Of a DNA stretch of 64,000 nt, positions 1 through 64,000 are shown in pieces. The stretch lies in the NCBI GenBank assembly GCA_027320425.1, contig DAHVLJ010000021.1, forward strand, positions 1-64,000, read 5' to 3'. Numbering within the stretch: position 1 is the stretch's first letter; each line of letters starts with the position of its first letter. The notes under the pieces are model-generated. The model was not told the origin of the DNA and did not search any database. It saw only the letters and a list, made by a program, of their open reading frames with translations. The position numbers and the translations under genes are program-made. The stretch is from Nitrososphaerota archaeon (GTDB taxonomy: Archaea > Thermoproteota > Nitrososphaeria > Nitrososphaerales > Gagatemarchaeaceae).

Positions 1-36
1 CAGCCACTTTCACAAAAGTATCTTCGTATTCAATCT

Positions 37-576
37 TCAATTTTCTACAACCCTCTTGCCCCGCGGGTTGGGCAAGATTCTCAGCTTACTTTTTACAAAC
101 GTCCTCTTAAGCTCTTCCCCGCCCTGTATCTCATGTAGGACGATGGCGAGAGCCGCCACTTCTGAGTGGGGTTGGGACGTGACGGCCACGTTGTAGTCCG
201 CTTCATGGTATACGCGCCCTGGGACCTTGGGCCCTCCCACAACCAAGAGCAGCTTGTCGAGCTTCCGCAGCTCGGGGACTACGTCTTGGATCGGCATCCC
301 GTACATGGTCAGGTGCACGACGCTCCTCCCTTCCTTCTTGGCCTCCCTGATTACGCTTCTCCAGGACGCTCCAAGCTTCGCTTGAAACTCGCCTCCCCAG
401 GTCCTGTTGACGCCATCGAGGGTCGCAAGCACGTCGTTTTCGGCGTCTTCGAGGTATATCGACTCGGCGCCGAGGGCCCTTGAAACGAGGCAAAGGTGGG
501 TAAGGGTCCTCTCATCTCTGACGTATCTTTGGCCTATCCTGAGCACCCTGATGCTCGGCACGTCGCTTACTGTCAA
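37..576 (-). CDS. trm56: tRNA (cytidine(56)-2'-O)-methyltransferase, aTrm56
   Basis: SPOUT-class methyltransferase that 2'-O-methylates C56 in the tRNA T-loop, an archaeal function usually done elsewhere by a guide RNP. The N-terminal VLRIGQRYVRDERTLTHLCL block is characteristic of aTrm56, and the later VVGGPKVPGRVYHEADYNVAV stretch is the SPOUT knot and SAM site. The frame stays open upstream to an ATG at 642, but that would overlap the divergent PUA gene's promoter. A minus-strand TATA-like ATAAATG near 630 would start transcription near 605, so I prefer the TTG at 576, or the GTG at 561. Identity is confident; the start is not. Confidence 0.85.
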   Translation of the reverse strand: MTVSDVPSIRVLRIGQRYVRDERTLTHLCLVSRALGAESIYLEDAENDVLATLDGVNRTWGGEFQAKLGASWRSVIREAKKEGRSVVHLTMYGMPIQDVVPELRKLDKLLLVVGGPKVPGRVYHEADYNVAVTSQPHSEVAALAIVLHEIQGGEELKRTFVKSKLRILPNPRGKRVVEN

Positions 577-662
577 CGGAGCGATAGATGAACGATTCCG
601 AAGGGTACGTCCTGACCCTTGCGACTTGCATTTATCGGGCACGCCCCCGACGGTGGGGTCGC

Positions 663-1130
663 TTGGACCCCTCTGACGACCTCCGCAAGGTGTCGGTCAT
701 CGTAGACTACCTGTTTGGCAGAGGGGCGAGCAGGGCGCTCCCCAGGTCGGGGTTCAGGGTATACTACTCCCGGAGATCTGGAAGGGTGAAGCTGGTGCAA
801 CTGGAGGGCAAGCTGTTTGCGACCGTGAAGCCGAACGGCGCGATGGCGCTTTCGCTCGAAGCGGCGACCATCCTTTCGAAAAGCCCAAGGTTCAGGGAGA
901 ACTTCGTGGAGGTGTCTGACGACGCAGTCACATTCGTCAGGGGAGGGAAGTCGGTCTTCTGCAAATTCGTGACGCGAGCGGGGAAGAACGTTCGTCCGAA
1001 GGGAGAGGTGGTGGTGATAGACAGAAGAGGCCGGGTCCTCGGAGTCGGGATGGCGGTCCTCAGTGGGAGCGTCATGGCACAGTTTAAACACGGGGCAGCG
1101 GTGAAGGTCAGATCGGGCGTGCAGCTATGA
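663..1130 (+). CDS. PUA-domain RNA-binding protein
   Basis: Small protein with an N-terminal alpha/beta region (VSVIVDYLFGRGASRAL...) and a C-terminal PUA domain (GRVLGVGMAVLSGSVMAQFK...). PUA domains bind structured RNA, as in tRNA-guanine transglycosylases and pseudouridine synthases, and no catalytic domain is visible here. The gene overlaps the NAC gene by four bases (ATGA), and a PUA-NAC pairing is common in archaea, which suggests a translation-linked role. The frame is open from an ATG at 588. A TATA-like GCATTTATC at 628-636 places the transcript start near 660, so TTG 663 (or GTG 690) fits better. Confidence 0.75.
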   Translation: MDPSDDLRKVSVIVDYLFGRGASRALPRSGFRVYYSRRSGRVKLVQLEGKLFATVKPNGAMALSLEAATILSKSPRFRENFVEVSDDAVTFVRGGKSVFCKFVTRAGKNVRPKGEVVVIDRRGRVLGVGMAVLSGSVMAQFKHGAAVKVRSGVQL

Positions 1131-1459
1131 AGATGGACAACAGGAACGCAAGGCGTATGATGGACAGGATGGGGATAAACATGAAAGAGATTCCCAACGT
1201 CCAAGAGGTCGTGATAAAGACCACCGACAAGGAAATGCACATCACCAACGCCTCGGTCTCCGAAGTGAACGCGCAGGGGAACCGCATCTTCCAGGTAGTA
1301 GGCGAGGTGGAGGAGGTCGAGGTCGAGAAGAAGGCTTTCAGCGAGGAGGACATACTCCTCGTCCAGCAACAGACCGGAGTGAGCAAAGAGAAAGCGGCCG
1401 CCGCGCTGGAACAGTCAGACGGCGAGGTCGCAAGGGCGATATTGAAGCTTAGTTCGTAA
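1127..1459 (+). CDS. nac: Nascent polypeptide-associated complex protein (aNAC)
   Basis: Archaeal NAC is a homodimeric ribosome-associated chaperone near the exit tunnel. The 110 residues show the NAC beta-barrel (IPNVQEVVIKTTDKEMHITN, then GNRIFQVVGE) and a C-terminal UBA domain (EEDILLVQQQTGVSKEKAAAALEQSDGEV). Length and domain order match the archaeal family. The ATG at 1127 overlaps the stop of the PUA gene, so translational coupling is likely. No oddities. Confidence 0.95.
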   Translation: MKMDNRNARRMMDRMGINMKEIPNVQEVVIKTTDKEMHITNASVSEVNAQGNRIFQVVGEVEEVEVEKKAFSEEDILLVQQQTGVSKEKAAAALEQSDGEVARAILKLSS

Positions 1460-1471
1460 CCAGACCGCTCG

Positions 1472-2500
1472 TCAGACAGAGCTTCGCGCGAGCACGTGGT
1501 CCTTCATGAGCCTTTCGACGTCGCTTCTCATCGGCAGCGCCGGGATGACGTCTCTTTTCGTCACCGTGAGGGCACCCGCGCAGTTCGCAAACCTGACGGC
1601 GTCTTCGAGCCCCAGCCCCTCGCAGATCGCGACCGCAAGCGCCCCGTTGAAAGCATCACCTGCCCCGGTGGGATCGACAGCATTGACCTTGGGTGCAGCG
1701 ATGTGGCGCCTCTCATCTCTGGTGGCCAGGTAAGCTCCCTTCTCTCCAAGGGTTACTATGGCCGCCTTCGCACCAGCCTTTAGAAGCGCAGCCGTCCCCT
1801 TCCCCAAGTCGTCTGTGCCGGTTACGGTGGCAAACTCTTCCTCGTTGGGTGTCACTATGTCGAACACCGAGAGGTCGAGCTCATCCATGCGACGTGCGGG
1901 CGCGGGGTTGAGAATCGTGGTAGCTCCGAACTTCCTACCTAGCCTGCCAGCGGCTACCGCCGTCTCAGCGGGGATTTCGAGTTGGGTGAGGACCAGCCTT
2001 GACCCTTTGATGGCGTCGCTTGCGTCAAGATCTGCCGTATCGAACGCCATGTTTGCTCCGGCGTCCACCACAATCGTGTTTGTCCCCTCTCTTCCCACTA
2101 CTATGAGGGCGACGCCGGTATGGGCCGGCACTCTTCCCACCCGAGTTGCGACCCCTTCCGCCTTCCAGAGCTTGAGCGCCTCGTCCCCATACCTGTCCCT
2201 GCCTACGCACCCCATGAAGAGGACGTCTCCTCCGAGCCTCCGCGCTGCCACGGCTTGGTTTGACCCCTTCCCGCCCATGCCTTCGCAATAGCCGCTGCCA
2301 AGGAGAGTCTCCCCCGGCTTCGGCAGCCTGTCCACAAGTATGGTCTGGCCGATATTGTAGCTCCCCACAACGGCAATCCTCTTCGATGCCGACGGTTGGG
2401 CCGAGGTTAGTCCCCCGACCCTTCCTTCTCTACTCGCACTTCGAGTAACCGCAGGAGTTGCAGTGGTAGCAGCCGTTCTCGAAGACCAGGGTGTTCTCAT
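1472..2500 (-). CDS. Ribokinase-like PfkB-family sugar kinase
   Basis: PfkB-family carbohydrate or nucleoside kinase. Visible motifs are the N-terminal VVGSYNIGQTILVDRLPKPGE, the di-glycine substrate signature GGKGSNQAVAARRLGG, and the C-terminal ATP/anion-hole motif DPTGAGDAFNGALA with the catalytic Asp. It resembles ribokinase most, but archaeal members vary in substrate (ribose, nucleosides, sugars). Homology should begin at about residue 40 (KRIAVVGSYN), where no ATG, GTG or TTG is present. The only standard start is ATG 2500, inside the 3' end of nrdJ by 71 bases. An ATT at 2377 would give the expected N-terminus. Confidence 0.8.
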   Translation of the reverse strand: MRTPWSSRTAATTATPAVTRSASREGRVGGLTSAQPSASKRIAVVGSYNIGQTILVDRLPKPGETLLGSGYCEGMGGKGSNQAVAARRLGGDVLFMGCVGRDRYGDEALKLWKAEGVATRVGRVPAHTGVALIVVGREGTNTIVVDAGANMAFDTADLDASDAIKGSRLVLTQLEIPAETAVAAGRLGRKFGATTILNPAPARRMDELDLSVFDIVTPNEEEFATVTGTDDLGKGTAALLKAGAKAAIVTLGEKGAYLATRDERRHIAAPKVNAVDPTGAGDAFNGALAVAICEGLGLEDAVRFANCAGALTVTKRDVIPALPMRSDVERLMKDHVLARSSV

Positions 2501-4832
2501 GGCAGTCTGGGCACGCCCCTCCCTCCGAAGGCCTCTTCGCCTGGACAGTTATACTCGACTCCTTGACCACATGGTTCAGCGTGAGGAGCTCCAGCGCTTT
2601 GGCGATGGCATCGGGGATGGACTGCAGCTGGGTTCCTTCATCCCAGGAGACGTACTTCCCCTTTATCCCCTTCAGCGTGGAGATGACATTGGTGATGTCT
2701 CCTCCGTGTTGAAGGTATAGGCTGATCAGCCTTCCCAGCGCCGCGGCGTCTGCGTTTTCGTCAGCCCCAGACTTGCCCAGTGTGACGAAGACCTCCTTGA
2801 TGATCCCGTTGACCAGGTTCGCCGTGAGGTAGATGCTCCCCTGAGGCAGCTTCAGCTTCAGGGTCCTCCCCTCCATCACCTTGGGTCTCTCGAAAGAAGC
2901 CGCCGACTTCGGCTCGACTTTTTTGGCCACTTTCTCAGTCTCCAAGATGCCTTCCCTGCTTCCCTCCCGGTAGACGGTGATGCCTTTGCATCCCAGCCGC
3001 CAAGCGAGAAGGTAGATTTTCTCTACTTCCTCGGGGGTTATGTCTTCGGGGAGGTTAACGGTGCTTGAGATGGCGGTGTCGATGTGCTTCTGAATGGTCG
3101 CCTGCATCTTCACTCTCATCTCTGGCATGATCTGGTGGGCCGTGACGAAATAGTTGGGGATCTGACCTTCGTCTCTGGCGCCAGTGGTGGACATGTACTC
3201 CTTGACCAGCGGGTGGAAGACCTTGAACTCCCCCTCGCTGAGAGACTTGCTCCTCCTGGTGTAGAAAAGGGCGAACACTGGTTCTACCCCACTGCTGGTC
3301 CCGGCCAGAATCGACCCTGACCCCACCGGGGGAATTGTCGTGACCGCCGCATTCCTGATCCCTTGGCTCCTGATCTTCTCCTTCACCTTTGTGTCGAGCC
3401 TGGAGATGAAAGGCTGTGCCAGGTGCTTGTCCGCGTCAAATGCCGGGAAGCTCCCCTTCTCCCGCGCAAGCTCGGTCGAGTAGTCATAGAAGACGTTCTT
3501 GATCCTCTCGAACAGGTGGTCCACATACTCGATGGTGGAGTCATCGTCGTATTTCAGCCCCAGTTTGATCAGCATGTCTCCGAGTCCGGTGATACCCACG
3601 CCAATACGCCGGCTGTGGAGGGATGCCGTCTTCTGCTGCTGGAGCGGGTGCCTTTCAGCGTTGTAGTCGAGGACGTTGTCCAGGAACCTGACGCCGTACT
3701 GGGCCGCCCTGGTGAGCTGGTCCCAGTCGATGCTCGCTCTTTCTGTGAATGGGTCTTTCACGAAGGCGCTGAGGTTCACCGATCCGAGGCAGCAACAGCC
3801 GTAGCTCTCGAGGGTCTGCTCGCTGCAAGGATTTACCCCTTGGACCTCCATCCCGTTGTACTCGGTCGTCGATTCGCGCTTGATGGCGTCCCAGAAAAGG
3901 ACCCCGGGCTCGGCCGACTGCCAGGCTCCTCTGATAAGGGACTTCCATACCTCCCTAGCCCTGACCGTGCGGTTGACCTCCACCTTCTCGTTCTTGAAAT
4001 GGAGCTGGAAATCGCCATCGGTTTCCACGGCTCTCATGAAGTCGTCGGTGATTTTCACCGAGATGTTGGCGTAGTTCACCTTCTTCAGGTCCTTCTTGAC
4101 GCCGATGAAGTCCATCACGTCCGGATGGTCCACCCCAATCGTAATCATGAGCGCCCCTCTCCTTCCAGCCTGGCCGATAGTCCCGGTTGTCGTGGATAGG
4201 AGCTCCATGAAAGAGACGGACCCGGAGCTGTAGATGGCAGAGTTGTTCACCGGCGCACCCCTCGGCCTGAGGACCGAGATGTCTGTGCCCACCCCTCCCC
4301 CGTAGCTATAGGTACGGGCGGCCTCCTTGCACCACTCGAATATTGCCTCTATGGAGTCTTCTTTTATCTTGAAGAAGTAACAGTTCAGGAGCGTCGACTT
4401 CCTCGGCTGACCGGCGCCGAAAAGTATCCTCCCTCCAGGCACAAAACGGTAGCTCTCAAGCAACCAGTAGAACTTCGTGGCCCACTCCTTCCTCTTCTCC
4501 TCGTCCTTCTCAGGCGAAGCCAGCTCCCTTGCCACCCTGCGCCACATGTCGGCAGGCACCTTCTCCGTCTGCTTCCCTTCGGAGTCCCTCAGCGCGTATT
4601 TCTCATAGAAGACGCGTGCGCGCAGCTCATCTCCTCCGAACGCCGCCAGCGTCTCAACTGGGAGCTTCACTTCCCCCTTCTGTCCCTCTCCTACATCCGG
4701 AGAGCCGTGTGGTTGTTCAACGATTGACGTCATAACCTTGGCCTCCACCCCATCTCCCTCGCTATATATTTCGACCATGGCTGACTCTAAGTTGACCAAC
4801 AAGGAGGACACATCACCTAACCGCGACGCCAT
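2430..4832 (-). CDS. nrdJ: Adenosylcobalamin-dependent (class II) ribonucleotide reductase
   Basis: Reduces ribonucleotides to deoxyribonucleotides using a thiyl radical generated from adenosylcobalamin, without oxygen. The 800 residues contain the first redox cysteine in STLLNCYFF (about 151), the radical-site NPCSEQ motif at about 334-339 with Glu339, and the downstream ESYGCCCLGSVNLS block. The C-terminus carries a cysteine-rich tail (CPDCHE...CYHCNSCGYSKCE) likely acting in disulfide shuttling or zinc binding. Length is typical for NrdJ. The NrdD-like HTH gene lies 54 bases upstream on the same strand and may regulate it. Confidence 0.95.
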   Translation of the reverse strand: MASRLGDVSSLLVNLESAMVEIYSEGDGVEAKVMTSIVEQPHGSPDVGEGQKGEVKLPVETLAAFGGDELRARVFYEKYALRDSEGKQTEKVPADMWRRVARELASPEKDEEKRKEWATKFYWLLESYRFVPGGRILFGAGQPRKSTLLNCYFFKIKEDSIEAIFEWCKEAARTYSYGGGVGTDISVLRPRGAPVNNSAIYSSGSVSFMELLSTTTGTIGQAGRRGALMITIGVDHPDVMDFIGVKKDLKKVNYANISVKITDDFMRAVETDGDFQLHFKNEKVEVNRTVRAREVWKSLIRGAWQSAEPGVLFWDAIKRESTTEYNGMEVQGVNPCSEQTLESYGCCCLGSVNLSAFVKDPFTERASIDWDQLTRAAQYGVRFLDNVLDYNAERHPLQQQKTASLHSRRIGVGITGLGDMLIKLGLKYDDDSTIEYVDHLFERIKNVFYDYSTELAREKGSFPAFDADKHLAQPFISRLDTKVKEKIRSQGIRNAAVTTIPPVGSGSILAGTSSGVEPVFALFYTRRSKSLSEGEFKVFHPLVKEYMSTTGARDEGQIPNYFVTAHQIMPEMRVKMQATIQKHIDTAISSTVNLPEDITPEEVEKIYLLAWRLGCKGITVYREGSREGILETEKVAKKVEPKSAASFERPKVMEGRTLKLKLPQGSIYLTANLVNGIIKEVFVTLGKSGADENADAAALGRLISLYLQHGGDITNVISTLKGIKGKYVSWDEGTQLQSIPDAIAKALELLTLNHVVKESSITVQAKRPSEGGACPDCHENTLVFENGCYHCNSCGYSKCE

Positions 4833-4886
4833 GAGGCGTTAGTCAGTTAACTCGTTTTGACAAGAAGTAAAGCGCAGGAGCGACGG

Positions 4887-6974
4887 CTACGCCGCTGTCG
4901 AATACTGCGCCATCGCCACGGACTTGCACTTCGGACACCGTGCGGCACTCTGAGGGAGCTTGGTTCCACAGTTCCTGCAGACAGAGATGATCCTGTCCAC
5001 CTTGAAGTAGGGGAGCTTGGGCGTCGCGTTCAATATCAGATTGTATATCGCTCTCACTTCATCTGATGACCCATCGAGGGTCACGGACACTCCGCCGTGA
5101 AGCCCAGCCGAAAGATTGGTCATATAGCTCATCCTCTCAGCGTTCTCGAGGTCGGCCAGCTGCAGCCTTGGCGCCTGAGTGTACGCCCCTCTCATGAGAG
5201 GCTGGATATTCGCCTTGCCGTACTTCTCGGAGTCAAGGTTGGCAAGCCTGAGAGCGCCGTCTAGGTCAAGCAGCGCCACCCCGAGCCTGTCGATCTTGGT
5301 AGACTTGTCATCTGCGACCTGGGTTGCGGTCCCCACTATCTTGTGAGCGAGTTCGTAACGAGATGCTGTCGTAGGGTCCCTTATCAGACTCGCTAACGTC
5401 TCGTCCAGCCCAACCAAGTTCATGATTAATGGCATCGTGTCCGACGTGACCGCGTCAGACCCGGACGCAAGGGAAGGCAGCAGTCCACGCTTCAACGTGC
5501 GCTCTATCAGGCGCCGCCTCGTTGAGAGCGCGTCAGCCGCGACCCCTATCAGGAGAGCGAGTTTCGCCCTGAAGTACGTCTCATCTTGATTCGAGTCATA
5601 GGCGAGCCTCGGGAGGTTCAGACTGAGACCGTGGAGCACGCTGACATTGTCGGCCTGAGTCTCGGCGGAGAGTACGTTGGCGTCCAGGCCCAAGAAGCTC
5701 CTCCGCTGGTCCGACGAGGAGAAGGCAATCCTTCCTCCATTGAATATTATGGATGCGGCGTCTTTCAGCGTCTTCGTGTCGTCGACCCTGCTCGGCTTGG
5801 CCAGAATTATCCTTACGTCAGGCCTGGGGGTCTCCTCGACGTAGCTCCTGTATGCGCCCAGGGCGGCGTCCAAAGTCTTGTCAATCACATCCCTCCCGAC
5901 GTCGTCATGCCTGTAGGGGTTGAGGTCGATGCTGATTGCGGGCCCGTTCGCCCCCGCCACTGGCGAGCCTATCACCTCGAAGAACCTCTGTAGGAGAGAC
6001 TCGAGCTCTCTCTTCCCCCTCGATTTGCAGAACGGCCCAACGAATTGGAGGAAGTTGCGGAACGTGATCTCGTCTGACGCTTCTCGCGTCAGCATCGACG
6101 CCATGTTCAGCACGATATTGAGAGCCCTCTCGGCGCTTTCGGGGCTCGGTATCATCGAAGTGTTCGGTATCTTGCCTCTGGGGTTGAGCCCGGCGCTCTT
6201 CATCGAGAGCAGGTCGACGAACACAGTGTCCGGAGTCAGCCCCCACGAGCCCGCGTTCGTGATGTGCATGTCGCCCGATAGGTGCGCGTCGGCGACGTCC
6301 CTCGGAAGCTGCTCTAGGAGGAGGTACTCGGAGAAGACCTGCTTCCCTGTCTGATGTATCAGTGACTCGACGTTCCCTCCGTCGTCTCCCGCCCTGCCAA
6401 GGAGCTGAGTGACGTCATAGATGGGCATGCCCAGCCTGGTAAGCTTGTGCCTGTACTCTTCCATGCTGTGTTCGACAAGCAGGGCATTGACGATTTCCCT
6501 GATGAGAGGAGCAGTGAGATACTGTGTCTGGAACTTGTACAGCCTCGACTCCGTCTCGCTGGTGATCTTCTGGGCCAGCTCTACGGGCATCCCAGCCTCT
6601 TTCACGAGGGACTGGAGTATCTTGTTGGCGTTGAATTCCTCCATTGTCTGATGAGATGTCCTGACATACAGCTTCCCGCTCTCTACCAGCGACTGCTCCT
6701 CTATCTGGCGGGTCAGGTTCAGGACGAGCCTCCCCAGATTGGTGACGGTGTATTTCCTCTCTTGCCTGTTCAGCTGTATGAGCAATTGCTTCACAAGCTT
6801 TCTCAAATGGTATGCGAACTTCCCCGATTCCTTCTTGGACTTGAAGCCCGCAAGCGTCTTCAGCGCGCTGTAGGTCAGCGGTCCCTTGATGTTCAGGATC
6901 CGGAGTATCTCGAGCCTCTGCGGAGAGGCGATCACGCTGTAGATCGTTTTGACCCTTCGAGGAGCCGCCTGCAA
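4887..6974 (-). CDS. HTH / ATP-cone / NrdD-like protein without glycyl-radical motif
   Basis: Three parts can be seen. Residues about 1-90 form an ArsR-like winged helix (SPQRLEILRILN...). Residues about 105-190 form an ATP-cone, the nucleotide-sensing module of ribonucleotide reductases (LYVRTSHQTMEEFNANKIL...). The rest resembles anaerobic reductase NrdD. The C-terminus keeps a CxxC...CxxC zinc ribbon but ends in AQYSTAA, where a true NrdD has an RVxGY-type glycyl-radical motif. Core cysteines needed for catalysis are also scarce. I infer a dATP/ATP-responsive DNA-binding regulator of the adjacent nrdJ. TTG 6974 lies 27 bases from a TATA element, so it is probably leaderless. Confidence 0.75.
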   Translation of the reverse strand: MQAAPRRVKTIYSVIASPQRLEILRILNIKGPLTYSALKTLAGFKSKKESGKFAYHLRKLVKQLLIQLNRQERKYTVTNLGRLVLNLTRQIEEQSLVESGKLYVRTSHQTMEEFNANKILQSLVKEAGMPVELAQKITSETESRLYKFQTQYLTAPLIREIVNALLVEHSMEEYRHKLTRLGMPIYDVTQLLGRAGDDGGNVESLIHQTGKQVFSEYLLLEQLPRDVADAHLSGDMHITNAGSWGLTPDTVFVDLLSMKSAGLNPRGKIPNTSMIPSPESAERALNIVLNMASMLTREASDEITFRNFLQFVGPFCKSRGKRELESLLQRFFEVIGSPVAGANGPAISIDLNPYRHDDVGRDVIDKTLDAALGAYRSYVEETPRPDVRIILAKPSRVDDTKTLKDAASIIFNGGRIAFSSSDQRRSFLGLDANVLSAETQADNVSVLHGLSLNLPRLAYDSNQDETYFRAKLALLIGVAADALSTRRRLIERTLKRGLLPSLASGSDAVTSDTMPLIMNLVGLDETLASLIRDPTTASRYELAHKIVGTATQVADDKSTKIDRLGVALLDLDGALRLANLDSEKYGKANIQPLMRGAYTQAPRLQLADLENAERMSYMTNLSAGLHGGVSVTLDGSSDEVRAIYNLILNATPKLPYFKVDRIISVCRNCGTKLPQSAARCPKCKSVAMAQYSTAA

Positions 6975-6996
6975 CGACTAAGACTCTAGGTCAATT

Positions 6997-7005
6997 GTAT
7001 TTAAT
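6997..7005 (-). promoter_or_regulatory. TATA box for the NrdD-like gene
   Basis: On the minus strand the sequence reads ATTAAATAC, centred about 27 bases upstream of the TTG start at 6974. That is the spacing expected for an archaeal leaderless transcript. Confidence 0.5.
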
Positions 7006-7291
7006 CATATGACTACTCGTTTTCATCACGATGTTTCTGCCCTGCGCGCCAGAAAATGCTGGGCGATGCGGAGCTGGCGCGAATCAGGAACCAGCTTGTG
7101 TGCCGAGTTACTCAACGTGGATCCATAACTGCCTGCTTTTTGCAGTATTCGCCACCGTTGGTTGTCCCGATAGGTTCCATCTCCGCTTAAAACCCCCGCA
7201 TCCAAGTGTTAGCCATGATGGCGCGGACCGGGCCGGCGACTGCCGGTCCAAGGCTTTTATCGGCGTCAAGAATCTCTTGGGATGACCAAGA
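7006..7291. other. Intergenic stretch with promoter elements
   Basis: No convincing gene between the divergent NrdD-like and DUF1059 genes. Two plus-strand AT-rich elements occur: CTTAAAA near 7190 and GCTTTTATC at 7253-7261. The second sits about 34 bases before the DUF1059 ATG and is its likely TATA box. Confidence 0.5.
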
Positions 7292-7471
7292 ATGGCAGGA
7301 TACAAATTCAAGTGCAAGGACACAGGCATGAAGTGCGACTTCGAAGTGAAAAGCGCGTCATCCAAGGACGAAGTGATGCAGATAGCTGCGGTGCACGCAA
7401 AGGTCGCGCACAACATGCAGAATGTCCCACCAGACGTCGCCCAGAAGGTCAGCTCAGCCATCAAAGGTTGA
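7292..7471 (+). CDS. DUF1059 small protein
   Basis: A 59-residue protein starting MAGYKFKCKDTGMKCDFEVK and ending SSAIKG. The two cysteines in the CKDTGMKCDFEV motif, the ASSKDEVMQIAAVHAK helix and the AHNM segment match the small DUF1059 family, which is widespread in archaea and bacteria and has no established function. The paired cysteines suggest metal binding or a redox role, but that is inference. The ATG is placed correctly behind a TATA-like element at 7253-7261. It appears monocistronic. Confidence 0.85.
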   Translation: MAGYKFKCKDTGMKCDFEVKSASSKDEVMQIAAVHAKVAHNMQNVPPDVAQKVSSAIKG

Positions 7472-7740
7472 GCTGGCTGTCCTATGTTTTCAATCAGTTG
7501 GCCAGCTGGTTCTGTGTGTGCACTTCAGACGTAGAAGCCCATGTTTCGCGTGGCCTCGTCGTCTGCTTCCAAGGCACCCCTCAAAGGCGGGCCCAAACAA
7601 CTTCCCGCTTGACGTCAAAGTCATGGGGGTTGGGCGTGCGATTACTGAGGCACCGAAGTCAGAGTGCAACTGAGGTTTTCCGCGAGAATCGTAAAGCGTC
7701 AGCGGCGAAGATGCTGTTGGCTGTGGAGGCGAGTTAGCAC

Positions 7741-8322
7741 GTGAACCATGAGGACGAGTTCGCTCGCATCCTTCTCTCGGAAGACAGAAGGAAATGGCAG
7801 GACCCGCTGAAGATATCGAAAGCCATGGGTGTCCGAAAGGGTATGACAGTAGCCGACTTGGCGTGCGGGCCAGGTTTCTTCACTCCTTCGATAGCTTCGC
7901 TGGTCGGCCCCGGCGGAGTTGTCTACGCTGTCGACAAGAGCCAAGCGATGCTAAATCACCTGCGTGCCGCAATCGCGGCATCTCACGGATTTAGTGAAGT
8001 CATCAAGGTCGTTCGGGCCGATGTCACAGATACCAGCATTCCATCGGGCTCAGTAGACCTTGCGCTCTTCGCAAACGTTCTCCACGACCTTAACGACAAG
8101 GACGCCTTCTTCAAGGAAGTCAGACGAATCTGCAGGCCTGATGCAACAGTAGTTGATATAGATTGGAAGAAAGCGAAGACGAGGATGGGTCCCCCATCCG
8201 AAATCCGACTTACTGGGAGAGAGGCTAGGGAGATCCTGTCCTCATGCGGTCTGCGCGTCGTCAAGGCGATAGACGCCGGTCCATATCACTATGGGCTGAC
8301 CTGTCGGATTCGAACGCCATGA
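7741..8322 (+). CDS. Class I SAM-dependent methyltransferase
   Basis: A 193-residue Rossmann-fold methyltransferase of the UbiE/Methyltransf_11 type. Motif I is VADLACGPGFFTPSIA (about 37-52), followed by the acidic VVYAVDKSQAML strand end, a DVTDTSIPSGSVDLAL motif and the post-motif VLHDLNDKDAFFKEVRRICRP. The substrate cannot be read from sequence. Start is GTG 7741. The gene is isolated, with about 270 bases of apparently non-coding DNA before it and a tRNA gene on the opposite strand after it. Confidence 0.8.
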   Translation: MNHEDEFARILLSEDRRKWQDPLKISKAMGVRKGMTVADLACGPGFFTPSIASLVGPGGVVYAVDKSQAMLNHLRAAIAASHGFSEVIKVVRADVTDTSIPSGSVDLALFANVLHDLNDKDAFFKEVRRICRPDATVVDIDWKKAKTRMGPPSEIRLTGREAREILSSCGLRVVKAIDAGPYHYGLTCRIRTP

Positions 8323-8549
8323 GCTGGGTTGGACATCTCACTTCCACCCAACGCTTCGCAGAGAGGGCCTCACATAGACATCGCATAGGGAAGAAAGAAT
8401 TGATGATGGGTAGTCCACGAATGACCAGGCTACGTGCCATGCGGTAACGACTCGTATCCTTCCGCTTCCGGCGCTCCAAACAACGAGATTCATCAGCACG
8501 GGGCTGGGCTATAGTTCTTGGCGTCCCTATTTGTGAGCCCGGATTAATG

Positions 8550-8655
8550 TGGGGTCGCCCGGATTTGAACCGGGGATCTCAAGCGTTCTTGTGGGAAAAT
8601 CCCAAGGCCACTTCCGGTGAGGTTTGAAGCCTAGACCAGACTAGCCGACGACCCC
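8550..8655 (-). tRNA. tRNA-Val(CAC), probable, with one intron
   Basis: Minus-strand gene with a perfect 7-bp acceptor stem (GGGGTCG/CGACCCC, discriminator A), a D-arm with the AGTCTGGTCTA loop and a perfect T-arm (CCCGG TTCAAAT CCGGG). After the 5' anticodon-stem strand CAAAC comes CTCACC, which reads as U33 and anticodon CAC. The 3' strand is GCTTG, leaving about 30 bases of intron (roughly 8586-8615) near position 37/38. The stem then has one A-C mismatch at 30/40, so the isotype call is tentative. The D-arm resembles archaeal Val/Asp/Glu tRNAs. Confidence 0.7.
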
Positions 8656-8696
8656 TGTCTCGCGTGTCAACCATGAGTTAGTTATGGGTTCTGGGC

Positions 8697-9272
8697 CTAG
8701 GATGGCCTGCCCTTGGAGACATACGGGCTCCCAGCGAGGAAATAACGCCATTTCCTTTCCTTGCCGTGCGAGACCCCCACCCTGGTGCTCATTCTAATCG
8801 CTCCTTCCGCCCTCCCTGATTCAAAGTACAGGCTGTCCGATTTCGTGATATCTTCCCCATTGAGGTTCCTGTCTATCTTGAATGCCTTCGTCAGGTTGCC
8901 AGGACCAGAGGCTAGCCGTCCCTTGTCTTGCGTGCCTCTGTTAGCTGCCATCTCCTCGATACCCTCGGTAGGCTGGACAGCGCGCAGGAGGACGGCGGCC
9001 GGCGACCCGTCGGATTCCGTGGTGACATTAAGGCAGTAGTGCATCCCCATGGTGAAGTAGACGTACGCATGTCCCGCAGGACCAAACATCACTCGGTTCC
9101 GAGAGGTCTTCCCTCGATAAGCGTGGCTTGCCGGGTCATTTAGGCCCCTGTATGCCTCTGTCTCGACGACGACGCCGGACAACCTCCTTTCATCGACCAC
9201 CCTGACGAGCCTGGCGCCTATGAGGGCCTTGGCGACATCGGGGGTGTACCTGCTGAAGAAGCGGCGCGGCAG
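8697..9272 (-). CDS. DNA-3-methyladenine glycosylase (AAG/MPG type)
   Basis: Excises alkylated purines to start base excision repair. The catalytic block GVVVETEAYRGLNDPASHAYRGKT contains the essential Glu. It is followed by NRVMFGPAGHAYVYFTMGMHYCLNV and the SGPGNLTKAF motif, all typical of the AAG family. The first standard start codon is GTG 9200. Translating further upstream in frame gives SKLPRRFFSRYTPDVAKALI, which matches the conserved AAG N-terminus, yet only CTG codons (9272, 9299) occur before the upstream stop. I place the start at CTG 9272 provisionally. It follows the archaeosortase gene on the same strand and in the same frame. Confidence 0.85.
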   Translation of the reverse strand: MPRRFFSRYTPDVAKALIGARLVRVVDERRLSGVVVETEAYRGLNDPASHAYRGKTSRNRVMFGPAGHAYVYFTMGMHYCLNVTTESDGSPAAVLLRAVQPTEGIEEMAANRGTQDKGRLASGPGNLTKAFKIDRNLNGEDITKSDSLYFESGRAEGAIRMSTRVGVSHGKERKWRYFLAGSPYVSKGRPS

Positions 9273-9311
9273 TTTGGAGGGCCCGACGGCGGAGGACAGA
9301 GAATTGCCCCT

Positions 9312-10187
9312 CTACAGCTTGACCGGCCTTATTCCTGCGGTCCCCATCCTCGAGTATATTGGGAGCGCCGCCAGATAGAAGCCAAGGAACAGCGCGTAGC
9401 CGATCCAGTTGTGGATCCCCCAAAAGGCCGCAGATCCGTCGACATAGCCGACCCACATCAGAAGGAGGATGCGGATTGAATTGAGAATGGTGAGAACCGC
9501 TATCCCCGCCACCGCCAGCGTCGCTGTAGACCTGGCGTCCTTTCTTAGGTCCATGTGCATGAGAGCGAGAAGTCCGAGAAAGGTCGTCACTGATATGATA
9601 CTCGAGCAGCCTGGCGTCACCACCCCGTCGATGACGTCTCCGGTCTTCGAAAGCAACTGAAACTGCGTCCCCTGCCAAGCCACCGGAAACCCCGCCAACC
9701 CCACCAGCTTCGCAGAAAGAATCGACGACAGCACGGCGAGCGGCTCTCCGAGCGCCCACTGAAGGACAAAGGGCGCTCCGACACCCGCCGCATAGATGAC
9801 GGCATACGGCAGAAGGAACCTCCTGGAGAGAGGGGCGATGACAAGGGAACTCGCGAAGAACGTCAGGACTACAGCGATGCCCGCTGTCTCAACTGTAAGG
9901 TTCGTTAAAGGCTCCAGGATGAGCAACCCGGCTATCGCCGCTGCCCCAACCAGCCTAACGTTGCGCTCGGTTCTTGCGCCTCCCTCGTTCTGAAGAGCGG
10001 ATTTGAAGTCGTTCCATCTCAGCGCGAAGATGAGCGTAAGCAGGGCGGCAAACGGGATGGCAGGGAAGACGTTGCCAAACGTGTCGCCCAGGGACTGGTT
10101 GAGGAGAGAGAAGAAGTCCGGAGCCGTGACAAGCGTCAGAGCCGACGCAGTCCCTATCCAGACAACGAATCTTACTTCAGGTTTCAA
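9312..10187 (-). CDS. Archaeosortase/exosortase-family transpeptidase
   Basis: Integral membrane cysteine transpeptidase that recognises a C-terminal sorting signal on exported proteins and transfers them to a membrane anchor. The 291 residues contain about eight membrane segments and the family triad: Cys194 in VTPGCSSI, Arg239 in LNSIRILL, and His259 in IHNWIGY. Length is usual for archaeosortases. The gene abuts the preceding gene (stop at 10188, start at 10187), which encodes a secreted Thr-rich protein with a tripartite C-terminal signal, most likely its substrate. I cannot assign it to a named ArtA-ArtE subtype. Confidence 0.9.
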   Translation of the reverse strand: MKPEVRFVVWIGTASALTLVTAPDFFSLLNQSLGDTFGNVFPAIPFAALLTLIFALRWNDFKSALQNEGGARTERNVRLVGAAAIAGLLILEPLTNLTVETAGIAVVLTFFASSLVIAPLSRRFLLPYAVIYAAGVGAPFVLQWALGEPLAVLSSILSAKLVGLAGFPVAWQGTQFQLLSKTGDVIDGVVTPGCSSIISVTTFLGLLALMHMDLRKDARSTATLAVAGIAVLTILNSIRILLLMWVGYVDGSAAFWGIHNWIGYALFLGFYLAALPIYSRMGTAGIRPVKL

Positions 10188-10838
10188 CTAGGCGCCAGGC
10201 TCACCGGGACACATCGCCGGTCCCTTGGCTGCGAACCGTCTGGCGACGAGGTAGGCTGAAAGCACGAAGAGGACGAATATCGCGGTGAGGGTCCCTTCGA
10301 AGGGGAAGACGGGAACTCCCCCGCTACCACTGCTAGTCGACGTTGTCGTCGTCGTAGTAGTGGTTGTGGTCGTGACGGCAGTCGTCGTAGTGGTGGTCGT
10401 GTTAGAAGTCGTAGTGGTGGAAACCACAGTGGTCGTAGTGGTCGCGACGGTCGGCGAGTAAGTGAACGTAGTATGTGCGTAGATCTGAGGAGGATATGCC
10501 CCCCAGGTGGCGTTCACCATGTATGTCCCTGCCACCCAGCTCGACGATCCACCTGCGACGACAGTGAGATTGTACTCGCCCGTACTAGCTCCGACGTTCG
10601 CTTCATCGACCAGCAGAACGGCCCCCGAGGGGTTTACCACTTTCAGGATCACGCCCGTCGATGGCCCAGGTGCGGGCGATACATGTCCGGATATCTTGAT
10701 GCTCTGTGACCCAGTGTAGGATGACGCGTCGGTGGAGACCGTGAGCGCGTAAGTTGTCTGTGCCACCGCGACTTGCGTGAAGAGCAAGCACGCCATTGTG
10801 AGCGCGACTATCGCGGCAGACATCTGCCCTGATTTCAA
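10188..10838 (-). CDS. Secreted Thr-rich surface protein with sorting signal, probable archaeosortase substrate
   Basis: About 216 residues: an N-terminal signal peptide (MSAAIVALTMACLLFTQVAVA), a beta-rich ectodomain of about 100 residues, then a Thr-rich stalk of about 40 residues that is probably O-glycosylated. It ends in GGVPVFPFEG, a hydrophobic helix (LTAIFVLFVLSAYLVA) and an Arg-containing tail. This motif-helix-basic order is the classic exosortase/archaeosortase target layout. A minus-strand TATA (ATTAAATA, 10862-10869) places the transcript start near 10840, so TTG 10838 or ATG 10823 is more likely than TTG 10850. It is co-transcribed with the sortase. Confidence 0.8.
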   Translation of the reverse strand: MKSGQMSAAIVALTMACLLFTQVAVAQTTYALTVSTDASSYTGSQSIKISGHVSPAPGPSTGVILKVVNPSGAVLLVDEANVGASTGEYNLTVVAGGSSSWVAGTYMVNATWGAYPPQIYAHTTFTYSPTVATTTTTVVSTTTTSNTTTTTTTAVTTTTTTTTTTTSTSSGSGGVPVFPFEGTLTAIFVLFVLSAYLVARRFAAKGPAMCPGEPGA

Positions 10839-10861
10839 ACAGGGAAACAATCTCTGGTTGT

Positions 10862-10869
10862 CTATTTAA
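10862..10869 (-). promoter_or_regulatory. TATA box of the sortase-substrate operon
   Basis: Minus-strand ATTAAATA about 27 bases upstream of TTG 10838, consistent with leaderless transcription of the substrate-archaeosortase pair. Confidence 0.45.
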
Positions 10870-10897
10870 TGGTAGCATCTAGAACATGAGTGAAGTG

Positions 10898-11049
10898 TGG
10901 GGGTAGTCGGATTTGAACCGACGGTCTACAGGTATCTGCAGCTCCAATGCCTAATCATCCACGCTGCGGTGTCATCAAACTTTGGAGTTTGACCACTGGA
11001 GCCTGTCGCCCTGCCTAGATGCCCGCTTTTTGCTCTGGGCTATACCCCC
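10898..11049 (-). tRNA. tRNA-Trp(CCA) with two introns
   Basis: Acceptor stem GGGGGTA/TACCCCC with discriminator A, D-stem GCCC/GGGC, T-arm GTCGG TTCAAAT CCGAC. The anticodon stem ACAGG (11006-11002) and CCTGT (10932-10928) flank the loop start CTCCAG, giving anticodon CCA. Between positions 37 and 38 lies a 62-base intron (10934-10995) whose 3' part, TTGGAGC, can pair with the anticodon. It also contains a box C-like TGATGA. The D-loop is 25 bases instead of about 9-11, implying a second, roughly 14-16 base intron there. Confidence 0.85.
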
Positions 11050-11101
11050 AACACGGCAGACGGGGCGGCTCGCAGGTGCCTTTAGAGTTTCTATCTCTGG
11101 G

Positions 11102-11374
11102 TTACAGGCTCCAGGGTTTCCCGCCATGGACCACATTCTGAGGAAGCTTAGAGCTCCATCTTTCGAGGAATCCAAGATCTTCTTTCCTGTTCCTCAGGTT
11201 GTCCGGGAGCATGACGGGGATCTCGTCGATTATTGGGTAGTATCTTCCGCACTCTTGGCAGACGAGGGCTCCGTCGACTACAACGTCCATCCCTCTCAGA
11301 CTGAACTCCATGAGTTCCAGCGGATAATGCTTGTCAATGGGACACGCCAGAATGTCGAGGAGCTTCCGCTGCAC
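11102..11374 (-). CDS. Trm112-like zinc-binding protein
   Basis: Small Trm112 (UPF0434) protein. The motif RKLLDILACPIDKHYPLEL followed by ALVCQECGRYYPIIDEIPVMLPD is the family hallmark, with three of four zinc-ligand cysteines visible (ACP, CQEC). In eukaryotes and archaea Trm112 is the activating partner of several class I methyltransferases acting on tRNA, rRNA and release factor. The frame is open from GTG 11395. A minus-strand T-rich TATA-like element near 11400-11408 favours GTG 11374 (MQRKLLDILACP) as the start. Confidence 0.85.
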   Translation of the reverse strand: MQRKLLDILACPIDKHYPLELMEFSLRGMDVVVDGALVCQECGRYYPIIDEIPVMLPDNLRNRKEDLGFLERWSSKLPQNVVHGGKPWSL

Positions 11375-11617
11375 GTGCCTTCCTTGTCTCAACACACGTA
11401 AAAACGCTTGCAGCCTGCCAGAAACGTTAATCTACCGCTCCGGAACCGCTGGCTTCTAGCCGGCCATAGCGTGTGGGCCCGACCTGGACTCGTCCGATCC
11501 CAGAAGTCAAACCATGCGTCGCCCCGGTGCTACTGACTTCCGAGAGGAGTCGGGAAGCCGAGGTGCCGGCGCCTTTTTCTCAAAAATCCTACTTCTTCTG
11601 TACCTTTCGTACAGAAC

Positions 11618-11625
11618 ATTTAAGT
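11618..11625 (+). promoter_or_regulatory. TATA box for the DUF1512 gene
   Basis: ATTTAAGT about 34 bases before the GTG at 11656. Its position implies that the in-frame residues upstream of 11656 are not translated. Confidence 0.45.
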
Positions 11626-11655
11626 CCCGCTCACTCTGCTCGAATTTCGACTTTC

Positions 11656-12780
11656 GTGCTTACCATTTCGTCTGCGGTCCTGCAGGTATCTACCAGCGAT
11701 ATCACGACCTACCTCTATATCGCTTTCTTCGGGCTGCTCTTTATCGTCCAGTTTGCGTTCGGAACTAGGCTTCAGTCCTATTTCGCGATAAATGAGATAG
11801 GCAGGGGCCTCAACAAGCTGAAGGTGATGAAGGACAAGGCGAGGAAGGACGCAATAGACTATCTGGTCAACGTTGGGAAGGCTTCCAACGACCCCACGCA
11901 GAGGGTCGATCAGTTTCTGGACTACGTCACCATCATGCCGGTCGACATCGACCCATCCGGGCTGGTCGGGAAGATCGACCATGTGGTCACCACAAACAAC
12001 GACAGGGTCAGGACTGAGGTCGGTGCCCTGCTCAACCAAACCAATCCCGTGACGATCTCGATATCCGAGAATCTTCTGGAGGTCGCCACCTCACTCAACC
12101 AGATACACAAGATAGTGCGGCACTTCTATCTCTTGGGGAAGAAGACGAACTCATACTTCACCCTCGTCCAGTTGCAGATGCTCATGCCTATGATCATCCA
12201 GGAAGCTGACGCCCTGCTCAACGCGACTGACTCCTTCAAGATGGGCGAGCCGGTCGGAGACGGGATCGGGCCCGTGGTCGTCTCAAGACTCATGGCAGGA
12301 AAGGAGAAGAGGGTTATCGCCAAGGACACCATGATGGCTGTAACAGAATACAAGGGAAGGAAGCTCTATGTGCTGAAGGCTGATGGACCGATGGCGTACG
12401 TAGGTCAGCCGGGCGTGGCAATCCAGAAGATCGTAGGGGACATGGGTGTGAAGCCGAGCGCCATAGTCATGATAGATGCTGCCCTCAAGCTGGAGGGGGA
12501 AAAGACCGGGGAAATAGCAGAAGGAGTGGGGGCAGCGATCGGCGGCATAGGGGTTGAGAAGTTCCAGATCGAAGAGGCAGCGACCAAGGCGAAGGTGCCG
12601 CTTTACGCCATACTTGTCAAGCAGAGCCTCATTGAAGCGATCACTGTAATGAGGAAGGAGATAGCCGAGGCCGCTGACAGGGTGACAGAAGTGCTGAACA
12701 GGGTCATAGAAGAGAAGACGAAGGAGGGAGACGAGGTCGTGGTCGCAGGCATCGGCAACACTCTAGGTGTGGCCCAATGA
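11656..12780 (+). CDS. DUF1512 family membrane-anchored archaeal protein
   Basis: About 374 residues with one N-terminal membrane helix (YLYIAFFGLLFIVQFAF) and a large soluble domain: a helical part (NEIGRGLNKLKVMKDKARKD...) and a Gly-rich alpha/beta part (GPMAYVGQPGVAIQKIV..., GVGAAIGGIGVEKFQIEEAA). It matches the archaeal DUF1512 family, whose function is unknown. The frame is open from ATG 11473, but the extra 61 residues look random and the TATA box at 11618 points to GTG 11656. Its stop overlaps the following zinc-ribbon gene (ATGA), forming a two-gene operon. Confidence 0.8.
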   Translation: MLTISSAVLQVSTSDITTYLYIAFFGLLFIVQFAFGTRLQSYFAINEIGRGLNKLKVMKDKARKDAIDYLVNVGKASNDPTQRVDQFLDYVTIMPVDIDPSGLVGKIDHVVTTNNDRVRTEVGALLNQTNPVTISISENLLEVATSLNQIHKIVRHFYLLGKKTNSYFTLVQLQMLMPMIIQEADALLNATDSFKMGEPVGDGIGPVVVSRLMAGKEKRVIAKDTMMAVTEYKGRKLYVLKADGPMAYVGQPGVAIQKIVGDMGVKPSAIVMIDAALKLEGEKTGEIAEGVGAAIGGIGVEKFQIEEAATKAKVPLYAILVKQSLIEAITVMRKEIAEAADRVTEVLNRVIEEKTKEGDEVVVAGIGNTLGVAQ

Positions 12781-12980
12781 TGAGCTCGGTTCCTGGGCCG
12801 GACAAGAAGACGAAGCTCCTAGTATACACCATAGAAGAGTGCCCGGTGTGCGGTCAGAAGACGAAGCGCGCGTTCGCCGTCGGTGACTACGTGACCAAGG
12901 ACTCTTCGAAGTGCCCGAAGTGCTCCAACGTCACAAGAGTCAGCCTTGTTTATGCCGAAGGCGTAAAGCCCTCAAGTTAA
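12777..12980 (+). CDS. Small zinc-ribbon protein
   Basis: 67 residues with two CxxC pairs (ECPVCGQKTKR... and SKCPKCSNVTRVSLVYAE) that form a single rubredoxin-like zinc ribbon. Function is not recognisable; such proteins commonly act in RNA or protein contacts. It overlaps the DUF1512 gene by four bases and so is probably translationally coupled. Its 3' end overlaps the convergent map gene by nine bases. Confidence 0.7.
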   Translation: MMSSVPGPDKKTKLLVYTIEECPVCGQKTKRAFAVGDYVTKDSSKCPKCSNVTRVSLVYAEGVKPSS

Positions 12981-13865
12981 AACCGACAAGCCGTTCTCAT
13001 CCAACGCCATCGTGTGTTCGAACTGAGCCACGGGGCTCCTTGATGCTTCGACCAAAGTCGGATACGCCCTCATTATCTTCTTCGCTACGAGCCTGCCGAC
13101 GATGTCGTAGAGCTTCTCCTTGCTGTACTCCGCAGCATACCACTGTGGCGTGAACGGAAGGGTCTTCCGTTCTGTCCATATCCTGTCGGCGAACCCGTCA
13201 AGTTCGGCCGTCCCCGTCTTCTTCCTCGCGACGAGGGAGAAGATAGTCTTGGATTGGGCGTCGACCACATAACCAGCAGCCGAACTGAGCGTAAGGAACG
13301 GCTCGATTGCGAACACGTCTCCCTTCTTCAATGACTGCATCCCAGGCATGAATAGGTTAGGTATGCTCTTGCCAGCGTGCACTACGTACCTGTCTACCGT
13401 GTGTCCAGTCAGGTTCTCGATTGTCTTGAACCCGAACCTGGCTGCTTCCCGGTGTATCTCTCTGCCGATCTCCGCGGTCCTGGGTTCCCTCCTTGCCGTG
13501 GAGATGGCCGTCTCTAGGCACCGCTCGGTGGCCTCCAAGAGGAGGTTGTATTCCGGGTTGAATGAAATCGTCACCGAAGTGTCTGTCACATAACCGTCTA
13601 CGTGGACCCCGAAGTCCACCTTGACGAGCTCGCCCTCATGTAACACCGACTCATCACCCTCTTGGGGCGCGTAGTGTGCAGTGACTTCGTTGACGCCGAT
13701 CCCAGTCGGGAAAGCAAGCTTACCACCCCTGCTCTCCACCTCTTTCTTCACGAACTCGCAGGTCTCGAGGAATCCCATCCCGGGCTTGATGCGCGACCGC
13801 ACGAGCGCTTTCACTTCGGAGGTTATCTTGCCCGACCTGCGGTATTCTTCCGGAATCAGTTGCAA
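12972..13865 (-). CDS. map: Methionine aminopeptidase, type II
   Basis: Removes N-terminal methionine from new proteins. The pita-bread fold metal ligands are visible: Asp in VKVDFGVHVDGYVTDTSVTI, His in LTGHTVDRYVVHAGKSIPN, Glu in VFAIEPFLT and a final Glu near the C-terminus. The 297-residue length and the insert between the metal motifs are typical of archaeal type II enzymes. ATG 13865 is the natural start. The GVNEVTAHYAPQEGD segment is the conserved family entry motif. Confidence 0.95.
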   Translation of the reverse strand: MQLIPEEYRRSGKITSEVKALVRSRIKPGMGFLETCEFVKKEVESRGGKLAFPTGIGVNEVTAHYAPQEGDESVLHEGELVKVDFGVHVDGYVTDTSVTISFNPEYNLLLEATERCLETAISTARREPRTAEIGREIHREAARFGFKTIENLTGHTVDRYVVHAGKSIPNLFMPGMQSLKKGDVFAIEPFLTLSSAAGYVVDAQSKTIFSLVARKKTGTAELDGFADRIWTERKTLPFTPQWYAAEYSKEKLYDIVGRLVAKKIMRAYPTLVEASRSPVAQFEHTMALDENGLSVLT

Positions 13866-13949
13866 CCCATTTCACAAATCCCTTTATTTCGTTCTGAATC
13901 ATCTGGGTGCGTCCGTGGTATTTCAATTGATTTGCCCGCTGGCGGAGTC

Positions 13950-14423
13950 ATGATGTACAAGACTGTGGCTACCGGCGGGACGTTCGACCACATACACAAG
14001 GGGCACGTCGCTCTCTTGACGAGGTGCTTCGAGGTGGGCGAACGGGTCGTGATCGGGGTCACTTCCGATGAATTCGCTAGGAAAGAAGGGAAGCGCCCGG
14101 ACCAGAGCTACGAAGAGCGGGTCGCCGCCCTCGAATCATTGATCGGCAAGAAGTTCCCCGGCCGTGAACACCTCGTAGCCAAGTTGGATGATTTCTTCGG
14201 GCCGGGGATCGCCTCTCCAGAGATCCAGGCGATTGTCGTCAGCGGAGAGACCGCGCAGAGGGTACCTATCGCCAACTCGCTGCGCAAGGCGAAGGGGTTC
14301 GCGCCCTTGGACGTGGTGGTGGTCGACTTCGTCCTCGCCGACGACTCAAAGCCCATCTCTTCCACCAGGATCAGGAGCGGAGAGATCGACACGCAGGGGA
14401 AGCTGACGAAGGGGGAAGGATAG
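13950..14423 (+). CDS. coaD: Phosphopantetheine adenylyltransferase (archaeal)
   Basis: Transfers AMP from ATP to 4'-phosphopantetheine in coenzyme A synthesis. The nucleotidyltransferase HxGH-type motif appears as TGGTFDHIHKGHVALL, and the C-terminal SSTRIRSGEID matches the ISSTxIR motif of the superfamily. About 157 residues, typical of the archaeal PPAT type. The frame is open further upstream, but the conserved N-terminus MMYKTVATGGTFD begins at ATG 13950, or 13953. It is divergent from map. Confidence 0.9.
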   Translation: MMYKTVATGGTFDHIHKGHVALLTRCFEVGERVVIGVTSDEFARKEGKRPDQSYEERVAALESLIGKKFPGREHLVAKLDDFFGPGIASPEIQAIVVSGETAQRVPIANSLRKAKGFAPLDVVVVDFVLADDSKPISSTRIRSGEIDTQGKLTKGEG

Positions 14424-14483
14424 CGGTGAATTCCGGTCTCCCTGGATAGTGGTTATATCAGAACCTCGTCAGGCAACGGCATC

Positions 14484-15614
14484 GTGGGTACCGGAGAACT
14501 CGACCCCTGGGGCACAAGCTCAGTCAAGGACTATACGCGCCTCCGCACAGAGTTTGGAATCGACCCGGTCGCCCCTCTCCTCTCCCGTTTCAAGAAGCTG
14601 AGCCCACATCTTAGCAGGGGGATAGACTTCGGCCAGAGGGACCTGGGACGGGTGCTCGACGCCATCGAGAAAAACAACCCATTTGCTGTAATGAGCGGCA
14701 TCAAGCCGACTGGAGACTTCCACCTGGGGACGAAGATGACCGCGGACGATATGATATACTTCCAGTCGCTGTCCAAGAAGACGACGGTTTACTATGCCAT
14801 CGCAGACATCGAAGCTTATGCCGACAACGGCCTCTCGTTTGAAGAGACTTCAAAGATCGCGACGCGGAACGTCGCAGACATTCTCGCGCTCGGCTTGGAC
14901 CCAGACCGAACGGTAGTCTACTTCCAGAGCGAGGAGGTCAAGGTCATGAGATTGGGCACCGTTTTCTCCCGGGGCGTGACAAACAATATGCTGAGGGCGA
15001 TCTACGGCGAAAGGCAGATCGGCCTCTACATGTCGGCCCTCTATCAGGCCGGGGACATCCTGATGCCGCAGCTCCCTGAGCTAGGAGGCCCCAAGCCGGT
15101 TCTCGTCCCTGTGGGAGCAGATCAGGACCCACACATCAGGCTCGCCCGAGACCTCGCTGGCAGGTACAAAGACGAATACGGGTTTATCCCGCCTTCTTCG
15201 ATCTACCACAGGCTGATGCTCAGCCTCGGGGGTTCGGACAAGATGTCGAAGCGGTCCTCGTCTACGCTTCTAACCTTGGAGGACCAGCCCAAGGACGCTA
15301 CGAAGAAGATCATGTCTGCCTTCACCGGAGGGAGAGATACGGTGGAGGAACAGAAACGCATAGGCGGTCGACCAGAGGTCTGCCCGGTCTACGACCTCTA
15401 CAGGTTCCACTTCGCAAGGAACGACGAGCACGTGAAGCAGGTCTTCTACGAGTGCTCGAAGGGTGTTCGCCTTTGCGGCGAGTGCAAGCAGGAGGCGGCG
15501 GGCCTCGTAAAGTCATGGCTCGACGATCATCACAAAAGGCGGGACTCTCTGATGGGCGACGCCCGGGAACTACTCGCAAAGAGTCGAGATTTCCTGTCTT
15601 CGGCGGGGAAGTAG
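14484..15614 (+). CDS. trpS: Tryptophanyl-tRNA synthetase
   Basis: Class Ic aminoacyl-tRNA synthetase charging tRNA-Trp. HIGH-like HLGT is at about residues 80-83 in SGIKPTGDFHLGTKMT, and the KMSKS loop reads GGSDKMSKRSSST. The 376-residue length and N-terminal extension match archaeal/eukaryotic TrpRS. Start is GTG 14484, behind a TATA-like GGTTATAT near 14450. It leads a cluster with pheS (6-base gap) and pheT. The cognate intron-bearing tRNA-Trp lies about 3.4 kb upstream. Confidence 0.95.
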   Translation: MGTGELDPWGTSSVKDYTRLRTEFGIDPVAPLLSRFKKLSPHLSRGIDFGQRDLGRVLDAIEKNNPFAVMSGIKPTGDFHLGTKMTADDMIYFQSLSKKTTVYYAIADIEAYADNGLSFEETSKIATRNVADILALGLDPDRTVVYFQSEEVKVMRLGTVFSRGVTNNMLRAIYGERQIGLYMSALYQAGDILMPQLPELGGPKPVLVPVGADQDPHIRLARDLAGRYKDEYGFIPPSSIYHRLMLSLGGSDKMSKRSSSTLLTLEDQPKDATKKIMSAFTGGRDTVEEQKRIGGRPEVCPVYDLYRFHFARNDEHVKQVFYECSKGVRLCGECKQEAAGLVKSWLDDHHKRRDSLMGDARELLAKSRDFLSSAGK

Positions 15615-15620
15615 GGCCAC

Positions 15621-17102
15621 ATGTCCACCTCTCTACACCCTTTGGAACAAAAGATCCTTTCTGCCTTGGCGTCTCCTGGTTCCTTATCCTTCACCTCTCT
15701 TGTCGCCTCCACTTCTCTCCAGGAAGACCAGGTAAGGCGCGCACTACAGTGGTTGGCGTCTAAGAACCTGATATCGGTGCTTGACTCAGTGCAGAGCAGG
15801 ATCGAAGTGGTCCGGAGCCCTCCAGAGCTCGAGCTCTTCCGCAGGGTATCCGCGTCGACGACCCCTCTTTCCGTCGAAAAACTGAGAGAGGGCTTCGGGT
15901 CTCCTCAGGAGTTCTCAGCCGCTTTCGGACGCGCGCGAGGGGCAGGATGGATCAAGGTAGCCGGCGAGACCATCTCGGTTGTGCTGGTCGCAGACCCCAG
16001 TGGGCCCCAGACCATGAAGACGCTCATCGACCATCTCTCTGAGGGAAAACCTGAATCAGACCTCGACGATGAGCAGGCTTCACTAATCTCGGACCTCGTC
16101 AAGCGCGGGGTACTGAAGCGCGAGGAGTCTAGGAACACCACTGTGTCACTGACTGAAGCGGGGCGCAAGGCGGCATCTCAGACATCTAACGAAGACATTG
16201 TCGATAGGCTCACTCCGGAAGTCCTGTCCTCCGGCTCATGGCGGGGGAAGAGGCTAAGGCCGATCGACGTCGAAGCAAAAGCGCCGCGCTTCTATCCCGG
16301 CCGTCGCCACCCGGTCCGTGACTTCATCCGGGAAGTCAGGGAGACGTACATCTCCATGGGGTTCACTGAGGTCCAAGGGGACAGCGTCCATCCTGCGTTC
16401 TGGAACTTCGACGCCTTGTTCGTCCCCCAGAACCATCCGAGCAGGGAGATGCAGGACACATTCTACCTTGACGGGCTATCAGACGTCGAGCTGAAACGCG
16501 TCGGGACCGTCGCCAAAGTCGCATCCACGCACGAGAACGGATGGAAGACGGGGAGCAGAGGCTGGGGATACCAATGGAACATAGAGGAGGCTAGGCGTCT
16601 AGTTCTCAGGACGCACAACACCGTCCTGACAGTAAAGGCGCTTGCCGAGGAGAAGGAGAAAGAGAGGCGGGTCTTCGCCGTGTCGAAGGTTTACAGGAAC
16701 GAAAACCTCGATTACAAACACCTGGCCGAGTTCTACCAGATGGACGGAATCATGGTGGGGGAAGGACTCAACGTCAGGCACCTCATGGGGTTCCTGATGG
16801 AGTTCTACAAGAAGCTGGGGATGTCCCAGGTCAAGCTCTGGCCGACCTTCTTCCCATACACCGAGCCATCGCTTGAGGTCATAGGATACTCGAAAGCCGT
16901 GGACTCCTGGATTGAGCTTTCTGGCTCGGGGGTTTTCAGGCCCGAGGTCACGGTCCCGCTGGGGGTCAAAGTTCCCGTGCTCGCATGGGGGCCCGGGATA
17001 GAAAGGCTCATGCTCATCCGCTATGGATTGGATGACCTGAGGTCCATCTACGGTGACGACCTTTCATGGCTGAGAGGGAGGAGAGAGGTTGCCCGTAGTT
17101 AG
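15621..17102 (+). CDS. pheS: Phenylalanyl-tRNA synthetase alpha subunit
   Basis: Catalytic subunit of the alpha2-beta2 PheRS. The first ~200 residues contain stacked winged-helix DNA/RNA-binding domains (HPLEQKILSALASPGSLSF...), typical of archaeal and eukaryotic alpha chains. The class II core follows: motif 2 around KVYRNENLDYKHLAEFYQMDG and motif 3 around LAWGPGIERLMLIRYGLDDLR. Length (493) is normal for the archaeal form. The gene overlaps pheT by 14 bases, so the subunits are likely co-translated. Confidence 0.95.
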   Translation: MSTSLHPLEQKILSALASPGSLSFTSLVASTSLQEDQVRRALQWLASKNLISVLDSVQSRIEVVRSPPELELFRRVSASTTPLSVEKLREGFGSPQEFSAAFGRARGAGWIKVAGETISVVLVADPSGPQTMKTLIDHLSEGKPESDLDDEQASLISDLVKRGVLKREESRNTTVSLTEAGRKAASQTSNEDIVDRLTPEVLSSGSWRGKRLRPIDVEAKAPRFYPGRRHPVRDFIREVRETYISMGFTEVQGDSVHPAFWNFDALFVPQNHPSREMQDTFYLDGLSDVELKRVGTVAKVASTHENGWKTGSRGWGYQWNIEEARRLVLRTHNTVLTVKALAEEKEKERRVFAVSKVYRNENLDYKHLAEFYQMDGIMVGEGLNVRHLMGFLMEFYKKLGMSQVKLWPTFFPYTEPSLEVIGYSKAVDSWIELSGSGVFRPEVTVPLGVKVPVLAWGPGIERLMLIRYGLDDLRSIYGDDLSWLRGRREVARS

Positions 17103-18723
17103 GATCTACACTTCCAGGCTTTCGAGGATGGTAGGGACGGATAGGAAGAGAGCCATCGACAGGCTCCCGTACATCGGCCTTGACATCGAAAGCGTCGAAG
17201 CGGACTCGGTGCGCGTCGAATACAGCCCCAACAGGCCTGACTTCGGCACTGATTTCGGCATCGCCAGGGCCCTCAGGGGGCTCCTCGGCAAGGAAGTCGG
17301 ACTCCCCATGTTCCGCGTTCATCAGTCTGGCATCACAGTTAAAGTAGACAGGCGCCTTTCCACTGTCAGACCATACATCGCGTGCGCCGTGGCAACCGGA
17401 CTGCGCCTCGACGACGAAGATATCCGGCAGATTATCTCGCTACAGGAAGACCTTCACAACGGCCTCGGGAGACGGAGAAAGGCCGTCGCCATCGGCCTGC
17501 ACGACATGGACGCCGTAAAGGCGCCATTTTCATACCTGGCGGTGGACTCTTCCTTCTCCTTCGTCCCGCTCGGTGAACGCCACCCCCGCACCATCAGTTC
17601 CATCCTCAGTGACACCGTCGAAGGTAGGACGTACGGGGGAGCACTCGGCAAAGGCGGAGTCTTCCCTGTCATAACAGACTCCAAAGGCACGGTCTTGTCG
17701 TTTCCCCCGATAATCAACGGGGCGGCTACTATGGTGACAACGAAGACGAAGAACATGTTCATCGATGTCACGAGCACGAATGAGAAGGCCGGGGACGATG
17801 TCCTCGCCGTGGTGGCAACGACCCTCGCAGAGGCAGGGGGGAGGTTGGGGAGAGTCGACGTGAAGTACCCGGGTAGGACGAAGACCACCCCAGACCTCGT
17901 TCCATCCGTGGTCCCCTTGGATCAACACCTCGTACAGTCTGTGCTGGGTATGGACCTGAGCCTGGGGGAGATTAAGAAAGCCCTCGGCAGGAGTAGGCTC
18001 TCGGTCAAGGGGAAGAACGCGTTCGCCCCCAGATACAGGGTCGACATCATGCACCCGGTCGACCTCGCCGAAGAAACCGCACTAGGTTACTGGTTTGACA
18101 GGATACAACCAATCTACCCGGCGAGCAAACAGCCCGGGGCGTTCAGCCAGTACGAGGAGTACCTCGATTCGGTCGCGACCTTGATGGCAGGGATGGGGAT
18201 GATCGAGTTGATGACCTTTGAGCTCACCGACCCAGAGCATCTTTACGCCTCGTTCCAGAGGCCAGATGGACCGGGGATCCGGGTGAGCGACCCGAAGAGC
18301 CTCGAGCACTCTGTGCTGAGAGACGCGCTGCTCCCAACCATGATGGCCGCCCTTCGCACCAACATCAAGTCAGACTATCCTCAGCGGGTCTTCGAGATCG
18401 GTCGGGTATATTCGAGGTCTAAGGGGTCCGTGAGTGAGACCATGAAGCTCGGATGCCTCGTCGCTCACTCGCAGGCATCCTTCACAGAGGCTAAGATGTT
18501 CCTCGATTCGCTTGCCGTCACCCTAGGTGGCATCGAGACGTCGGCGACAGCAGGCGAGCACTGGGCTTTCTCCCCAGGTCGGTCCGCTCGCATCGATACT
18601 GGAGGATCGCTGCTCGGCTACGTTGGGGAGATAAAACCCGAGGCGATCGAAGCTAGCGGACTAGGCGTCCCGGTGTCAGGATTTGAGATAGACCTGTCGG
18701 TACTCTACGAACACCTAAAATAA
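17089..18723 (+). CDS. pheT: Phenylalanyl-tRNA synthetase beta subunit
   Basis: Non-catalytic and editing subunit of PheRS. The archaeal-length beta chain (544 residues) shows the B3/B4 editing region (DEDIRQIISLQEDLHNGLGRRRKAVAIG...) and B5 DNA-binding-like domain (DIMHPVDLAEETALGYWFDRI). The degenerate class II core is seen in RDALLPTMMAALRTN...RVFEIGRVY. It starts within the end of pheS. A strongly structured intergenic RNA region follows. Confidence 0.95.
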   Translation: MPVVRIYTSRLSRMVGTDRKRAIDRLPYIGLDIESVEADSVRVEYSPNRPDFGTDFGIARALRGLLGKEVGLPMFRVHQSGITVKVDRRLSTVRPYIACAVATGLRLDDEDIRQIISLQEDLHNGLGRRRKAVAIGLHDMDAVKAPFSYLAVDSSFSFVPLGERHPRTISSILSDTVEGRTYGGALGKGGVFPVITDSKGTVLSFPPIINGAATMVTTKTKNMFIDVTSTNEKAGDDVLAVVATTLAEAGGRLGRVDVKYPGRTKTTPDLVPSVVPLDQHLVQSVLGMDLSLGEIKKALGRSRLSVKGKNAFAPRYRVDIMHPVDLAEETALGYWFDRIQPIYPASKQPGAFSQYEEYLDSVATLMAGMGMIELMTFELTDPEHLYASFQRPDGPGIRVSDPKSLEHSVLRDALLPTMMAALRTNIKSDYPQRVFEIGRVYSRSKGSVSETMKLGCLVAHSQASFTEAKMFLDSLAVTLGGIETSATAGEHWAFSPGRSARIDTGGSLLGYVGEIKPEAIEASGLGVPVSGFEIDLSVLYEHLK

Positions 18724-18925
18724 CGCCGGGCGACTTCCTCGCCAGACGGCTTTCGTTCTAAAGCGCGCCAAACGGCCACCTGCGAAGGCGGAAACGCTTT
18801 GATGAGCGGATGGTTTACCCAGGCGTGCGACAGACGGAAGCCGTTTGCCCGTTGAAGAGGCGCGGTGACGCTCCCCGCGAAAGCTGGGAAATGATCCGAG
18901 CTCGTCAGAGACGGGCAACATTCGC
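18724..18925 (+). ncRNA. Unassigned structured RNA, two abutting hairpin domains
   Basis: The 200 bases between pheT and the Toprim gene fold well by eye. Helix A pairs ACGGCTT (18746-18752) with AAGCCGT (18838-18844) and encloses a hairpin with stem AAAGCG (18760-18765)/CGCTTT (18795-18800). Helix B pairs TTGCCCGT (18845-18852) with ACGGGCAA (18911-18918) and encloses TCCC-C-GC-GAAA-GC-T-GGGA (18872-18889), a GNRA-capped hairpin. The last strand runs directly into ACA (18918-18920), reminiscent of H/ACA guide RNAs, but no hinge box separates the domains. I do not see RNase P core motifs. An untranslated leader of the next gene is also possible. Confidence 0.5.
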
Positions 18926-18931
18926 ATCGCG

Positions 18932-19399
18932 GTGACCAAATCGATCGACAAAAGGGAGAGAATCTACCAGGCTTTCGGGTCCTTCCTCGTCGACTTCATC
19001 CACGACCTGAACAACAGCTCAGAAGAAGGGTGGTGCGTCTTAGTCGAGGGCCAGCGGGACCAGGCAGCGCTCAGAAAACTGGGTTATACAGGGCATCTGG
19101 TTACCGTTTCGACTCTCCGCAAAAAGGGGGTGGGAGCGCTGGCCGGTTGTACGGGTACGATACTGCTCACAGACCTAGACCGAGAGGGCACGGTGCTCGC
19201 ATCTAGGTTTGCAAGGGAGCTTGTCCATGAAAGCGTCAAGGTCTCGTTGCGCGAGCGTCTGAGGCTGAGGGTCGAGTCGCGGGGGGTCTTCCTCCACGTG
19301 GAGAACCTAGGCAGATTCGCTGTGTCCGAAGGTCGCATTGGGGACCTCTCGAACCTGCCCCGACAGCGCAGCAAGAGCGCTCCTGCAGGTAGGAATTGA
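18932..19399 (+). CDS. Toprim-domain protein (UPF0292 type)
   Basis: 155 residues dominated by a Toprim fold: the Glu-containing motif WCVLVEGQRDQAALRKLGY and the DxD motif TILLTDLDREGTVLA. Such small archaeal Toprim proteins are related to primase/topoisomerase and 5S rRNA maturase (RNase M5) nucleotidyl-transfer modules; the exact substrate is unknown. GTG 18932 follows the structured RNA closely. Position ahead of dnaG, another Toprim protein, suggests a nucleic-acid role. Confidence 0.8.
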   Translation: MTKSIDKRERIYQAFGSFLVDFIHDLNNSSEEGWCVLVEGQRDQAALRKLGYTGHLVTVSTLRKKGVGALAGCTGTILLTDLDREGTVLASRFARELVHESVKVSLRERLRLRVESRGVFLHVENLGRFAVSEGRIGDLSNLPRQRSKSAPAGRN

Positions 19400-19467
19400 T
19401 GAAGCTCTGTAGCCCGCAAGCAACAGATTGATGCGGTCTATGATGACTCTGTGACAACAGAAACAAG

Positions 19468-19478
19468 AAGTTTATATC
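19468..19478 (+). promoter_or_regulatory. TATA box upstream of dnaG
   Basis: AGTTTATATCC is the strongest TATA-like match in the 157-base gap between the Toprim gene and dnaG. It would give a leader of about 55-60 bases before TTG 19557. Confidence 0.5.
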
Positions 19479-19556
19479 CCCGACCAAAACGGTGGAATTC
19501 AATTAACGATTAACACCGTTAAGTGAGTGAAACAGAAGTGAACGGAGAGAAAGAAA

Positions 19557-20735
19557 TTGCCAGATTCAGGTATAGTAAAGTATCTAGTCAAACTGAAGTT
19601 TGAAGTAGACGGGGTCGTTGAAAGGGCCGACGTAATCGGGGCGATCTTCGGTCAGACCGAGGGTCTCTTCGGCCCTGAAATGAACCTCAACGAGCTCCAG
19701 AAGAGCTGGAAAGTTGGAAGGATAGAAATCAACCTAGAGTCGAAGAATGACAGGACGAGAGGCGAGGTCATCATACCCATGTCCACTGACATCGGCACCG
19801 CGGCTCTCATCGCAGCAGCTGTCGAGAGCGTCGACAAAGTTGGTCCTTGCAGCGCCCGCTTCAACGTAGGGCAGATTGAAGACGTTCGCGCCGTGAAGAG
19901 GAGGCAGATCGTGGATAGGGCTAAGCTGATTGTGCGGGACTGGAGCTCGAAGACGTCGAGCGAGGGTGAGAACCTACTCAAGGACGTCACCGAGTCCACA
20001 AAGAGGGCCAAGGTCATCAACTACGGCCTTGAGAACCTTCCAGCCGGACCAGGGGTCTACTCTTCAGACTTCGTCTACCTGGTGGAAGGCAGGGCGGATG
20101 TGGTCTTGTTCCTGAGGGCTGGAATCGAGAACGTCGTCGCGGTCGAGGGGACGAGCGTCCCTGACTCGATCATCGAGCTCGGCAAGAAGAAGCGCCTGGT
20201 TGCGGTCCTCGATGGCGACAGGGGAGGGGAGCTGATAGAGAAGGAACTGGCCCAGGTGATGAAAGTTGAGAAGGTGATTCACGCGCCACAGGGGAAGGAA
20301 GTCGAAGACCTCACTCCGATAGATGTGATCAACATGTTGAAGGCAGAGAAGGTCGACATGCCCGCGGTACAGAGGAGGCAAAGGGCGGCTCCGGAGGCCG
20401 CAGCTCCACAGCCACACGGGGCAGAGGAACCTGACGAGCCCGTCGTCGTGAAGACCCGTGAGCTCTACCCCAGCCTGAACGGGACCCTCGAGGCGGTGCT
20501 GCTTGACCAGGGGCTGGTAGAGATAGGAAGGTTCCCAATCAGCGAGCTAGTGCAGAAGATGGAAGGAACCAGCGGGGCGCTTTACCTCATTTTCGACGGC
20601 ATCGTAACCCAGAGGCTGGTGGAGTCAGCGATCAGGGTCGGCGTGAAGGGGATTATTGGGCACAGGACCGGCGAGCTGGGACAAGTTCCCGAAGACGTTC
20701 GGATTGGTACCTTCAGGGACCTCGGCCTAGAGTAG
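19557..20735 (+). CDS. dnaG: Archaeal DnaG primase-like protein
   Basis: Archaeal DnaG homolog, associated with the exosome and with primase activity in vitro. The N-terminus is the family signature IVKYLVKLKFEVDGVVERADVIGAIFGQTEGL. The central Toprim shows YLVEGRADVVLFLRAGI and LVAVLDGDRGGELIEKEL. A conserved C-terminal domain (FPISELVQKMEGTSGALYLIFDG) follows. The 392-residue length is normal. TTG 19557 is the likely start. Pelota follows after 11 bases. Confidence 0.95.
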   Translation: MPDSGIVKYLVKLKFEVDGVVERADVIGAIFGQTEGLFGPEMNLNELQKSWKVGRIEINLESKNDRTRGEVIIPMSTDIGTAALIAAAVESVDKVGPCSARFNVGQIEDVRAVKRRQIVDRAKLIVRDWSSKTSSEGENLLKDVTESTKRAKVINYGLENLPAGPGVYSSDFVYLVEGRADVVLFLRAGIENVVAVEGTSVPDSIIELGKKKRLVAVLDGDRGGELIEKELAQVMKVEKVIHAPQGKEVEDLTPIDVINMLKAEKVDMPAVQRRQRAAPEAAAPQPHGAEEPDEPVVVKTRELYPSLNGTLEAVLLDQGLVEIGRFPISELVQKMEGTSGALYLIFDGIVTQRLVESAIRVGVKGIIGHRTGELGQVPEDVRIGTFRDLGLE

Positions 20736-20746
20736 CCAACCGGTCT

Positions 20747-21802
20747 TTGATAATAAACGAACTCGACCCTAAACACAGCCACTGCTCTGTCACCATAGAG
20801 TCCGCAGAGGACCTCTGGACCATGCGCAGGCTGATTGCCAAAGGGGATGTCGTGGTCACCCGCAGCTCTAGGGTTGTGAAACGAGAGGACGAGTACTCCC
20901 GCCCGGACAAAGGAGAACGCGTGAAAGTCACGGTGGCTCTTTCGGTGGAGGAAGTTCACCTTGACAGCAGCATAGAGCGGATCAGGCTGAAGGGGACCAT
21001 AGTCGAGGCGAGCGACGAAAGCGTGACAAAAGTAGGGTCTCACTCCCTCACCGTTTCGCCAGGGCACGCCCTTACGCTGAGGAAAACACGCTGGTCTCCG
21101 CTGGATACGCAGTTGCTCAGGCCCGAGGGCGACTCTGCCTCGAGGTTTGTGCTGGTTGCGGCCGACAGGCGGGAGGCAGGCATCGGGACGCTCAGCGGTT
21201 CGCATCTCGCGGTTTCTACGACAGTCGAGTCAGGCCTCGGGGGGAAGATGGCGGAAGAGCAGAGTTCGCTCCCTTACATCTCTAAGGTAGCAGCGGTGGT
21301 CGCACAGGTCTACCAGGACGGAGACAGGATAGCCGTGGCGGGCCCGGGAAATTTCAAGAACGCCATCGCGAACAAGGTCAGAGAAAGGACGGAGCCTGGA
21401 CATGTCAGCGTGCTTGAGGGGCTCGACCTGACAGGCTCAGACGGCGTCCGCGCCCTGATCAAGACGCCTGCGTTCCAGGAGCTGGCGAAAGACTCACTGG
21501 TGGTAGCAATGCAGAGGCTTGTCTCCGAGGCTGTCAGGAGGGTTTCGACTTCCGACCCCAAGGTCGCCTACTCCCTCCCCCGCGTCGCGGCCGCTGCGGC
21601 GGCTGGGGCGGTCGAGTCCAGCGCCGTTTCGGACGACGTGTTCAGCTCAGGAGTCGACGAAGCCGAGCTTGTTGGCGTCCTGAACGACATCGAGTCAAAG
21701 GGCGGGCGCGTATACCTCGCAGATTCTTCGATGGAGTATGGCAAGCAGGTGTCCTCCTTCGGCGGAATTGTGGCTCTTCTGAGATACGCGGTCAGATTTT
21801 AG
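20747..21802 (+). CDS. pelA: Pelota, ribosome rescue factor aPelota/Dom34
   Basis: eRF1-paralog that enters the A site of stalled ribosomes and, with an aEF1A-type GTPase and ABCE1, triggers dissociation in no-go decay. Three domains are visible: the N-terminal Sm-like domain (DLWTMRRLIAKGDVVVTRSSRVVKRE), the central domain (RIAVAGPGNFKN) and the C-terminal L30e-like domain (GRVYLADSSMEYGKQVSSFGGIVALLRYAVRF). Full length at 351 residues. Start TTG 20747. The 3' end overlaps a small convergent membrane-protein gene by 11 bases. Confidence 0.95.
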   Translation: MIINELDPKHSHCSVTIESAEDLWTMRRLIAKGDVVVTRSSRVVKREDEYSRPDKGERVKVTVALSVEEVHLDSSIERIRLKGTIVEASDESVTKVGSHSLTVSPGHALTLRKTRWSPLDTQLLRPEGDSASRFVLVAADRREAGIGTLSGSHLAVSTTVESGLGGKMAEEQSSLPYISKVAAVVAQVYQDGDRIAVAGPGNFKNAIANKVRERTEPGHVSVLEGLDLTGSDGVRALIKTPAFQELAKDSLVVAMQRLVSEAVRRVSTSDPKVAYSLPRVAAAAAAGAVESSAVSDDVFSSGVDEAELVGVLNDIESKGGRVYLADSSMEYGKQVSSFGGIVALLRYAVRF

Positions 21803-22058
21803 CTAGCAGAGGAAAGACGAATTCGATAATGATGATGAGGAGAATCCCTCCTTTCATCAGATCCTTTCCAAGTCGCATGGACGCGTGAGTGAAGTACAAC
21901 AGAGCGCCGACCATCAGGACCGTGACATATGCAACCCTGGATATGTCTACAACCGTGGTATCAATCGTGTTGAGCAAGAACGTCGCCGTTGAAGAAAACT
22001 GCTGGGCGAACTGCTGGACCATCGTTTCAGTCCCGGGAGGGGGCTGAATGCTCGACAT
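21792..22058 (-). CDS. Small two-helix membrane protein
   Basis: 88 residues with an N-terminal polar segment and two predicted membrane helices (VAYVTVLMVGALLYFTHA and GGILLIIIIEFVFPLLA). No family recognised. It sits just downstream of the site-2 protease gene on the same strand (38-base gap), so it may be co-transcribed and could be a membrane partner or substrate. That is only positional inference. ATG 22058 is the only reasonable start. Confidence 0.55.
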   Translation of the reverse strand: MSSIQPPPGTETMVQQFAQQFSSTATFLLNTIDTTVVDISRVAYVTVLMVGALLYFTHASMRLGKDLMKGGILLIIIIEFVFPLLAKI

Positions 22059-22096
22059 GCAAGAGTGAGTGGGGACCGGTATTTAACGCGCCCGAC

Positions 22097-23353
22097 TCAG
22101 ATTATGTTGTACAGATAGGGGGCGACAACAACGCTGAGTATCAGAGCTACTACGGCGAGCGTGGCCAAGGTCGTTATCCGCATGACCGCTCTTTCACTCA
22201 GTCTACCCCTGCCAAGGGCTTTCACGCCTACCGAAAACGCCTGACCTCCATCTAGAGGGTAGATGGGAAGGGCGTTGAATATGGCCAGGTTGAAGTTGAG
22301 GAAGAACAGCCAGTACAGGAGGTTCGCTAATGGAGGCCCCCAGCTCCCAAGCGGGGACGTGTAAAAGACAGAGAGGGTGTCTGAGAAGGGCACCCTGTCC
22401 TGGCAGAAGGGAAAAGTGGGAATGCATACGTATTGCCACGGGTTTCCGAGGGGTGCGGCGTACGTAGTGACCGTGGATACGAGCTGCGCTCCGGTGATTT
22501 GTTCCACCCCGATGTAAGGATAGGAAGTTATGTTCTGCCCGGTGGTCACATTCTGGATGACATAGCAGCAGGCGAGCTTGATATGAAATTGGAGATCTTC
22601 CCCACTCCTGTAAACTGTCAGGTTGATTGTCTGACCTGCTTTCAACGAGGTGTTGGGGCCTATGACAGTTCCGATGTCAGTGATGTTCTTCCCGTCAATC
22701 TGAGTTACCACGTCGCCCACCTTGAGGCCGGCGTTCGCTGCTGGGGTGCCAGTACCCACGCCTACTATGCCTGCCCCCTGGACCACAGGGGTGAAAGAAG
22801 CGACCACGACAACCATCGCAAGGAGGCAGACCAGCCCCGTGACTAGGTTGATGCCTGCTCCGGCCGCCAGGACCCTAGCCGCATAGGACGGTTTCGCCTG
22901 CCTGATTGCTGTCTCGTCCACGTCGACGAAAGCTCCGATTGGGACGAAAAGGAAGAAGAGGAGGCCGGACGCCTTGACTGGGAGCCCCAGGTTTCGGGCG
23001 ACCACTCCGTGGGCACCCTCGTGGATGACCATCGCGATGATGAGAGCTAGCCAGCCGTCTACTATCGGTAGGTACGGATTGATGCCCGGGATTCCAAGAT
23101 TCGCAAGGGGACCTATGGTTCTGACGAAGGCAGCAGCCGCAGCTCCCCTGGCCGAGAGGAGGACAGACGCCTCGGTTAGGAAGAGATAGAAGCCGACGAA
23201 CGCGGACACCGGGAGAAGATAGAGGAGCGCCCAAGCGCCGGTCTTTGAAATCCTGTAAGATCCTAGCTTGTCCATTAGAGATTGGAAACGTCTCGTCCTT
23301 ACCAGGATCACTCCGTACTGGAATTCTACTCGCTTGAATTCTTCCGATCCCAC
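22097..23353 (-). CDS. Site-2 protease (M50) with PDZ domain
   Basis: Intramembrane zinc metalloprotease of the RseP/S2P family. The HExxH-type motif is MVIHEGAHGVVARN in the first catalytic helix, and the third ligand motif is FNALPIYPLDGGQAF near the C-terminus. Between them lies a PDZ domain (GTPAANAGLKVGDVVTQIDGKNI). At least six membrane segments. The frame is open to 23551, but upstream residues overlap the divergent thiolase gene. GTG 23353 lies about 44 bases from a minus-strand TATAAA element (23396-23401) and begins VGSEEFKRVEFQYGV. ATG 23407 is the alternative. Confidence 0.85.
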   Translation of the reverse strand: MGSEEFKRVEFQYGVILVRTRRFQSLMDKLGSYRISKTGAWALLYLLPVSAFVGFYLFLTEASVLLSARGAAAAAFVRTIGPLANLGIPGINPYLPIVDGWLALIIAMVIHEGAHGVVARNLGLPVKASGLLFFLFVPIGAFVDVDETAIRQAKPSYAARVLAAGAGINLVTGLVCLLAMVVVVASFTPVVQGAGIVGVGTGTPAANAGLKVGDVVTQIDGKNITDIGTVIGPNTSLKAGQTINLTVYRSGEDLQFHIKLACCYVIQNVTTGQNITSYPYIGVEQITGAQLVSTVTTYAAPLGNPWQYVCIPTFPFCQDRVPFSDTLSVFYTSPLGSWGPPLANLLYWLFFLNFNLAIFNALPIYPLDGGQAFSVGVKALGRGRLSERAVMRITTLATLAVVALILSVVVAPYLYNII

Positions 23354-23392
23354 TTTGGAGGCGCGCCTTCGTTCTCGCTTTAAGCGTTGAGA

Positions 23393-23401
23393 CTTTATAC
23401 C
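23393..23401. promoter_or_regulatory. Bidirectional TATA element
   Basis: CTTTATACC on the plus strand, read as GGTATAAAG on the minus strand, lies between the divergent tRNA thiolase and site-2 protease genes. It is about 26 bases from GTG 23423 and about 44 bases from GTG 23353. One TATA element could serve both directions. Confidence 0.45.
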
Positions 23402-23422
23402 GACCATGGCTTTCTGATTCAC

Positions 23423-24355
23423 GTGACCAGCTGCGCCTCTTGCGGAGGCACACCATTCTACACCCGCCGCTATTCGGGGGAGGTCCTCTGTTCGAGCTGC
23501 TTCAGAGAGTCGATAGTCGAAAAGACCAGAAGGACTGTCTCGAGGCACCACATGATCGTTCCCGGAGACAGGCTGGCGGTGGCGGTTTCAGGAGGGAAGG
23601 ACAGCCTCTCGCTTCTGAGGGTGCTCACGTCTCTCTACGGCCCCCGAAACATCCCCATCACAGCGATATCCGTCGACGAAGGGGTCGCGGGTTACAGAGA
23701 CGAGGCCCTCGGCCACGCACGTTCCGTGGCGTCGGAACTCGGCGTGGACCACGTCGTGGTGTCGTACAAAGAGATGTTCGGTTTCTCTCTCGACGAGGCT
23801 CTCGACTGGAAGGAGGAGCGAGACACGTCGTCCTGCAGTTTCTGTGGGGTCTTCCGCAGGAGGGCGATCGACGAAGCCGCGGTGAAATCTAACGCCACCG
23901 TCGTGGCAACGGCCCACAACCTCGACGACTATGTCCAGACCTTCATGATGAACTTGATGCACGGAGACGTCGCGAGGCTGGGGTGGCTCGACCCATCTTA
24001 TTCCGACGAGTCATTTCCGGTCCGACGCGTGAAACCCTTCATGGAGATATACGAAGAGGAGGTAGCGCTGTTCGCCTACGAAAGCAGGCTCCCTTTTCAG
24101 AGCGTGAGTTGCCCCTACATGCACGAGGGTCTCAGGAGCGAGGTCAGGGACTATCTCAACGCCATGGAAGCGAGCCACCCTGGCATCAAGAACGTCCTGC
24201 TGAGATCTAGCCTCGACGTGATCGCGCGCTATTCCGGCTCTCACGGGAAGTCATCGGTCCCATGTGCAGAATGCGGAAAGCCGTCTTCGAGCGGCCTTTG
24301 CAGCGTCTGCAGGATGAAGGCGGCCGTCGAAGGACATGTTAAAAGCAGAGCCTAA
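23423..24355 (+). CDS. ncsA: tRNA 2-thiolation ATPase (NcsA/TtuA/CTU1 family)
   Basis: PP-loop ATPase that adenylates and thiolates a tRNA uridine, at position 34 or 54 depending on subfamily. The N-terminal zinc ribbon starts CASCGGTPFYTRRYSGEVLC with CSSCF. The PP-loop is LAVAVSGGKDSLSLL, the internal cysteine motif is SSCSFCGVFRRRAI, and the C-terminal zinc ribbon is CAECGKPSSSGLCSVCRM. The frame opens at TTG 23387, but the TATA at 23393-23401 lies inside that extension, so GTG 23423 as a leaderless start is better supported. Confidence 0.9.
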   Translation: MTSCASCGGTPFYTRRYSGEVLCSSCFRESIVEKTRRTVSRHHMIVPGDRLAVAVSGGKDSLSLLRVLTSLYGPRNIPITAISVDEGVAGYRDEALGHARSVASELGVDHVVVSYKEMFGFSLDEALDWKEERDTSSCSFCGVFRRRAIDEAAVKSNATVVATAHNLDDYVQTFMMNLMHGDVARLGWLDPSYSDESFPVRRVKPFMEIYEEEVALFAYESRLPFQSVSCPYMHEGLRSEVRDYLNAMEASHPGIKNVLLRSSLDVIARYSGSHGKSSVPCAECGKPSSSGLCSVCRMKAAVEGHVKSRA

Positions 24356-24365
24356 GCTAGTACCC

Positions 24366-24690
24366 CTTGGCGGTGGGTAAGGCAGGTAGGATAGCCGTCT
24401 ACCAGAATGCTGAAACCGGCTTCACGCAGCGGCCAGCAACCTTCGGGTAAAGCCATCTTCCTCGTCACCCGCGTCGGGCTGGGGAGACGAACTCACGCCG
24501 AGGCGGGCGGCCATGAGGGGCAGCCCTTTCGAAGGAGAGGGCCTGACTCTTGATTGCCGAATCGGGCGAGGTCCGGGAGGGAGCAGCCCTATGGCGACGT
24601 GGCCACGCTGCTTCGTCTACGTGGGGGATTCCCGGCCAGGCGAGATGGGGGCGGAGAGTGGTGGTGAACTCCGGAGGATCCACCGCCGCT
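24366..24690 (+). ncRNA. Signal recognition particle 7S RNA
   Basis: About 325-base SRP RNA. The ends pair as archaeal helix 1: GGCGGTGGGT (24369-24378) with ATCCACCGCC (24678-24687), ten consecutive pairs including one G-U. The S domain carries the helix 8 signature GGTCCGGGAGGGAGCAGCC (24570-24588), where SRP54 binds. Size and terminal pairing fit archaeal SRP RNAs. It lies between the thiolase gene and tRNA-Ser with no protein-coding signal. Exact ends are uncertain by a few bases. Confidence 0.88.
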
Positions 24691-24692
24691 TA

Positions 24693-24700
24693 CGTTTTTA
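24693..24700 (+). terminator. Poly-T terminator after SRP RNA
   Basis: CGTTTTTA directly follows the closing helix of the SRP RNA, a typical archaeal oligo-T termination signal. Confidence 0.5.
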
Positions 24701-24727
24701 TCCGCCGATAAACGGCTGGCAACTTGC

Positions 24728-24867
24728 GCAGGGGTAGCCTAGAGTCCACGACGGGGAGCCTGGTAAGGCGCAGCCACATGGGCGCATGCTTGCTAAGCCT
24801 GTGTCTCTAACGGGACTCGTGGGTTCGAATCCCTCCCTCAAAGGGGGCGAGTGTCCCACCCCCTGCG
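24728..24867 (+). tRNA. tRNA-Ser(GCT) with three introns
   Basis: Acceptor GCAGGGG/CCCCTGC with discriminator G, and a long variable arm (GTCTC TAAC GGGAC) as in tRNA-Ser. The parts fit only if three insertions are removed. About 16 bases lie in the D-loop (within 24740-24757, leaving TAGCCTGGTAA between GCC and GGC). Fourteen bases lie at position 29/30 (24774-24787, restoring the perfect CAGGC/GCCTG anticodon stem around TTGCTAA). Twenty-four bases lie in the T-arm (24831-24854, restoring GTGGG TTCGAAT CCCAC). The mature tRNA is about 86 nt with anticodon GCT. Repeats at the junctions leave splice sites ambiguous by 1-3 bases. Confidence 0.88.
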
Positions 24868-26150
24868 CTCTCAGTCACAGCGGCATCTGCAGGCTCCTTC
24901 CAGCCGAGGGCCCTCAGGTACGGTGACAAGATGAAGATTCCCGAGCTCGCGGCCGTACCAATCCCAGCCACCAGAAAGTCGAGGTTTACGCTGGAAGCCG
25001 CTATCATGAATGCCCCTAACACCTGGCCGACCGGGATGACGGCGAAGCTCCCGAGCTGGTCGAGGCCGAAATAGCGCCCCTGCATATCCGTGGGGACGAT
25101 CAACTGCACGGCCGTCAGCCAGGTCGTGTTAGACAACCCGAGCAGGGTTCCTGCCATGAAAGCAAAGGCCATAGCAGGGATCAGAAGTGGAATCAGGGAC
25201 ATCATCACGAAGCATGCCCCCACGAGCACGCCCACGACAATCCAGACAAGCCCTGCGCGCCTCACGGTCTTGTATCGAGTAGAAGCATAGGCCCCCGGCG
25301 CCCAGCCCAAGGCGAACAGGCCTGTAAGAATGCCGAAGGTGATTCCATTCCCGTCGAGGGCTTTGTCTGCATATACTACGAAGAACTGGAGTGCCATCGC
25401 TAGAAAGAAGTTCCCTGCTCCGGCGGATACGGTGAACTCGAGGAGACCTCTGTTGCTGGCGATGTAGCTGAACCCCTCCTTGATGTCCTTGAGCATCGAC
25501 CCGCGTACGCCAGAGCTTGCTGCGCTGGCCCCCTTTCTTGAGGAAAAGCCTGCTATTCCCGCGATCAAGATTGCCGACGCCAGGAACGTCGCGGCGTTCA
25601 GGCCGAAGGCGATGGTCGCCCCTGCGGCAACCACCAATACTCCTCCTATCGAGTTCGCAGAGAACTGGAACAGCGAGGTCGAAGTCTGGACCAAGGCATT
25701 TGCATTGCCTATCTGTTCCTCCCCTACTACCTCGGGGGTCAGGGCCCGCTCAGCAGGCTGGAATAGAGTGGTAAAAGAGCCGAGGATGAAAGCGACCAGC
25801 AGAACTAGCGGAAGGCTGAACCCGAAGAGAACTAGCCATGCAACCAGAAGCGCCAGGCTCGCCGCTCTCACCAGATCGGAAATCACCATCAGCTTCCTCC
25901 TCTCATATCTATCCACCAGTGCTCCAGCAACGAGGCTGAAGACGATGGAAGCCAAAGTGAACGAGACACCGATAGAAGCGACGTCCAGCGGGGATCCTGT
26001 GTTGTCATAGACGACTATGGTGAGGGCGACACTGCCTATCGCGAACCCCGCGACGGAAGCGGCTCCCGCGGAAAACAGGCGGGCAAAGTTCCGGTTGCGG
26101 AGGACCGAGAGCGTTCGTGGTCTTTTGTCGTCCTTGCTCTTATTCATCAA
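24807..26150 (-). CDS. MFS transporter (MFS_3 / EntS-like)
   Basis: 447-residue major facilitator with about 12 membrane segments. The cytoplasmic loop after helix 2 carries the MFS motif GALVDRYERRKLMVISD. It resembles multidrug or siderophore exporters of the MFS_3 group; the substrate is unknown. It follows enolase by 50 bases on the same strand. The last ~20 codons run into the tRNA-Ser gene on the opposite strand (61-base overlap), so its C-terminus is constrained by, or recently extended over, tRNA sequence. Confidence 0.85.
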   Translation of the reverse strand: MMNKSKDDKRPRTLSVLRNRNFARLFSAGAASVAGFAIGSVALTIVVYDNTGSPLDVASIGVSFTLASIVFSLVAGALVDRYERRKLMVISDLVRAASLALLVAWLVLFGFSLPLVLLVAFILGSFTTLFQPAERALTPEVVGEEQIGNANALVQTSTSLFQFSANSIGGVLVVAAGATIAFGLNAATFLASAILIAGIAGFSSRKGASAASSGVRGSMLKDIKEGFSYIASNRGLLEFTVSAGAGNFFLAMALQFFVVYADKALDGNGITFGILTGLFALGWAPGAYASTRYKTVRRAGLVWIVVGVLVGACFVMMSLIPLLIPAMAFAFMAGTLLGLSNTTWLTAVQLIVPTDMQGRYFGLDQLGSFAVIPVGQVLGAFMIAASSVNLDFLVAGIGTAASSGIFILSPYLRALGWKEPADAAVTESAGGGTLAPFEGGIRTHESR

Positions 26151-26200
26151 AGGCCAACCTTTGTCTCTGCCGCAAGCATCTCAGCCTTGTTCTCGGGGCT

Positions 26201-27484
26201 CTACCTGAGCCGTGGGCCAGCGTATTGGGCCCTCGAACCCAGTTCCTCGGCGATACGGGTCAGTTCGTTGTACTTCGCGACCCTCTCTCCACGGGCCGGC
26301 GCCCCAGTCTTGATGAAGTCCGCGCCCAGGGCTGTCGCCAGATGCGCGATGAATGGGTCCTCGGTCTCTCCCGAGCGGTGGGAGACGGCGACTGACCATC
26401 CGACCTTCCGTGCGAGCTCTATCGCGTCGATGGTCTCGGTGACCGACCCAATCTGATTCAGTTTGATTAGGACCGCATTCGTCGCTCTCAATTTCACCCC
26501 CTCATCCATCCTGTGGATGTTCGTCACGTAGATGTCATCGCCGATAATCTTCGCCTTGCCTCCCAGCCTTCTCGTGATCGAAGAGAAGGACTCGAATGCA
26601 TCCTCGTGGAACGGGTCTTCGATGGTGAGCAAGCCGAATTCGTCCGCGAGGGTGGCATAGAAATCCTCCAACTCCTCCCATTTCATGGACTCGCCGTCAA
26701 GGTAGTATCTGTTGCTCTTCCTATCGAAGAAGGTTGAAGACGCCGCGTCGATCCCGAGCCTGACGTCGCTCTCGACGTATCCTGATCGTTTGACTGCTTC
26801 ACGAATCGTTTCCAGGGCATCCCTCGTAAGACTGAACGGCGGCGCGAAACCCCCTTCGTCCCCCACATTGATCGCTCCCCTGCCATGTTTTGAGACCAGC
26901 ACTTCCTTCAGTGACTGGTACACCTCCGATCCCATCCTAATCGCTTCGTTGCAGGTCGTCGCGCCCACCGGTTCGATGAGGAATTCCTGTATCGCCAGCT
27001 CATTCCCGGCGTGCTCCCCTCCATTAATCACGTTCATCATCGGGACCGGGAGTGCGTACTTCTTCGCCTTCCTCAGATGAGCGTACAGGCTGACAGAATT
27101 GGAAAGAGCGGCTGCCCTCGCCGTCGCCATCGAAACCGCGAGTATCGCGTTGGCTCCAAGCCTCGACTTGTTTTCCGTCCCATCCAGCTGGAGCATCATC
27201 TCGTCTACCGTTCGCCCATCGGAGGCGTCTATGCCCTTCAGCTTCGGACCTATCACTTTCGCCACGTTGTAGACGGCTTTCGTCACCCCTTTTCCGTGGA
27301 ACCTCTTCTCGTCCTTGTCTCTCAACTCAAGGGCTTCGAGCCTCCCTTTGGAGGCTCCGGACGGCACACTGGCTCTCCCCACCGCTCCAGCCGCGACCAC
27401 CTCCGCTTCTACAGTAGGGTTGCCCCGCGAGTCGAGTATCTCTCTCGCTCTGACAGAAATGATCTTCGTGCTCTTTCTCCGCAT
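26201..27484 (-). CDS. eno: Enolase
   Basis: Interconverts 2-phosphoglycerate and phosphoenolpyruvate. Full length (427). Visible motifs are ARE(I)LDSRGNPTVEAEV at the N-terminus, the loop SVPSGASKGRLEALELRD, metal ligands in LGIDAASSTFFD, TIEDPFHEDAFE and GDDIYVTN, the catalytic Lys in AVLIKLNQIGSVTE, and VSHRSGETEDPFIAHLA. Start ATG 27484, with the conserved N-terminus beginning within ten residues. The MFS gene lies downstream. Confidence 0.97.
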   Translation of the reverse strand: MRRKSTKIISVRAREILDSRGNPTVEAEVVAAGAVGRASVPSGASKGRLEALELRDKDEKRFHGKGVTKAVYNVAKVIGPKLKGIDASDGRTVDEMMLQLDGTENKSRLGANAILAVSMATARAAALSNSVSLYAHLRKAKKYALPVPMMNVINGGEHAGNELAIQEFLIEPVGATTCNEAIRMGSEVYQSLKEVLVSKHGRGAINVGDEGGFAPPFSLTRDALETIREAVKRSGYVESDVRLGIDAASSTFFDRKSNRYYLDGESMKWEELEDFYATLADEFGLLTIEDPFHEDAFESFSSITRRLGGKAKIIGDDIYVTNIHRMDEGVKLRATNAVLIKLNQIGSVTETIDAIELARKVGWSVAVSHRSGETEDPFIAHLATALGADFIKTGAPARGERVAKYNELTRIAEELGSRAQYAGPRLR

Positions 27485-27579
27485 CGCTCTCCCGCCTGGC
27501 TCGACGGAGCTGGCCCGTTAAATCTGATTCCGGTGCCTCTACCACTCCGCTTAATACACGACTCCGGTTCGCGAGATAC

Positions 27580-27654
27580 GGGCCGGTCGTCTAGCATGGT
27601 TAGGACGTCGCCCTTACACGGCGAAGGTCGATGGTTCGAATCCGTCCCGGCCCA
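27580..27654 (+). tRNA. tRNA-Val(TAC)
   Basis: Complete 75-base tRNA without intron. Acceptor GGGCCGG/CCGGCCC with discriminator A, D-stem GTCT/GGAC, anticodon stem TCGCC/GGCGA around CTTACAC (anticodon TAC), T-arm GATGG TTCGAAT CCGTC. CCA is not encoded. Confidence 0.93.
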
Positions 27655-27718
27655 CTTTGCATCTTCCAGCAAACTTGGTTTCTAAGAGTTATCTACGGAA
27701 GCCGGAGAGGCGCATCAG

Positions 27719-28225
27719 ATGCCCAACTTCAGGTACATCAGCTGGTCAGAATACGGGAATCTGGCTGAAGCGCTTGCAGAGAAGGTGCGGGCAAACGGAA
27801 AACACTACGACATCGTCGTGGGAATAGCCAGGGGTGGAATCCCGGTGGCTATGGTCATATCTGACCACCTGAACGTGAAGATAGACTTTGTCAACGTGAA
27901 GTCATACAACGACATAGGCAAGAGGACGGCACCCCGCATCCTCTCGACGCTGATAGAAGGGGTGCAGGGAAAGGACGTGCTCTTGGTGGACGACCTAGTC
28001 GACCAGGGGGACACCATGGTCTTCATGAAGAAGCATCTTTCCGACCAAAAGCCAAAGTCTCTGGAGACGGCCGTCATGTTCAAGAAACCATGGAGCAAGG
28101 TCGACCCAGAGTACTATCTCGAGACGGTCTCTGAGTGGATCGTTTTCCCCTTCGAACTCGGAGAGGTGGGGAGGCAGAGGGCGGAGATGGAGTCCGAGAA
28201 GGGCGCGCAGAAGCCTACGCACTAG
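27719..28225 (+). CDS. Phosphoribosyltransferase (purine PRTase-like)
   Basis: 168-residue type I PRTase. The PRPP-binding loop is DVLLVDDLVDQGDTMVFMKK, and the PPi-loop region is VVGIARGGIPVAMVISDHL. Overall it resembles archaeal hypoxanthine/xanthine-guanine phosphoribosyltransferases in purine salvage, but base specificity cannot be read from the sequence. ATG at 27719 matches the expected N-terminus. It ends convergently with the NRAMP gene, overlapping by four bases. Confidence 0.8.
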   Translation: MPNFRYISWSEYGNLAEALAEKVRANGKHYDIVVGIARGGIPVAMVISDHLNVKIDFVNVKSYNDIGKRTAPRILSTLIEGVQGKDVLLVDDLVDQGDTMVFMKKHLSDQKPKSLETAVMFKKPWSKVDPEYYLETVSEWIVFPFELGEVGRQRAEMESEKGAQKPTH

Positions 28226-29544
28226 GCGAAGGTTCCGAGGAGGTAGAGGTTGAACGCCAGAATCACTCCCACCACGAGAACCGCCATCGCTATCGTGGTC
28301 TTTCTGTTCACCAATTCGCCCATGAACCTGCTCTTCGAAGTGTAGTACACCAGGGGTATCATCGGCAGAGGCAACAACAGGCTGAGGGCCACTTGGCTGT
28401 AGACCAGCAGGCTGAGAGGGTCGATCCCTATGAGGATTGCGACCGTGGTGGGAAAGACGTTGATCACCCTGGTCACGACCCTCCTCGCCCAAGGATTCCA
28501 CTTTCTGCCCAAAAGGCCCTCCATTATGACCTGCCCTGCTATCGTCCCCAGCGCAGACGATGACAGGCCCGAGGCGAGGAGGGTGAGGACGAACACCACT
28601 CCCATGGCCGCGCCGAACCGGGCGCTGAAGTCCGATACGAAGCCTGATATCGTGACGCCGATGCCTGGGTAGAATGGGGTCGCCACGAGCAGTATTCCCG
28701 CGTTGACCACTCCCGCTATCGTCAGCGCTACGACGTTCTCGTTGAGGTGCATCCTCCTTGCCTTCTGCTTCTCCTCTCTCGAGTGAACCTTCGCTTCGGC
28801 CGCATCATTCTCCATGCCGGGCGTGGGCCCTTTGTCCTTCGCGCCCTTCTCCGTCATGGCATCCAGCTTGTTCTTTGAGAGCCAGGAGTGGACGAAGAGG
28901 GCGTGCGGCATGACCGTGGCACCGACCATCCCGACCGCAACCAACAGTGCCCCGTTGGTGGCTGCATACGGGACGACGGAGTGATAGAGTGTCTGTGTCG
29001 CGTCAGGTTTGACGACGAGGAGATTGAGGAATATTCCAAGGACTAGTATGCTTATCAGGACGGCGAAGTACTGCTCGACCAGGCGGAACCTCCGCCCCAT
29101 CAACGCGAGGAGAACTATGACATCCAATGCCCCGAATATGGCAGCGTAGATTAGCGGTATCCCGAAGAGAAGGTTTAGCGCAAGCACCGTCCCGAGGTAT
29201 TCGGCCAGGTCAGTGGCGGCGGCAGCGGCTTCGGCAGCGAGCCAGTAGGGGATGACGTATCTTCTCTTGCCTTCAAATGAGCTCCGCACGAGCTCGGGGA
29301 GCGAGCGGCCCGTGGCGATGCCGAGCTTGCCGGAGAGATACTGCAACAGAATCGCCATTCCTGACGCCAGCCATCCCGCCCAGAGAAGGTCGTACCTGTA
29401 TCCGGTGCCTGCCGCTATGTCTGTCCCGTAGTTCCCGGGATCCATGTAAGCGATCGACACCATCAGTGCGGGCCCTGCCCATCTGAGGAACTGCCACGCC
29501 GACCGGGTCCTAGACGGGGCAGACGCCGAGGGCTCGCTGGACAT
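28222..29544 (-). CDS. NRAMP-family divalent metal transporter (Mn/Fe)
   Basis: Proton-coupled Mn2+/Fe2+ importer with about 11 membrane helices. Helix 1 carries the metal-binding DPGNYGTD motif, and helix 6 carries VGATVMPHALFVHSWL with the Met-Pro-His metal site. There is a charged insertion of about 45 residues after helix 6 (MTEKGAKDKGPTPGMENDAAEAKVH...), larger than in short bacterial MntH. The gene is divergent from a DtxR-type regulator, suggesting metal-dependent repression. A minus-strand TATA-like CTTATAA at about 29565-29572 places transcription close to ATG 29544. Confidence 0.93.
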   Translation of the reverse strand: MSSEPSASAPSRTRSAWQFLRWAGPALMVSIAYMDPGNYGTDIAAGTGYRYDLLWAGWLASGMAILLQYLSGKLGIATGRSLPELVRSSFEGKRRYVIPYWLAAEAAAAATDLAEYLGTVLALNLLFGIPLIYAAIFGALDVIVLLALMGRRFRLVEQYFAVLISILVLGIFLNLLVVKPDATQTLYHSVVPYAATNGALLVAVGMVGATVMPHALFVHSWLSKNKLDAMTEKGAKDKGPTPGMENDAAEAKVHSREEKQKARRMHLNENVVALTIAGVVNAGILLVATPFYPGIGVTISGFVSDFSARFGAAMGVVFVLTLLASGLSSSALGTIAGQVIMEGLLGRKWNPWARRVVTRVINVFPTTVAILIGIDPLSLLVYSQVALSLLLPLPMIPLVYYTSKSRFMGELVNRKTTIAMAVLVVGVILAFNLYLLGTFA

Positions 29545-29582
29545 GGGCGCGCCTGGCTAATGAGCGGTTATAAGTTAGACAC

Positions 29583-29599
29583 CCAAAACATAGATTTGG
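29583..29599. promoter_or_regulatory. Candidate DtxR/MntR operator between NRAMP and dtxR
   Basis: Perfect inverted repeat CCAAA-(7)-TTTGG (CCAAAACATAGATTTGG) centred in the 170-base divergent intergenic region. Placed upstream of the NRAMP TATA and of the regulator's TATA-like CTTTTATC (29647-29654), it could control both. Confidence 0.4.
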
Positions 29600-29716
29600 A
29601 TTCAACATAATCCTTCAAGGGCAAAACTCACTCTGTTCGGGGAACGCTTTTATCGTCTATTGGCGCCGAGACTTGCTAGAGTCGTCTTGGACGCAGGGCT
29701 ACTGTCTAAGAAAGAC

Positions 29717-30121
29717 ATGTCACGGTTGGAGGACTATCTCGAAGCCATCTACAACCTGAACGTGGAGAAGGGGTACGTCAGCGCCGCTGACGTCTCAGAA
29801 AGGCTCGCCGTCAAGCCTCCAACGGTCTCCAACATGGTCAGGAACTTGGCTGACAAGGGGTACCTCGACCACGAGAAATATCGGGGGATGAGGTTGACTC
29901 CCCTTGGGGAGCGTCTCGCGCGCTCGGTGATTAAGCGCCACCAGGTGATCTCAGACTTAATCACGATGCTCGGCGTCGACCCAGACACAGCCTACGTCGA
30001 CACCGAGGGCATCGAACATCACGTCCACCCCAGCACCCTCAGAAGGATGGAGAGGCTAGCCGAATATCTCAGAAAGAACCCTGAAACCCTGAGGGAGATT
30101 CAGAAGTTCCTTTCCGATTGA
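29717..30121 (+). CDS. DtxR/MntR-family metal-dependent repressor
   Basis: Winged-helix metalloregulator. MSRLEDYLEAIYNLNVEKGYVSAADVSERLAVKPPTVSNMVRNLADKGYL is the classic DtxR DNA-binding domain. The metal-binding and dimerisation domain follows (RHQVISDLITMLGVDPDTAYVDTEGIEHHVHPSTLRRMERL), with HHVHP supplying ligands. It lacks the SH3-like third domain, as in MntR. The frame is open from TTG 29660; the family N-terminus starts at ATG 29717. Divergent from the NRAMP transporter, its likely target. Confidence 0.9.
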   Translation: MSRLEDYLEAIYNLNVEKGYVSAADVSERLAVKPPTVSNMVRNLADKGYLDHEKYRGMRLTPLGERLARSVIKRHQVISDLITMLGVDPDTAYVDTEGIEHHVHPSTLRRMERLAEYLRKNPETLREIQKFLSD

Positions 30122-30126
30122 TGCTT

Positions 30127-30672
30127 TCATCCTTCCATGGCAGAGGACAGGATCCGGTGAGTCAGCCCCCATACGACATAGTCTTCGACTTGAAAGGCAG
30201 GCATCTGGACTGCTTTGTCCCCGACATCCAAGCTGTATGTCGTCCTTGACCCCGCTAACTCGCGTAGGTCTGCCCAGAGATATGACGCCACCTCTTCATT
30301 GGGGGTCACGTCCACTTCGTTCCTCAGCAGGAACACCGCGGGAACCACCTCCATCGTCCCGGTATGGGTGGTGGCGACCTGTCCGTAACCGATGAAGCTT
30401 GATGATGTGGAGAGGTCTATTCCAACTTCCTCATCTGTTTCACGCACAGCGGTCCTCAGGGGGGTGCCGTCTCCCAGCTGCATCTTCCCACCGGGGAAGG
30501 CTATCTGTCCCGACCATGGGTCTCCGCTTCGCTCCGCCCTCCTGATCAAAAGCACGCTTGGTCGATCCTCATCGCTGATTATCATCGAAACGGCCGCCAG
30601 GCGCATCCCCTTGACCACCGGTTCGGCTGCTGTCAGCTTCTTCGTGATTCTGTCGTAGATTTCCGAAACCAA
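30127..30672 (-). CDS. Nudix hydrolase (CoA pyrophosphatase-like)
   Basis: The Nudix box is intact: AFPGGKMQLGDGTPLRTAVRETDEEVGI (GX5EX7REUXEEXGU pattern). Upstream SVLLIRRAERSGDPWSGQIAFPGG resembles the CoA-diphosphatase (NudL/YeaB) subgroup. An open frame extends to 30822 over the divergent thioredoxin start, but that extension is not Nudix-like. TTG 30672 lies about 30 bases from the TATA at 30698-30707, so I take it as the start (about 181 residues). Confidence 0.85.
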   Translation of the reverse strand: MVSEIYDRITKKLTAAEPVVKGMRLAAVSMIISDEDRPSVLLIRRAERSGDPWSGQIAFPGGKMQLGDGTPLRTAVRETDEEVGIDLSTSSSFIGYGQVATTHTGTMEVVPAVFLLRNEVDVTPNEEVASYLWADLRELAGSRTTYSLDVGDKAVQMPAFQVEDYVVWGLTHRILSSAMEG

Positions 30673-30697
30673 GTCAGTTCTTCTTGACGTCCCTCCA

Positions 30698-30707
30698 ATT
30701 TTAAATA
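30698..30707. promoter_or_regulatory. Bidirectional TATA element
   Basis: ATTTTAAATA, nearly palindromic, lies between the divergent Nudix and thioredoxin genes: about 30 bases from TTG 30672 and about 38 bases from ATG 30740. Confidence 0.45.
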
Positions 30708-30739
30708 CGCATCGCACATCGCGGAACCCAACTGATGAT

Positions 30740-31087
30740 ATGATGTCGCAAAACCAAACAAACGCAGAAACTCCGTTGAAGCTAACTGAAGAAAACTTCG
30801 ACAACGTCGTTTCGGGGGCCAAGCCGGTCTTCGTAGATTACTGGGCTGTCTGGTGCGGGCCGTGCAGGATAATGGATCCAGTGGTGGAGAAACTCGCGAA
30901 GAAATACTCGGACAAGGTCACTTTCGGGAAGGTGAACGTCGACGAAGAGATGAACATCTCATCTCGGTACCAGGTCTTCTCGATACCGACCTTCATGATA
31001 TTCCGAGACGGCCAACCGCTGGACGCGGTGATCGGCGCGGTGGGCGAGGCTTCCCTGGAGAAGCTCATCGTCGGCGCGATCGGCTGA
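30740..31087 (+). CDS. trx: Thioredoxin
   Basis: 115-residue thioredoxin with canonical WCGPC active site in VDYWAVWCGPCRIMDPVVEKLA and the cis-Pro in VFSIPTFMIFRDGQPLD. A general dithiol reductant, which could serve the cobalamin-dependent ribonucleotide reductase and other enzymes here. Start ATG 30740 or 30743. Divergent from the Nudix gene. Confidence 0.95.
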   Translation: MMSQNQTNAETPLKLTEENFDNVVSGAKPVFVDYWAVWCGPCRIMDPVVEKLAKKYSDKVTFGKVNVDEEMNISSRYQVFSIPTFMIFRDGQPLDAVIGAVGEASLEKLIVGAIG

Positions 31088-31088
31088 G

Positions 31089-31847
31089 CTAGGTCACCCT
31101 CGTCCCGTCTGTAAGGAAGATGTCCGCTTCCTCAAGGCTAACCGACCTTGAGGAGAGGACCGGGCCAAACTCGAACGACTTGCTTCTGTTGATTGGCTGT
31201 CCCCCTACGAGCCTGTTGAACGGGGGCATGACCGTCAATTTTCCAGTCCCCCTCAGCTTAGACTTGTAGCCCGCTCCTTCCATCAGCTCCCCCACCTCAT
31301 ACTCCGCGGTCACCCAGACTGACTCCCTGCTCCTGGTGCCGAGCGAGTCGCGCATCTCGTAGGTGAAGTGTGAGTGGCCGATTACCAGGTTCCTGGTGGC
31401 AATCGCCTCCTCTGACGGCCATGCGTGACCGTGGGCCACCCCGATCTTGTCCTTCCCGCTGCCTAGGACGGCCCCATGGGAAGGGTCTAGCTTCACCCGC
31501 GTCGGGAGGACGGTCTTGATGTTGCCGTCATGGTTCCCAGGGACAACTTCTACAGCTTCGAACAAATCGAGCATCGTGTCGAAGAACCACGGGACCGCGC
31601 CCCAGTCGATGTCTTCCACCTTTCCGACGGTGTGTTTGACGTCTCCTAACACCGCCAGCCTGCTCGCCTTGTACTCATCTGCCATCCGCTTTACCCTCTC
31701 CACCATCTTGACCGTGTAGGCGGGGAGCCTGAACCCTTTTTTCGCCATCTCCTTCTCCAACCCAAGGTGCAGGTCGGAGATCAGCAGCGTCCTGCTCTCC
31801 GGAGTGGAGAATACCAGCGCGGCTTCGCCGGGAACTATCTTCAACAA
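31089..31847 (-). CDS. Calcineurin-like metallophosphoesterase
   Basis: 252-residue metallophosphoesterase. Metal-site motifs in order: LLISDLHLGLEKEM (D-x-H), AVLGDVKHTVG (GD), VVPGNHDGNI (GNHD), GVAHGHAWP and VIGHSHF. It belongs to the archaeal COG1407-type ICC-like phosphoesterases, often encoded next to Lhr-type helicases and linked by inference to nucleic acid metabolism. Here it lies immediately downstream of a hypothetical gene and Lhr1 on the same strand, supporting that link. Confidence 0.85.
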   Translation of the reverse strand: MLKIVPGEAALVFSTPESRTLLISDLHLGLEKEMAKKGFRLPAYTVKMVERVKRMADEYKASRLAVLGDVKHTVGKVEDIDWGAVPWFFDTMLDLFEAVEVVPGNHDGNIKTVLPTRVKLDPSHGAVLGSGKDKIGVAHGHAWPSEEAIATRNLVIGHSHFTYEMRDSLGTRSRESVWVTAEYEVGELMEGAGYKSKLRGTGKLTVMPPFNRLVGGQPINRSKSFEFGPVLSSRSVSLEEADIFLTDGTRVT

Positions 31848-31848
31848 A

Positions 31849-32532
31849 CTACGCTATCAACGGCAGCACTTGCGCGTCGATGAAGCTCTTGAACTCTGAG
31901 AGTTCCATCTTGCTGAACCCAGTAAGAATGCAGTTCCTCGTGAGCCCGAAAACGTAGCCGTATGCTTTGCTCTTGAAGACAATGTACCAGAGCTTTCCGT
32001 GGGTGAGGTAGTCACTGTACAAACTGGTGTTCCCCAGCTCGGCTCCGTAAAGCGAGAGCTTGCTTATGTTAGGGAGGTCCACGTCAGAATAGAATATCAC
32101 CTTGGTGTCCTCGAAGTTGGCTTCATGGAACTTCCTGAGGGTCTCAGGATCTATCCTCGCCTCGACCACCTGTCCGAGGCTCATGAACACCGCCTTGCTC
32201 ATCTCGTTGGCGATGTTGTTCGCCCGGCTCTTCTTATCATAGACAGTCAGGAACATCCTGTCCTTGTGCATGCTGAATGTGAATGGCGCGTCATAGGTCC
32301 TAGGGACTGGCACCGGCTCACCCCTATGAGGGACCACGAAAACCGAGTCGAACGAGAACTTCCCTTCAAGTGACCCCTTGCCTACGCTCAGGTCGGTGAT
32401 CTCAGAGACCAGCTTGAACTCCTTGTCTTCGACGCTCGTCTCCGTCTCTATCCTGAATGACTTCAGCTTGTCAGCTAGGGTGTCGATTTCGTAGTTTTCT
32501 CTTACGAGGAAGACTTTCCCAGCAAGAACCAT
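31849..32532 (-). CDS. Conserved hypothetical protein, unknown fold
   Basis: 227 residues, no domain recognised. It is a soluble alpha/beta protein without signal peptide or membrane helix. The C-terminal third is rich in aromatic beta strands (LWYIVFKSKAYGYVFGLTRNCIL), and the middle carries DRMFLTVYDKKSRANNIANEMSK. It abuts the phosphoesterase gene (one-base gap) and follows Lhr1 by 36 bases, so it is probably in the same transcript as the helicase. The position suggests a DNA-repair or processing accessory, but that is inference only. Confidence 0.6.
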   Translation of the reverse strand: MVLAGKVFLVRENYEIDTLADKLKSFRIETETSVEDKEFKLVSEITDLSVGKGSLEGKFSFDSVFVVPHRGEPVPVPRTYDAPFTFSMHKDRMFLTVYDKKSRANNIANEMSKAVFMSLGQVVEARIDPETLRKFHEANFEDTKVIFYSDVDLPNISKLSLYGAELGNTSLYSDYLTHGKLWYIVFKSKAYGYVFGLTRNCILTGFSKMELSEFKSFIDAQVLPLIA

Positions 32533-32568
32533 CTTGTATCTCCCCTTCTCTCTCCTGTTATTGTGTTT

Positions 32569-35412
32569 TCAGCTTCCCCAGTACTGACGCGTGGTGACAA
32601 AGCGTATCTTCGCCTCGAGCAGGTCCCTGTAGAAAGCTTCTTCGTCGTCATGCATCTCAGCCAGAATCCTGGATGCCGTCTGAGGACCGATCCCATACAC
32701 CGTCTGTGCGACGACCGCCTTCTTCCCATAAGAAAGGACCAAGTCTGCACCCCGTCTGGCTCTTGAGAGCTCGGCCCGCTCTTCTTCACTCAGGTTTCCC
32801 TTTGTCTCGCGTTTCTTGATCAGGTCTGCTAGCTTCGCCGTCCCCCAGTAGCATGGGACGAGCAGTCCAGAGCCGCAGGCAGGACACCTCGGCTCCTCTG
32901 CCAGATCGCCGACCGTCGTCTGCGTCTGTCCCGCCCCGCACTTCACGCAGAGGAGGCTCACCTCTGTACCAAAGATGCTTGCCTTCATCCTCTGGTAAGA
33001 CGACTTTCCGAGCGAATCCGGTGCTACCGCCTCTGGGACCTCGAGATATCTGTAGAGGAGGTTGTAGGCTATGGGGGTGGGCCTGTCTCCCGCTAGGAAC
33101 GTCTCGACGGCGATCCCGCCTTCCGCCACCCTTGTCAGGATCTGTTTCCCGCGCTCCATGTCGATCAGGTCCCTCCCTGTTTCTTGGAGGGCTTCTTCGA
33201 ATATCGGCGTCTTCTCGAACCTGGTCGGCAGCGAGCACAGGTTGGGGTGTGCGATGAGCTTTCCTCGCTTGAGCGCTCCGAACCTCTCGGCGACGAACTT
33301 CACCCTGGCAGGGAACGGGAAGTTCCTTTGGGCGGCCACTGCGTAGGTCCGCTCAAGCTGTTCCGGAGAAAGCCCCATAAGCTCCTTGGAGATCGCCTTC
33401 AAATCTAGGTCTTCCGTGTCGGTGGTGAGCTCCAACAGGAGCCTGTATCCGTCAAGCCACCATACCCTGACAAGCCCGCGCCTGGAAAGTATCTCTTCGA
33501 ACACGTATGCGAACGTCCTGTTAACGGATTCACCGAAGCAAAGATGCACGACGAGATATCGGCCGAACCCCTCAAACAGGACGAGCTTGTCAGATGGGAC
33601 GGGTGCGCCCATCTTCTTGTGCTCGTCAATCTCGTCCACTACAAGGGACCTGGACGCCGCTTCTCCAGGTATCCGCTTTTCCACTCTCTCCACCGCTTCT
33701 GCTCCTGCATCCAGGGCTTCAGAGATCTCCCTCCTGAGCCTCCCTGTCTCCAAAGCGAGTTCGAAGGGGATGGGGAGCATCTCCCCGTCCCACCCGGGAA
33801 CGGCGGCCAGGGGGTCCTCCACGGGGGTGACGTAGATCTTCCTGTCGTCCGATATCTGTTCTATCTGCCACACCTTTCCCTTTATGATGAAATGGACCCC
33901 CACCTTTGCCCGAAGGAGCACGAACTCCTCCCCGAGTATCCCTACCGTCTGGTTCGAAGAGACATCCACCACAAGATACCTGGTCTCATCTGGTATCATC
34001 GACAGGTTCTCGTAGTAATACTCTCTCGTCAGCCTCGTCCTCGAGAGAGTGTTCCCGTCCAACTTGACCTTCCTTAGCTCTGAGAGATACGTCGCCGTGC
34101 GCAGGAACGCGTCCTCGGCGAGGCTGCTGAACGGGGCCGCCTTTCTTACTTCGACGAGCATGTTCTCGACTTCCATGGTCTCAAAATCCATCAGGTACCC
34201 AGCAATCTGGTGCGCTAGGACGTCAAGCGAGTTGGCGTAGGGACGGGTGGGTTCTATCTTTCCCAGTGCCGCCGAGTTGATGCTCGCGGACGACTCGAGA
34301 ATGTCATCGGCCGACACGGACACCAACACTCCCTTCGAGACCCTGCCAAGCCTGTGTCCGCTCCTCCCCACCCGCTGCACAAGGCTCGTCACCTGCCGCG
34401 GAGACATGTATTGTACGACTAGGTCGACGGACCCCACGTCTATCCCGAGTTCCAAGGTGCTCGTGCAGACGAGCGCCTTCAGCTCTCCCGACTTGAACGC
34501 CTGCTCCACCCGCTCACGCTCCTCCCTGGGAAGGGAACCGTGGTGGACCCCGACATCACTTCTCAGCCTGGCGAGCTTCTCTCCCATCATTTCGGCGAGA
34601 GTCCTGCTGTTGACGAAGATCAGGGTCGAACTGTGCTGGTCGATAAGGGAGTTGATCCTGGAAAGCCTGGCCGCCAGGTCCGGTGCGGAATAGGTATCCT
34701 TTGCAGCCGACTGGTTCGACTGGTCGGGGACTGGGTACTCTATCGAGTACATGAACTCCTTCGGGACGTCGGCTTTCACGATGGTCCTCGACCGCTCTCC
34801 AAAGAGAAACTTCGCGGCGACCTCGGGGGTGCCTACGGTGGCCGAAAGCGCCACCAGCTGGAACTTGGGCGCCACCTTCCTCAGCCTCTGAAGCCCTACG
34901 CTCAGCTGCACCCCTCGTTTGCTCTCGACCAGGTTGTGGAGCTCGTCCACGACGACCGCCTTCAGGTGCGAGAGGTTGTCCCTCATCCTCCTCCCCGGGA
35001 GGATTGCCTGAAGCGTCTCGGGGGTGGTTACAAGCACGTCAGGCGGGTGCGAAGACTGCTTCGCCCTCTGGGCCTGAGGGGTATCACCATGCCTGATGTC
35101 GACCGTGAGTCCGAGCTTCCCGCACCAAACCTGCAACCGTTTCAGCATGTCCCTGTTCAGGGCGCGCATGGGGGTGATGTAGAGCAGCGAGATGCCTTCC
35201 CCATGGCCTTCAAGCACGAGCCTGCTCAGAAGCGGGAGGAGAGCAGCCTCTGTCTTTCCCGATCCGGTAGGGGCAACGACCATCACATCTTCCCCCTTCG
35301 AGACTAAGGGCCAAGCCTTGGCCTGAGGCGGCGTAGGCTCCATTATCCCAGTCTCGGCAAGGAATCCCCTCACCGCAGGCGCGAGGAACTCGAAGGCCGC
35401 TTCAGAAGGCAA
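32569..35412 (-). CDS. lhr1: Lhr-type SF2 DNA helicase, copy 1
   Basis: Large superfamily 2 3'-5' helicase. Walker A is VVAPTGSGKTEAALLP and motif II is VVVDELHNL. Motif III is ALSATVGTP. Motif VI is QRVGRSGHRLG. The winged-helix and Lhr-core domain follows, and a CxxC...CxxC zinc-ribbon-like insertion near the C-terminus reads LLCVKCGAGQTQ...RCPACGSG. A terminal helix-hairpin region resembles ERCC4/HhH modules (VYGIGPQTASRILAEMHDDEEAF). The frame is open to 35577, but residues before LPSEAAFEFLAPAV look random. TTG 35412 lies 28 bases from a minus-strand CTTAAATC TATA element. Confidence 0.9.
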   Translation of the reverse strand: MPSEAAFEFLAPAVRGFLAETGIMEPTPPQAKAWPLVSKGEDVMVVAPTGSGKTEAALLPLLSRLVLEGHGEGISLLYITPMRALNRDMLKRLQVWCGKLGLTVDIRHGDTPQAQRAKQSSHPPDVLVTTPETLQAILPGRRMRDNLSHLKAVVVDELHNLVESKRGVQLSVGLQRLRKVAPKFQLVALSATVGTPEVAAKFLFGERSRTIVKADVPKEFMYSIEYPVPDQSNQSAAKDTYSAPDLAARLSRINSLIDQHSSTLIFVNSRTLAEMMGEKLARLRSDVGVHHGSLPREERERVEQAFKSGELKALVCTSTLELGIDVGSVDLVVQYMSPRQVTSLVQRVGRSGHRLGRVSKGVLVSVSADDILESSASINSAALGKIEPTRPYANSLDVLAHQIAGYLMDFETMEVENMLVEVRKAAPFSSLAEDAFLRTATYLSELRKVKLDGNTLSRTRLTREYYYENLSMIPDETRYLVVDVSSNQTVGILGEEFVLLRAKVGVHFIIKGKVWQIEQISDDRKIYVTPVEDPLAAVPGWDGEMLPIPFELALETGRLRREISEALDAGAEAVERVEKRIPGEAASRSLVVDEIDEHKKMGAPVPSDKLVLFEGFGRYLVVHLCFGESVNRTFAYVFEEILSRRGLVRVWWLDGYRLLLELTTDTEDLDLKAISKELMGLSPEQLERTYAVAAQRNFPFPARVKFVAERFGALKRGKLIAHPNLCSLPTRFEKTPIFEEALQETGRDLIDMERGKQILTRVAEGGIAVETFLAGDRPTPIAYNLLYRYLEVPEAVAPDSLGKSSYQRMKASIFGTEVSLLCVKCGAGQTQTTVGDLAEEPRCPACGSGLLVPCYWGTAKLADLIKKRETKGNLSEEERAELSRARRGADLVLSYGKKAVVAQTVYGIGPQTASRILAEMHDDEEAFYRDLLEAKIRFVTTRQYWGS

Positions 35413-35532
35413 CTGCGGTGATTGGGCTCTCCGGCGATTTAAGGTATGGCGACAGGGGGGTCGGCGAAAGTGATTCCGGCTCTCTCGGTCAGCAATGTCT
35501 AAATGCGCCCGAGGTCCCCGAGCCACCGAAGC

Positions 35533-37539
35533 TTGTCCCGCAGCGTCAAAGAGGTCTCTCAGGAGAGGCCTGCTCACCTTACGACGGTCAAGGAGATCAT
35601 CCTTGAGAACTTCATGAGCTACGAATACGCGAGAATCCCGCTCCGTGAAGGATTGAACCTCATCGTGGGTCCCAACGGCGCAGGCAAGTCATCGGTCCTG
35701 CTGGCCATATCGGTGGCTTTCGGGCAGGCATACACTGAGCGCTCGCGGAAGCTGTCTGACCTGATCCGAAGAGGGAAGGAGATAGCGAGGGTCTCCTTGG
35801 TGTTCGACAACTCTGCGAAAGCGGGCCGGCGTCCCATACCATACTCGAAGTCCGACACCTTCATGCTCAGCCGATACCTCAGGCGCGACGGGTCGTACTG
35901 GTTCGAGGCAGACTACAAGGAGATCGACAAGAGCGAAGTGGTCAGACTGCTCAGGGAATTCGGCATCAACCCAGACAACCTTCTGATAATCATGCACCAG
36001 GGGATGATCGAGGAGTTGGGCGCGGTCTCTCCCCAGGACAGGCTGAGGATGGTAGAGGAGGCGGTGGGGTTCTCAGAATACAGACAGCGCATAATTCTCG
36101 CGGAGCAGGAGCTCAGCGGGCTCGTTGGCGAGGAGAGCTCCCTCCTTCAACTGATAGACAACGCAAACCAGGCGCTCGAGTACTGGAAGCAAGTCTATGA
36201 CAGATACCAGGAGAAGCGCAGGCAGATTGAGCACCGGGACCTGCTCTCGAAGGAGCTCCTGTGGGCGACAGAGGCGAAGCTGAACAAGTCGCTCCAGGCC
36301 GCGGAAGAAAAGATCATGGCGAAGAACAGGGCCCTTGAGGACCTGAAGTCGCAACAGACCGAGGTCACGAAGGACGCGGAGCAGACGCACCAGACCCTCC
36401 TGGACAAGCAAGTGGAGCTCCGTAAGCTGTACTATGCCCTGGTTAGGGCCGAATCTGAGAAGTCGAAAGACGAATCGGCGAAGGAAGCATATCGTTCCAT
36501 CAAGGAGGACCTAGCCGGGCTCTCGAACACAATTGACGAACTCCTCGCCAAAGGCGGTGATAAGAGCGCGAAGCGGCTCAAAGAGCTTGCCGACTACATC
36601 GAGAAGAAGGGCGAGGCGGCTGAGGAAGACGCGCGGCGGAGGAAAGGAGAGCTCGACAGGGAGGTCTCGTCTTTGCAGCCCGAGATAACAAGGACAGAGG
36701 ACCTGATCAAGCGGACGACCGAGAGTTACGTCTCGTTCAGGGTCAAGGCCGAGGTACTCTCCTACAGGATCAGGGTGACCGAATCCGACCTCCACGACCT
36801 TGAGCGCAGCGCCAAGGAGTACAAGACGGAGCTCGACGGGATGGCCCCCCTGCTCGAGAAGGCGGGGGTGAAGATGGAGACGACGAGACAGCCGTACGAA
36901 GTCTCGGAAGAGCTGAAGCTCGTCTCTGCGCATATCCAGAAGATGCAGGACGTCCCGGACGACGCGGAAAAGATCTACAACGACTACTCCGGGAACATAG
37001 AGGAGTTGAAGGTGAAGCTTGCCAAGCTTCAGGAGAACAAGAAGTCGATGCTGGTCGAACTACAGGCACGAAAGGAGATCTGGAAGGACGCGATGGAGAA
37101 CCTCGTGGAGTCTGTAGATCCCGCCTACCAGGCGGTCCTCTCGGCCGCAGACGCCAGCGGGTTCATCAAATTCGAACAGGCGGACACCATCGAGGACGCC
37201 GGGTTCGACCTCTACGTGGGCTTCAGGGGCGGCGCGCCAACAACCCTCGACCCATTCACCCAGAGCGGGGGAGAGAGATCAGTGGCTCTCATGGCATTCA
37301 TACTCTCGCTCCAGGGAAGAATCGTCTCTCCCCTGCGAGCCCTGGACGAGTTCGACATCCACATGGACCCCAAGAACAGGGAGGCGATGTTCAAGATGAT
37401 TCTCTCTCAGATGAGGCAGAGGGAATCGTCCCAATACATCGTCATCACTCCATCCATACTCACGGTGTTCGACAAGAGCGCCCACGTGATCACGGTACAG
37501 TCCGTGCACGGGGGGTCAGAGGTCAAGGAGCTGAAGTAG
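35533..37539 (+). CDS. SMC6-like ATPase with short arms
   Basis: ABC-type SMC ATPase. Walker A is LIVGPNGAGKSSVLL and the Q-loop region is IIMHQGMIEELG. The C-terminal signature is QSGGERSVALMAFILSL and Walker B is SPLRALDEFDIHMDPKNRE. LDEFDxxMD followed by NR closely matches the SMC6 Walker B rather than condensin-type LDEVDAALD. Between the lobes lies only about 320 residues of coiled coil, with no CxxC zinc hook and no recognisable hinge, so it is far shorter than a 1100-1200 residue SMC. First in a tight operon with a kleisin-like and a MAGE-like gene. The start is ambiguous: ATG 35503 or TTG 35533; a TCTAAATG element near 35495 favours the latter. Confidence 0.85.
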   Translation: MSRSVKEVSQERPAHLTTVKEIILENFMSYEYARIPLREGLNLIVGPNGAGKSSVLLAISVAFGQAYTERSRKLSDLIRRGKEIARVSLVFDNSAKAGRRPIPYSKSDTFMLSRYLRRDGSYWFEADYKEIDKSEVVRLLREFGINPDNLLIIMHQGMIEELGAVSPQDRLRMVEEAVGFSEYRQRIILAEQELSGLVGEESSLLQLIDNANQALEYWKQVYDRYQEKRRQIEHRDLLSKELLWATEAKLNKSLQAAEEKIMAKNRALEDLKSQQTEVTKDAEQTHQTLLDKQVELRKLYYALVRAESEKSKDESAKEAYRSIKEDLAGLSNTIDELLAKGGDKSAKRLKELADYIEKKGEAAEEDARRRKGELDREVSSLQPEITRTEDLIKRTTESYVSFRVKAEVLSYRIRVTESDLHDLERSAKEYKTELDGMAPLLEKAGVKMETTRQPYEVSEELKLVSAHIQKMQDVPDDAEKIYNDYSGNIEELKVKLAKLQENKKSMLVELQARKEIWKDAMENLVESVDPAYQAVLSAADASGFIKFEQADTIEDAGFDLYVGFRGGAPTTLDPFTQSGGERSVALMAFILSLQGRIVSPLRALDEFDIHMDPKNREAMFKMILSQMRQRESSQYIVITPSILTVFDKSAHVITVQSVHGGSEVKELK

Positions 37540-38298
37540 TTGGGGCAGACCAAGCTCGACGACTACCTCAGGGTGATAGAGCTCTGCAGAGACGTGGAGA
37601 CGAGCAGCGCGAATCCGTTCGACGTGGACATCAGAGAGAAGATCCTTCTCCTCAAACAGAGGCTCCCGGAGCTGAAACTCCTAGACGAGCTTCTGGTCGA
37701 TTCAGAGGCCATGCTGGAGCTAGCCCAGATAGTGAAGCTCCAGGACCAGTGGCTGAAGCAGAGAGCTAGCGCCCTCTACATCGACCCGCTCCTCATCCAG
37801 TTGAAGCTCAAGCTCCTCCCCAAGGACGCGCTTTCTGACGCGTTCGTCAAGAGCTGGCACCCAATAGCGCAGGTGGACCAGCTGTCCCCGAAGGGGCTCG
37901 AGAGGGCATTCGTCTACTGGCGCGAGCTTACCCCGTTGTCTGAAAGGTTCAAGGACCAGTTCGGGAGCTACGGCACCAAGCCCGGCGTGCTCGACTACAA
38001 GGACCTCGTTAGCCTCGGGGTGTTCACCAAGGAGGAGTTCGAGATCGGCCTTAACCGCTTATACGACGAGCTGATGCAAAAGTCAAACGGGGAGTGGGTC
38101 GACTATCGTCAGTTCGTCGGAGACGAGAGCTATGAGGTCAAGGTAAGGCGGGCGTATCTCCTCGCGTTCCTCATCAGCGAAGGCAGGGCTCTGCTGAAGA
38201 CCGAGCCGCTCACGGGGAAGATCTGGACGATGGCGGCCGCCGAGAAGGTGAAAGGCGCGCCGAAGTCAGTGGCGATTTCCATCACGGGGGAGAACTGA
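37540..38298 (+). CDS. Kleisin-like subunit of the SMC6-like complex
   Basis: 252 residues starting at TTG directly after the SMC stop codon. The N-terminal helices (LLVDSEAMLELAQIVKL... then LIQLKLKLLP) resemble the ScpA neck-binding region, where a helical pair ends in LL/LP. The C-terminus AYLLAFLISEGRALLKTEPLTGKIW closely mirrors the ScpA/Rad21 C-terminal winged helix (alanine/leucine helix, GK-basic turn, then a strand with an acidic-aromatic step). Position between an SMC and a tandem winged-helix protein is where kleisins sit. The family call is my inference from pattern and context, not a profile match. Confidence 0.6.
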   Translation: MGQTKLDDYLRVIELCRDVETSSANPFDVDIREKILLLKQRLPELKLLDELLVDSEAMLELAQIVKLQDQWLKQRASALYIDPLLIQLKLKLLPKDALSDAFVKSWHPIAQVDQLSPKGLERAFVYWRELTPLSERFKDQFGSYGTKPGVLDYKDLVSLGVFTKEEFEIGLNRLYDELMQKSNGEWVDYRQFVGDESYEVKVRRAYLLAFLISEGRALLKTEPLTGKIWTMAAAEKVKGAPKSVAISITGEN

Positions 38299-38858
38299 TG
38301 GAGTCCGAAACTGCCGACAGGGCGCTGCTCGAGCGGAAGGTCAGGCGCGCGTTCCAGGTGCTCGTCCTCCAGCGAGGGCGTAACCCCGGTGTGAAGGGGT
38401 GGGAGATGAAGAGGCACCTGGGGAGGGAGTACAGGAAGGTACTGGAGGTGCTCTCCGAGGACGTTTCCCCGATGGGGCTTGAGGTCTTTGAGGTGAAGGG
38501 GCCCGACGGCACAGACGACTCCTCCAGGTTCTTGCTGAGGTTCAGGGACCCTCCGACCATAAGCGAAGCCGAGATGTCAGGGATACGCATCGATGACCTC
38601 GCGGTCCTCGCTGCAACAATAGCGTTCGTCAACTCGAAGTCGGGGCGGGTCGCCAGGCGTGAGGTCGAACAGTTCCTTCGCGAAAAATTCCCGAAATGGC
38701 GGGTCGACTACTCCCTTGACAGATACGTCAAGAGGGGTTATCTCGACCAGGACGACAGGGGGATGGTCCACATCGGGTGGAGGACGAGAGCCGAAGTAGA
38801 CGAGAAGACCCTGATGACGATGATACTTTCGAGGGCTCAGGAAGCCACAAAGAAGTAG
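38298..38858 (+). CDS. MAGE/Nse3-like tandem winged-helix (kite) protein
   Basis: 186 residues with two winged-helix units. The first is at about 8-70 (LLERKVRRAFQVLVLQRG...). The second is at about 95-165 (LAVLAATIAFVNSKSGRVARREVEQFL, then VDYSLDRYVKRGYLDQDD, then HIGWRTRAEVDEK). The helix, YL-ending wing and W-G/R-A-E sequence recall the MAGE homology domain of Nse3, a kite subunit that binds kleisin and DNA in SMC5/6. Start ATG overlaps the preceding stop (TGATG). Its 3' end overlaps lhr2 by 22 bases. Confidence 0.6.
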   Translation: MESETADRALLERKVRRAFQVLVLQRGRNPGVKGWEMKRHLGREYRKVLEVLSEDVSPMGLEVFEVKGPDGTDDSSRFLLRFRDPPTISEAEMSGIRIDDLAVLAATIAFVNSKSGRVARREVEQFLREKFPKWRVDYSLDRYVKRGYLDQDDRGMVHIGWRTRAEVDEKTLMTMILSRAQEATKK

Positions 38859-41704
38859 CGCCTGCGTAGCGCTTCCCTCTCGCCTTCTATCGCCAGTTCA
38901 ATCACATCCGTCCCTTCCTTCCTCATCTTGGCCGCAAGGGCCGCCGCATCGGCAAGCCTGATCCCCCTGCCTGCCATGAGGATATCAGCCGAGTGGCCGT
39001 ATTCAGACCTGAGTTCCGCAGACTTGCGGAGCGCCTCCACAGCCTTCAGCTTACTCCCACGGATATCAGACCTGCTCCTCGTCTTCATTGCCAGGGAGAA
39101 GACGTTCTCGTAGGAATCAGTGGAAAGCCCGACGGCAGGTTTGCCGCAGCTGGGGCAACTGCCGAGCCCCTCCAGGTCTGATACCTTTCTCAGCTCTAGG
39201 AAGTTCCAGCAGTTGGTGCAGACAGCCACCAGGAACGTCTCGTTGATCCTCGCCCTTGTGGACTGCTTGAGGAGCGCACGGAGCCTCTCCGGAGACACAA
39301 TCTCTCCTCTTCTGCTGATTTCCTCGACACCGATGCGTGCGATGGGGGTCAGCCCCTCATACTCGATGAGCCTGACTTCGATGGCTCCTGCGTTGATCTT
39401 CTCCACCACGTCCTTCGCCGCATCCAAGTCGAAGTCGTCGTGGAATATCACGCTCATCGCCTCCTCGTATACCGGTGTGTCCCTGAGCGCCTCGACTATG
39501 CCAGATATTGACACGCTCGCGTAGTCAGCGTCCTTTGCGATGGCCCCGCACTTCTTTCCTGCGTGGATAAGGCGGCGCTTGAAAATCCCGCTCCGCTCCA
39601 CCGCCTTCTCGGTCGCTACCCCGAGGTCCAGCTTGTGTAGTTCCTCCAGGATGGAGAGCACGGCCTTCGGGGCCACGTCTGCCTCGATCACGATTCTGTA
39701 GGGGTCCTGGTGCACGGCCACCGACTGGCCTATCCGCTCCGAGATCTGGTGGCCTATCACTCGCGCCAGAAGCCTGTTCACTCTGTGGCCGAAAGCCGCC
39801 TGGACAACGAGGTATCTGTCCCACTTTTCAATCGTAATCAGTCTCTCAGACGGTATCGGGAGGTTCTCCGCGTACTGCTCCGCCACCTCCTTGAGGGCTT
39901 CCTCCATCGCCTCCCTCGGCACCGGGTAGATCCTGGCAACCTCGTCTAGGAACTTCTCTTCGGTCCCTTTCGCTATTGCCTCCCCGTATCTCCTCCTCAC
40001 GCCGCCTACCTCTGCCGCGACCTCCATCGGGACCGGAATCTCGTCCCCGACCCAGTTGGGGACCGCCCCCGTCGGGTCCTCTTCGGCCTTCACGTACACC
40101 TTGTTGCCGTAGATCTGCTCCACCTTCCAGCACCTCCCTGCCTCCACGAACTTCACGCCTACCTCGCCGTACTCTGACACGAACGCCTCGTCCAGCGTCC
40201 CTACGAAGTTGTCCCCTTCTATCACGAGGTATTGTTTCTCGTCAGGTATCATCGACAGGTTCTCGAAGTAGTAAGAGAAGAGCGGCTTGACGTCTCTCGC
40301 TCTGAACACCTTCCCATCGGATTCGCTGTAATATGCGAGACGTGGGTATCTCTCTCTCATGTACACCAGGACCTTCTTCAGCCTCTCGGCGTCGAGGTCT
40401 GCGAAGGCATAGCTTCTCTTCAGGAGCGACATGATGTCGTCGAAGTTCCAGCTCGGCTGCTCGATGAGGAGCCCGGCGACCTGGTGTATCGCAACGTCGT
40501 ACGGGCTGAACACCGGCTCGAGCGGCTCCAGCTCTCCAACCGCTGACTTCCTGCAAAGGACCGCCGCTTCTAGGGTGTCGTCGGAGTCTTGGGTGATGAC
40601 GAGCCCGTTGGAGACCTGCCCTATCCTGTGCCCGCTCCTTCCGACTCGTTGGATTAGCCTCGTGACCTGCCTCGGTGAGTTGTACTGCACGACGTATTCG
40701 AGGAACCCGATGTCTATGCCGAGCTCGAGGCTGCTAGTACATATCACCCCGAACAGCTTCCCTTCCTTGAGGCTCTTTTCCACCGCCTCTCGGGTCGCCT
40801 TTGAAAGGGAGCTGTGATGGACCGCTATTGGGAAGTTCGGGTCCCAGACCCTGAACCTGCTCGAAAGCGCTTCCGCCTCGGACCGCGTGTTTGTGAATAT
40901 GAGCACCGACCTGTACTTCTCCACCAGCTCGCGGACGGTCCGAAGCCTCGCGGCGACTTCGGGAAAGGAGTAGATCGCGTCGGCGAGGATACGGTCGTCT
41001 CCGGTCGCTGCCGGCACTACGACTTTCAGAGCCAGGCTCTTCTCGACCGGCACCCTGACCACTTCGCACAGGCGCCCCGCGCCGACGAGGAACTGGGCGA
41101 CCTTCTCAGGGGAGCCCACTGTGGCTGAAAGGCCTACGACCTGGAACTCCTTCTCGGCGACGTCCCTCAGCCTCTCCAACCCCACGCTGAGCTGGCTGCC
41201 TCGCTTGTCCTCTGAGAGCTCGTGGACCTCGTCCACCACCACCCACCGCAGCTTCGACAGGTTCTGCCTGATCCTCTTCCCCACGAGAAGTATCTGGAGC
41301 GTCTCCGGAGTAGTGATGAGTATGTCAGGGGGGGCGAAGCTGAGGTTCGTTCTTTCCGCCTGCGAGGAGTCTCCGTGTCTGACCCCGAGCCTGATGTCGA
41401 AACGTTTGCACCACCACTGCATCCTGTCGAGCATATCCCTGTTGAGCGCGCGAAGCGGAGTGATGTACAGCAGTTTGGTCCCCTTCTCCCTCGGTTCTCC
41501 TTCCCTTACCAATGCGTCGAGTATGGGGAGCAGGGCCGCCTCCGTCTTTCCCGTCCCAGTCGGCGCCATTAGGAGGGCGTTCTTCCCAGACCTGACAATC
41601 GGGAGGAGCTTCTCCTGCGGGTCCGTGGGCGCGTCGAACCCTCTCTCCTTCAAAGCAGCGAGCAAAGGGGGCGACAGCAACTGGAACGCGTTCTGGGTGC
41701 TCAA
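38837..41704 (-). CDS. lhr2: Lhr-type SF2 DNA helicase, copy 2
   Basis: 955-residue paralog of the first Lhr. Walker A is LLMAPTGTGKTEAALLP, and motif II is VVVDEVHEL (DEVH rather than DELH). The SAT motif is GLSATVGSP and motif VI is QRVGRSGHRIG, followed by the winged-helix and Lhr core. The C-terminus has a zinc ribbon CTNCWNFLE...CPSCGKPA and ends in FFVAS, without the HhH-like tail of copy 1. Similarity to copy 1 is clear across the whole helicase, but the two have diverged. Start ATG 41704. Confidence 0.9.
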   Translation of the reverse strand: MSTQNAFQLLSPPLLAALKERGFDAPTDPQEKLLPIVRSGKNALLMAPTGTGKTEAALLPILDALVREGEPREKGTKLLYITPLRALNRDMLDRMQWWCKRFDIRLGVRHGDSSQAERTNLSFAPPDILITTPETLQILLVGKRIRQNLSKLRWVVVDEVHELSEDKRGSQLSVGLERLRDVAEKEFQVVGLSATVGSPEKVAQFLVGAGRLCEVVRVPVEKSLALKVVVPAATGDDRILADAIYSFPEVAARLRTVRELVEKYRSVLIFTNTRSEAEALSSRFRVWDPNFPIAVHHSSLSKATREAVEKSLKEGKLFGVICTSSLELGIDIGFLEYVVQYNSPRQVTRLIQRVGRSGHRIGQVSNGLVITQDSDDTLEAAVLCRKSAVGELEPLEPVFSPYDVAIHQVAGLLIEQPSWNFDDIMSLLKRSYAFADLDAERLKKVLVYMRERYPRLAYYSESDGKVFRARDVKPLFSYYFENLSMIPDEKQYLVIEGDNFVGTLDEAFVSEYGEVGVKFVEAGRCWKVEQIYGNKVYVKAEEDPTGAVPNWVGDEIPVPMEVAAEVGGVRRRYGEAIAKGTEEKFLDEVARIYPVPREAMEEALKEVAEQYAENLPIPSERLITIEKWDRYLVVQAAFGHRVNRLLARVIGHQISERIGQSVAVHQDPYRIVIEADVAPKAVLSILEELHKLDLGVATEKAVERSGIFKRRLIHAGKKCGAIAKDADYASVSISGIVEALRDTPVYEEAMSVIFHDDFDLDAAKDVVEKINAGAIEVRLIEYEGLTPIARIGVEEISRRGEIVSPERLRALLKQSTRARINETFLVAVCTNCWNFLELRKVSDLEGLGSCPSCGKPAVGLSTDSYENVFSLAMKTRSRSDIRGSKLKAVEALRKSAELRSEYGHSADILMAGRGIRLADAAALAAKMRKEGTDVIELAIEGEREALRRRYFFVAS

Positions 41705-41842
41705 TCTACCCCGGGCCTCGTGATTTCACAGCAGCACATCCTAGAAGAGCTCCAAACCACCCCTTCCACTCCAATAAGTTTGCGGTGCTTTGAAGGACCG
41801 GCAACGGCAGATGATGAAAGTGAACCGCAGGTCCAAAATCGG

Positions 41843-41869
41843 CTTAAATATCGGTATAACATACGTTAT
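41843..41869 (+). promoter_or_regulatory. TATA box plus palindromic operator of the HTH-lipA-E1 operon
   Basis: CTTAAATAT (41843-41851) is followed immediately by ATAAC-ATAC-GTTAT (41856-41869), a 5-bp perfect inverted repeat between the TATA and TTG 41880. A regulator bound here would block initiation, suggesting autoregulation by the HTH gene. Confidence 0.45.
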
Positions 41870-41879
41870 TGAGCATACC

Positions 41880-42314
41880 TTGTCACGCCTGATAAGCCCC
41901 TACGAGATAGTCGCCAATTCGGCGCTGCCAGCCCTGCGGGCTATGGTTGCTAAGAGGCTCCAGGGGGACTATCACCTGACACAGCAGCAGGTGGCGAAAA
42001 GGCTGGGAGTGACGCAGGCGTCTGTCAGCAACTACGCAAGAAAAACTCGAGGGATGATGGTAAACCTCGAGTCAGACGCGACTGTGTCCAAGGCAGCTGA
42101 TGCAATCGCCAAGGAACTGTCGTCAAACCGCTCCGACACGAGGGAAGCCCTGAAATCCATGACCGAGGTCCTCGACTACATCAGGTTCAACAAGCTGATG
42201 TGCATCCTTCACGGCGACCTCGAACCAGGGTTCCAGGTGGATGGCTGTTGTGCCTGCGAAGGGACCCTATCCGGAAAGGATTTTGACGGGCTCAAGATAC
42301 TCGTTGGCAGCTGA
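41880..42314 (+). CDS. HTH regulator with Cys-rich C-terminus
   Basis: About 144 residues. The N-terminal helix-turn-helix reads LTQQQVAKRLGVTQASVSNYARKTRG, an XRE/Cro-like unit found in archaeal COG2522-type regulators. The C-terminal part holds clustered cysteines and a histidine (LMCILHGDLEPGF, VDGCCACEG), likely a metal or iron-sulfur sensing site. The frame extends back to 41790, but the TATA and palindrome at 41843-41869 put the start at TTG 41880. Two bases separate it from lipA, so it leads the lipoate/2-oxoacid dehydrogenase operon and is its probable regulator. Confidence 0.75.
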   Translation: MSRLISPYEIVANSALPALRAMVAKRLQGDYHLTQQQVAKRLGVTQASVSNYARKTRGMMVNLESDATVSKAADAIAKELSSNRSDTREALKSMTEVLDYIRFNKLMCILHGDLEPGFQVDGCCACEGTLSGKDFDGLKILVGS

Positions 42315-42316
42315 AC

Positions 42317-43249
42317 TTGTTATCGGAAAAGCCTGGATGGCTGACGGTGTCCCCGCCAGGGGGGGAAAGCTATCAAGACCTGAGGTCGCTCTTTCGTAAC
42401 CTAAACCTCCACACCGTCTGCGAAGAGGCGCACTGCCCCAACGTCCACGAGTGCTGGGAGGGGGGAACTGCCACCATGATGCTGATGGGCGACGTCTGCT
42501 CCCGGGCATGCCGCTTCTGTATGGTGACCCCAGGCAGGCCTCAGGGTGTCATCGACGAGCTCGAGCCAGAGAACGTAGCCTTTGCGCTGTCCCAGATGGG
42601 CCTGACCTACGTGGTGCTTACTTCGGTTGACAGAGACGACCTCGATGATGGGGGGGCTTCGCACTTCGCCAAGACCATCAGACTCGTCAAGGAGAGGAAC
42701 CCTGGGATGCTTGTCGAGGTCCTGATACCTGACTTTCAGGGGGAGCTGGACGACCTGAAGAAGGTCGTGGATGCCCGTCCTGACGTAATCGCACACAACA
42801 TCGAGACCACGCTGTCCCTGACGCGCAAGGTAAGGGACCCTAGGGCGCAGTACTGGCAGTCCCTTTCTGTCCTCAGGAACGTGAAGAAGCTGAGCGACCA
42901 CATCTATACCAAGTCGTCCATTATGGTGGGGGTCGGAGAGACGGAGGAAGAGATAGTCCAGTCGATGGTGCATCTCCGGAGGGCAGACGTGGACTTCCTT
43001 ACTGTCGGGCAGTATCTCAGGCCTTCGTCCAGGCACCTGAAGGTCGAGGAGTACGTAAAACCAGAGCAGTTCGAGCGATATAAGTCTGTGGGCGAAGGAC
43101 TCGGGTTCCTGTACGTCGCGTCTGGTCCCCTGGTAAGGAGCAGTTACAGGGCTGGGGAGTTCTTCATCAGGACGGCGATGGAAAAGAGCGGCAAGGGACG
43201 CCAATCTTATATTGTCGCCAACGCCCGGCCGCCTAATGGCAGAAGCTGA
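42317..43249 (+). CDS. lipA: Lipoyl synthase
   Basis: Radical SAM enzyme that inserts two sulfurs into octanoyl groups on lipoyl domains. Both clusters are visible: the auxiliary cluster ligands in CEEAHCPNVHEC (about 35-46) and the radical SAM CxxxCxxC in DVCSRACRFCMV (about 61-68). The conserved DRDDLDDGGASHFA and HNIETT blocks follow. The C-terminal RSSYRAGE motif supplies the final serine ligand. Full length at 310. TTG 42317 is the start. The following E1 gene begins within its 3' end. Confidence 0.95.
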   Translation: MLSEKPGWLTVSPPGGESYQDLRSLFRNLNLHTVCEEAHCPNVHECWEGGTATMMLMGDVCSRACRFCMVTPGRPQGVIDELEPENVAFALSQMGLTYVVLTSVDRDDLDDGGASHFAKTIRLVKERNPGMLVEVLIPDFQGELDDLKKVVDARPDVIAHNIETTLSLTRKVRDPRAQYWQSLSVLRNVKKLSDHIYTKSSIMVGVGETEEEIVQSMVHLRRADVDFLTVGQYLRPSSRHLKVEEYVKPEQFERYKSVGEGLGFLYVASGPLVRSSYRAGEFFIRTAMEKSGKGRQSYIVANARPPNGRS

Positions 43250-45386
43250 TTACGTGAAGAGCTCGGGTCAAGACCCGGTTCCGAGGATCTTTAGCGAAAC
43301 CAACTTCAAGTTCACGAAGCCAGACGATTTCCTTTTCCAGAGGCTCACTCCCGATGGTAAGATCATAGGGCGAGACCCGACCCTGCCTCCTGAGGCCCTG
43401 AAACGCCTCTATGAGCAGCTGGTCTTCGGGAGGCTCTTCGACGAGAAGGCGACGAACCTGTCGACACTGAGGGAGATTGGCACCTACGCTCCTGGCAAGG
43501 GACAGGAGGCCGCCCAGGTGGGTCCGGTCAATGCCCTCGAGAAAGGAGACTGGTATGTACCGATGTACAGGGACTCCGCAGGGATGTTGGCTTTCGGGGT
43601 GCCAGCCCTCAAGTTACTCCTCTATTGGGGCGGGGACGAAAGAGGGATGCAGGTCCCTGACGACGTGAATATGATTCCGCTAGCCGTTCCTGTGGCTACT
43701 CAGCTTCCGCATGCTGCGGGCCTGGCCATGGCGAAGCGCATCCTCAAAGAGAAGGCGGTCACGTACGTAGTGACGGGTGATGGTGGCACCTCCAAAGCGG
43801 ACTTCCACGAGTCGCTCAACATCGCAGGAGTGTATGACCTACCAGTCGTCTTCGGCATAGAGAACAACCAGTGGGCTCTTTCCGTAAAGCGCGATGCCCA
43901 GACCGCTTCGCAGACCATCGCCCAGAAGGCGGTCGCTTATGGTTTCGAAGGGATTCTTGTGGACGGGAACGACGTCATTGCTTCCCACGAGGCTACGAAA
44001 TACGCCGTCGAAAAGGCCAGAAGGGGTGGGGGGCCTACGCTGATCGAATACTCGACATACAGGATGGGCCTGCACACAACGGCCGAACTCGTGTCCAACA
44101 AGCTGAAGGCGCCAGACGAGGTTGAAGAGTGGGAGAGGAGGAACCCATTGGTCAGGATGGAGAAGTACCTTCGCTCGCGAGGTCTCCTCGACGACAAGTC
44201 AAAGGATGCAATGATTGATGCTGTCCAGTCTCGAATCGGCGAGGCGGTGGCATCCTATCGCGCCACTCCGCCGGCGAGCCCAGCCTCCATCTTCGATTAC
44301 ACCTTCGCCGTCCCGACCCCGACCCTCGCCGCGGAACGGGCCGAGGCGTTCGGTGTCCCTACGGAAGCTGCCGCAGAGGAGCCCGAGAAGTTGGTAGAGG
44401 GAGGGAAGCCTGGCGTGAACATCAGAAATGCGGTGAACATGGCCCTCCGAGAGGGGATGCTACGCGATAAGAACGTGGTACTGTTCGGGGAGGACGTGGG
44501 GAAGAACGGCGGCGTGTTCCAGGTTACCCGCGGGCTCCAGGACGAGTTCGGAGCGGACAGGGTGTTCGACACACCCCTGGCGGAACTAAGCATAGCAGGC
44601 ATCTTCGTTGGCCTCTCAATCGGGGGCCTCGTCCCTGTCGCGGAGTTCCAGTTCGACGGCTTCACGGTACCTGCGTTCGACCAGATATTCAGCCACATCG
44701 CTCGCATGAGAAACAGGACCCGCGGACGCTTCACACAGCGGGGCGTCATCAGGTTCCCTTATGGTGCCGGAATCAAGCCCCCTGAGCTTCACTCAGAGTC
44801 CCCTGAGGCATACTTTGCGCACACTCCCGGGCTGAAGGTCGTCATCCCCTCCACACCTTACGACGCGAAAGGGCTGATGTCGGCCGCCCTGAAGGAGCCG
44901 GATCCCATAATCTTCATGGAACCCAAGAAGCTCTATGACTCGCCGAAGACAGAGGTCCCTGAGCAGGAGTACTCCATCCCCATCGGCAAGGCCAAGGTTG
45001 TCAGAGGCGGGAACGATGTCACACTGGTGTCGTACGGCGCAATGATGGCCCCGACGCTGCAGGCTGCCGACGCCCTGCAGAGTGAGAAGTCAGTCTCAGC
45101 GGATGTGATTGACCTCCGTACCGTCTCTCCGATTGATTTCCCTACGGTCCTGGCCTCGGTCCAGAAGACGGGGAGGCTCGTGATTGTCCACGAGGCACCC
45201 AGGAACTCAGGGATAGGCGCGGAAGTGGCTGCCACTGTGGCGGAGACGTGCTTGGACTACCTCAAGGCACCCATAAAGAGGGTGACCGGATTCGACATCC
45301 CCGTTCCTCTGGCGCGCCTCGAAGACTACTACATCCCCAACAAGGAGAGAATCATGAAGGCAGCGCTTGGCTTGGTAAACTACTGA
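43236..45386 (+). CDS. 2-oxoacid dehydrogenase E1, fused alpha-beta subunits
   Basis: Thiamine-diphosphate E1 decarboxylase with both subunits in one 716-residue chain. The alpha part (about 1-365) contains EIGTYAPGKGQEAAQVG and the ThDP motif VTGDGGTSKADFHESLNIAG ending IENNQWA. A Pro/Ala-rich linker of about 25 residues follows. The beta part (about 395-716) contains VVLFGEDVGKNGGVFQVTRGL and GLSIGGLVPVAEFQFDGF. Alpha and beta are usually separate genes. Substrate could be pyruvate or branched-chain oxoacids; I cannot decide. ATG 43236 overlaps lipA by 14 bases. Confidence 0.93.
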   Translation: MAEADYVKSSGQDPVPRIFSETNFKFTKPDDFLFQRLTPDGKIIGRDPTLPPEALKRLYEQLVFGRLFDEKATNLSTLREIGTYAPGKGQEAAQVGPVNALEKGDWYVPMYRDSAGMLAFGVPALKLLLYWGGDERGMQVPDDVNMIPLAVPVATQLPHAAGLAMAKRILKEKAVTYVVTGDGGTSKADFHESLNIAGVYDLPVVFGIENNQWALSVKRDAQTASQTIAQKAVAYGFEGILVDGNDVIASHEATKYAVEKARRGGGPTLIEYSTYRMGLHTTAELVSNKLKAPDEVEEWERRNPLVRMEKYLRSRGLLDDKSKDAMIDAVQSRIGEAVASYRATPPASPASIFDYTFAVPTPTLAAERAEAFGVPTEAAAEEPEKLVEGGKPGVNIRNAVNMALREGMLRDKNVVLFGEDVGKNGGVFQVTRGLQDEFGADRVFDTPLAELSIAGIFVGLSIGGLVPVAEFQFDGFTVPAFDQIFSHIARMRNRTRGRFTQRGVIRFPYGAGIKPPELHSESPEAYFAHTPGLKVVIPSTPYDAKGLMSAALKEPDPIIFMEPKKLYDSPKTEVPEQEYSIPIGKAKVVRGGNDVTLVSYGAMMAPTLQAADALQSEKSVSADVIDLRTVSPIDFPTVLASVQKTGRLVIVHEAPRNSGIGAEVAATVAETCLDYLKAPIKRVTGFDIPVPLARLEDYYIPNKERIMKAALGLVNY

Positions 45387-45407
45387 CCTGGGTTAAATCG
45401 TCTGCAG

Positions 45408-45420
45408 GGTTTTTAACCCG
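45408..45420 (+). promoter_or_regulatory. TATA element inside an inverted repeat, E2 promoter
   Basis: GGGTT-TTT-AACCC contains the TATA-like TTTTTAA and forms a perfect 5-bp inverted repeat 32 bases (centre) before ATG 45446. It suggests a separate, possibly repressible, promoter for E2. Confidence 0.4.
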
Positions 45421-45445
45421 CCCGCGTAGTCGCCCGTCCGAGAGC

Positions 45446-46663
45446 ATGGAGTTCAAACTGCCTGACCTGGGCGAGGGCATTACCGAAGGGGAGGTCCTGA
45501 AGTGGATCGTCAAGGAAGGTGACCAGATCAAAGAAGACCAGCCGATGGTCGAGGTCATGACCGACAAGGTGAATGTCCAGATTCCTTCTCCGAGGAGTGG
45601 GAAGGTGAGCAAGATCCTGGTCAAGGAGGGGGACATGGCCAAAGTAGGACAGACGATTATGGTCATCGATGACGGGAGCGGAGGACGACCAGCCCCCGCC
45701 GAGGCGCCCCCGATAGCCACCAAAGTAGCCCCGGCCACACAGCAGACGGCCACGCTGGCTGCACAGCCGTTGCAGGGGGTACTTGCTACCCCTGCCACCC
45801 GCAGGCTGGCAAGGGAGCTAGGCGTAGATGTGTCGTCCGTTCGCGGCTCGGGCCCACAGGGGAGGATAACCGACGACGATGTCAGGCGGTCTGTTTCCGG
45901 CAAAGAGCCTGCTGCCCTCACGGTGCGAGCCGCGCCGCTGAGCGCACAGTCAGGTGCCCTGAAAGAGGAAACAGTCCCGCTAAGGGGGTTGAGGCGAACC
46001 ATCTCCGAGAGGATGGCGAAGTCGCTCCACAGCACGGCGCAGGTGACGCACGTCGACGAAGCTGACATGACCGAACTCGTGCTGCTGAGGGAGGCGTTCA
46101 AAGGAAGCGCAGAAAAGAGGGGAGTGCGGCTCACGTACCTTCCCTTCATCATTAAGGCGCTTGTCCCCGCGCTGAAAGAGTTCCCCTACGTGAACTCGAC
46201 GTTGGACGAGGCCGCGGGGAACATCGTCCTGAAGAAATACTACAACATAGGAGTCGCCACAGACACCGAGCAGGGGCTGGTGGTCCCCGTAATCAAAGAC
46301 GTTGACAAGAAAGACATATTCGAGCTGGCAGGTGAGATAGAGAACCTCTCCACGAGGGCTCGCGGCGGTCAGCTCACGCTGGAAGAGGTACGGGGGTCGA
46401 CGTTCACAATCACTAACGTCGGGGCTATCGGTGGGCTCTTCGCTACTCCCATAATCAACATCCCTGAAGTAGCGATATTGGGACTGCACAAGATTGCGAA
46501 GCGCCCGGTAGTGCGCGAAGGAAAAATCGAGGCGCGTGACACAACGTTCCTCTCGCTTTCATTCGACCACAGAGTCTTCGACGGCGCCTACGCGGCCCGT
46601 TTCACCACCAGGGTAATCGAGATGATTCAGGACACCAAGAAGCTTCTATCCGAAGTCCTCTAG
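45446..46663 (+). CDS. 2-oxoacid dehydrogenase E2 (dihydrolipoamide acyltransferase)
   Basis: 405-residue E2. The N-terminal lipoyl domain has the lipoyl-lysine in VEVMTDKVNVQIPSP. An Ala/Pro/Thr linker follows, then the peripheral subunit-binding domain (ATPATRRLARELGVDVSSVRGSGPQGRI) and the acyltransferase domain with the catalytic LSFDHRVFDGAYAARF (HxxxDG). The single lipoyl domain is typical of branched-chain-type and archaeal E2s. An open frame extends upstream into E1, but MEFKLPDLGEG at 45446 is the true N-terminus. Confidence 0.95.
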   Translation: MEFKLPDLGEGITEGEVLKWIVKEGDQIKEDQPMVEVMTDKVNVQIPSPRSGKVSKILVKEGDMAKVGQTIMVIDDGSGGRPAPAEAPPIATKVAPATQQTATLAAQPLQGVLATPATRRLARELGVDVSSVRGSGPQGRITDDDVRRSVSGKEPAALTVRAAPLSAQSGALKEETVPLRGLRRTISERMAKSLHSTAQVTHVDEADMTELVLLREAFKGSAEKRGVRLTYLPFIIKALVPALKEFPYVNSTLDEAAGNIVLKKYYNIGVATDTEQGLVVPVIKDVDKKDIFELAGEIENLSTRARGGQLTLEEVRGSTFTITNVGAIGGLFATPIINIPEVAILGLHKIAKRPVVREGKIEARDTTFLSLSFDHRVFDGAYAARFTTRVIEMIQDTKKLLSEVL

Positions 46664-46723
46664 GCTTCGAGTTCGTCAGCAAGGTTTAAGCCCATAAAAC
46701 ATCGGCGAACCCAACGATAATCG

Positions 46724-48121
46724 ATGATTGAAGCGGACGTCGTGGTGGTGGGAGGGGGCCCAGGCGGCTATGTCTGCGGCATAAGGGCTGCCCAACTCGG
46801 GTTGAAGACCGTCGTGGTGGAGGCTGACAAGTTAGGGGGCGAATGCCTGAACTATGGCTGCATACCTTCGAAGTCTCTCATAACTGTCTCCAAGCTCCTG
46901 GACAAGGTGAAGGAAGCGGAGAAGTACGGGCTCAGGGTGTCGGGAGCATCTGTCGACTTCGCCCAGCTTCAGAAGTGGAAATCCGAGGTGGTGTCAAGGC
47001 TCGTCAGCGGCGTCGAGGGACTGCTGAGGGGGTACCACGCGACCATCATCCATGGTGAGGCACAATTGACCACAGAAGGGAGGGTCTCGGTCTCGACGCA
47101 GGCGGGGACCGAGGAGATAACCTACAAGAGCCTCGTAATCGCCACGGGGACTAGGACCTCCAGCCTGACAGGTCTGGAATTCGATGGCGACCTCATCATA
47201 AGCTCGAAGGAAGGACTCGAGCTGAAGGGGGCTCCAGGCAGGATGCTGATAGTCGGGGGCGGTGCGATTGGGCTCGAATTCGCTTCTATGTTCCAGAAGC
47301 TAGGGAGCCAGATAACCTTGGTAGAACTCATGGACCAACTCCTTCCTGGGAGCGACTCAGACGTGGTGAGGTTGGTCCACAGGAAGCTCGAGGGGCGGGG
47401 GGCCAAGGTCTACTTGAAGTCGAAAGTGTCCAGGGTCACGAAGGGGACGTCTGAGGCGACAGTCGAAGTGGAGACACCCGACGGTAAGGTCACGTTAACC
47501 GTCGACAAAATCCTAGTAAGCGTCGGGCGTAAACCTAGGACCGAGAAGATGAACCTCCAGGCCATCGGAGTGCAGACTGATGCCAGAGGATACATCATGA
47601 CCAACGACAGGATGCAGACCAACATCAAAGGAGTGTATGCCATAGGCGACGTGCGCGGCCCTCCACTCCTCGCCCACAAAGCGTCAAAAGAAGGTGTAGT
47701 GGCCGCGGAGGTCATCGCCGGCCTCCCAGCAGCAGCCGACTGGAAGGTCGTCCCCGACGCCGTCTTCTGCGACCCTGAAGTTGCGAGCGTTGGGCTGACC
47801 GAGGCGAAGGCGATTGAAGCAGGATACAAGGTGAAAACGTCGAGGTTCCAGTTCGCCGCTCTTGGTCGGGCTCTCTCCGCCGGGGATCCCGAAGGGTTCG
47901 TGAAGGTGGTCTGCGCCGAAGGGGATGGCTTGGTCCTCGGTGTGCAGATAGTCGGCTCGGATGCTTCAAACCTCATCAGCGAAGTGGCCCTTGCCATCGA
48001 GATGGGAGCCACAGTCGAGGACATCGCCCTGACCGTCCACCCGCATCCTACCCTCCCAGAGGCAATTATGGAAGCCTCCGAATCGGCGGCAGGGCATCCG
48101 ATTCACCAGCTGAAAGCATGA
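46724..48121 (+). CDS. lpdA: Dihydrolipoamide dehydrogenase (E3)
   Basis: FAD disulfide oxidoreductase that reoxidises dihydrolipoyl groups with NAD+. FAD-binding GGGPGGYVCGIRAAQLG, the redox pair in GGECLNYGCIPSKSL, NAD-binding GGGAIGLEFASMFQKLG and the C-terminal catalytic HPHPTLPE are all present. Full length at 465. A TATA-like GGTTTAAG at 46683-46690 gives it its own promoter. Its last codon overlaps lipB (ATGA). Confidence 0.96.
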   Translation: MIEADVVVVGGGPGGYVCGIRAAQLGLKTVVVEADKLGGECLNYGCIPSKSLITVSKLLDKVKEAEKYGLRVSGASVDFAQLQKWKSEVVSRLVSGVEGLLRGYHATIIHGEAQLTTEGRVSVSTQAGTEEITYKSLVIATGTRTSSLTGLEFDGDLIISSKEGLELKGAPGRMLIVGGGAIGLEFASMFQKLGSQITLVELMDQLLPGSDSDVVRLVHRKLEGRGAKVYLKSKVSRVTKGTSEATVEVETPDGKVTLTVDKILVSVGRKPRTEKMNLQAIGVQTDARGYIMTNDRMQTNIKGVYAIGDVRGPPLLAHKASKEGVVAAEVIAGLPAAADWKVVPDAVFCDPEVASVGLTEAKAIEAGYKVKTSRFQFAALGRALSAGDPEGFVKVVCAEGDGLVLGVQIVGSDASNLISEVALAIEMGATVEDIALTVHPHPTLPEAIMEASESAAGHPIHQLKA

Positions 48122-48756
48122 GCGGATACCTCGTCGACCTCGGAACCATGGACTATGGCGCGGCCCTCGAGATTCAGAGAGACTTGGTCGCCAAAAGGGC
48201 GAGGCGTGAGGTGCCAGACACCCTCGTGCTCGCCGAGCACCCACACGTGATAACGCTTGGGCGCAAGACCTCCCCAGGCAATTTCAGGCCGCAGAGTATC
48301 CCCGTCTTTCAAGTGGAGCGCGGCGGAGACGCGACCTACCACGGCCCGGGCCAGCTCGTGGGCTATCCGGTGGTCATGCTAACAGACCATGACGTACGGA
48401 AGCACGTGAGGAACCTGGAAGAGACGATAATTCAGACGGTAGGGAGCTACGGCATCGACGGAGAGAGGCTGGACGGACACCCTGGAATTTGGGTCAAGGG
48501 GAAAAAACTCGCGTCAATCGGGGTGGCGGTCACGGATTGGGTGACCTATCACGGCTTCGCGCTGAACGTCAACACCGACCTCGCATATTTCGAGCTGATA
48601 AGGCCCTGCGGGCTTGACCCGTCCACCATGACATCAATGAAGAAGATCAGAGGCGACGAAGTCCCTCTCGAAGAGGTCAAGGGACACATAGCCAGGAACT
48701 GGTCCGCGGTGACAGGGACCCCCCTTGCACACCAGCGGCTCGTAGGCCGGGCTTAG
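48118..48756 (+). CDS. lipB: Octanoyltransferase
   Basis: Transfers octanoate from acyl-ACP to lipoyl domains, giving the substrate of LipA. The active-site loop ERGGDATYHGPGQLVGYPV and the GHPGIWVKGKKLASIGVAV block with the catalytic Lys are clear. HGFALNVNTDL and a Cys in RPCGLD (LipB-type catalytic Cys, absent in LplA ligases) decide for LipB. 212 residues. Overlaps lpdA by four bases. Confidence 0.92.
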   Translation: MSGYLVDLGTMDYGAALEIQRDLVAKRARREVPDTLVLAEHPHVITLGRKTSPGNFRPQSIPVFQVERGGDATYHGPGQLVGYPVVMLTDHDVRKHVRNLEETIIQTVGSYGIDGERLDGHPGIWVKGKKLASIGVAVTDWVTYHGFALNVNTDLAYFELIRPCGLDPSTMTSMKKIRGDEVPLEEVKGHIARNWSAVTGTPLAHQRLVGRA

Positions 48757-48794
48757 GCGACAAACATTTAGCATCGGCGAAGGCGGAGGGCTCC

Positions 48795-50387
48795 ATGCCC
48801 AGGAAATCGTCTAGCAGGGTGGCACGCAAAGTCACCTACGTCACGCTCATGGGGGATGAGAGCCTAAACCCGAAGTACGAGGCCGCCCTGAAGAAGCTCG
48901 ACGGGGAGCTGGGGAAAAGCTACCCGATGTACATCGGCGGGAAGGAAGTGAGGTCGGAGGCCGGGGAGTTTGAGCACAGGAGCCCCATCGACACCTCTAT
49001 CGTCGTAGGCCGGTTCCAGATAGGGACGCAGGAACACGCAAAGGCGTCCATCAGAGCGGCCAAGAAAGGGTTCGGAGTCTGGAGCTCGAAACCCTGGCAG
49101 GAAAGGGTCCGCATCTTCGACAAGTACGCGAAACTGATCGACGAAAGGAAGTTCGATATCGCTGCCGCGATAACTCTGGAAGTAGGTAAGAACAGGCTGG
49201 AAGCCCTCGCCGAGTGCTGGGAGGCGATTGACGCCGTGAAGTACTACACGGCTGTCATGAGGCGGGAGAAGGGGTATGTGATCAAGATGGGACAGGGGGG
49301 GCCCGGAGAGCGCAACACGGACGTCCTAAAGCCCCACGGCGTCTGGCCAGTGATCTCGCCCTTCAACTTCCCGTTCATGCTCGCGAACGGAATGGCGATG
49401 GGCGCGCTGTTAACAGGGAACTCGGTCATCCTGAAACCTACCAGCGAAGCACCTCTGACTGGGCTGATGCTCTATCGTCTCTTCGTTGACGCGGGGGTGT
49501 CTCCCGATGCGGTCAACTACGTCACAGGCCCCGGCAACAACTTCGAAGACGAGTTCGTCAGCAGCCCCGACGTAGACGGGATCGCATTCACCGGTTCCAG
49601 GGAAGTTGGCATGAGGCTCTTCAGGCGCTTCCACACAGAGCAGGATTATCCGAAACCAATCCTCCTCGAGATGGGGAGTAAGAACCCGACGATTGTGACT
49701 GCGAAGGCCGACATCCAAAAGGCGGTCGAGGGGACAGTCCGGGCGGCCTACGGGTACGGCGGCCAGAAGTGCAGCGCGACTTCCAGAGTCTATGTACAAA
49801 GAGAGGTGAGGCAGAAGTTCCTCGCAGCCCTGAAAGACCGGGCCGCGAAGGTTTCCGTCGGAGACCCGAGAGAAAGGCAGACGTTCATGGGCCCTCTGAT
49901 CAACGCAAAGGCCGTCGAGATCTTCAGGAAGGCGGTGGACGACGCAAAACTGGGAGGAGCAGAGCTAGTCTTTGGGGGAGATGTCCTCCGGTCAGAGAAG
50001 GATGGGGCGGGCTTCTACGTCGCTCCGACCATCGTCGCTGGTCTTCCGGAAGAACATCGGCTGGTCAGGCAGGAGCTCTTCGTCCCCTTCGTCATAGTCA
50101 ATGAGTTCTCTAGAGTTGACGAAGCCGTCGAGAGGGCAAACGCGACTGAATATGGGCTTACCGCCGGGATCTTCACCAAGGACCCAACGGAGGTCAGGAA
50201 GTTCTTCGACGGAATAAAGTTCGGCGTCACCTACGCCAACAGGAGCGGTGGCTCGACCACTGGGGCATGGCCTGGAGCCCAGTCTTTCACAGGGTGGAAG
50301 GCGAGCGGTGCCACCGGAAAGGGTGTCGGAAGCCCATACTATCTCCTGACCTTTCTCCGCGACCAGTCCCAGACCAACGTCGTCTGA
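48795..50387 (+). CDS. 1-pyrroline-5-carboxylate dehydrogenase (aldehyde dehydrogenase family)
   Basis: 530-residue NAD(P)-dependent aldehyde dehydrogenase, closest in look to P5CDH in proline catabolism to glutamate. Cofactor region VISPFNFPFMLANGMAMGALLTGN, the FTGSREVGMRL turn, catalytic Glu in LLEMGSKNPTIV and nucleophilic Cys in YGGQKCSATSRVYV are present. The N-terminus is about 30 residues longer than simple ALDHs. Start ATG 48795. It ends adjacent to a convergent membrane-protein gene with no overlap. Confidence 0.85.
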   Translation: MPRKSSSRVARKVTYVTLMGDESLNPKYEAALKKLDGELGKSYPMYIGGKEVRSEAGEFEHRSPIDTSIVVGRFQIGTQEHAKASIRAAKKGFGVWSSKPWQERVRIFDKYAKLIDERKFDIAAAITLEVGKNRLEALAECWEAIDAVKYYTAVMRREKGYVIKMGQGGPGERNTDVLKPHGVWPVISPFNFPFMLANGMAMGALLTGNSVILKPTSEAPLTGLMLYRLFVDAGVSPDAVNYVTGPGNNFEDEFVSSPDVDGIAFTGSREVGMRLFRRFHTEQDYPKPILLEMGSKNPTIVTAKADIQKAVEGTVRAAYGYGGQKCSATSRVYVQREVRQKFLAALKDRAAKVSVGDPRERQTFMGPLINAKAVEIFRKAVDDAKLGGAELVFGGDVLRSEKDGAGFYVAPTIVAGLPEEHRLVRQELFVPFVIVNEFSRVDEAVERANATEYGLTAGIFTKDPTEVRKFFDGIKFGVTYANRSGGSTTGAWPGAQSFTGWKASGATGKGVGSPYYLLTFLRDQSQTNVV

Positions 50388-50792
50388 CTAGATTGGGGTC
50401 CAGAACAGGGCAGCCGCAACAAACAGGTCCAGTGGCCACCATGAAGGGACCACGACCGATCCCACGCTGAACGAACCCATCAGAGTCGTCGTCCAGTCCG
50501 CCTTTGTTACCCGCTTCCCGCGCCAGACGAAGTACACGGCGTCTTCAAGGACCGCAAGAACGAACACGTTACCAGCCCACGCGGTAATGGAGGGCGAGTA
50601 TGAGACCGCGACGAAGAGAGGGAGGAGGAGGTAGAAATGGTATGGAGATATGACCCAGAAGACCGGTTTTTCGTTGAAGTCTTCCATCTTCTTCGTCCAG
50701 TCTTGTTCGCGCCTGTTGACATACCTGTACTCGATGCCGGCGTAGACGATTGCGAAGATTACGACCCTGACGAACGAACCAGGGTCGAACAA
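50388..50792 (-). CDS. Small polytopic membrane protein
   Basis: 134 residues with about three to four membrane segments (FVRVVIFAIVYAGIEY, FYLLLPLFVAVSY, AGNVFVLAVLEDAVYFV, PLDLFVAAALFW). No family recognised. It starts one base after the S19 stop on the same strand, so it is transcribed as the tail of the ribosomal operon, where L22 would normally be. Whether it is functionally tied to the ribosome or simply inserted there is unknown. Confidence 0.55.
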   Translation of the reverse strand: MFDPGSFVRVVIFAIVYAGIEYRYVNRREQDWTKKMEDFNEKPVFWVISPYHFYLLLPLFVAVSYSPSITAWAGNVFVLAVLEDAVYFVWRGKRVTKADWTTTLMGSFSVGSVVVPSWWPLDLFVAAALFWTPI

Positions 50793-50793
50793 T

Positions 50794-51189
50794 TCACTTT
50801 AGCGGCACGTAGAGGCTGGATCTGCTTGCGCCGATTCCGGGAGTGCCATGTACCACCTTTTTGTTGGTAATAACGTACTCCCCCAGATAGCGGCCTATCA
50901 TCTCGGGTTTGACTTCGAGTGGCACGAATTCCTTCCCGTTGTGCACACCGATGGTGAGCCCGACCATGGTCGGGAGGATTATCATATCCCTCGCATGGGT
51001 CTTGATCTGGCCGTTCGACTTACCTTCCCTTATGGCTCTGGCGTCTTCGAGCAACTTGCGCTTCTCTTCCGACACCCCTCGGTTGAGGGATCTCCTGGCG
51101 CGTGACGGGAGGAGCTCAAGAAGCGCCTCAGTGGACATGGCGTTGAGCTCCTCAAAGCTCTTCCCCCTATACCGGAACTCCTTGGGCAC
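50794..51189 (-). CDS. rpsS: 30S ribosomal protein uS19
   Basis: 131 residues, archaeal/eukaryotic-type S19 with an N-terminal extension ([31 protein letters not shown]). The conserved core reads [49 protein letters not shown]. Last ribosomal gene of this operon here. L22, S3 and L29 do not follow, unlike most archaeal S10-type clusters. Confidence 0.96.
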
Positions 51190-51930
51190 CTACTTCGACA
51201 CCTCTGCGCTCGCCCTTGCCAATCTCTTCCTTCCTGTCTTTCTAGGCGCTATTAACCCTACTTTCCTTCCAGGGGGGGCGTTTCTTGACGTACTGGTCGA
51301 CTTGCCTGGGTGCTGGTGTCTGCCGCCTCCGAACGGGTGGTATACCACCGCCATCGCAATCCCTCTCATGCGCGGGTAAACCCTCCCTGACGCTCTCATG
51401 GCGTGATGCCTTGCGCCTGCCGTCAGGAACGGCTTCTCCCTCCTGCCTCCCCCGGCAACCTCGCCCACCGTCGCCCTACAGGTGTCGCTGACGAGTATGT
51501 TCTTTCCGGACGGTAGCTTGACTATCGCCCTTCCGTTGGCCTTCGAAAACAGGACCGCCGAAGTTCCTGACGCTCGGACAAACTTACCTCCGTCGCCCGG
51601 CCTCAGTTCGATGTTGCTGATCCTCGTTCCTTCTGGCATCCTTGAAAGCGGCATGATGTTGCCCTCCACCACCTGGGCTGACGCCCCGATGTTCACTTGC
51701 TGGCCGACGGACATGCCAGCGACCGCAGGGAGGTAGGTGTATCTGTTCCCTTCCAGCCTCAACTGGGCCAAGGGTGCGCTCCTCCCCCTTTCGTCGAGGA
51801 TGGCGGTCACAGTAGCGGCCCCTCCTATCCCGGACTTTGGATACCTCACTGGCGCGATCTTCCCTTTGATCGGCGCCCTGAACTGGATACCGGCCTTTCC
51901 ACGCCTCCGCTGTAGTATTCTCTTGCCCAT
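51190..51930 (-). CDS. rplB: 50S ribosomal protein uL2
   Basis: 246 residues. The conserved C-terminal peptidyl-transferase-proximal segment includes RGIAMAVVYHPFGGGRHQHPGKSTS, with the histidine implicated in L2 function, preceded by LRPGDGGKFVRASGTSAVLF. Abuts S19 with no gap. Confidence 0.97.
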   Translation of the reverse strand: MGKRILQRRRGKAGIQFRAPIKGKIAPVRYPKSGIGGAATVTAILDERGRSAPLAQLRLEGNRYTYLPAVAGMSVGQQVNIGASAQVVEGNIMPLSRMPEGTRISNIELRPGDGGKFVRASGTSAVLFSKANGRAIVKLPSGKNILVSDTCRATVGEVAGGGRREKPFLTAGARHHAMRASGRVYPRMRGIAMAVVYHPFGGGRHQHPGKSTSTSRNAPPGRKVGLIAPRKTGRKRLARASAEVSK

Positions 51931-51933
51931 GCT

Positions 51934-52200
51934 CTACACTAGCCCCAACTTTGTCGCCAGCTCGGCCGCCTTCCCTGCGACTTCCAGCCTAACGAATGCC
52001 TTCTTCCCTCTGACAGTCCTCGAGGTGTTGACCGCCTCCACTTTCACTTCGTAAAGCGCCTGCACGGCGCTCGCAACCTGGCTCTTGGACACCTTGTCAT
52101 CGACGATGAAGCACAGTTTGTTCTCTTTCTCAATCTGGTCGAACGTCCGTTCGGTCACGTAAGGCCTCTTCAGGATCTTCTGGGCGTCTTCGAGACGCAT
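51934..52200 (-). CDS. rplW: 50S ribosomal protein uL23
   Basis: 88 residues. YVTERTFDQIEKENKLCFIVDDKVSKSQVASAVQALYEVKVEAVNTSRT is the standard L23 fold near the exit tunnel, the docking site for NAC and SRP, both of which are encoded in this window. Its start overlaps the L4 stop by one base. Confidence 0.96.
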   Translation of the reverse strand: MRLEDAQKILKRPYVTERTFDQIEKENKLCFIVDDKVSKSQVASAVQALYEVKVEAVNTSRTVRGKKAFVRLEVAGKAAELATKLGLV

Positions 52201-52988
52201 CAGGTGGCCGCCTCCTTTGAATCAAGGGCGCTGAAAGCAGATTCGGTCCACAGCGTGAGCCTCCCTGGGACCCCACCTGGCGCCAGGTCCAGGACGCCGA
52301 GGCTGTCGACCTTCCTCACAATCACTCCTGGTATGCCCCCTGCTGCCTTTCCGATTCCCCTGTCATTGGTGACCACGATGAGAGGTCCAGCCCCGGTCCT
52401 GTATGCCCGGCCCCTGAGCCTTCTTTTCCCTGAGTTTCTCTTTACATGGCTGTCAACTCTCTCAAGCTCGGACGTCAACTCGATCTTCTGCAGGAACGTC
52501 GCCAACTCGCTCGTTTTTTCTACCGTTTCGATGTCGTCTGCGACAACAAGAGGAAGAGTAAGCTTTCCTATCTTGTGCCCCCTCGCCCTAACAGCGTCAA
52601 GGTTAGCGGTGAACGCTATTGCTGACTGCGTCGCGAGACGCTTCTCTTTCTTGTTTACCCCAAGATGAATCACTTTCTCAGACCTAGGCGGATGCGGCAG
52701 CCTTCCCTTGACTACGCTCGCAACGCCTCCCGCCATCCCTCCTCTGGAGTATCTCTCGCCTTTCACTCGTGGAATCCTGGACCGTCCCGTCCCTGTGGGC
52801 GGGCTATGTGTTTCAGCGGTGGTCCTCTCCCCAGCCATCGGGTCTCTCCCCTTCGGTTGGAAATGATGGGAGCCGACGAGCCAGAACATCCGCCTGACCA
52901 GGTCGGGCCTGAGCTCAGAGGCAAACACGGCAGGGACGTCCACCTCGCCTGAATGCTTTCCATCCATCCCTATGACTTCGGCTTTCAT
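52200..52988 (-). CDS. rpl4: 50S ribosomal protein uL4
   Basis: 262 residues, archaeal L4. The tunnel-lining loop region reads RIPRVKGERYSRGGMAGGVASVVKGRLPHPPRSEKVIHLGVNKKEK, and the core follows as LPLVVADDIETVEKTSELATFLQKI. Overlaps L3 by one base and L23 by one base. Confidence 0.97.
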   Translation of the reverse strand: MKAEVIGMDGKHSGEVDVPAVFASELRPDLVRRMFWLVGSHHFQPKGRDPMAGERTTAETHSPPTGTGRSRIPRVKGERYSRGGMAGGVASVVKGRLPHPPRSEKVIHLGVNKKEKRLATQSAIAFTANLDAVRARGHKIGKLTLPLVVADDIETVEKTSELATFLQKIELTSELERVDSHVKRNSGKRRLRGRAYRTGAGPLIVVTNDRGIGKAAGGIPGVIVRKVDSLGVLDLAPGGVPGRLTLWTESAFSALDSKEAAT

Positions 52989-53938
52989 TATCTGACCCTC
53001 GGCATCGTACTCACTTCAATGACCTGCGGCGGGTTCTGGTTCTTTGCGAACCCTCTCACCTTCATCCTGACCACCACGAGGCGGCTCGCGGGCCCAGGAA
53101 CTGCCCCCTTTACGACGGCATAGTCACCCCCGACGACCCCAAAGTGCTCAAACCCCCCTCGTGGCGCGATCGGGTTGGAAGCTGCATTCCCCACGAGGAG
53201 TATCTTCTTCCCTGTCTCAGTCCTCTGATGGAAACCCATCTGCCCCGCCCTGGCGACCGTATACATCACCGCGGCAGGATGCCACGGTCCGATGACAGCC
53301 ACCGCCCTCACGCTCTTCCTCGACTTGTGCTGCTTCCTCTTTACCCCGAACCTCGTGATGGGGCCCTCGAACCCCTTGCCTTTCGAGATCCCAAGGACGT
53401 CTACGTACATTCCTGCCTTGAATGTGTCAGCGAACTTCACTTTCTTCCCAATCAGTCCGAGTACGAACTCGGTCTGGGATTTCGTGTCACCTCCCGACAC
53501 TCCCACCTCCATCACGACCGGCTCCTTCTGCGATAGACCGACGTCGTGCGGGACGGAAGAGACGAGCGCCGCGACTCGGGTGGCTCTCTCAAGAGGCAGC
53601 TTGTCAGAAGTCTGACCTGCCTTGTTCACATCTGCGATAGCAAAGTCCTGGCCGTTCTGATGGCCGTACAGCCTCAATCCATTGATTTGGGCATCTGGAA
53701 GGGTGATTACGCTTGAGAGGTTGAAGAGTGGCTTGCCGAAATTTGGCGTCTTTGCTCTGTCGTCTACGGTGATCACATGAACCGTCCCTGCCTTGTACCC
53801 GGGGAAACCCAGGAGGACCGGCTTCTCAGACTCTACCTTGGGCCAGTTCCGGATCCTTGGAATGAAGCTTTTAGCACGTCCCCTCGGCCTGTATGCAAGA
53901 CTACCTCTACGCGGAGCGGAATACTTCCTATGGCCCAA
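52988..53938 (-). CDS. rpl3: 50S ribosomal protein uL3
   Basis: 316 residues, archaeal L3. Conserved segments are GHRKYSAPRRGSLAYRPRGRAKSFIPRI at the N-terminus, the basic extension VKRKQHKSRKSVRAVAVIGPWHPAAVMYTV and GQMGFHQRTETGKKILLVG. Start is TTG 53938, the expected residue for MGHRKYSAPRRGS. The SPOUT methylase gene is 42 bases upstream on the same strand. Confidence 0.97.
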   Translation of the reverse strand: MGHRKYSAPRRGSLAYRPRGRAKSFIPRIRNWPKVESEKPVLLGFPGYKAGTVHVITVDDRAKTPNFGKPLFNLSSVITLPDAQINGLRLYGHQNGQDFAIADVNKAGQTSDKLPLERATRVAALVSSVPHDVGLSQKEPVVMEVGVSGGDTKSQTEFVLGLIGKKVKFADTFKAGMYVDVLGISKGKGFEGPITRFGVKRKQHKSRKSVRAVAVIGPWHPAAVMYTVARAGQMGFHQRTETGKKILLVGNAASNPIAPRGGFEHFGVVGGDYAVVKGAVPGPASRLVVVRMKVRGFAKNQNPPQVIEVSTMPRVR

Positions 53939-53980
53939 CTCACGCTAAACCTTTCCAGACGCCCGTTTTACGGTTCGCAC

Positions 53981-54805
53981 TTAAGCTTTCTCGGCGCAAA
54001 GGGTGCTTACAAGTCCGAGGCCAGCGAAAACTGCCTCCTCAGTTCTTACCGTCTCCACCTGCTGGCCAGGAAAGAGGTTCACCACGGCGCTTACCCGGGT
54101 TGCCAGGTCCCTCCCGAACATGTCGAAGAGCCCTCGAGTGGGCGAGCCGAAGATAAGTTTGACGCTGTCTGACCTCCTCAGGGTCTCCCTGATTGGTCCC
54201 ATGGCGTCTGCAAGGGGGGTCCCGAGGCGGGACGTCGCAAGCTTGACCTTGAATCCGGGGTCTTCAACGACCTGGTCCTGGGTTCTCTCTTCAACGGTGT
54301 ACCCCCAGTAACCCTCTGCCTTCTCCTTCGGAATCCTTTCTGCCGCGAGCGGGCTGACCGAGGCGACCCTAACGGTGACCCGTTCTCCTCGTCGCGCGAG
54401 GCCTTCGAGCCTCGGGAATGCATCCAGCCCGACGTCCACCGACCCGTCGCCGTTCGCAATTCCCTCTCTGACATCACCTGGCCTCAGGGCGACGATGGGT
54501 ACCTTAGGCTTGTGCGAAGGTATCCTGAGCGGCGGGAGGGCACCAGCATACTTCAGAGATTCGTCGAGCGGGTAGAGCCTCCTCCTCAAGTATTGCGGGG
54601 TCTCGAGATACTCGAGGACCTGGCGAATGAGCCTCCCTTCGCCTTTCGTATTCCGGTCCCTGAAGACCTCCACCAAGTCGACCCCATAGATGGCGCATGC
54701 CCTTGCTATCTGACCAAGTTTCGAAGTCTTATCACGGAGGGACTCCTTCTCTTCAAGTACGCTATCAGGGATAGACACTGCAAGCCGCTTCTCCAGAATG
54801 GCCAT
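53981..54805 (-). CDS. SPOUT RNA methyltransferase (DUF171-type), upstream of L3
   Basis: About 274 residues of the SPOUT family found next to L3 in many archaea, homologous to eukaryotic SPOUT1-type RNA uridine methyltransferases. Motifs are LRRRLYPLDESLKYAGALPPLRIPSHKP in the N-terminal part and the knot region KLIFGSPTRGLFDMFGRDL. ATG 54805 starts MAILEKRLAVSIPDSVLEEKE. An open frame continues upstream to 54874, but its residues (MCLPICPCGG...) look unrelated. Likely the first gene of the ribosomal operon. Confidence 0.82.
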   Translation of the reverse strand: MAILEKRLAVSIPDSVLEEKESLRDKTSKLGQIARACAIYGVDLVEVFRDRNTKGEGRLIRQVLEYLETPQYLRRRLYPLDESLKYAGALPPLRIPSHKPKVPIVALRPGDVREGIANGDGSVDVGLDAFPRLEGLARRGERVTVRVASVSPLAAERIPKEKAEGYWGYTVEERTQDQVVEDPGFKVKLATSRLGTPLADAMGPIRETLRRSDSVKLIFGSPTRGLFDMFGRDLATRVSAVVNLFPGQQVETVRTEEAVFAGLGLVSTLCAEKA

Positions 54806-54901
54806 CTGCCCCGCCACCGCGGTGCAGCTGTAAATCAGGATTGCTCCTCCGCATGGGCAGATTGGAAGGCACATGAACTCAGAAGCCGGGGGATTGGATT
54901 G

Positions 54902-56194
54902 ATGTCCAAGACTGGCAAGAAGTGGCTGTATTCCACTCTCCCAATCTCAGTCGCCACCGGTCCCCTAGGGACCATGATTCAACTTTACCTGATTGCCCTC
55001 AACGGTCAAGCACTCGGGACCATCTACGGGGGGCTCGCGTCTGCAATCTACAACGGGATAAGCATCCCCGCTGCGCTCTTCTGGGGCGTCACCATAGACA
55101 GGGTGCATAGGCGGAAGGGGCTCGTCGCCTTGAGCTACGCCCTCGTGGCTGTCGCCCTAGTCTCCTTCTACTTCGACAGATCCACTGAGGGCACAATCGC
55201 GAGGTACGGGGTCGTCTCGTTCGTCTCACTTGCTTCGGCTACCCCCCTGAACCTGCTCATAATGGAGACCGAACATAAGAGCAAATGGGCGTGGGCCTTC
55301 GCAAGGCTTTCCCTCATCGCAAGCCTGGGGAACGTCTTCGGGCTCCTCATCGGTGTGGTCTGGTCGCAGGTGCTCCCCTCCCAGCTCGTCTTCCTTTTTG
55401 TCCCTATGGGTGCTCTGGCAGCGACGTCTTCTGCCCTCGCGGTTGTAATGATCAGAGAGCCAGCCTTCGTCTTGGAGAGAGAGACGGTTGCGAGCCGAAG
55501 GCCCAGCTTCTTCAGCCGCCTGTTGGCCAACCCTGTCTTTTTCATAACCATTCCTTCGCCATCCGACTTCAGGCGCGCGTTCAGGGGAATCCGATCCAGT
55601 CTGACAAGGAGCGTCCCTTTGTTCTTCATCTCCACCATCCTGTTCTATTTGTCGAGCGGTCTGTTCAATACTTCGTTCGTCCCGGCTCTGCACCTCTTCT
55701 CTGTCCCAGACCAGGAAGTTTTTGGGGTCATCCTCGCTGGGATGGTGGTCCAGACCGCTGCCTTCCAGGTCGCAGGGAGGCTCGTAGGAGACAGAAATCT
55801 GGTCACGACCTCCGTGAGGGGCCTGCTGTTGAGGGGATGGTCATATCTGGGAATCGGGGTCGCGGCGCTGTTTGTTTCAGGACCTTTGTTCGTCATCCCT
55901 GCCATCATACTCTATCCGCTCGCCGGGGGTGTAGCGTTTGCCATCTACTACACATCCGCCAACACCATGATGTTCACCACCGTACGTAGCAAATCGGCCG
56001 GAGCGGCGCTGGGGGTCTATTCAGCTGTGGTAGGTATCGCGAGCATGGCCGGCTCCTTCGCTTCTGGCTTCATTTCAGTCTACGACGGCTATTATTTCAC
56101 CTTCGTCCTCTCGGGGGTCCTTCTCTTCGGAGCGGTCTTTGTGGTAGGGAGACTTCCGAGGCCGTCGAGTCCGGAAGAGAGCGCCCTGCAATAA
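54902..56194 (+). CDS. MFS transporter, substrate unknown
   Basis: 430 residues, about 12 membrane helices with the usual central cytoplasmic loop (EPAFVLERETVASRRPSFFSRLL). The loop after helix 2 carries GVTIDRVHRRKGLVAL, a variant of the MFS A-motif. A long upstream open frame exists, but membrane and MFS features begin at ATG 54902 (MSKTGKKWLYSTLPISVATG). Divergent from the SPOUT methylase and followed by a DtxR-type regulator 70 bases downstream. Could be a metal-siderophore or drug transporter; not decidable. Confidence 0.78.
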   Translation: MSKTGKKWLYSTLPISVATGPLGTMIQLYLIALNGQALGTIYGGLASAIYNGISIPAALFWGVTIDRVHRRKGLVALSYALVAVALVSFYFDRSTEGTIARYGVVSFVSLASATPLNLLIMETEHKSKWAWAFARLSLIASLGNVFGLLIGVVWSQVLPSQLVFLFVPMGALAATSSALAVVMIREPAFVLERETVASRRPSFFSRLLANPVFFITIPSPSDFRRAFRGIRSSLTRSVPLFFISTILFYLSSGLFNTSFVPALHLFSVPDQEVFGVILAGMVVQTAAFQVAGRLVGDRNLVTTSVRGLLLRGWSYLGIGVAALFVSGPLFVIPAIILYPLAGGVAFAIYYTSANTMMFTTVRSKSAGAALGVYSAVVGIASMAGSFASGFISVYDGYYFTFVLSGVLLFGAVFVVGRLPRPSSPEESALQ

Positions 56195-56223
56195 AACGGA
56201 AGCGGCCCCAGCTCGGGAGCAAG

Positions 56224-56256
56224 CCTTATATTAGGTAAGACCTAACTGTATTAGGT
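56224..56256 (+). promoter_or_regulatory. DtxR/IdeR-type operator overlapping TATA box
   Basis: TTAGGTAAGACCTAA (56231-56245) is a perfect 6-bp inverted repeat with a 3-base spacer, and a third half-site TTAGGT lies at 56251-56256. The half-site matches the bacterial DtxR/IdeR iron-box core TTAGGTTAG. It overlaps CTTATATTA (56224-56232), the TATA of the regulator gene at 56265, so binding would repress the regulator and the transporter behind it. Confidence 0.65.
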
Positions 56257-56264
56257 CATATAGA

Positions 56265-56681
56265 ATGAAACAGAGCTTGAGCCGCAGGGACCACGATTGC
56301 ATCGAGTCGGTCTTCGCTTTGTCTTCGGGAGGATGGCCGGCAAGGGTAAAGGATGTGGCCGGGAGGATGCAGGTGTCTCCGCCCACCGCGGTCGAGTTTC
56401 TCGAGAAGCTGAGAGTCATGTCATTGGTGGAGAAGGGGCCAAGCGGCTACCGCCTTTCCAAGAAGGGCCAGGCCTGCTTCGACGAGGCAACCAGGACCCA
56501 CAGGATCATGGAGACCCTCCTGGTCAGAAACGGCATGCCCCTGGAGCAGGCATGCCGAGTATCGTCATCCCTGGGAATACCCATAGCCGAAGACGACCTC
56601 GAGAAGCTCTGCGCAAATATGCAGCACCCTGAGACATGCCCACACGGGAGACCGATACCAGTCGGTGCCAAACATGTTTGA
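56265..56681 (+). CDS. DtxR-family metal-dependent regulator, small form
   Basis: 138 residues. Winged helix: SRRDHDCIESVFALSSGGWPARVKDVAGRMQVSPPTAVEFLEKLRVMSLV. The metal-binding tail HRIMETLLVRNGM...MQHPETCPHGRPIP contains the DtxR-type CPHGxxIP motif (Cys/His ligands). Its own promoter carries a clear DtxR-like operator at 56231-56256, so autoregulation by metal is likely. The transporter gene starts 17 bases before its stop. Confidence 0.85.
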   Translation: MKQSLSRRDHDCIESVFALSSGGWPARVKDVAGRMQVSPPTAVEFLEKLRVMSLVEKGPSGYRLSKKGQACFDEATRTHRIMETLLVRNGMPLEQACRVSSSLGIPIAEDDLEKLCANMQHPETCPHGRPIPVGAKHV

Positions 56682-57588
56682 CCTGAACTCAATACTCCAC
56701 CCGGCGTCGGGACTGGCAATCCCGGCGACCCTGGCCATCGCCCTTGTCCTCGGTATGCTCCATGGCCTTACCCCAGACGAGCACACCTGGCCGATTACTT
56801 TCAGCTACTCGGTGGGGAGCTACAGTTCGAAGGGAGGGATGAAGGCAGGTTTCATGTTTTCTGGAGGCTTTACGATACAGCGAACAATACTGGCAGCTCT
56901 GGGCTTCACCGGTCTAGCCGCTGTCTACGAAACCTACGACTTGGAAGGATACATCTACGTCCTCGTAGGTGTCGGGATGCTCCTCGCCGGCTACTACCTT
57001 CTGAAGGGGACTGATGTCCATGTTCCCTTCGACAGGCTGCTCGGGGGGCGTGAGCACCACACATCGAAAGCGGAAAGAGTCCCGATACACGAGTCTGAAG
57101 ACAGGACGAAGCCTGTTCCGCTAAAGATGGCAACGGTCCACGGTTTCATCGCTGGATGGGGAGTCGGGGCGTACGCCAGCATAATCGTCTTCATCTTGGC
57201 TCCGCAGATGCCGAACGTCTATTACGCCGCCCTCGTCGGCACGTCCTTCGGAGTCGGGACGACGTTGATGCAAATCATCATCGGCTCTGCTTTCGCCAAC
57301 ATAATGAGAGTAAAGAAACTCAGCCTCGAGCAGATCAAATATGTGGGAAGGTCCGCCGCAGCCCGGACTTTGTATCTGGGGGGCATCGCATTCGCGGCCA
57401 TAGGGCTCCTCATCGTAGCCTTCCCCATGATTGACAGCCTGGCGATTAGCACGGGAAACCCAATCCCGAACCTCAGTTCTGTCGGGGTCGCTTCAGTCCT
57501 CGTCCTCGCGACTGTCGGAATCATAGGGTTAGGTAACCTCTACCTCGGATACAGGGAAATCACAAGCTCAGGGGCAAAGAAGCCATAG
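56665..57588 (+). CDS. Ni/Co (NiCoT/UreH-like) or related metal permease
   Basis: 307 residues, six to seven membrane helices. The first helix holds LGMLHGLTPDEHTWPITFSYSVG, like the His-Asp-His signature of NiCoT/UreH/HupE-type permeases. A cytoplasmic loop is His-rich and charged (GGREHHTSKAERVPIHESEDR). The second half begins with VHGFIAGWGVGAYAS, a repeat of the motif. GTG 56665 overlaps the DtxR-like gene, so the pair is co-translated and metal-controlled. Metal (Fe, Ni, Co, Mn) not decided. Confidence 0.72.
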   Translation: MPNMFDLNSILHPASGLAIPATLAIALVLGMLHGLTPDEHTWPITFSYSVGSYSSKGGMKAGFMFSGGFTIQRTILAALGFTGLAAVYETYDLEGYIYVLVGVGMLLAGYYLLKGTDVHVPFDRLLGGREHHTSKAERVPIHESEDRTKPVPLKMATVHGFIAGWGVGAYASIIVFILAPQMPNVYYAALVGTSFGVGTTLMQIIIGSAFANIMRVKKLSLEQIKYVGRSAAARTLYLGGIAFAAIGLLIVAFPMIDSLAISTGNPIPNLSSVGVASVLVLATVGIIGLGNLYLGYREITSSGAKKP

Positions 57589-58045
57589 TCATGCGCCACC
57601 AGGCCGCAGACTAGCGAGAAGTGAACCAGGTGTGCCTCGCCCGATTAGCCAGGTGGGGACCCGAACCGTCGGGGCCAAAGTACCTTTGCTAACTGAAATG
57701 ATACACTTGAGGAACAGAAACAAGACGGCTCTTGACGGGGCGAGGGCACAACCAGCCTTGTCGACTAGATCTTCGGAGGGGGGCGTTCGGGTTGGTCGTG
57801 GAGGTTCGCTGTTACAAGTCCGATGAGGCCGGTCAACTGTCTTCTGAGCGCCGATTCAGGCCCGGATTGACCAAAGCCGCCGGTCTGAGTCGGCCTGGAT
57901 TATGAATAACGACCTCCATGCTAGGTGGTCGGAATCCCATCCATTGGGCCGTAAGCAGGACAAGTCCGCATGTTTGGGCTCAACCCGTCAAAACATGAAA
58001 TCTCTTGCCACCTGAACGCCTTGGTTGGTCGGTTGTTAGACGAAG
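57589..58045. other. Gene-poor stretch at the island boundary
   Basis: About 460 bases with no protein or RNA gene I can support. Short open frames on both strands lack conserved motifs. It separates the compact core region from the decayed transposase and the AT-richer accessory genes. Confidence 0.5.
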
Positions 58046-58108
58046 CGCCGCGGGTCGGAATTGAGCCAACTTATATCATAATGGGTCTTGATTCCATTGG
58101 GCCACAGC
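58046..58108 (-). other. tRNA-like remnant
   Basis: On the minus strand, GCTGTGG (58108-58102) and CCGCGGC (58053-58047) form a 7-bp acceptor-like stem, and GTTGG-CTCAATT-CCGAC forms a T-arm-like hairpin. The middle is 31 bases, about 10 too short, and shows no D-stem or convincing anticodon arm. It may be a decayed tRNA marking an old integration site; chance pairing is possible. Confidence 0.25.
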
Positions 58109-58114
58109 TTCCGA

Positions 58115-58545
58115 GGGCTCTCGGCAGGATCCTACAGCATGGCTGGTCTCGGACTTACATTGGGCTCGCAGCTGGTGGAACGAACAGACACGATGTCACG
58201 CTCGCGGGACCAAACCCTGGAGAGCATGCCCATCGAGGGGCAGGAGCCTACGGAGCACCTACGGAGCGTCTGCCTTGACAAGTGATTCGTCTTCCCACAG
58301 ATGGATGAGCCTGTGGACGAGCGGGGGGGTTGTAAAGGCGCATGGCGAGGAAGATGCCTACCAGTGGAAGAAGAGGATTCTAGGCCATCGTGCTAGGAGA
58401 TGGGTAGACGAGGGGACGCACTCATAGATGAACAGATTCAGGGTGCTCTTTGACCAGATTGGAGGGGAATAGAGCGAGTTACGTCGCGATGCTATCTCTC
58501 GTATGCGCGAGTATCACATGGCAGGCAGCGGGAATCCGGAGGTGA
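58115..58545 (+). pseudogene. Decayed IS5-family transposase, C-terminal part
   Basis: Fragments of one DDE transposase appear in order across frames. First GLAAGGTNRHDVTL (from 58162), then a frameshift to QTLESMPIEGQEPTEHLRSVCLDK ending in a stop at 58283. RILGHRARRWVDEGTHS-stop-MNRFRVLF follows, and after another shift SYVAMLSLVCASITWQAAGIRR-stop at 58543-58545. These match the IS5 C-terminal pattern (NRHD, LDKxYD, RWVVERTxSWMNRFR, and the alanine-rich end helix). At least two frameshifts and two internal stops make it inactive. No terminal inverted repeats identified. Confidence 0.75.
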
Positions 58546-58563
58546 TGTTTCTTGAACTGGCTC

Positions 58564-59340
58564 TTATCCTACCGACCTTAGAAAAGCACCGTCGACAGGT
58601 AGCATGGCGCCACTAACATATTCAGACATTTCGCTACCAAGAAAGATAATCGACTTCGCGAGCATCTCTGTCGTCGCCATGTAGCCCATTGGTATCTCCT
58701 TCGACATATCTGAAACAGCTTGCTCCGCCGTAACCCCGGTTCTCTCTGAAATATCAAGTGCGATTTGTTCTATCCTGGCGGTACGAATGTATCCAGGAAG
58801 TATTCCATTTACTCGTATTCCATTTGGCGCTAGTTCGCGAGCCAACGTTCTTACGAGACCGTAGATCGAAACTCTGCATACATTCGACAGAGCGAGATTG
58901 GGAACAGGTTCTCGAATTGCAAACGAACTAAGAAAGACCATTCTTCCTTTAATTCCTCTGCTCAGCATTTGTTCAGCCACTTTCTTCGCGAGATAAGCGG
59001 GACTAACGGTGAGAAGTCGCGCTGCGTACTCCCAATCTTGGTAATCTTGCTGCATAAACACCCCGGGTTCCGGAGACCCTGCAACATAGACAAACGTGTC
59101 AATTCCTCCAAGGAGTCTTGCGGTTTCTGACACAAGACTATCGATGTCTTGTTGAAGCGTTAGGTCGCCCTTTATTCCATACACCTCACCAAGTGGTTTG
59201 AGCTTTGTAACTGCGTCGGATAGTCCCTTTTCGTTTATGTCGCTGATTACGACTCGAGCACCTTCCTCCAGGAATCGCCGAGCAGCTCCAGTGCCGATTC
59301 CTCCGCCTCCGGCGGCCGTAACGAGAACTCTCGCGTTCAC
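58564..59340 (-). CDS. Atypical SDR-family oxidoreductase
   Basis: 258-residue Rossmann enzyme. Cofactor motif VTAAGGGGIGTGAARRFL, NAD-type acidic SDINEKG, and the C-terminal GYIRTARIEQIA and SEYVSGAMLPVDGAFLRS are SDR-like. The usual YxxxK is missing: at that position it reads LALSNVCRVSIYGLVRTLA, so Tyr becomes Ser and Lys becomes Arg. This resembles a known atypical SDR subgroup with LSNxxR in that place, whose chemistry is unclear. Codon usage is visibly more AT-rich than in core genes. Divergent from the TrmB-like regulator. Confidence 0.8.
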   Translation of the reverse strand: MNARVLVTAAGGGGIGTGAARRFLEEGARVVISDINEKGLSDAVTKLKPLGEVYGIKGDLTLQQDIDSLVSETARLLGGIDTFVYVAGSPEPGVFMQQDYQDWEYAARLLTVSPAYLAKKVAEQMLSRGIKGRMVFLSSFAIREPVPNLALSNVCRVSIYGLVRTLARELAPNGIRVNGILPGYIRTARIEQIALDISERTGVTAEQAVSDMSKEIPMGYMATTEMLAKSIIFLGSEMSEYVSGAMLPVDGAFLRSVG

Positions 59341-59530
59341 AAGATCAGAAGACTTTGGCGCAGCTCACAACCTCAGCGTAAGACGCCAGAACAGAGAGAT
59401 ATATGTGTTGGAAGATATGAAAGCACAGGGTTTGGCGTGTTTGCGCTCCGTGCTTTCCAGTTGTTACCCGTGATTCCTCATCAATGAAGATAAATTCTCC
59501 TGCCGCATACAGCAAACGAAGGGGACATCG

Positions 59531-60406
59531 TTGAGAAGCGTCGAAGTTGGAAACATCGCCCAGGACCAGGAGGAAGGAATGCCTGAACTTGCTGGCGAGG
59601 TCGCTTCATGTGGACTTACATTAAATCAAGCACGAATATACCTGTATCTTCTTTTTACCGGTCCAAAACCTGCCACATCTATCTCAAAGTCGTTGGGGCT
59701 TCACAGGGTCGATGTCTACAGGCGACTCCACGAACTTCAAGATTCTGGTTTGCTGGAGACATCAATGGATTCGCCCAAGAAGAACATGGTTCTGAGTCCC
59801 GACAAGGCTGCGGCCACGCTCATTCGAAGACAGGAAGAGAAGCTCGCAAAGCTCAAACAAAGGTCACACGAAGTGTTCGGCAAACTTGCGTCGGTCCGTG
59901 AATCTCTATCTACTGGGTTCAAGTTGCCAGCAGAATACTTCAGGGAAGGTTCTTATCGCTTAGTGGTTGGTCGAAAGCGTTACTACGACGTAGCCAAGGA
60001 ACTTGCGCGAAATTCAAGGACCGAAATTCTTAGGGTTTCATCTCCTGGCGGTCTATCGAGAACTTTCCTTTCGGGACTAGATAGAGAGTACGCCAAAGCG
60101 AAGTCAAGGGGTGTAACCATTAGGATTATTTCCGCAGCGAACTCAGAAAACCGACAGTACGCTCTAAGACTCTCAAGAATAGCGCGAGTCAAGTATATGG
60201 AGACAATTCATCTGAGATTCACAATCATTGACAGATCGGTATGCGTGGTCAACGGTAGGTTCGAAGATACCGCAGGCTATCTCGAGTCTCCGAAGGACCA
60301 AGCCGTCGTCTTCGAGAACCCCGCATTATCTGATGCTTTCCATTTTCTGTTCGAAGATATGTGGAAGTCAGCGAAGTCGACTCCACTAAGGCTGTCGCAA
60401 TCCTGA
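59531..60406 (+). CDS. TrmB-family transcriptional regulator
   Basis: About 291 residues. The N-terminal winged helix reads CGLTLNQARIYLYLLFTGPKPATSISKSLGLHRVDVYRRLHELQDSGLLE, the TrmB signature. A coiled linker (RRQEEKLAKLKQRSHEVFGKL) and a C-terminal phospholipase-D-like sensor fold (VVNGRFEDTAGYL) follow. TrmB proteins usually sense sugars and control sugar uptake or metabolism genes. Here it is divergent from the SDR and could control the local catabolic cassette. Start TTG 59531 or ATG 59579. Confidence 0.82.
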   Translation: MRSVEVGNIAQDQEEGMPELAGEVASCGLTLNQARIYLYLLFTGPKPATSISKSLGLHRVDVYRRLHELQDSGLLETSMDSPKKNMVLSPDKAAATLIRRQEEKLAKLKQRSHEVFGKLASVRESLSTGFKLPAEYFREGSYRLVVGRKRYYDVAKELARNSRTEILRVSSPGGLSRTFLSGLDREYAKAKSRGVTIRIISAANSENRQYALRLSRIARVKYMETIHLRFTIIDRSVCVVNGRFEDTAGYLESPKDQAVVFENPALSDAFHFLFEDMWKSAKSTPLRLSQS

Positions 60407-60508
60407 AAGACCCGAAAAGCGTCTCAGCGCATAGGTGGTATTCACTTACTGTAGGTGCCTGATTGTTACCACATCCTCTTATTAACCGTCATTCTCTTCT
60501 TCGTGGGG

Positions 60509-61528
60509 TTGATTCGGGCTCAGTCCGAATTCAGGCATACGGAGCCTGTCCGAATCGGCGATATTCTGCCGGTCCACCTTTTTGAATTTAGAATGGATGG
60601 TCCGGACAGCGAAGAGTTCGCGGGTTTGGTGGATTCAATCCGCAAACACGGACTCATCCAACCTGTGGTCGTTCGCCCATCCCGGTCCGTAAGGGGTGCA
60701 ACACATCATCGCGGCTATGAATTGGTCTCAGGCTACAGGCGCTTCGCTGCACTCAGGAAACTTGGATACGAAACGATTCCTTGCGTCATCATGGATTTGG
60801 ACGACAAGGGTGCCTTCGAAGTAGCCTTGGTCGAGAACATTCAGAGACGAAGTCTCGACCCGATAGAAGAGGCAGAGGCATTCAAGTCCTACGTCTTGAA
60901 TTTTGGTCGTGGGAGCGTGACTAGGTTGGCCAGGAGGGTTGGCAGGAGCGAGGAGTACGTGTCCCACAGACTCCTCCTTCTCGGGCTGCCGAAGGCAATT
61001 CAGGACAAAATCAGTAGACGTCTACTGAAACCAAGTCACGCTACCGAACTGGTTTGGATACAAAACCATGACAGGCAAGTCGAGCTTGGGGAGCTTATTG
61101 AGAAGCATAATTTGTCTGTCGGGCAGGTACGATTTGTCGCTAGGATGCTCAAGTCGGGGCGTGTCTCTGCGGAGGAGGCTACACTAAGAGCCATGAGCAG
61201 GTGCCCGGAGACGATTGCACACAAATCTCTGCCGGACTCTTGGACAGACTTTACGCCGTCTGAAGGAAACGAATCCGAACACAGCGATGCCGAACGGATA
61301 CTAGACAGATCCATCCTGGTCGTTAGAACTTCCTTGGCTGGGATGGATCTTTTGATCCAAAAGGCGAATCACCTACAGTTAGTTTCAGACTATCTGCTGG
61401 ACAAAAGGCAACGTATCCATACCATTCTCGATGAATTGATTACTGCCAAGGTATCGTTAAGACGGCGTGGCGAGTTCGTTGTCCCTGTGTTGACAGCTGA
61501 GGTTCACTCAAAATCGCCGAAGCCTTGA
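60509..61528 (+). CDS. ParB-like CTPase/DNA-binding protein, orphan
   Basis: About 339 residues. N-terminal ParB/Srx fold: DSIRKHGLIQPVVVRPSR, YELVSGYRRFAALRKLGYETIPCVI (GxRR nucleotide-pocket region, with Y for E) and ALVENIQRRSLDPIEEAEAF. The HTH follows (SVTRLARRVGRSEEYVSHRLLLLGLPKAIQDKI). No ParA is visible nearby, so this may be a plasmid-derived gene or a regulator. The frame opens at 60455 with a hydrophobic stretch, but TTATTAAC at 60479-60486 looks like a TATA, so TTG 60509 is the better start. Confidence 0.82.
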   Translation: MIRAQSEFRHTEPVRIGDILPVHLFEFRMDGPDSEEFAGLVDSIRKHGLIQPVVVRPSRSVRGATHHRGYELVSGYRRFAALRKLGYETIPCVIMDLDDKGAFEVALVENIQRRSLDPIEEAEAFKSYVLNFGRGSVTRLARRVGRSEEYVSHRLLLLGLPKAIQDKISRRLLKPSHATELVWIQNHDRQVELGELIEKHNLSVGQVRFVARMLKSGRVSAEEATLRAMSRCPETIAHKSLPDSWTDFTPSEGNESEHSDAERILDRSILVVRTSLAGMDLLIQKANHLQLVSDYLLDKRQRIHTILDELITAKVSLRRRGEFVVPVLTAEVHSKSPKP

Positions 61529-61706
61529 TGCTTCGAGCGAAATCGGAAGTCACAGTCTCCTGTCAGTATTCCGCAAGCTGCTTAAGAGTCCGGCAGATTA
61601 GGCCCGCGAGATGATCGAGTTAAGGAGAGTAGAGGGCAAATTCTTGCTCCTCCCCTGAACAGCTGCGAAAAGGCGTTCCGGCCACGATAGCCTAAAATAG
61701 CTTGGA

Positions 61707-62663
61707 ATGGCAAACAAATTCCAAGCCTTGAAACTTTGTACCTTCACGACGAAAGAGGGTGCTTTCGTCGGGGCAGCGCAGAATCAGAAAGTAGTAGCAT
61801 TAACTTCTGCATACGAGTCCTATCTGAGGGAAGTCGAACACGACTCCGACGCTGCGCAAATCGCTCAAATCAGAGTTCCTAACGATATGGTGTCTTTGCT
61901 TCAGAAGGGAGGAGATTCCATGACATGTATTCAAAAGGCGCTGAAACACCTCCAAAGCAAGGGCAATCAGGATCTTGACGGCACCGTCTTTCCGCTGGAA
62001 AGTGTGCGTCTTGGGGCGCCAGTAACAAATCCGACCAAAATCGTATGCATAGGCAAAGCATACATGTCTCACGTTCAAGAGACAGACAAAGTCGTTCCTC
62101 CTGATGTGATGGTTGCTTTTCACAAGGCTCCCACATGCTTGATAGGCCCCAAAGACAGGATTGTCGCTAAAGATCTTTCACAGCAACTCGATTACGAGAT
62201 AGAGCTGGCCATGGTCGTAGGCAGGAAAGCAAAGGATGTGCCAGAGAGAAATGCATACGACTATGTCGCCGGCTTCACAGTCATGAACGATGTGTCCTAT
62301 AGGAACCCAAAGGGGGGCAACTCACGTACTTCCCCCGTAGCGAAAAGCCCTGATACCTTCGCCCCGCTAGGTCCTTGGATTGTTACACCAGACGAGATTG
62401 AGAACCCAATGAACCTCAGGCTTCGTTCATTCGTAAACGGGAACCCCAGGCAGGACGCGAACACGTCGACACTACTCTGGGATCTGAGAAGGATGATATC
62501 CTTTACCTCAGAATTCATGACGCTACTCCCAGGCGATGTCTTAAGCACAGGGACACCAGGCGGGAATGGCATTAAAGACGGAAGCTTCCTCAAAGAAGGA
62601 GACATTGTCAAGTGCGAAATTGAGGGAGTCGGCGTCCTTGAAAATTCGGTATCCACGAGATAG
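61707..62663 (+). CDS. Fumarylacetoacetate hydrolase-family protein
   Basis: 318 residues. The FAH core: TKIVCIGKAYMSHVQE, metal-site LDYEIELAMVVGRKAKDVPE (E-x-E), VAGFTVMNDVSYR, DTFAPLGPWIV and LLPGDVLSTGTPGGNG. These enzymes cleave or decarboxylate acylpyruvates and 2-keto-3-deoxy acids. Substrate not decidable; context with an SDR and a 2-hydroxyacid dehydrogenase would suit sugar-acid or aromatic breakdown. Start ATG 61707. Three bases separate its stop from the next gene, so they are co-transcribed. Confidence 0.88.
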   Translation: MANKFQALKLCTFTTKEGAFVGAAQNQKVVALTSAYESYLREVEHDSDAAQIAQIRVPNDMVSLLQKGGDSMTCIQKALKHLQSKGNQDLDGTVFPLESVRLGAPVTNPTKIVCIGKAYMSHVQETDKVVPPDVMVAFHKAPTCLIGPKDRIVAKDLSQQLDYEIELAMVVGRKAKDVPERNAYDYVAGFTVMNDVSYRNPKGGNSRTSPVAKSPDTFAPLGPWIVTPDEIENPMNLRLRSFVNGNPRQDANTSTLLWDLRRMISFTSEFMTLLPGDVLSTGTPGGNGIKDGSFLKEGDIVKCEIEGVGVLENSVSTR

Positions 62664-62666
62664 CAA

Positions 62667-63704
62667 GTGGCGGTAGAGGATATGGGGGGCAAATTCGTAA
62701 TCCAATCGCTCAGCGTGTCTATGAACGCCTACGTTGGCCCTGTTGCCGAGAAACTAGCAACTCTCAACCCAGACGCCGAAGTGCGGCCCTTCATTCTCGA
62801 CGGGGATGTCAAGCAGATGGTCCACGATGCCGAGGTGTTCTTGGTCGAGCGCTTTCCTGTTACAAAGGAGATTATCGACTCTTCGCCGAGGCTCGAAATG
62901 ATCTACAGGCCGGGTGCCAAGGTTCAGAACGTCGATGTGCCTTATGCTACTAGTAGGGGAGTCCTCGTTGCGCGCGGCAGAACCGAAAACGAACGGAGCG
63001 GAGCAGTCGCGACTGCCGAGGGAGTGCTTTTCATAATAATGGGCTGCGCAAAGAAGTACAATCAAACGCGACTGAGCTTTGAGGAACGAAAGATGGGAGT
63101 TCCGCCCACTTTAGAACTCAGCGGCAAGACACTTGGCATAATCGGGTTCGGAAGCGTCGGTCGTGAGGTCGGACGATTCGCAAAAGCACTCAACATGAAG
63201 GTTATGGGGATCAAACGGACTTCCGACTCTGAGCTCGCCAGGGAGATAGATTTCCTCGGCGGGCTCGACTCCATCAAGAAGGTCCTAGGAGAATCTGACT
63301 TCGTCCTGCTATCGATGCCCGCTTCGAAGGAGAATACCGGCATGTTTGATTTCAATATGATTTCTCAAATGAAGAAGACGTCATACCTAATCAACATAGC
63401 AGACTCGAGGTTGGTCGTCAAGGAAGCTTTACTCCGTGCAATCGACGAAGGGGTGATAGCTGGTGCGGGGTTGGACGTGTATTGGGACGAGCCCCCTGAC
63501 CCGAATGACCCTGTTCTTCATAATCCGCGTATTTTCACGACCCCCCACACCGCAGGACTGACTACCGAGAGCTACGACAGGCTCTCACAGTGGGTGGCAG
63601 AAGATATTCAGCGCGTCATCACTGGGGTCGCCCCGCGCAATCTTCTCAATCCCCAGGCTGTTGACCTATGGCAGAGAAGAAGACGGGAAATTCGTTCAGG
63701 CTGA
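62667..63704 (+). CDS. D-isomer-specific 2-hydroxyacid dehydrogenase-like protein with altered active site
   Basis: 345 residues. NAD-binding domain LGIIGFGSVGREVGRFAKALNM, followed by DFVLLSMPASKENTGMF and the catalytic His in TPHTAGLT. The catalytic Arg normally sits in an NxARG motif. Here the segment reads LINIADSRLVVKEALL, so Arg is replaced by Asp, with an Arg two residues later. AGLDVYWDEPP is kept. Activity may be altered or lost. GTG 62667 is the start. Codon usage resembles the other accessory genes. Confidence 0.85.
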   Translation: MAVEDMGGKFVIQSLSVSMNAYVGPVAEKLATLNPDAEVRPFILDGDVKQMVHDAEVFLVERFPVTKEIIDSSPRLEMIYRPGAKVQNVDVPYATSRGVLVARGRTENERSGAVATAEGVLFIIMGCAKKYNQTRLSFEERKMGVPPTLELSGKTLGIIGFGSVGREVGRFAKALNMKVMGIKRTSDSELAREIDFLGGLDSIKKVLGESDFVLLSMPASKENTGMFDFNMISQMKKTSYLINIADSRLVVKEALLRAIDEGVIAGAGLDVYWDEPPDPNDPVLHNPRIFTTPHTAGLTTESYDRLSQWVAEDIQRVITGVAPRNLLNPQAVDLWQRRRREIRSG

Positions 63705-64000
63705 CACAGCCAACCCTGACGTGTTAGATGCAACTCTAGGGTTCTGCATGGTTCTATCTTTGAGAGACTACCGCCAACGAGATTTTCTCCGTTACGCGCT
63801 CTAGATCCCGCCGCGATGGTTTTGCCTTGGCCCTCCCAGCCCAGTCGAGTCAGGGGCATGCCAACGCAACGGGGGTCCGGCGAGTTTCATCAGATGAGTT
63901 ATTCGAACACTAGCTTGCTAGGGCCTCTCGGGGCGTGGGGCGTAACTCCTAGGAACTGGAGGGCCCGCGAGCAGGAGTTCTCCCAGAGGATTAGTGGCGC
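63705..64000. other. End of window, no confirmed gene
   Basis: No recognised gene. An open frame starts at ATG 63858 (MPTQRGSGEFHQMSYSNTS) and runs off the window end for 47 residues. It has no identifiable motif and may be spurious. Confidence 0.35.

Follow-up and report, generated by a model that had tools for sequence, protein, structure and literature searches.

A compact archaeal operon that probably encodes a minimal, hinge-less Smc5/6-type SMC-kleisin-kite system

Three consecutive plus-strand genes in the window (the whole 64,000-nucleotide stretch of DNA analysed here, from a poorly known archaeon of soil type) very likely encode the parts of one minimal Smc5/6-type SMC-kleisin-kite system, an assignment of identities that draws on family profiles and predicted structures. 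The genes specify a putative SMC5/6-type ATPase of 668 aa (35533..37539), a putative Nse4-like kleisin of 252 aa with a TTG start (37540..38298), and a putative kite of 186 aa with tandem winged helices of Nse1/Nse3-MAGE character (38298..38858). The packing at zero or negative spacing described in the sequence-only reading is exact: all three genes lie on the same strand, the kleisin gene follows the SMC gene with a gap of 0 bp, and the kite gene overlaps the kleisin gene by 1 base (-1 bp), within TGATG. The ATPase reading frame is also open from an ATG at 35503; TTG 35533, conserved in many orthologues, is the more likely start. Two Lhr-type helicase genes on the minus strand provide the immediate context, one convergent with the operon and overlapping the 3' end of the kite gene by 22 bp (38837..41704), and the other divergent from it (32569..35577). 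For the latter we place the true start probably near 35400, given that homology in divergent orthologues begins near residue 50-60.

The motifs quoted in the sequence-only reading are all present, including GWR-T-RAE in the third protein. In the ATPase we located the Walker A motif GPNGAGKS (35668..35691, + strand, as are all motifs here), the ABC signature QSGGERS (37261..37281), the Walker B and D-loop LDEFDIHMDPKNR (37342..37380), in which motif comparison indicates that the catalytic Glu is retained, and the H-loop VITPS (37441..37455). The Thr-Pro of this H-loop is common, within the set compared, to the trio ATPase, SMC5 and SMC6 only; elsewhere in that set canonical SMCs have Thr-Leu or Thr-His and hook proteins have Thr-His or Ser-His.

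When the ATPase profile was run against the PDB, all ten SMC5/SMC6 chains scored 146-157 bits, the next SMC scored 119 bits, and Rad50 reached 35 bits as against 157 for SMC5/6. The reciprocal control, in which canonical SMCs of related genomes were used, placed prokaryotic Smc and SMC1-4 at the top, and SMC5/6 was absent among the 60 matches listed at E<=1e-10. A tree of 352 columns with few eukaryotic sequences separated SMC5/6 plus the trio ATPase from canonical SMC plus the hook proteins with support of 98.3/99, and alternative topologies were modestly rejected (AU p=0.03). This tree does not discriminate between SMC5, SMC6 and the pair of them as the sister group of the trio ATPase. These sequence comparisons assign the ATPase to the SMC5/6 branch of SMC proteins, where it is best read as equidistant from SMC5 and SMC6. 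The earlier description of it as SMC6-type thus holds for the branch, as placed by the PDB profile, and not for SMC6 specifically, SMC5 being equally close; a placement nearer Rad50, which would have counted against that description, was the opposite of what the profile search returned, SMC5/SMC6 being nearest.

No match to the SMC_hinge domain was found at E<=10 in trio ATPases of five lineages, and the apex of the coiled coil is the least conserved stretch of the protein. The ATPase is shown to have an intact head, and its predicted coiled coil is short and hinge-less, a departure from the usual SMC dimer architecture that stands as a counterpoint to our assignment. The missing hinge had escaped the first reading of the ATPase.

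Single-sequence Pfam, NCBIfam and PADLOC searches with the window's own kleisin and kite returned nothing useful, and family profiles were therefore needed for both proteins. The Pfam matches given below are accordingly family-wide evidence, in which no member reaches the curated cut-off. For the second protein, called kleisin-like at the outset, Nse4 chains were the only PDB matches of the family profile below E 0.001, and 34 of the 40 family members matched Pfam Nse4_C (best 7e-5). The predicted structure is of moderate quality (pLDDT 70, pTM 0.39), and its six best structural matches were ScpA, Nse4 and Scc1 kleisins or their complexes, the C-domain resembling kleisin winged helices. These data support a kleisin with a C-terminal winged helix of predicted Nse4 type (residues about 153-235; 37996..38244, + strand), which we regard as firm, and a helical N-domain, which is weak, a poor ScpA match (E 0.18) being the one piece of support for it. 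Between the two lies a conserved middle segment of ~75 residues.

The AF2 model of the third protein is a tandem winged helix (pLDDT 85.5), as in the kite superfamily of ScpB, MukE, Nse1 and Nse3. The top nine PDB matches found by Foldseek were all kite/MAGE proteins or complexes (best 6.6e-6), with MAGE/Nse3 and Nse1 the best among them; the fold also matches JetB and MukE. Pfam MAGE was matched by 4 of 38 family members (best 3.6e-4), one kite profile (A1) gave a marginal Nse3 match in the PDB (E 0.045), and a second (A4) gave no meaningful match there. Because the PDB profile matches were marginal or absent, the assignment rests on the fold and the Pfam MAGE matches, which support a tandem-winged-helix kite of Nse1/Nse3 (MAGE) type, best read as equidistant from Nse1 and Nse3. 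The initial likening of this protein to MAGE/Nse3 was borne out, Pfam MAGE, profile and Foldseek all placing it nearest MAGE/Nse3 and Nse1. No RING was found on the kite, which has no cysteine and ends right after the second winged helix.

Two archaeal phyla retain the trio, which was found in 21 of 28 Hadarchaeota genomes. Among 398 genomes searched, 157 contain the kite, 158 the kleisin and 155 both, and each of the three proteins has conserved orthologues at identities as low as 28-45%. In the gene-neighbourhood survey that the sequence-only reading had called for, kleisin and kite lay side by side in 140 of the 144 cases that were mapped, and gene order was the same at almost all loci covered by sufficient DNA, one exception family apart; where the operon is split up, all three genes are still present. 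This conservation of the three-gene arrangement is far beyond chance. The trio belongs to the core gene set as single-copy chromosomal genes, near-universal in the genus and present in its well-assembled members, and nearly every genome has one kite match, the operon itself having one SMC and one kite gene. An Lhr helicase beside the kite is a conserved neighbour in several lineages; it is convergent and adjacent in 10 of 16 genomes, each with only 1-3 Lhr genes.

Other readings of these genes must be weighed against a Smc5/6-type complex. A Rad50-, RecN- or ASRP (coalescin/Sph)-like identity for the ATPase, its resemblance to SMC5/6 being superficial, is most improbable. Its length of ~650 aa is ASRP-like and shorter than that of an SMC, and NCBIfam returned generic Rad50 and ASRP matches, but the ASRP profile scored 42.9 bits (cut-off 300) and SMC_prok_A 171.6. 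The sequence also contains no cysteine and therefore no zinc hook, and both the PDB ranking and the Thr-Pro H-loop set it with SMC5/6. We likewise think it improbable, if less so, that kleisin and kite are divergent ScpA and ScpB serving a canonical hinge-bearing SMC, with the short ATPase a separate repair protein. This would fit the weak ScpA resemblance of the kleisin N-domain and the fact that ScpA (PF02616) went undetected in related complete genomes carrying canonical SMC. Against it, the kleisin profile favours Nse4 and the kite favours MAGE/Nse3/Nse1 over ScpB, preferences that agree with the SMC5/6 branch of the adjoining ATPase; AOA relatives have long SMC ORFs but neither the kleisin nor the kite of the trio, and Hadarchaeota carry ScpA as well as the trio.

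An anti-plasmid or antiviral system, Wadjet- or Lamassu-like or resembling human Smc5/6 in silencing extrachromosomal DNA, is unlikely, and the plasmid/virus surveillance suggested in the sequence-only reading gained no support. Wadjet and human Smc5/6 are kite-type SMC complexes that restrict extrachromosomal DNA (PMC10586767), and the ATPase has generic PADLOC matches (mad3, LmuB). However, kleisin and kite match no PADLOC model, the operon is without a nuclease or effector gene, a scan of viral contigs yielded no relative of the trio, and each gene is present once in nearly all members of the genus, with chromosomal surroundings that are conserved and include a replication-fork helicase next to the operon. 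From this context we lean, by a small measure, towards a housekeeping role in repair and genome maintenance, acting where forks have stalled or on recombination intermediates, over dedicated immunity.

By analogy, the stoichiometry of the Smc5/6-type complex is most likely SMC2:kleisin1:kite2, with a homodimeric SMC. If known Smc5/6 and SMC biology is a guide, the kleisin C-domain would cap one SMC head while the N-domain binds the neck of the other SMC, and a kite dimer would sit on the conserved middle segment of the kleisin. ATP would shut both heads on DNA, which the kites would clamp, and ATP cycling could drive DNA clamping, translocation or loop growth. The hinge-less SMCs may be linked solely through heads and kleisin, or via the coiled-coil tips, and the complex would operate alongside both the hinge-bearing canonical SMC and the fork helicase Lhr. 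Weighing against such a complex, six archaeal ScpA/ScpB pairs assayed in other work showed no mutual binding (PMC7055376).

The trio bears on where Smc5/6 originated and on why it retained kites when cohesin and condensin rely on HAWKs. As a full set of parts Smc5/6, a ring-shaped machine that guards DNA, has so far been known only from eukaryotes, and the earlier view was of archaeal SMC5/6-related ATPases without known partners and of archaeal SMC complexes mostly without kites. The trio would date the Nse4 and Nse1/Nse3 families to pre-eukaryotic times. It may, tentatively and at somewhat under an even chance, be a surviving form of the eukaryotic Smc5/6 ancestor, a homodimeric hinge-less SMC2-kleisin-kite2 complex from before the SMC5/SMC6 and Nse1/Nse3 duplications; if so, the whole Smc5/6 core including kleisin and kite would be older than eukaryotes, and the hinge would be dispensable in this class of SMC. 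The absence of a hinge challenges the notion of a hinge-closed ring as a requirement for all SMC motors, and three genes offer a simple recombinant system for probing the function of a core that has no SUMO ligase, RING, Nse5/6 loader or hinge.

Archaeal SMC5/6-related SMC proteins were already reported in 2021-22 (Yoshinaga and Inagaki 2021, described in PMC9389158), and the trio ATPase very probably belongs to that group; the literature consulted deals with the ATPase only, mentions neither operon nor missing hinge, and yielded no report of a kleisin or kite partner. Like ASRPs (coalescin ClsN, Sph), the ATPase is a short archaeal member of the SMC superfamily; ASRPs mostly have a zinc hook, whereas it lacks the coiled-coil CxxC, scores below the ASRP cut-off and has kleisin and kite genes alongside. 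Wadjet JetABC(D) and MukBEF similarly group SMC, kleisin and kite genes, with JetB and MukE sharing the kite fold, but the trio has neither a MukB-like JetC nor the JetD nuclease, and consists of vertically kept core genes rather than defence-island genes. With bacterial Smc-ScpAB it would share a homodimeric SMC, a single kleisin and a presumed kite dimer, but not the hinge-bearing canonical SMC, ScpA (PF02616) and ScpB, its kleisin and kite being nearer Nse4 and Nse1/3. Archaeal Smc-ScpA complexes, for their part, have been described as kite-less. The eukaryotic Smc5/6 core (Smc5, Smc6, Nse4, Nse1, Nse3) has heterodimeric SMCs and kites, a hinge on long coiled coils, a RING on Nse1, and Nse2; the trio has one SMC gene and one kite gene rather than two of each, a hinge-less ATPase with arms of about 160 residues each way, a kite without RING, and no gene for Nse2 (SUMO ligase) or Nse5/6 in the operon. 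What it shares with that core are heads of the SMC5/6 branch with the Thr-Pro H-loop, a predicted Nse4-type kleisin C-domain, and a predicted tandem-winged-helix kite of Nse1/Nse3 (MAGE) type.

The three genes lie on the plus strand where the sequence-only reading had placed them, and together they encode an ATPase of the SMC5/6 branch, an Nse4-type kleisin and an Nse1/3-type kite that are conserved jointly. The ATPase gene ends at 37539, the kleisin gene (37540-38298; 252 aa) starts with TTG directly after its stop, and the kite gene (38298-38858; 186 aa) overlaps the kleisin gene in a TGATG. Translation of the ATPase probably begins at the TTG at 35533, a start kept in many orthologues. The source MAG is incomplete (907 kb, 53.5% complete), and the named relatives are Thaumarchaeota/Nitrososphaerales-type MAGs.

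All ABC motifs of the ATPase are intact. When a profile of 21 orthologues was searched against the PDB, its ten SMC5 and SMC6 chains scored 146-157 bits, against 119 bits for the best other SMC and ~35 bits for Rad50; the ATPase is thus nearer to SMC5/SMC6 than to Rad50. In a control search that used canonical SMCs (1,164-1,192 aa) from related genomes, Pyrococcus and Bacillus Smc and SMC1-4 ranked highest and no SMC5/6 appeared in the best 60 of 62 matches at E<=1e-10; the preference of the ATPase for SMC5/6 is therefore specific. A head-domain tree (352 columns) separated SMC5, SMC6 and the ATPase from canonical SMCs and hook proteins with support of 98.3/99, and constrained trees placing the ATPase with either of the latter were rejected, if modestly (AU p=0.03). 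Among the sequences compared, the ATPase shares a Thr-Pro H-loop with SMC5 and SMC6, and canonical SMCs have Thr-Leu or Thr-His. The earlier designation as SMC6-type thus holds for the branch but not for SMC6 in particular, SMC5 being about equally close.

The ATPase has no cysteine and hence no zinc hook. SMC_hinge was not found in it at E<=10 in the five lineages searched, and canonical SMCs of related genomes match this family at 65-69 bits. Alignment with yeast SMC5 skips residues ~323-657, the hinge region, and the coiled-coil tip is the least conserved part. Judged from sequence, the protein is a short-armed SMC without a hinge.

The trio represents a second SMC system, since a single SMC with a hinge is encoded as well in most related genomes. 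ScpA (PF02616) was not detected in six same-genus genomes (G003, G005, G009, G015, G016, G023), not even in complete ones with the canonical hinge-bearing SMC; the kleisin of that SMC is absent or very divergent there. In Hadarchaeota, a short (~770 aa) SMC-like ORF without a hinge match lies beside ScpA (G468:C31:4153-7089; G475:C31:6123-9090), which suggests another hinge-less system.

The winged helix that had been likened to ScpA/Rad21 in the second protein was borne out. A profile of 40 orthologues matched solely Nse4 chains in the PDB below E 0.001 (EID3, an Nse4 paralogue, 1.4e-4; yeast Nse4, 3e-4), aligning over the C-terminal winged helix. Pfam Nse4_C matched 34 of the 40 members (best 7e-5); a search of six whole genomes with that family gave no match above the curated cut-off. 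In the AF2 model (pLDDT 70; C-domain mostly 77-93) the N-domain is helical and the C-terminal domain is a winged helix, and the six best Foldseek matches of the model in the PDB were ScpA C-domains, Nse4 of the Smc5/6 holocomplex and Scc1 of cohesin head structures; the likeness of the N-domain to ScpA is weak (E 0.18). The middle segment (~79-152), as conserved as the domains, is of similar length (~75 residues) to that of bacterial ScpA (61-72) but differs from that of most archaeal ScpA (30-47) (PMC7055376).

The third protein is likewise modelled with the two winged helices proposed for it (AF2 pLDDT 85.5), and W, R, A and E of its GWR-RAE motif are invariant among orthologues. The best 21 Foldseek matches in the PDB were all from kite or MAGE structures, led by MAGE-G1/Nse3 (6.6e-6) and Nse1-Nse3-Nse4 chains (2-4e-5), with MukE, JetB and ScpB behind. 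Among 38 members of the family, four had a match to Pfam MAGE (best 3.6e-4) and one to Nse1; the sole PDB match of one kite profile up to E 10 was an Nse3 (E 0.045). Lacking cysteine, the protein has no RING.

Searching 84,980 species genomes with the kite yielded 43 loci from Nitrososphaeria, Bathyarchaeota, Candidatus Methylarchaceae and Hadesarchaea, and the gene order SMC-kleisin-kite, as noted in the sequence-only reading, was constant wherever the fetched DNA sufficed, down to ~40% SMC identity. In profile searches of 398 genomes sampled from the phylum, the kite occurred in 157, the kleisin in 158 and both in 155, with the kleisin directly upstream in 140 of the 144 having listed coordinates for both; neither was found in the sampled ammonia-oxidiser-like family f10. 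The kite is present in 21/28 genomes of the Hadarchaeota group, and the SMC in nearly all well-assembled genomes of the genus. Family f46 (G162, G271; loci L144, L143) retains all three genes although the operon is split, two inserted genes parting kleisin from kite and the SMC lying several kb away on the opposite strand, which argues for functional linkage.

An Lhr-type helicase gene (38837-41704, minus strand; also L110, L111, L115, L116, L121, L124, L143) follows the kite immediately on its 3' side, in convergent orientation, in 10 of the 16 genomes that were hand-picked from Nitrososphaeria to Hadarchaeota, although these hold only 1-3 Lhr genes each. As the pair spans several deep lineages in two phyla, the helicase is a candidate functional partner; archaeal Lhr acts on replication forks (PMC7437997). 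A conserved ~230-aa protein without a Pfam match (31849-32532, minus strand; L066 2401-3105, minus strand; L068 2502) is possibly a further factor; in 12 loci, Hadarchaeota included, its gene lies close to the SMC gene or is divergent from it. A metallophosphoesterase gene (31089-31847, minus strand; recurring in 8 loci) adjoins the genes for this protein and Lhr. In Bathyarchaeal and related loci the region 3' of the kite is a cell-division neighbourhood, with CdvB/ESCRT-III-like genes (weak Snf7 matches) and, in L064, a gene for a MIT-AAA Vps4/CdvC-like ATPase (L063 6797-7435; L064 5706-9156; L072 6770-7408; L129).

The trio probably helps to maintain the chromosome where forks or recombination intermediates occur, and silencing of extrachromosomal DNA is a less likely role; no relatives were found in the viral contigs searched, and a PADLOC search found no partner. 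We envisage an SMC2:kleisin:kite2 assembly in which the kleisin would link SMC head and neck, and the kites would sit on and shape its middle segment, much as Nse4 is shaped (PMC7297730). In place of a hinge, dimerization could depend on the heads, the kleisin or the tips of the coiled coils, and ATP would gate DNA clamping and translocation.

The ATPase branch has been reported as archaeal "SMC5/6-related" SMC, as cited in PMC9389158, and archaeal SMC complexes are portrayed in the literature as lacking kites (PMC7055376). Our open-access literature search found no account of a kleisin, kite, operon or missing hinge for this branch; since bioRxiv and most subscription journals lay outside its scope, an earlier report is possible. 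Heterodimers, hinge and ligases of Smc5/6 are missing from the trio, which is thus Smc5/6-type rather than a full member, but the core families are common to both, and by analogy the trio would work in an Smc5/6-like manner.
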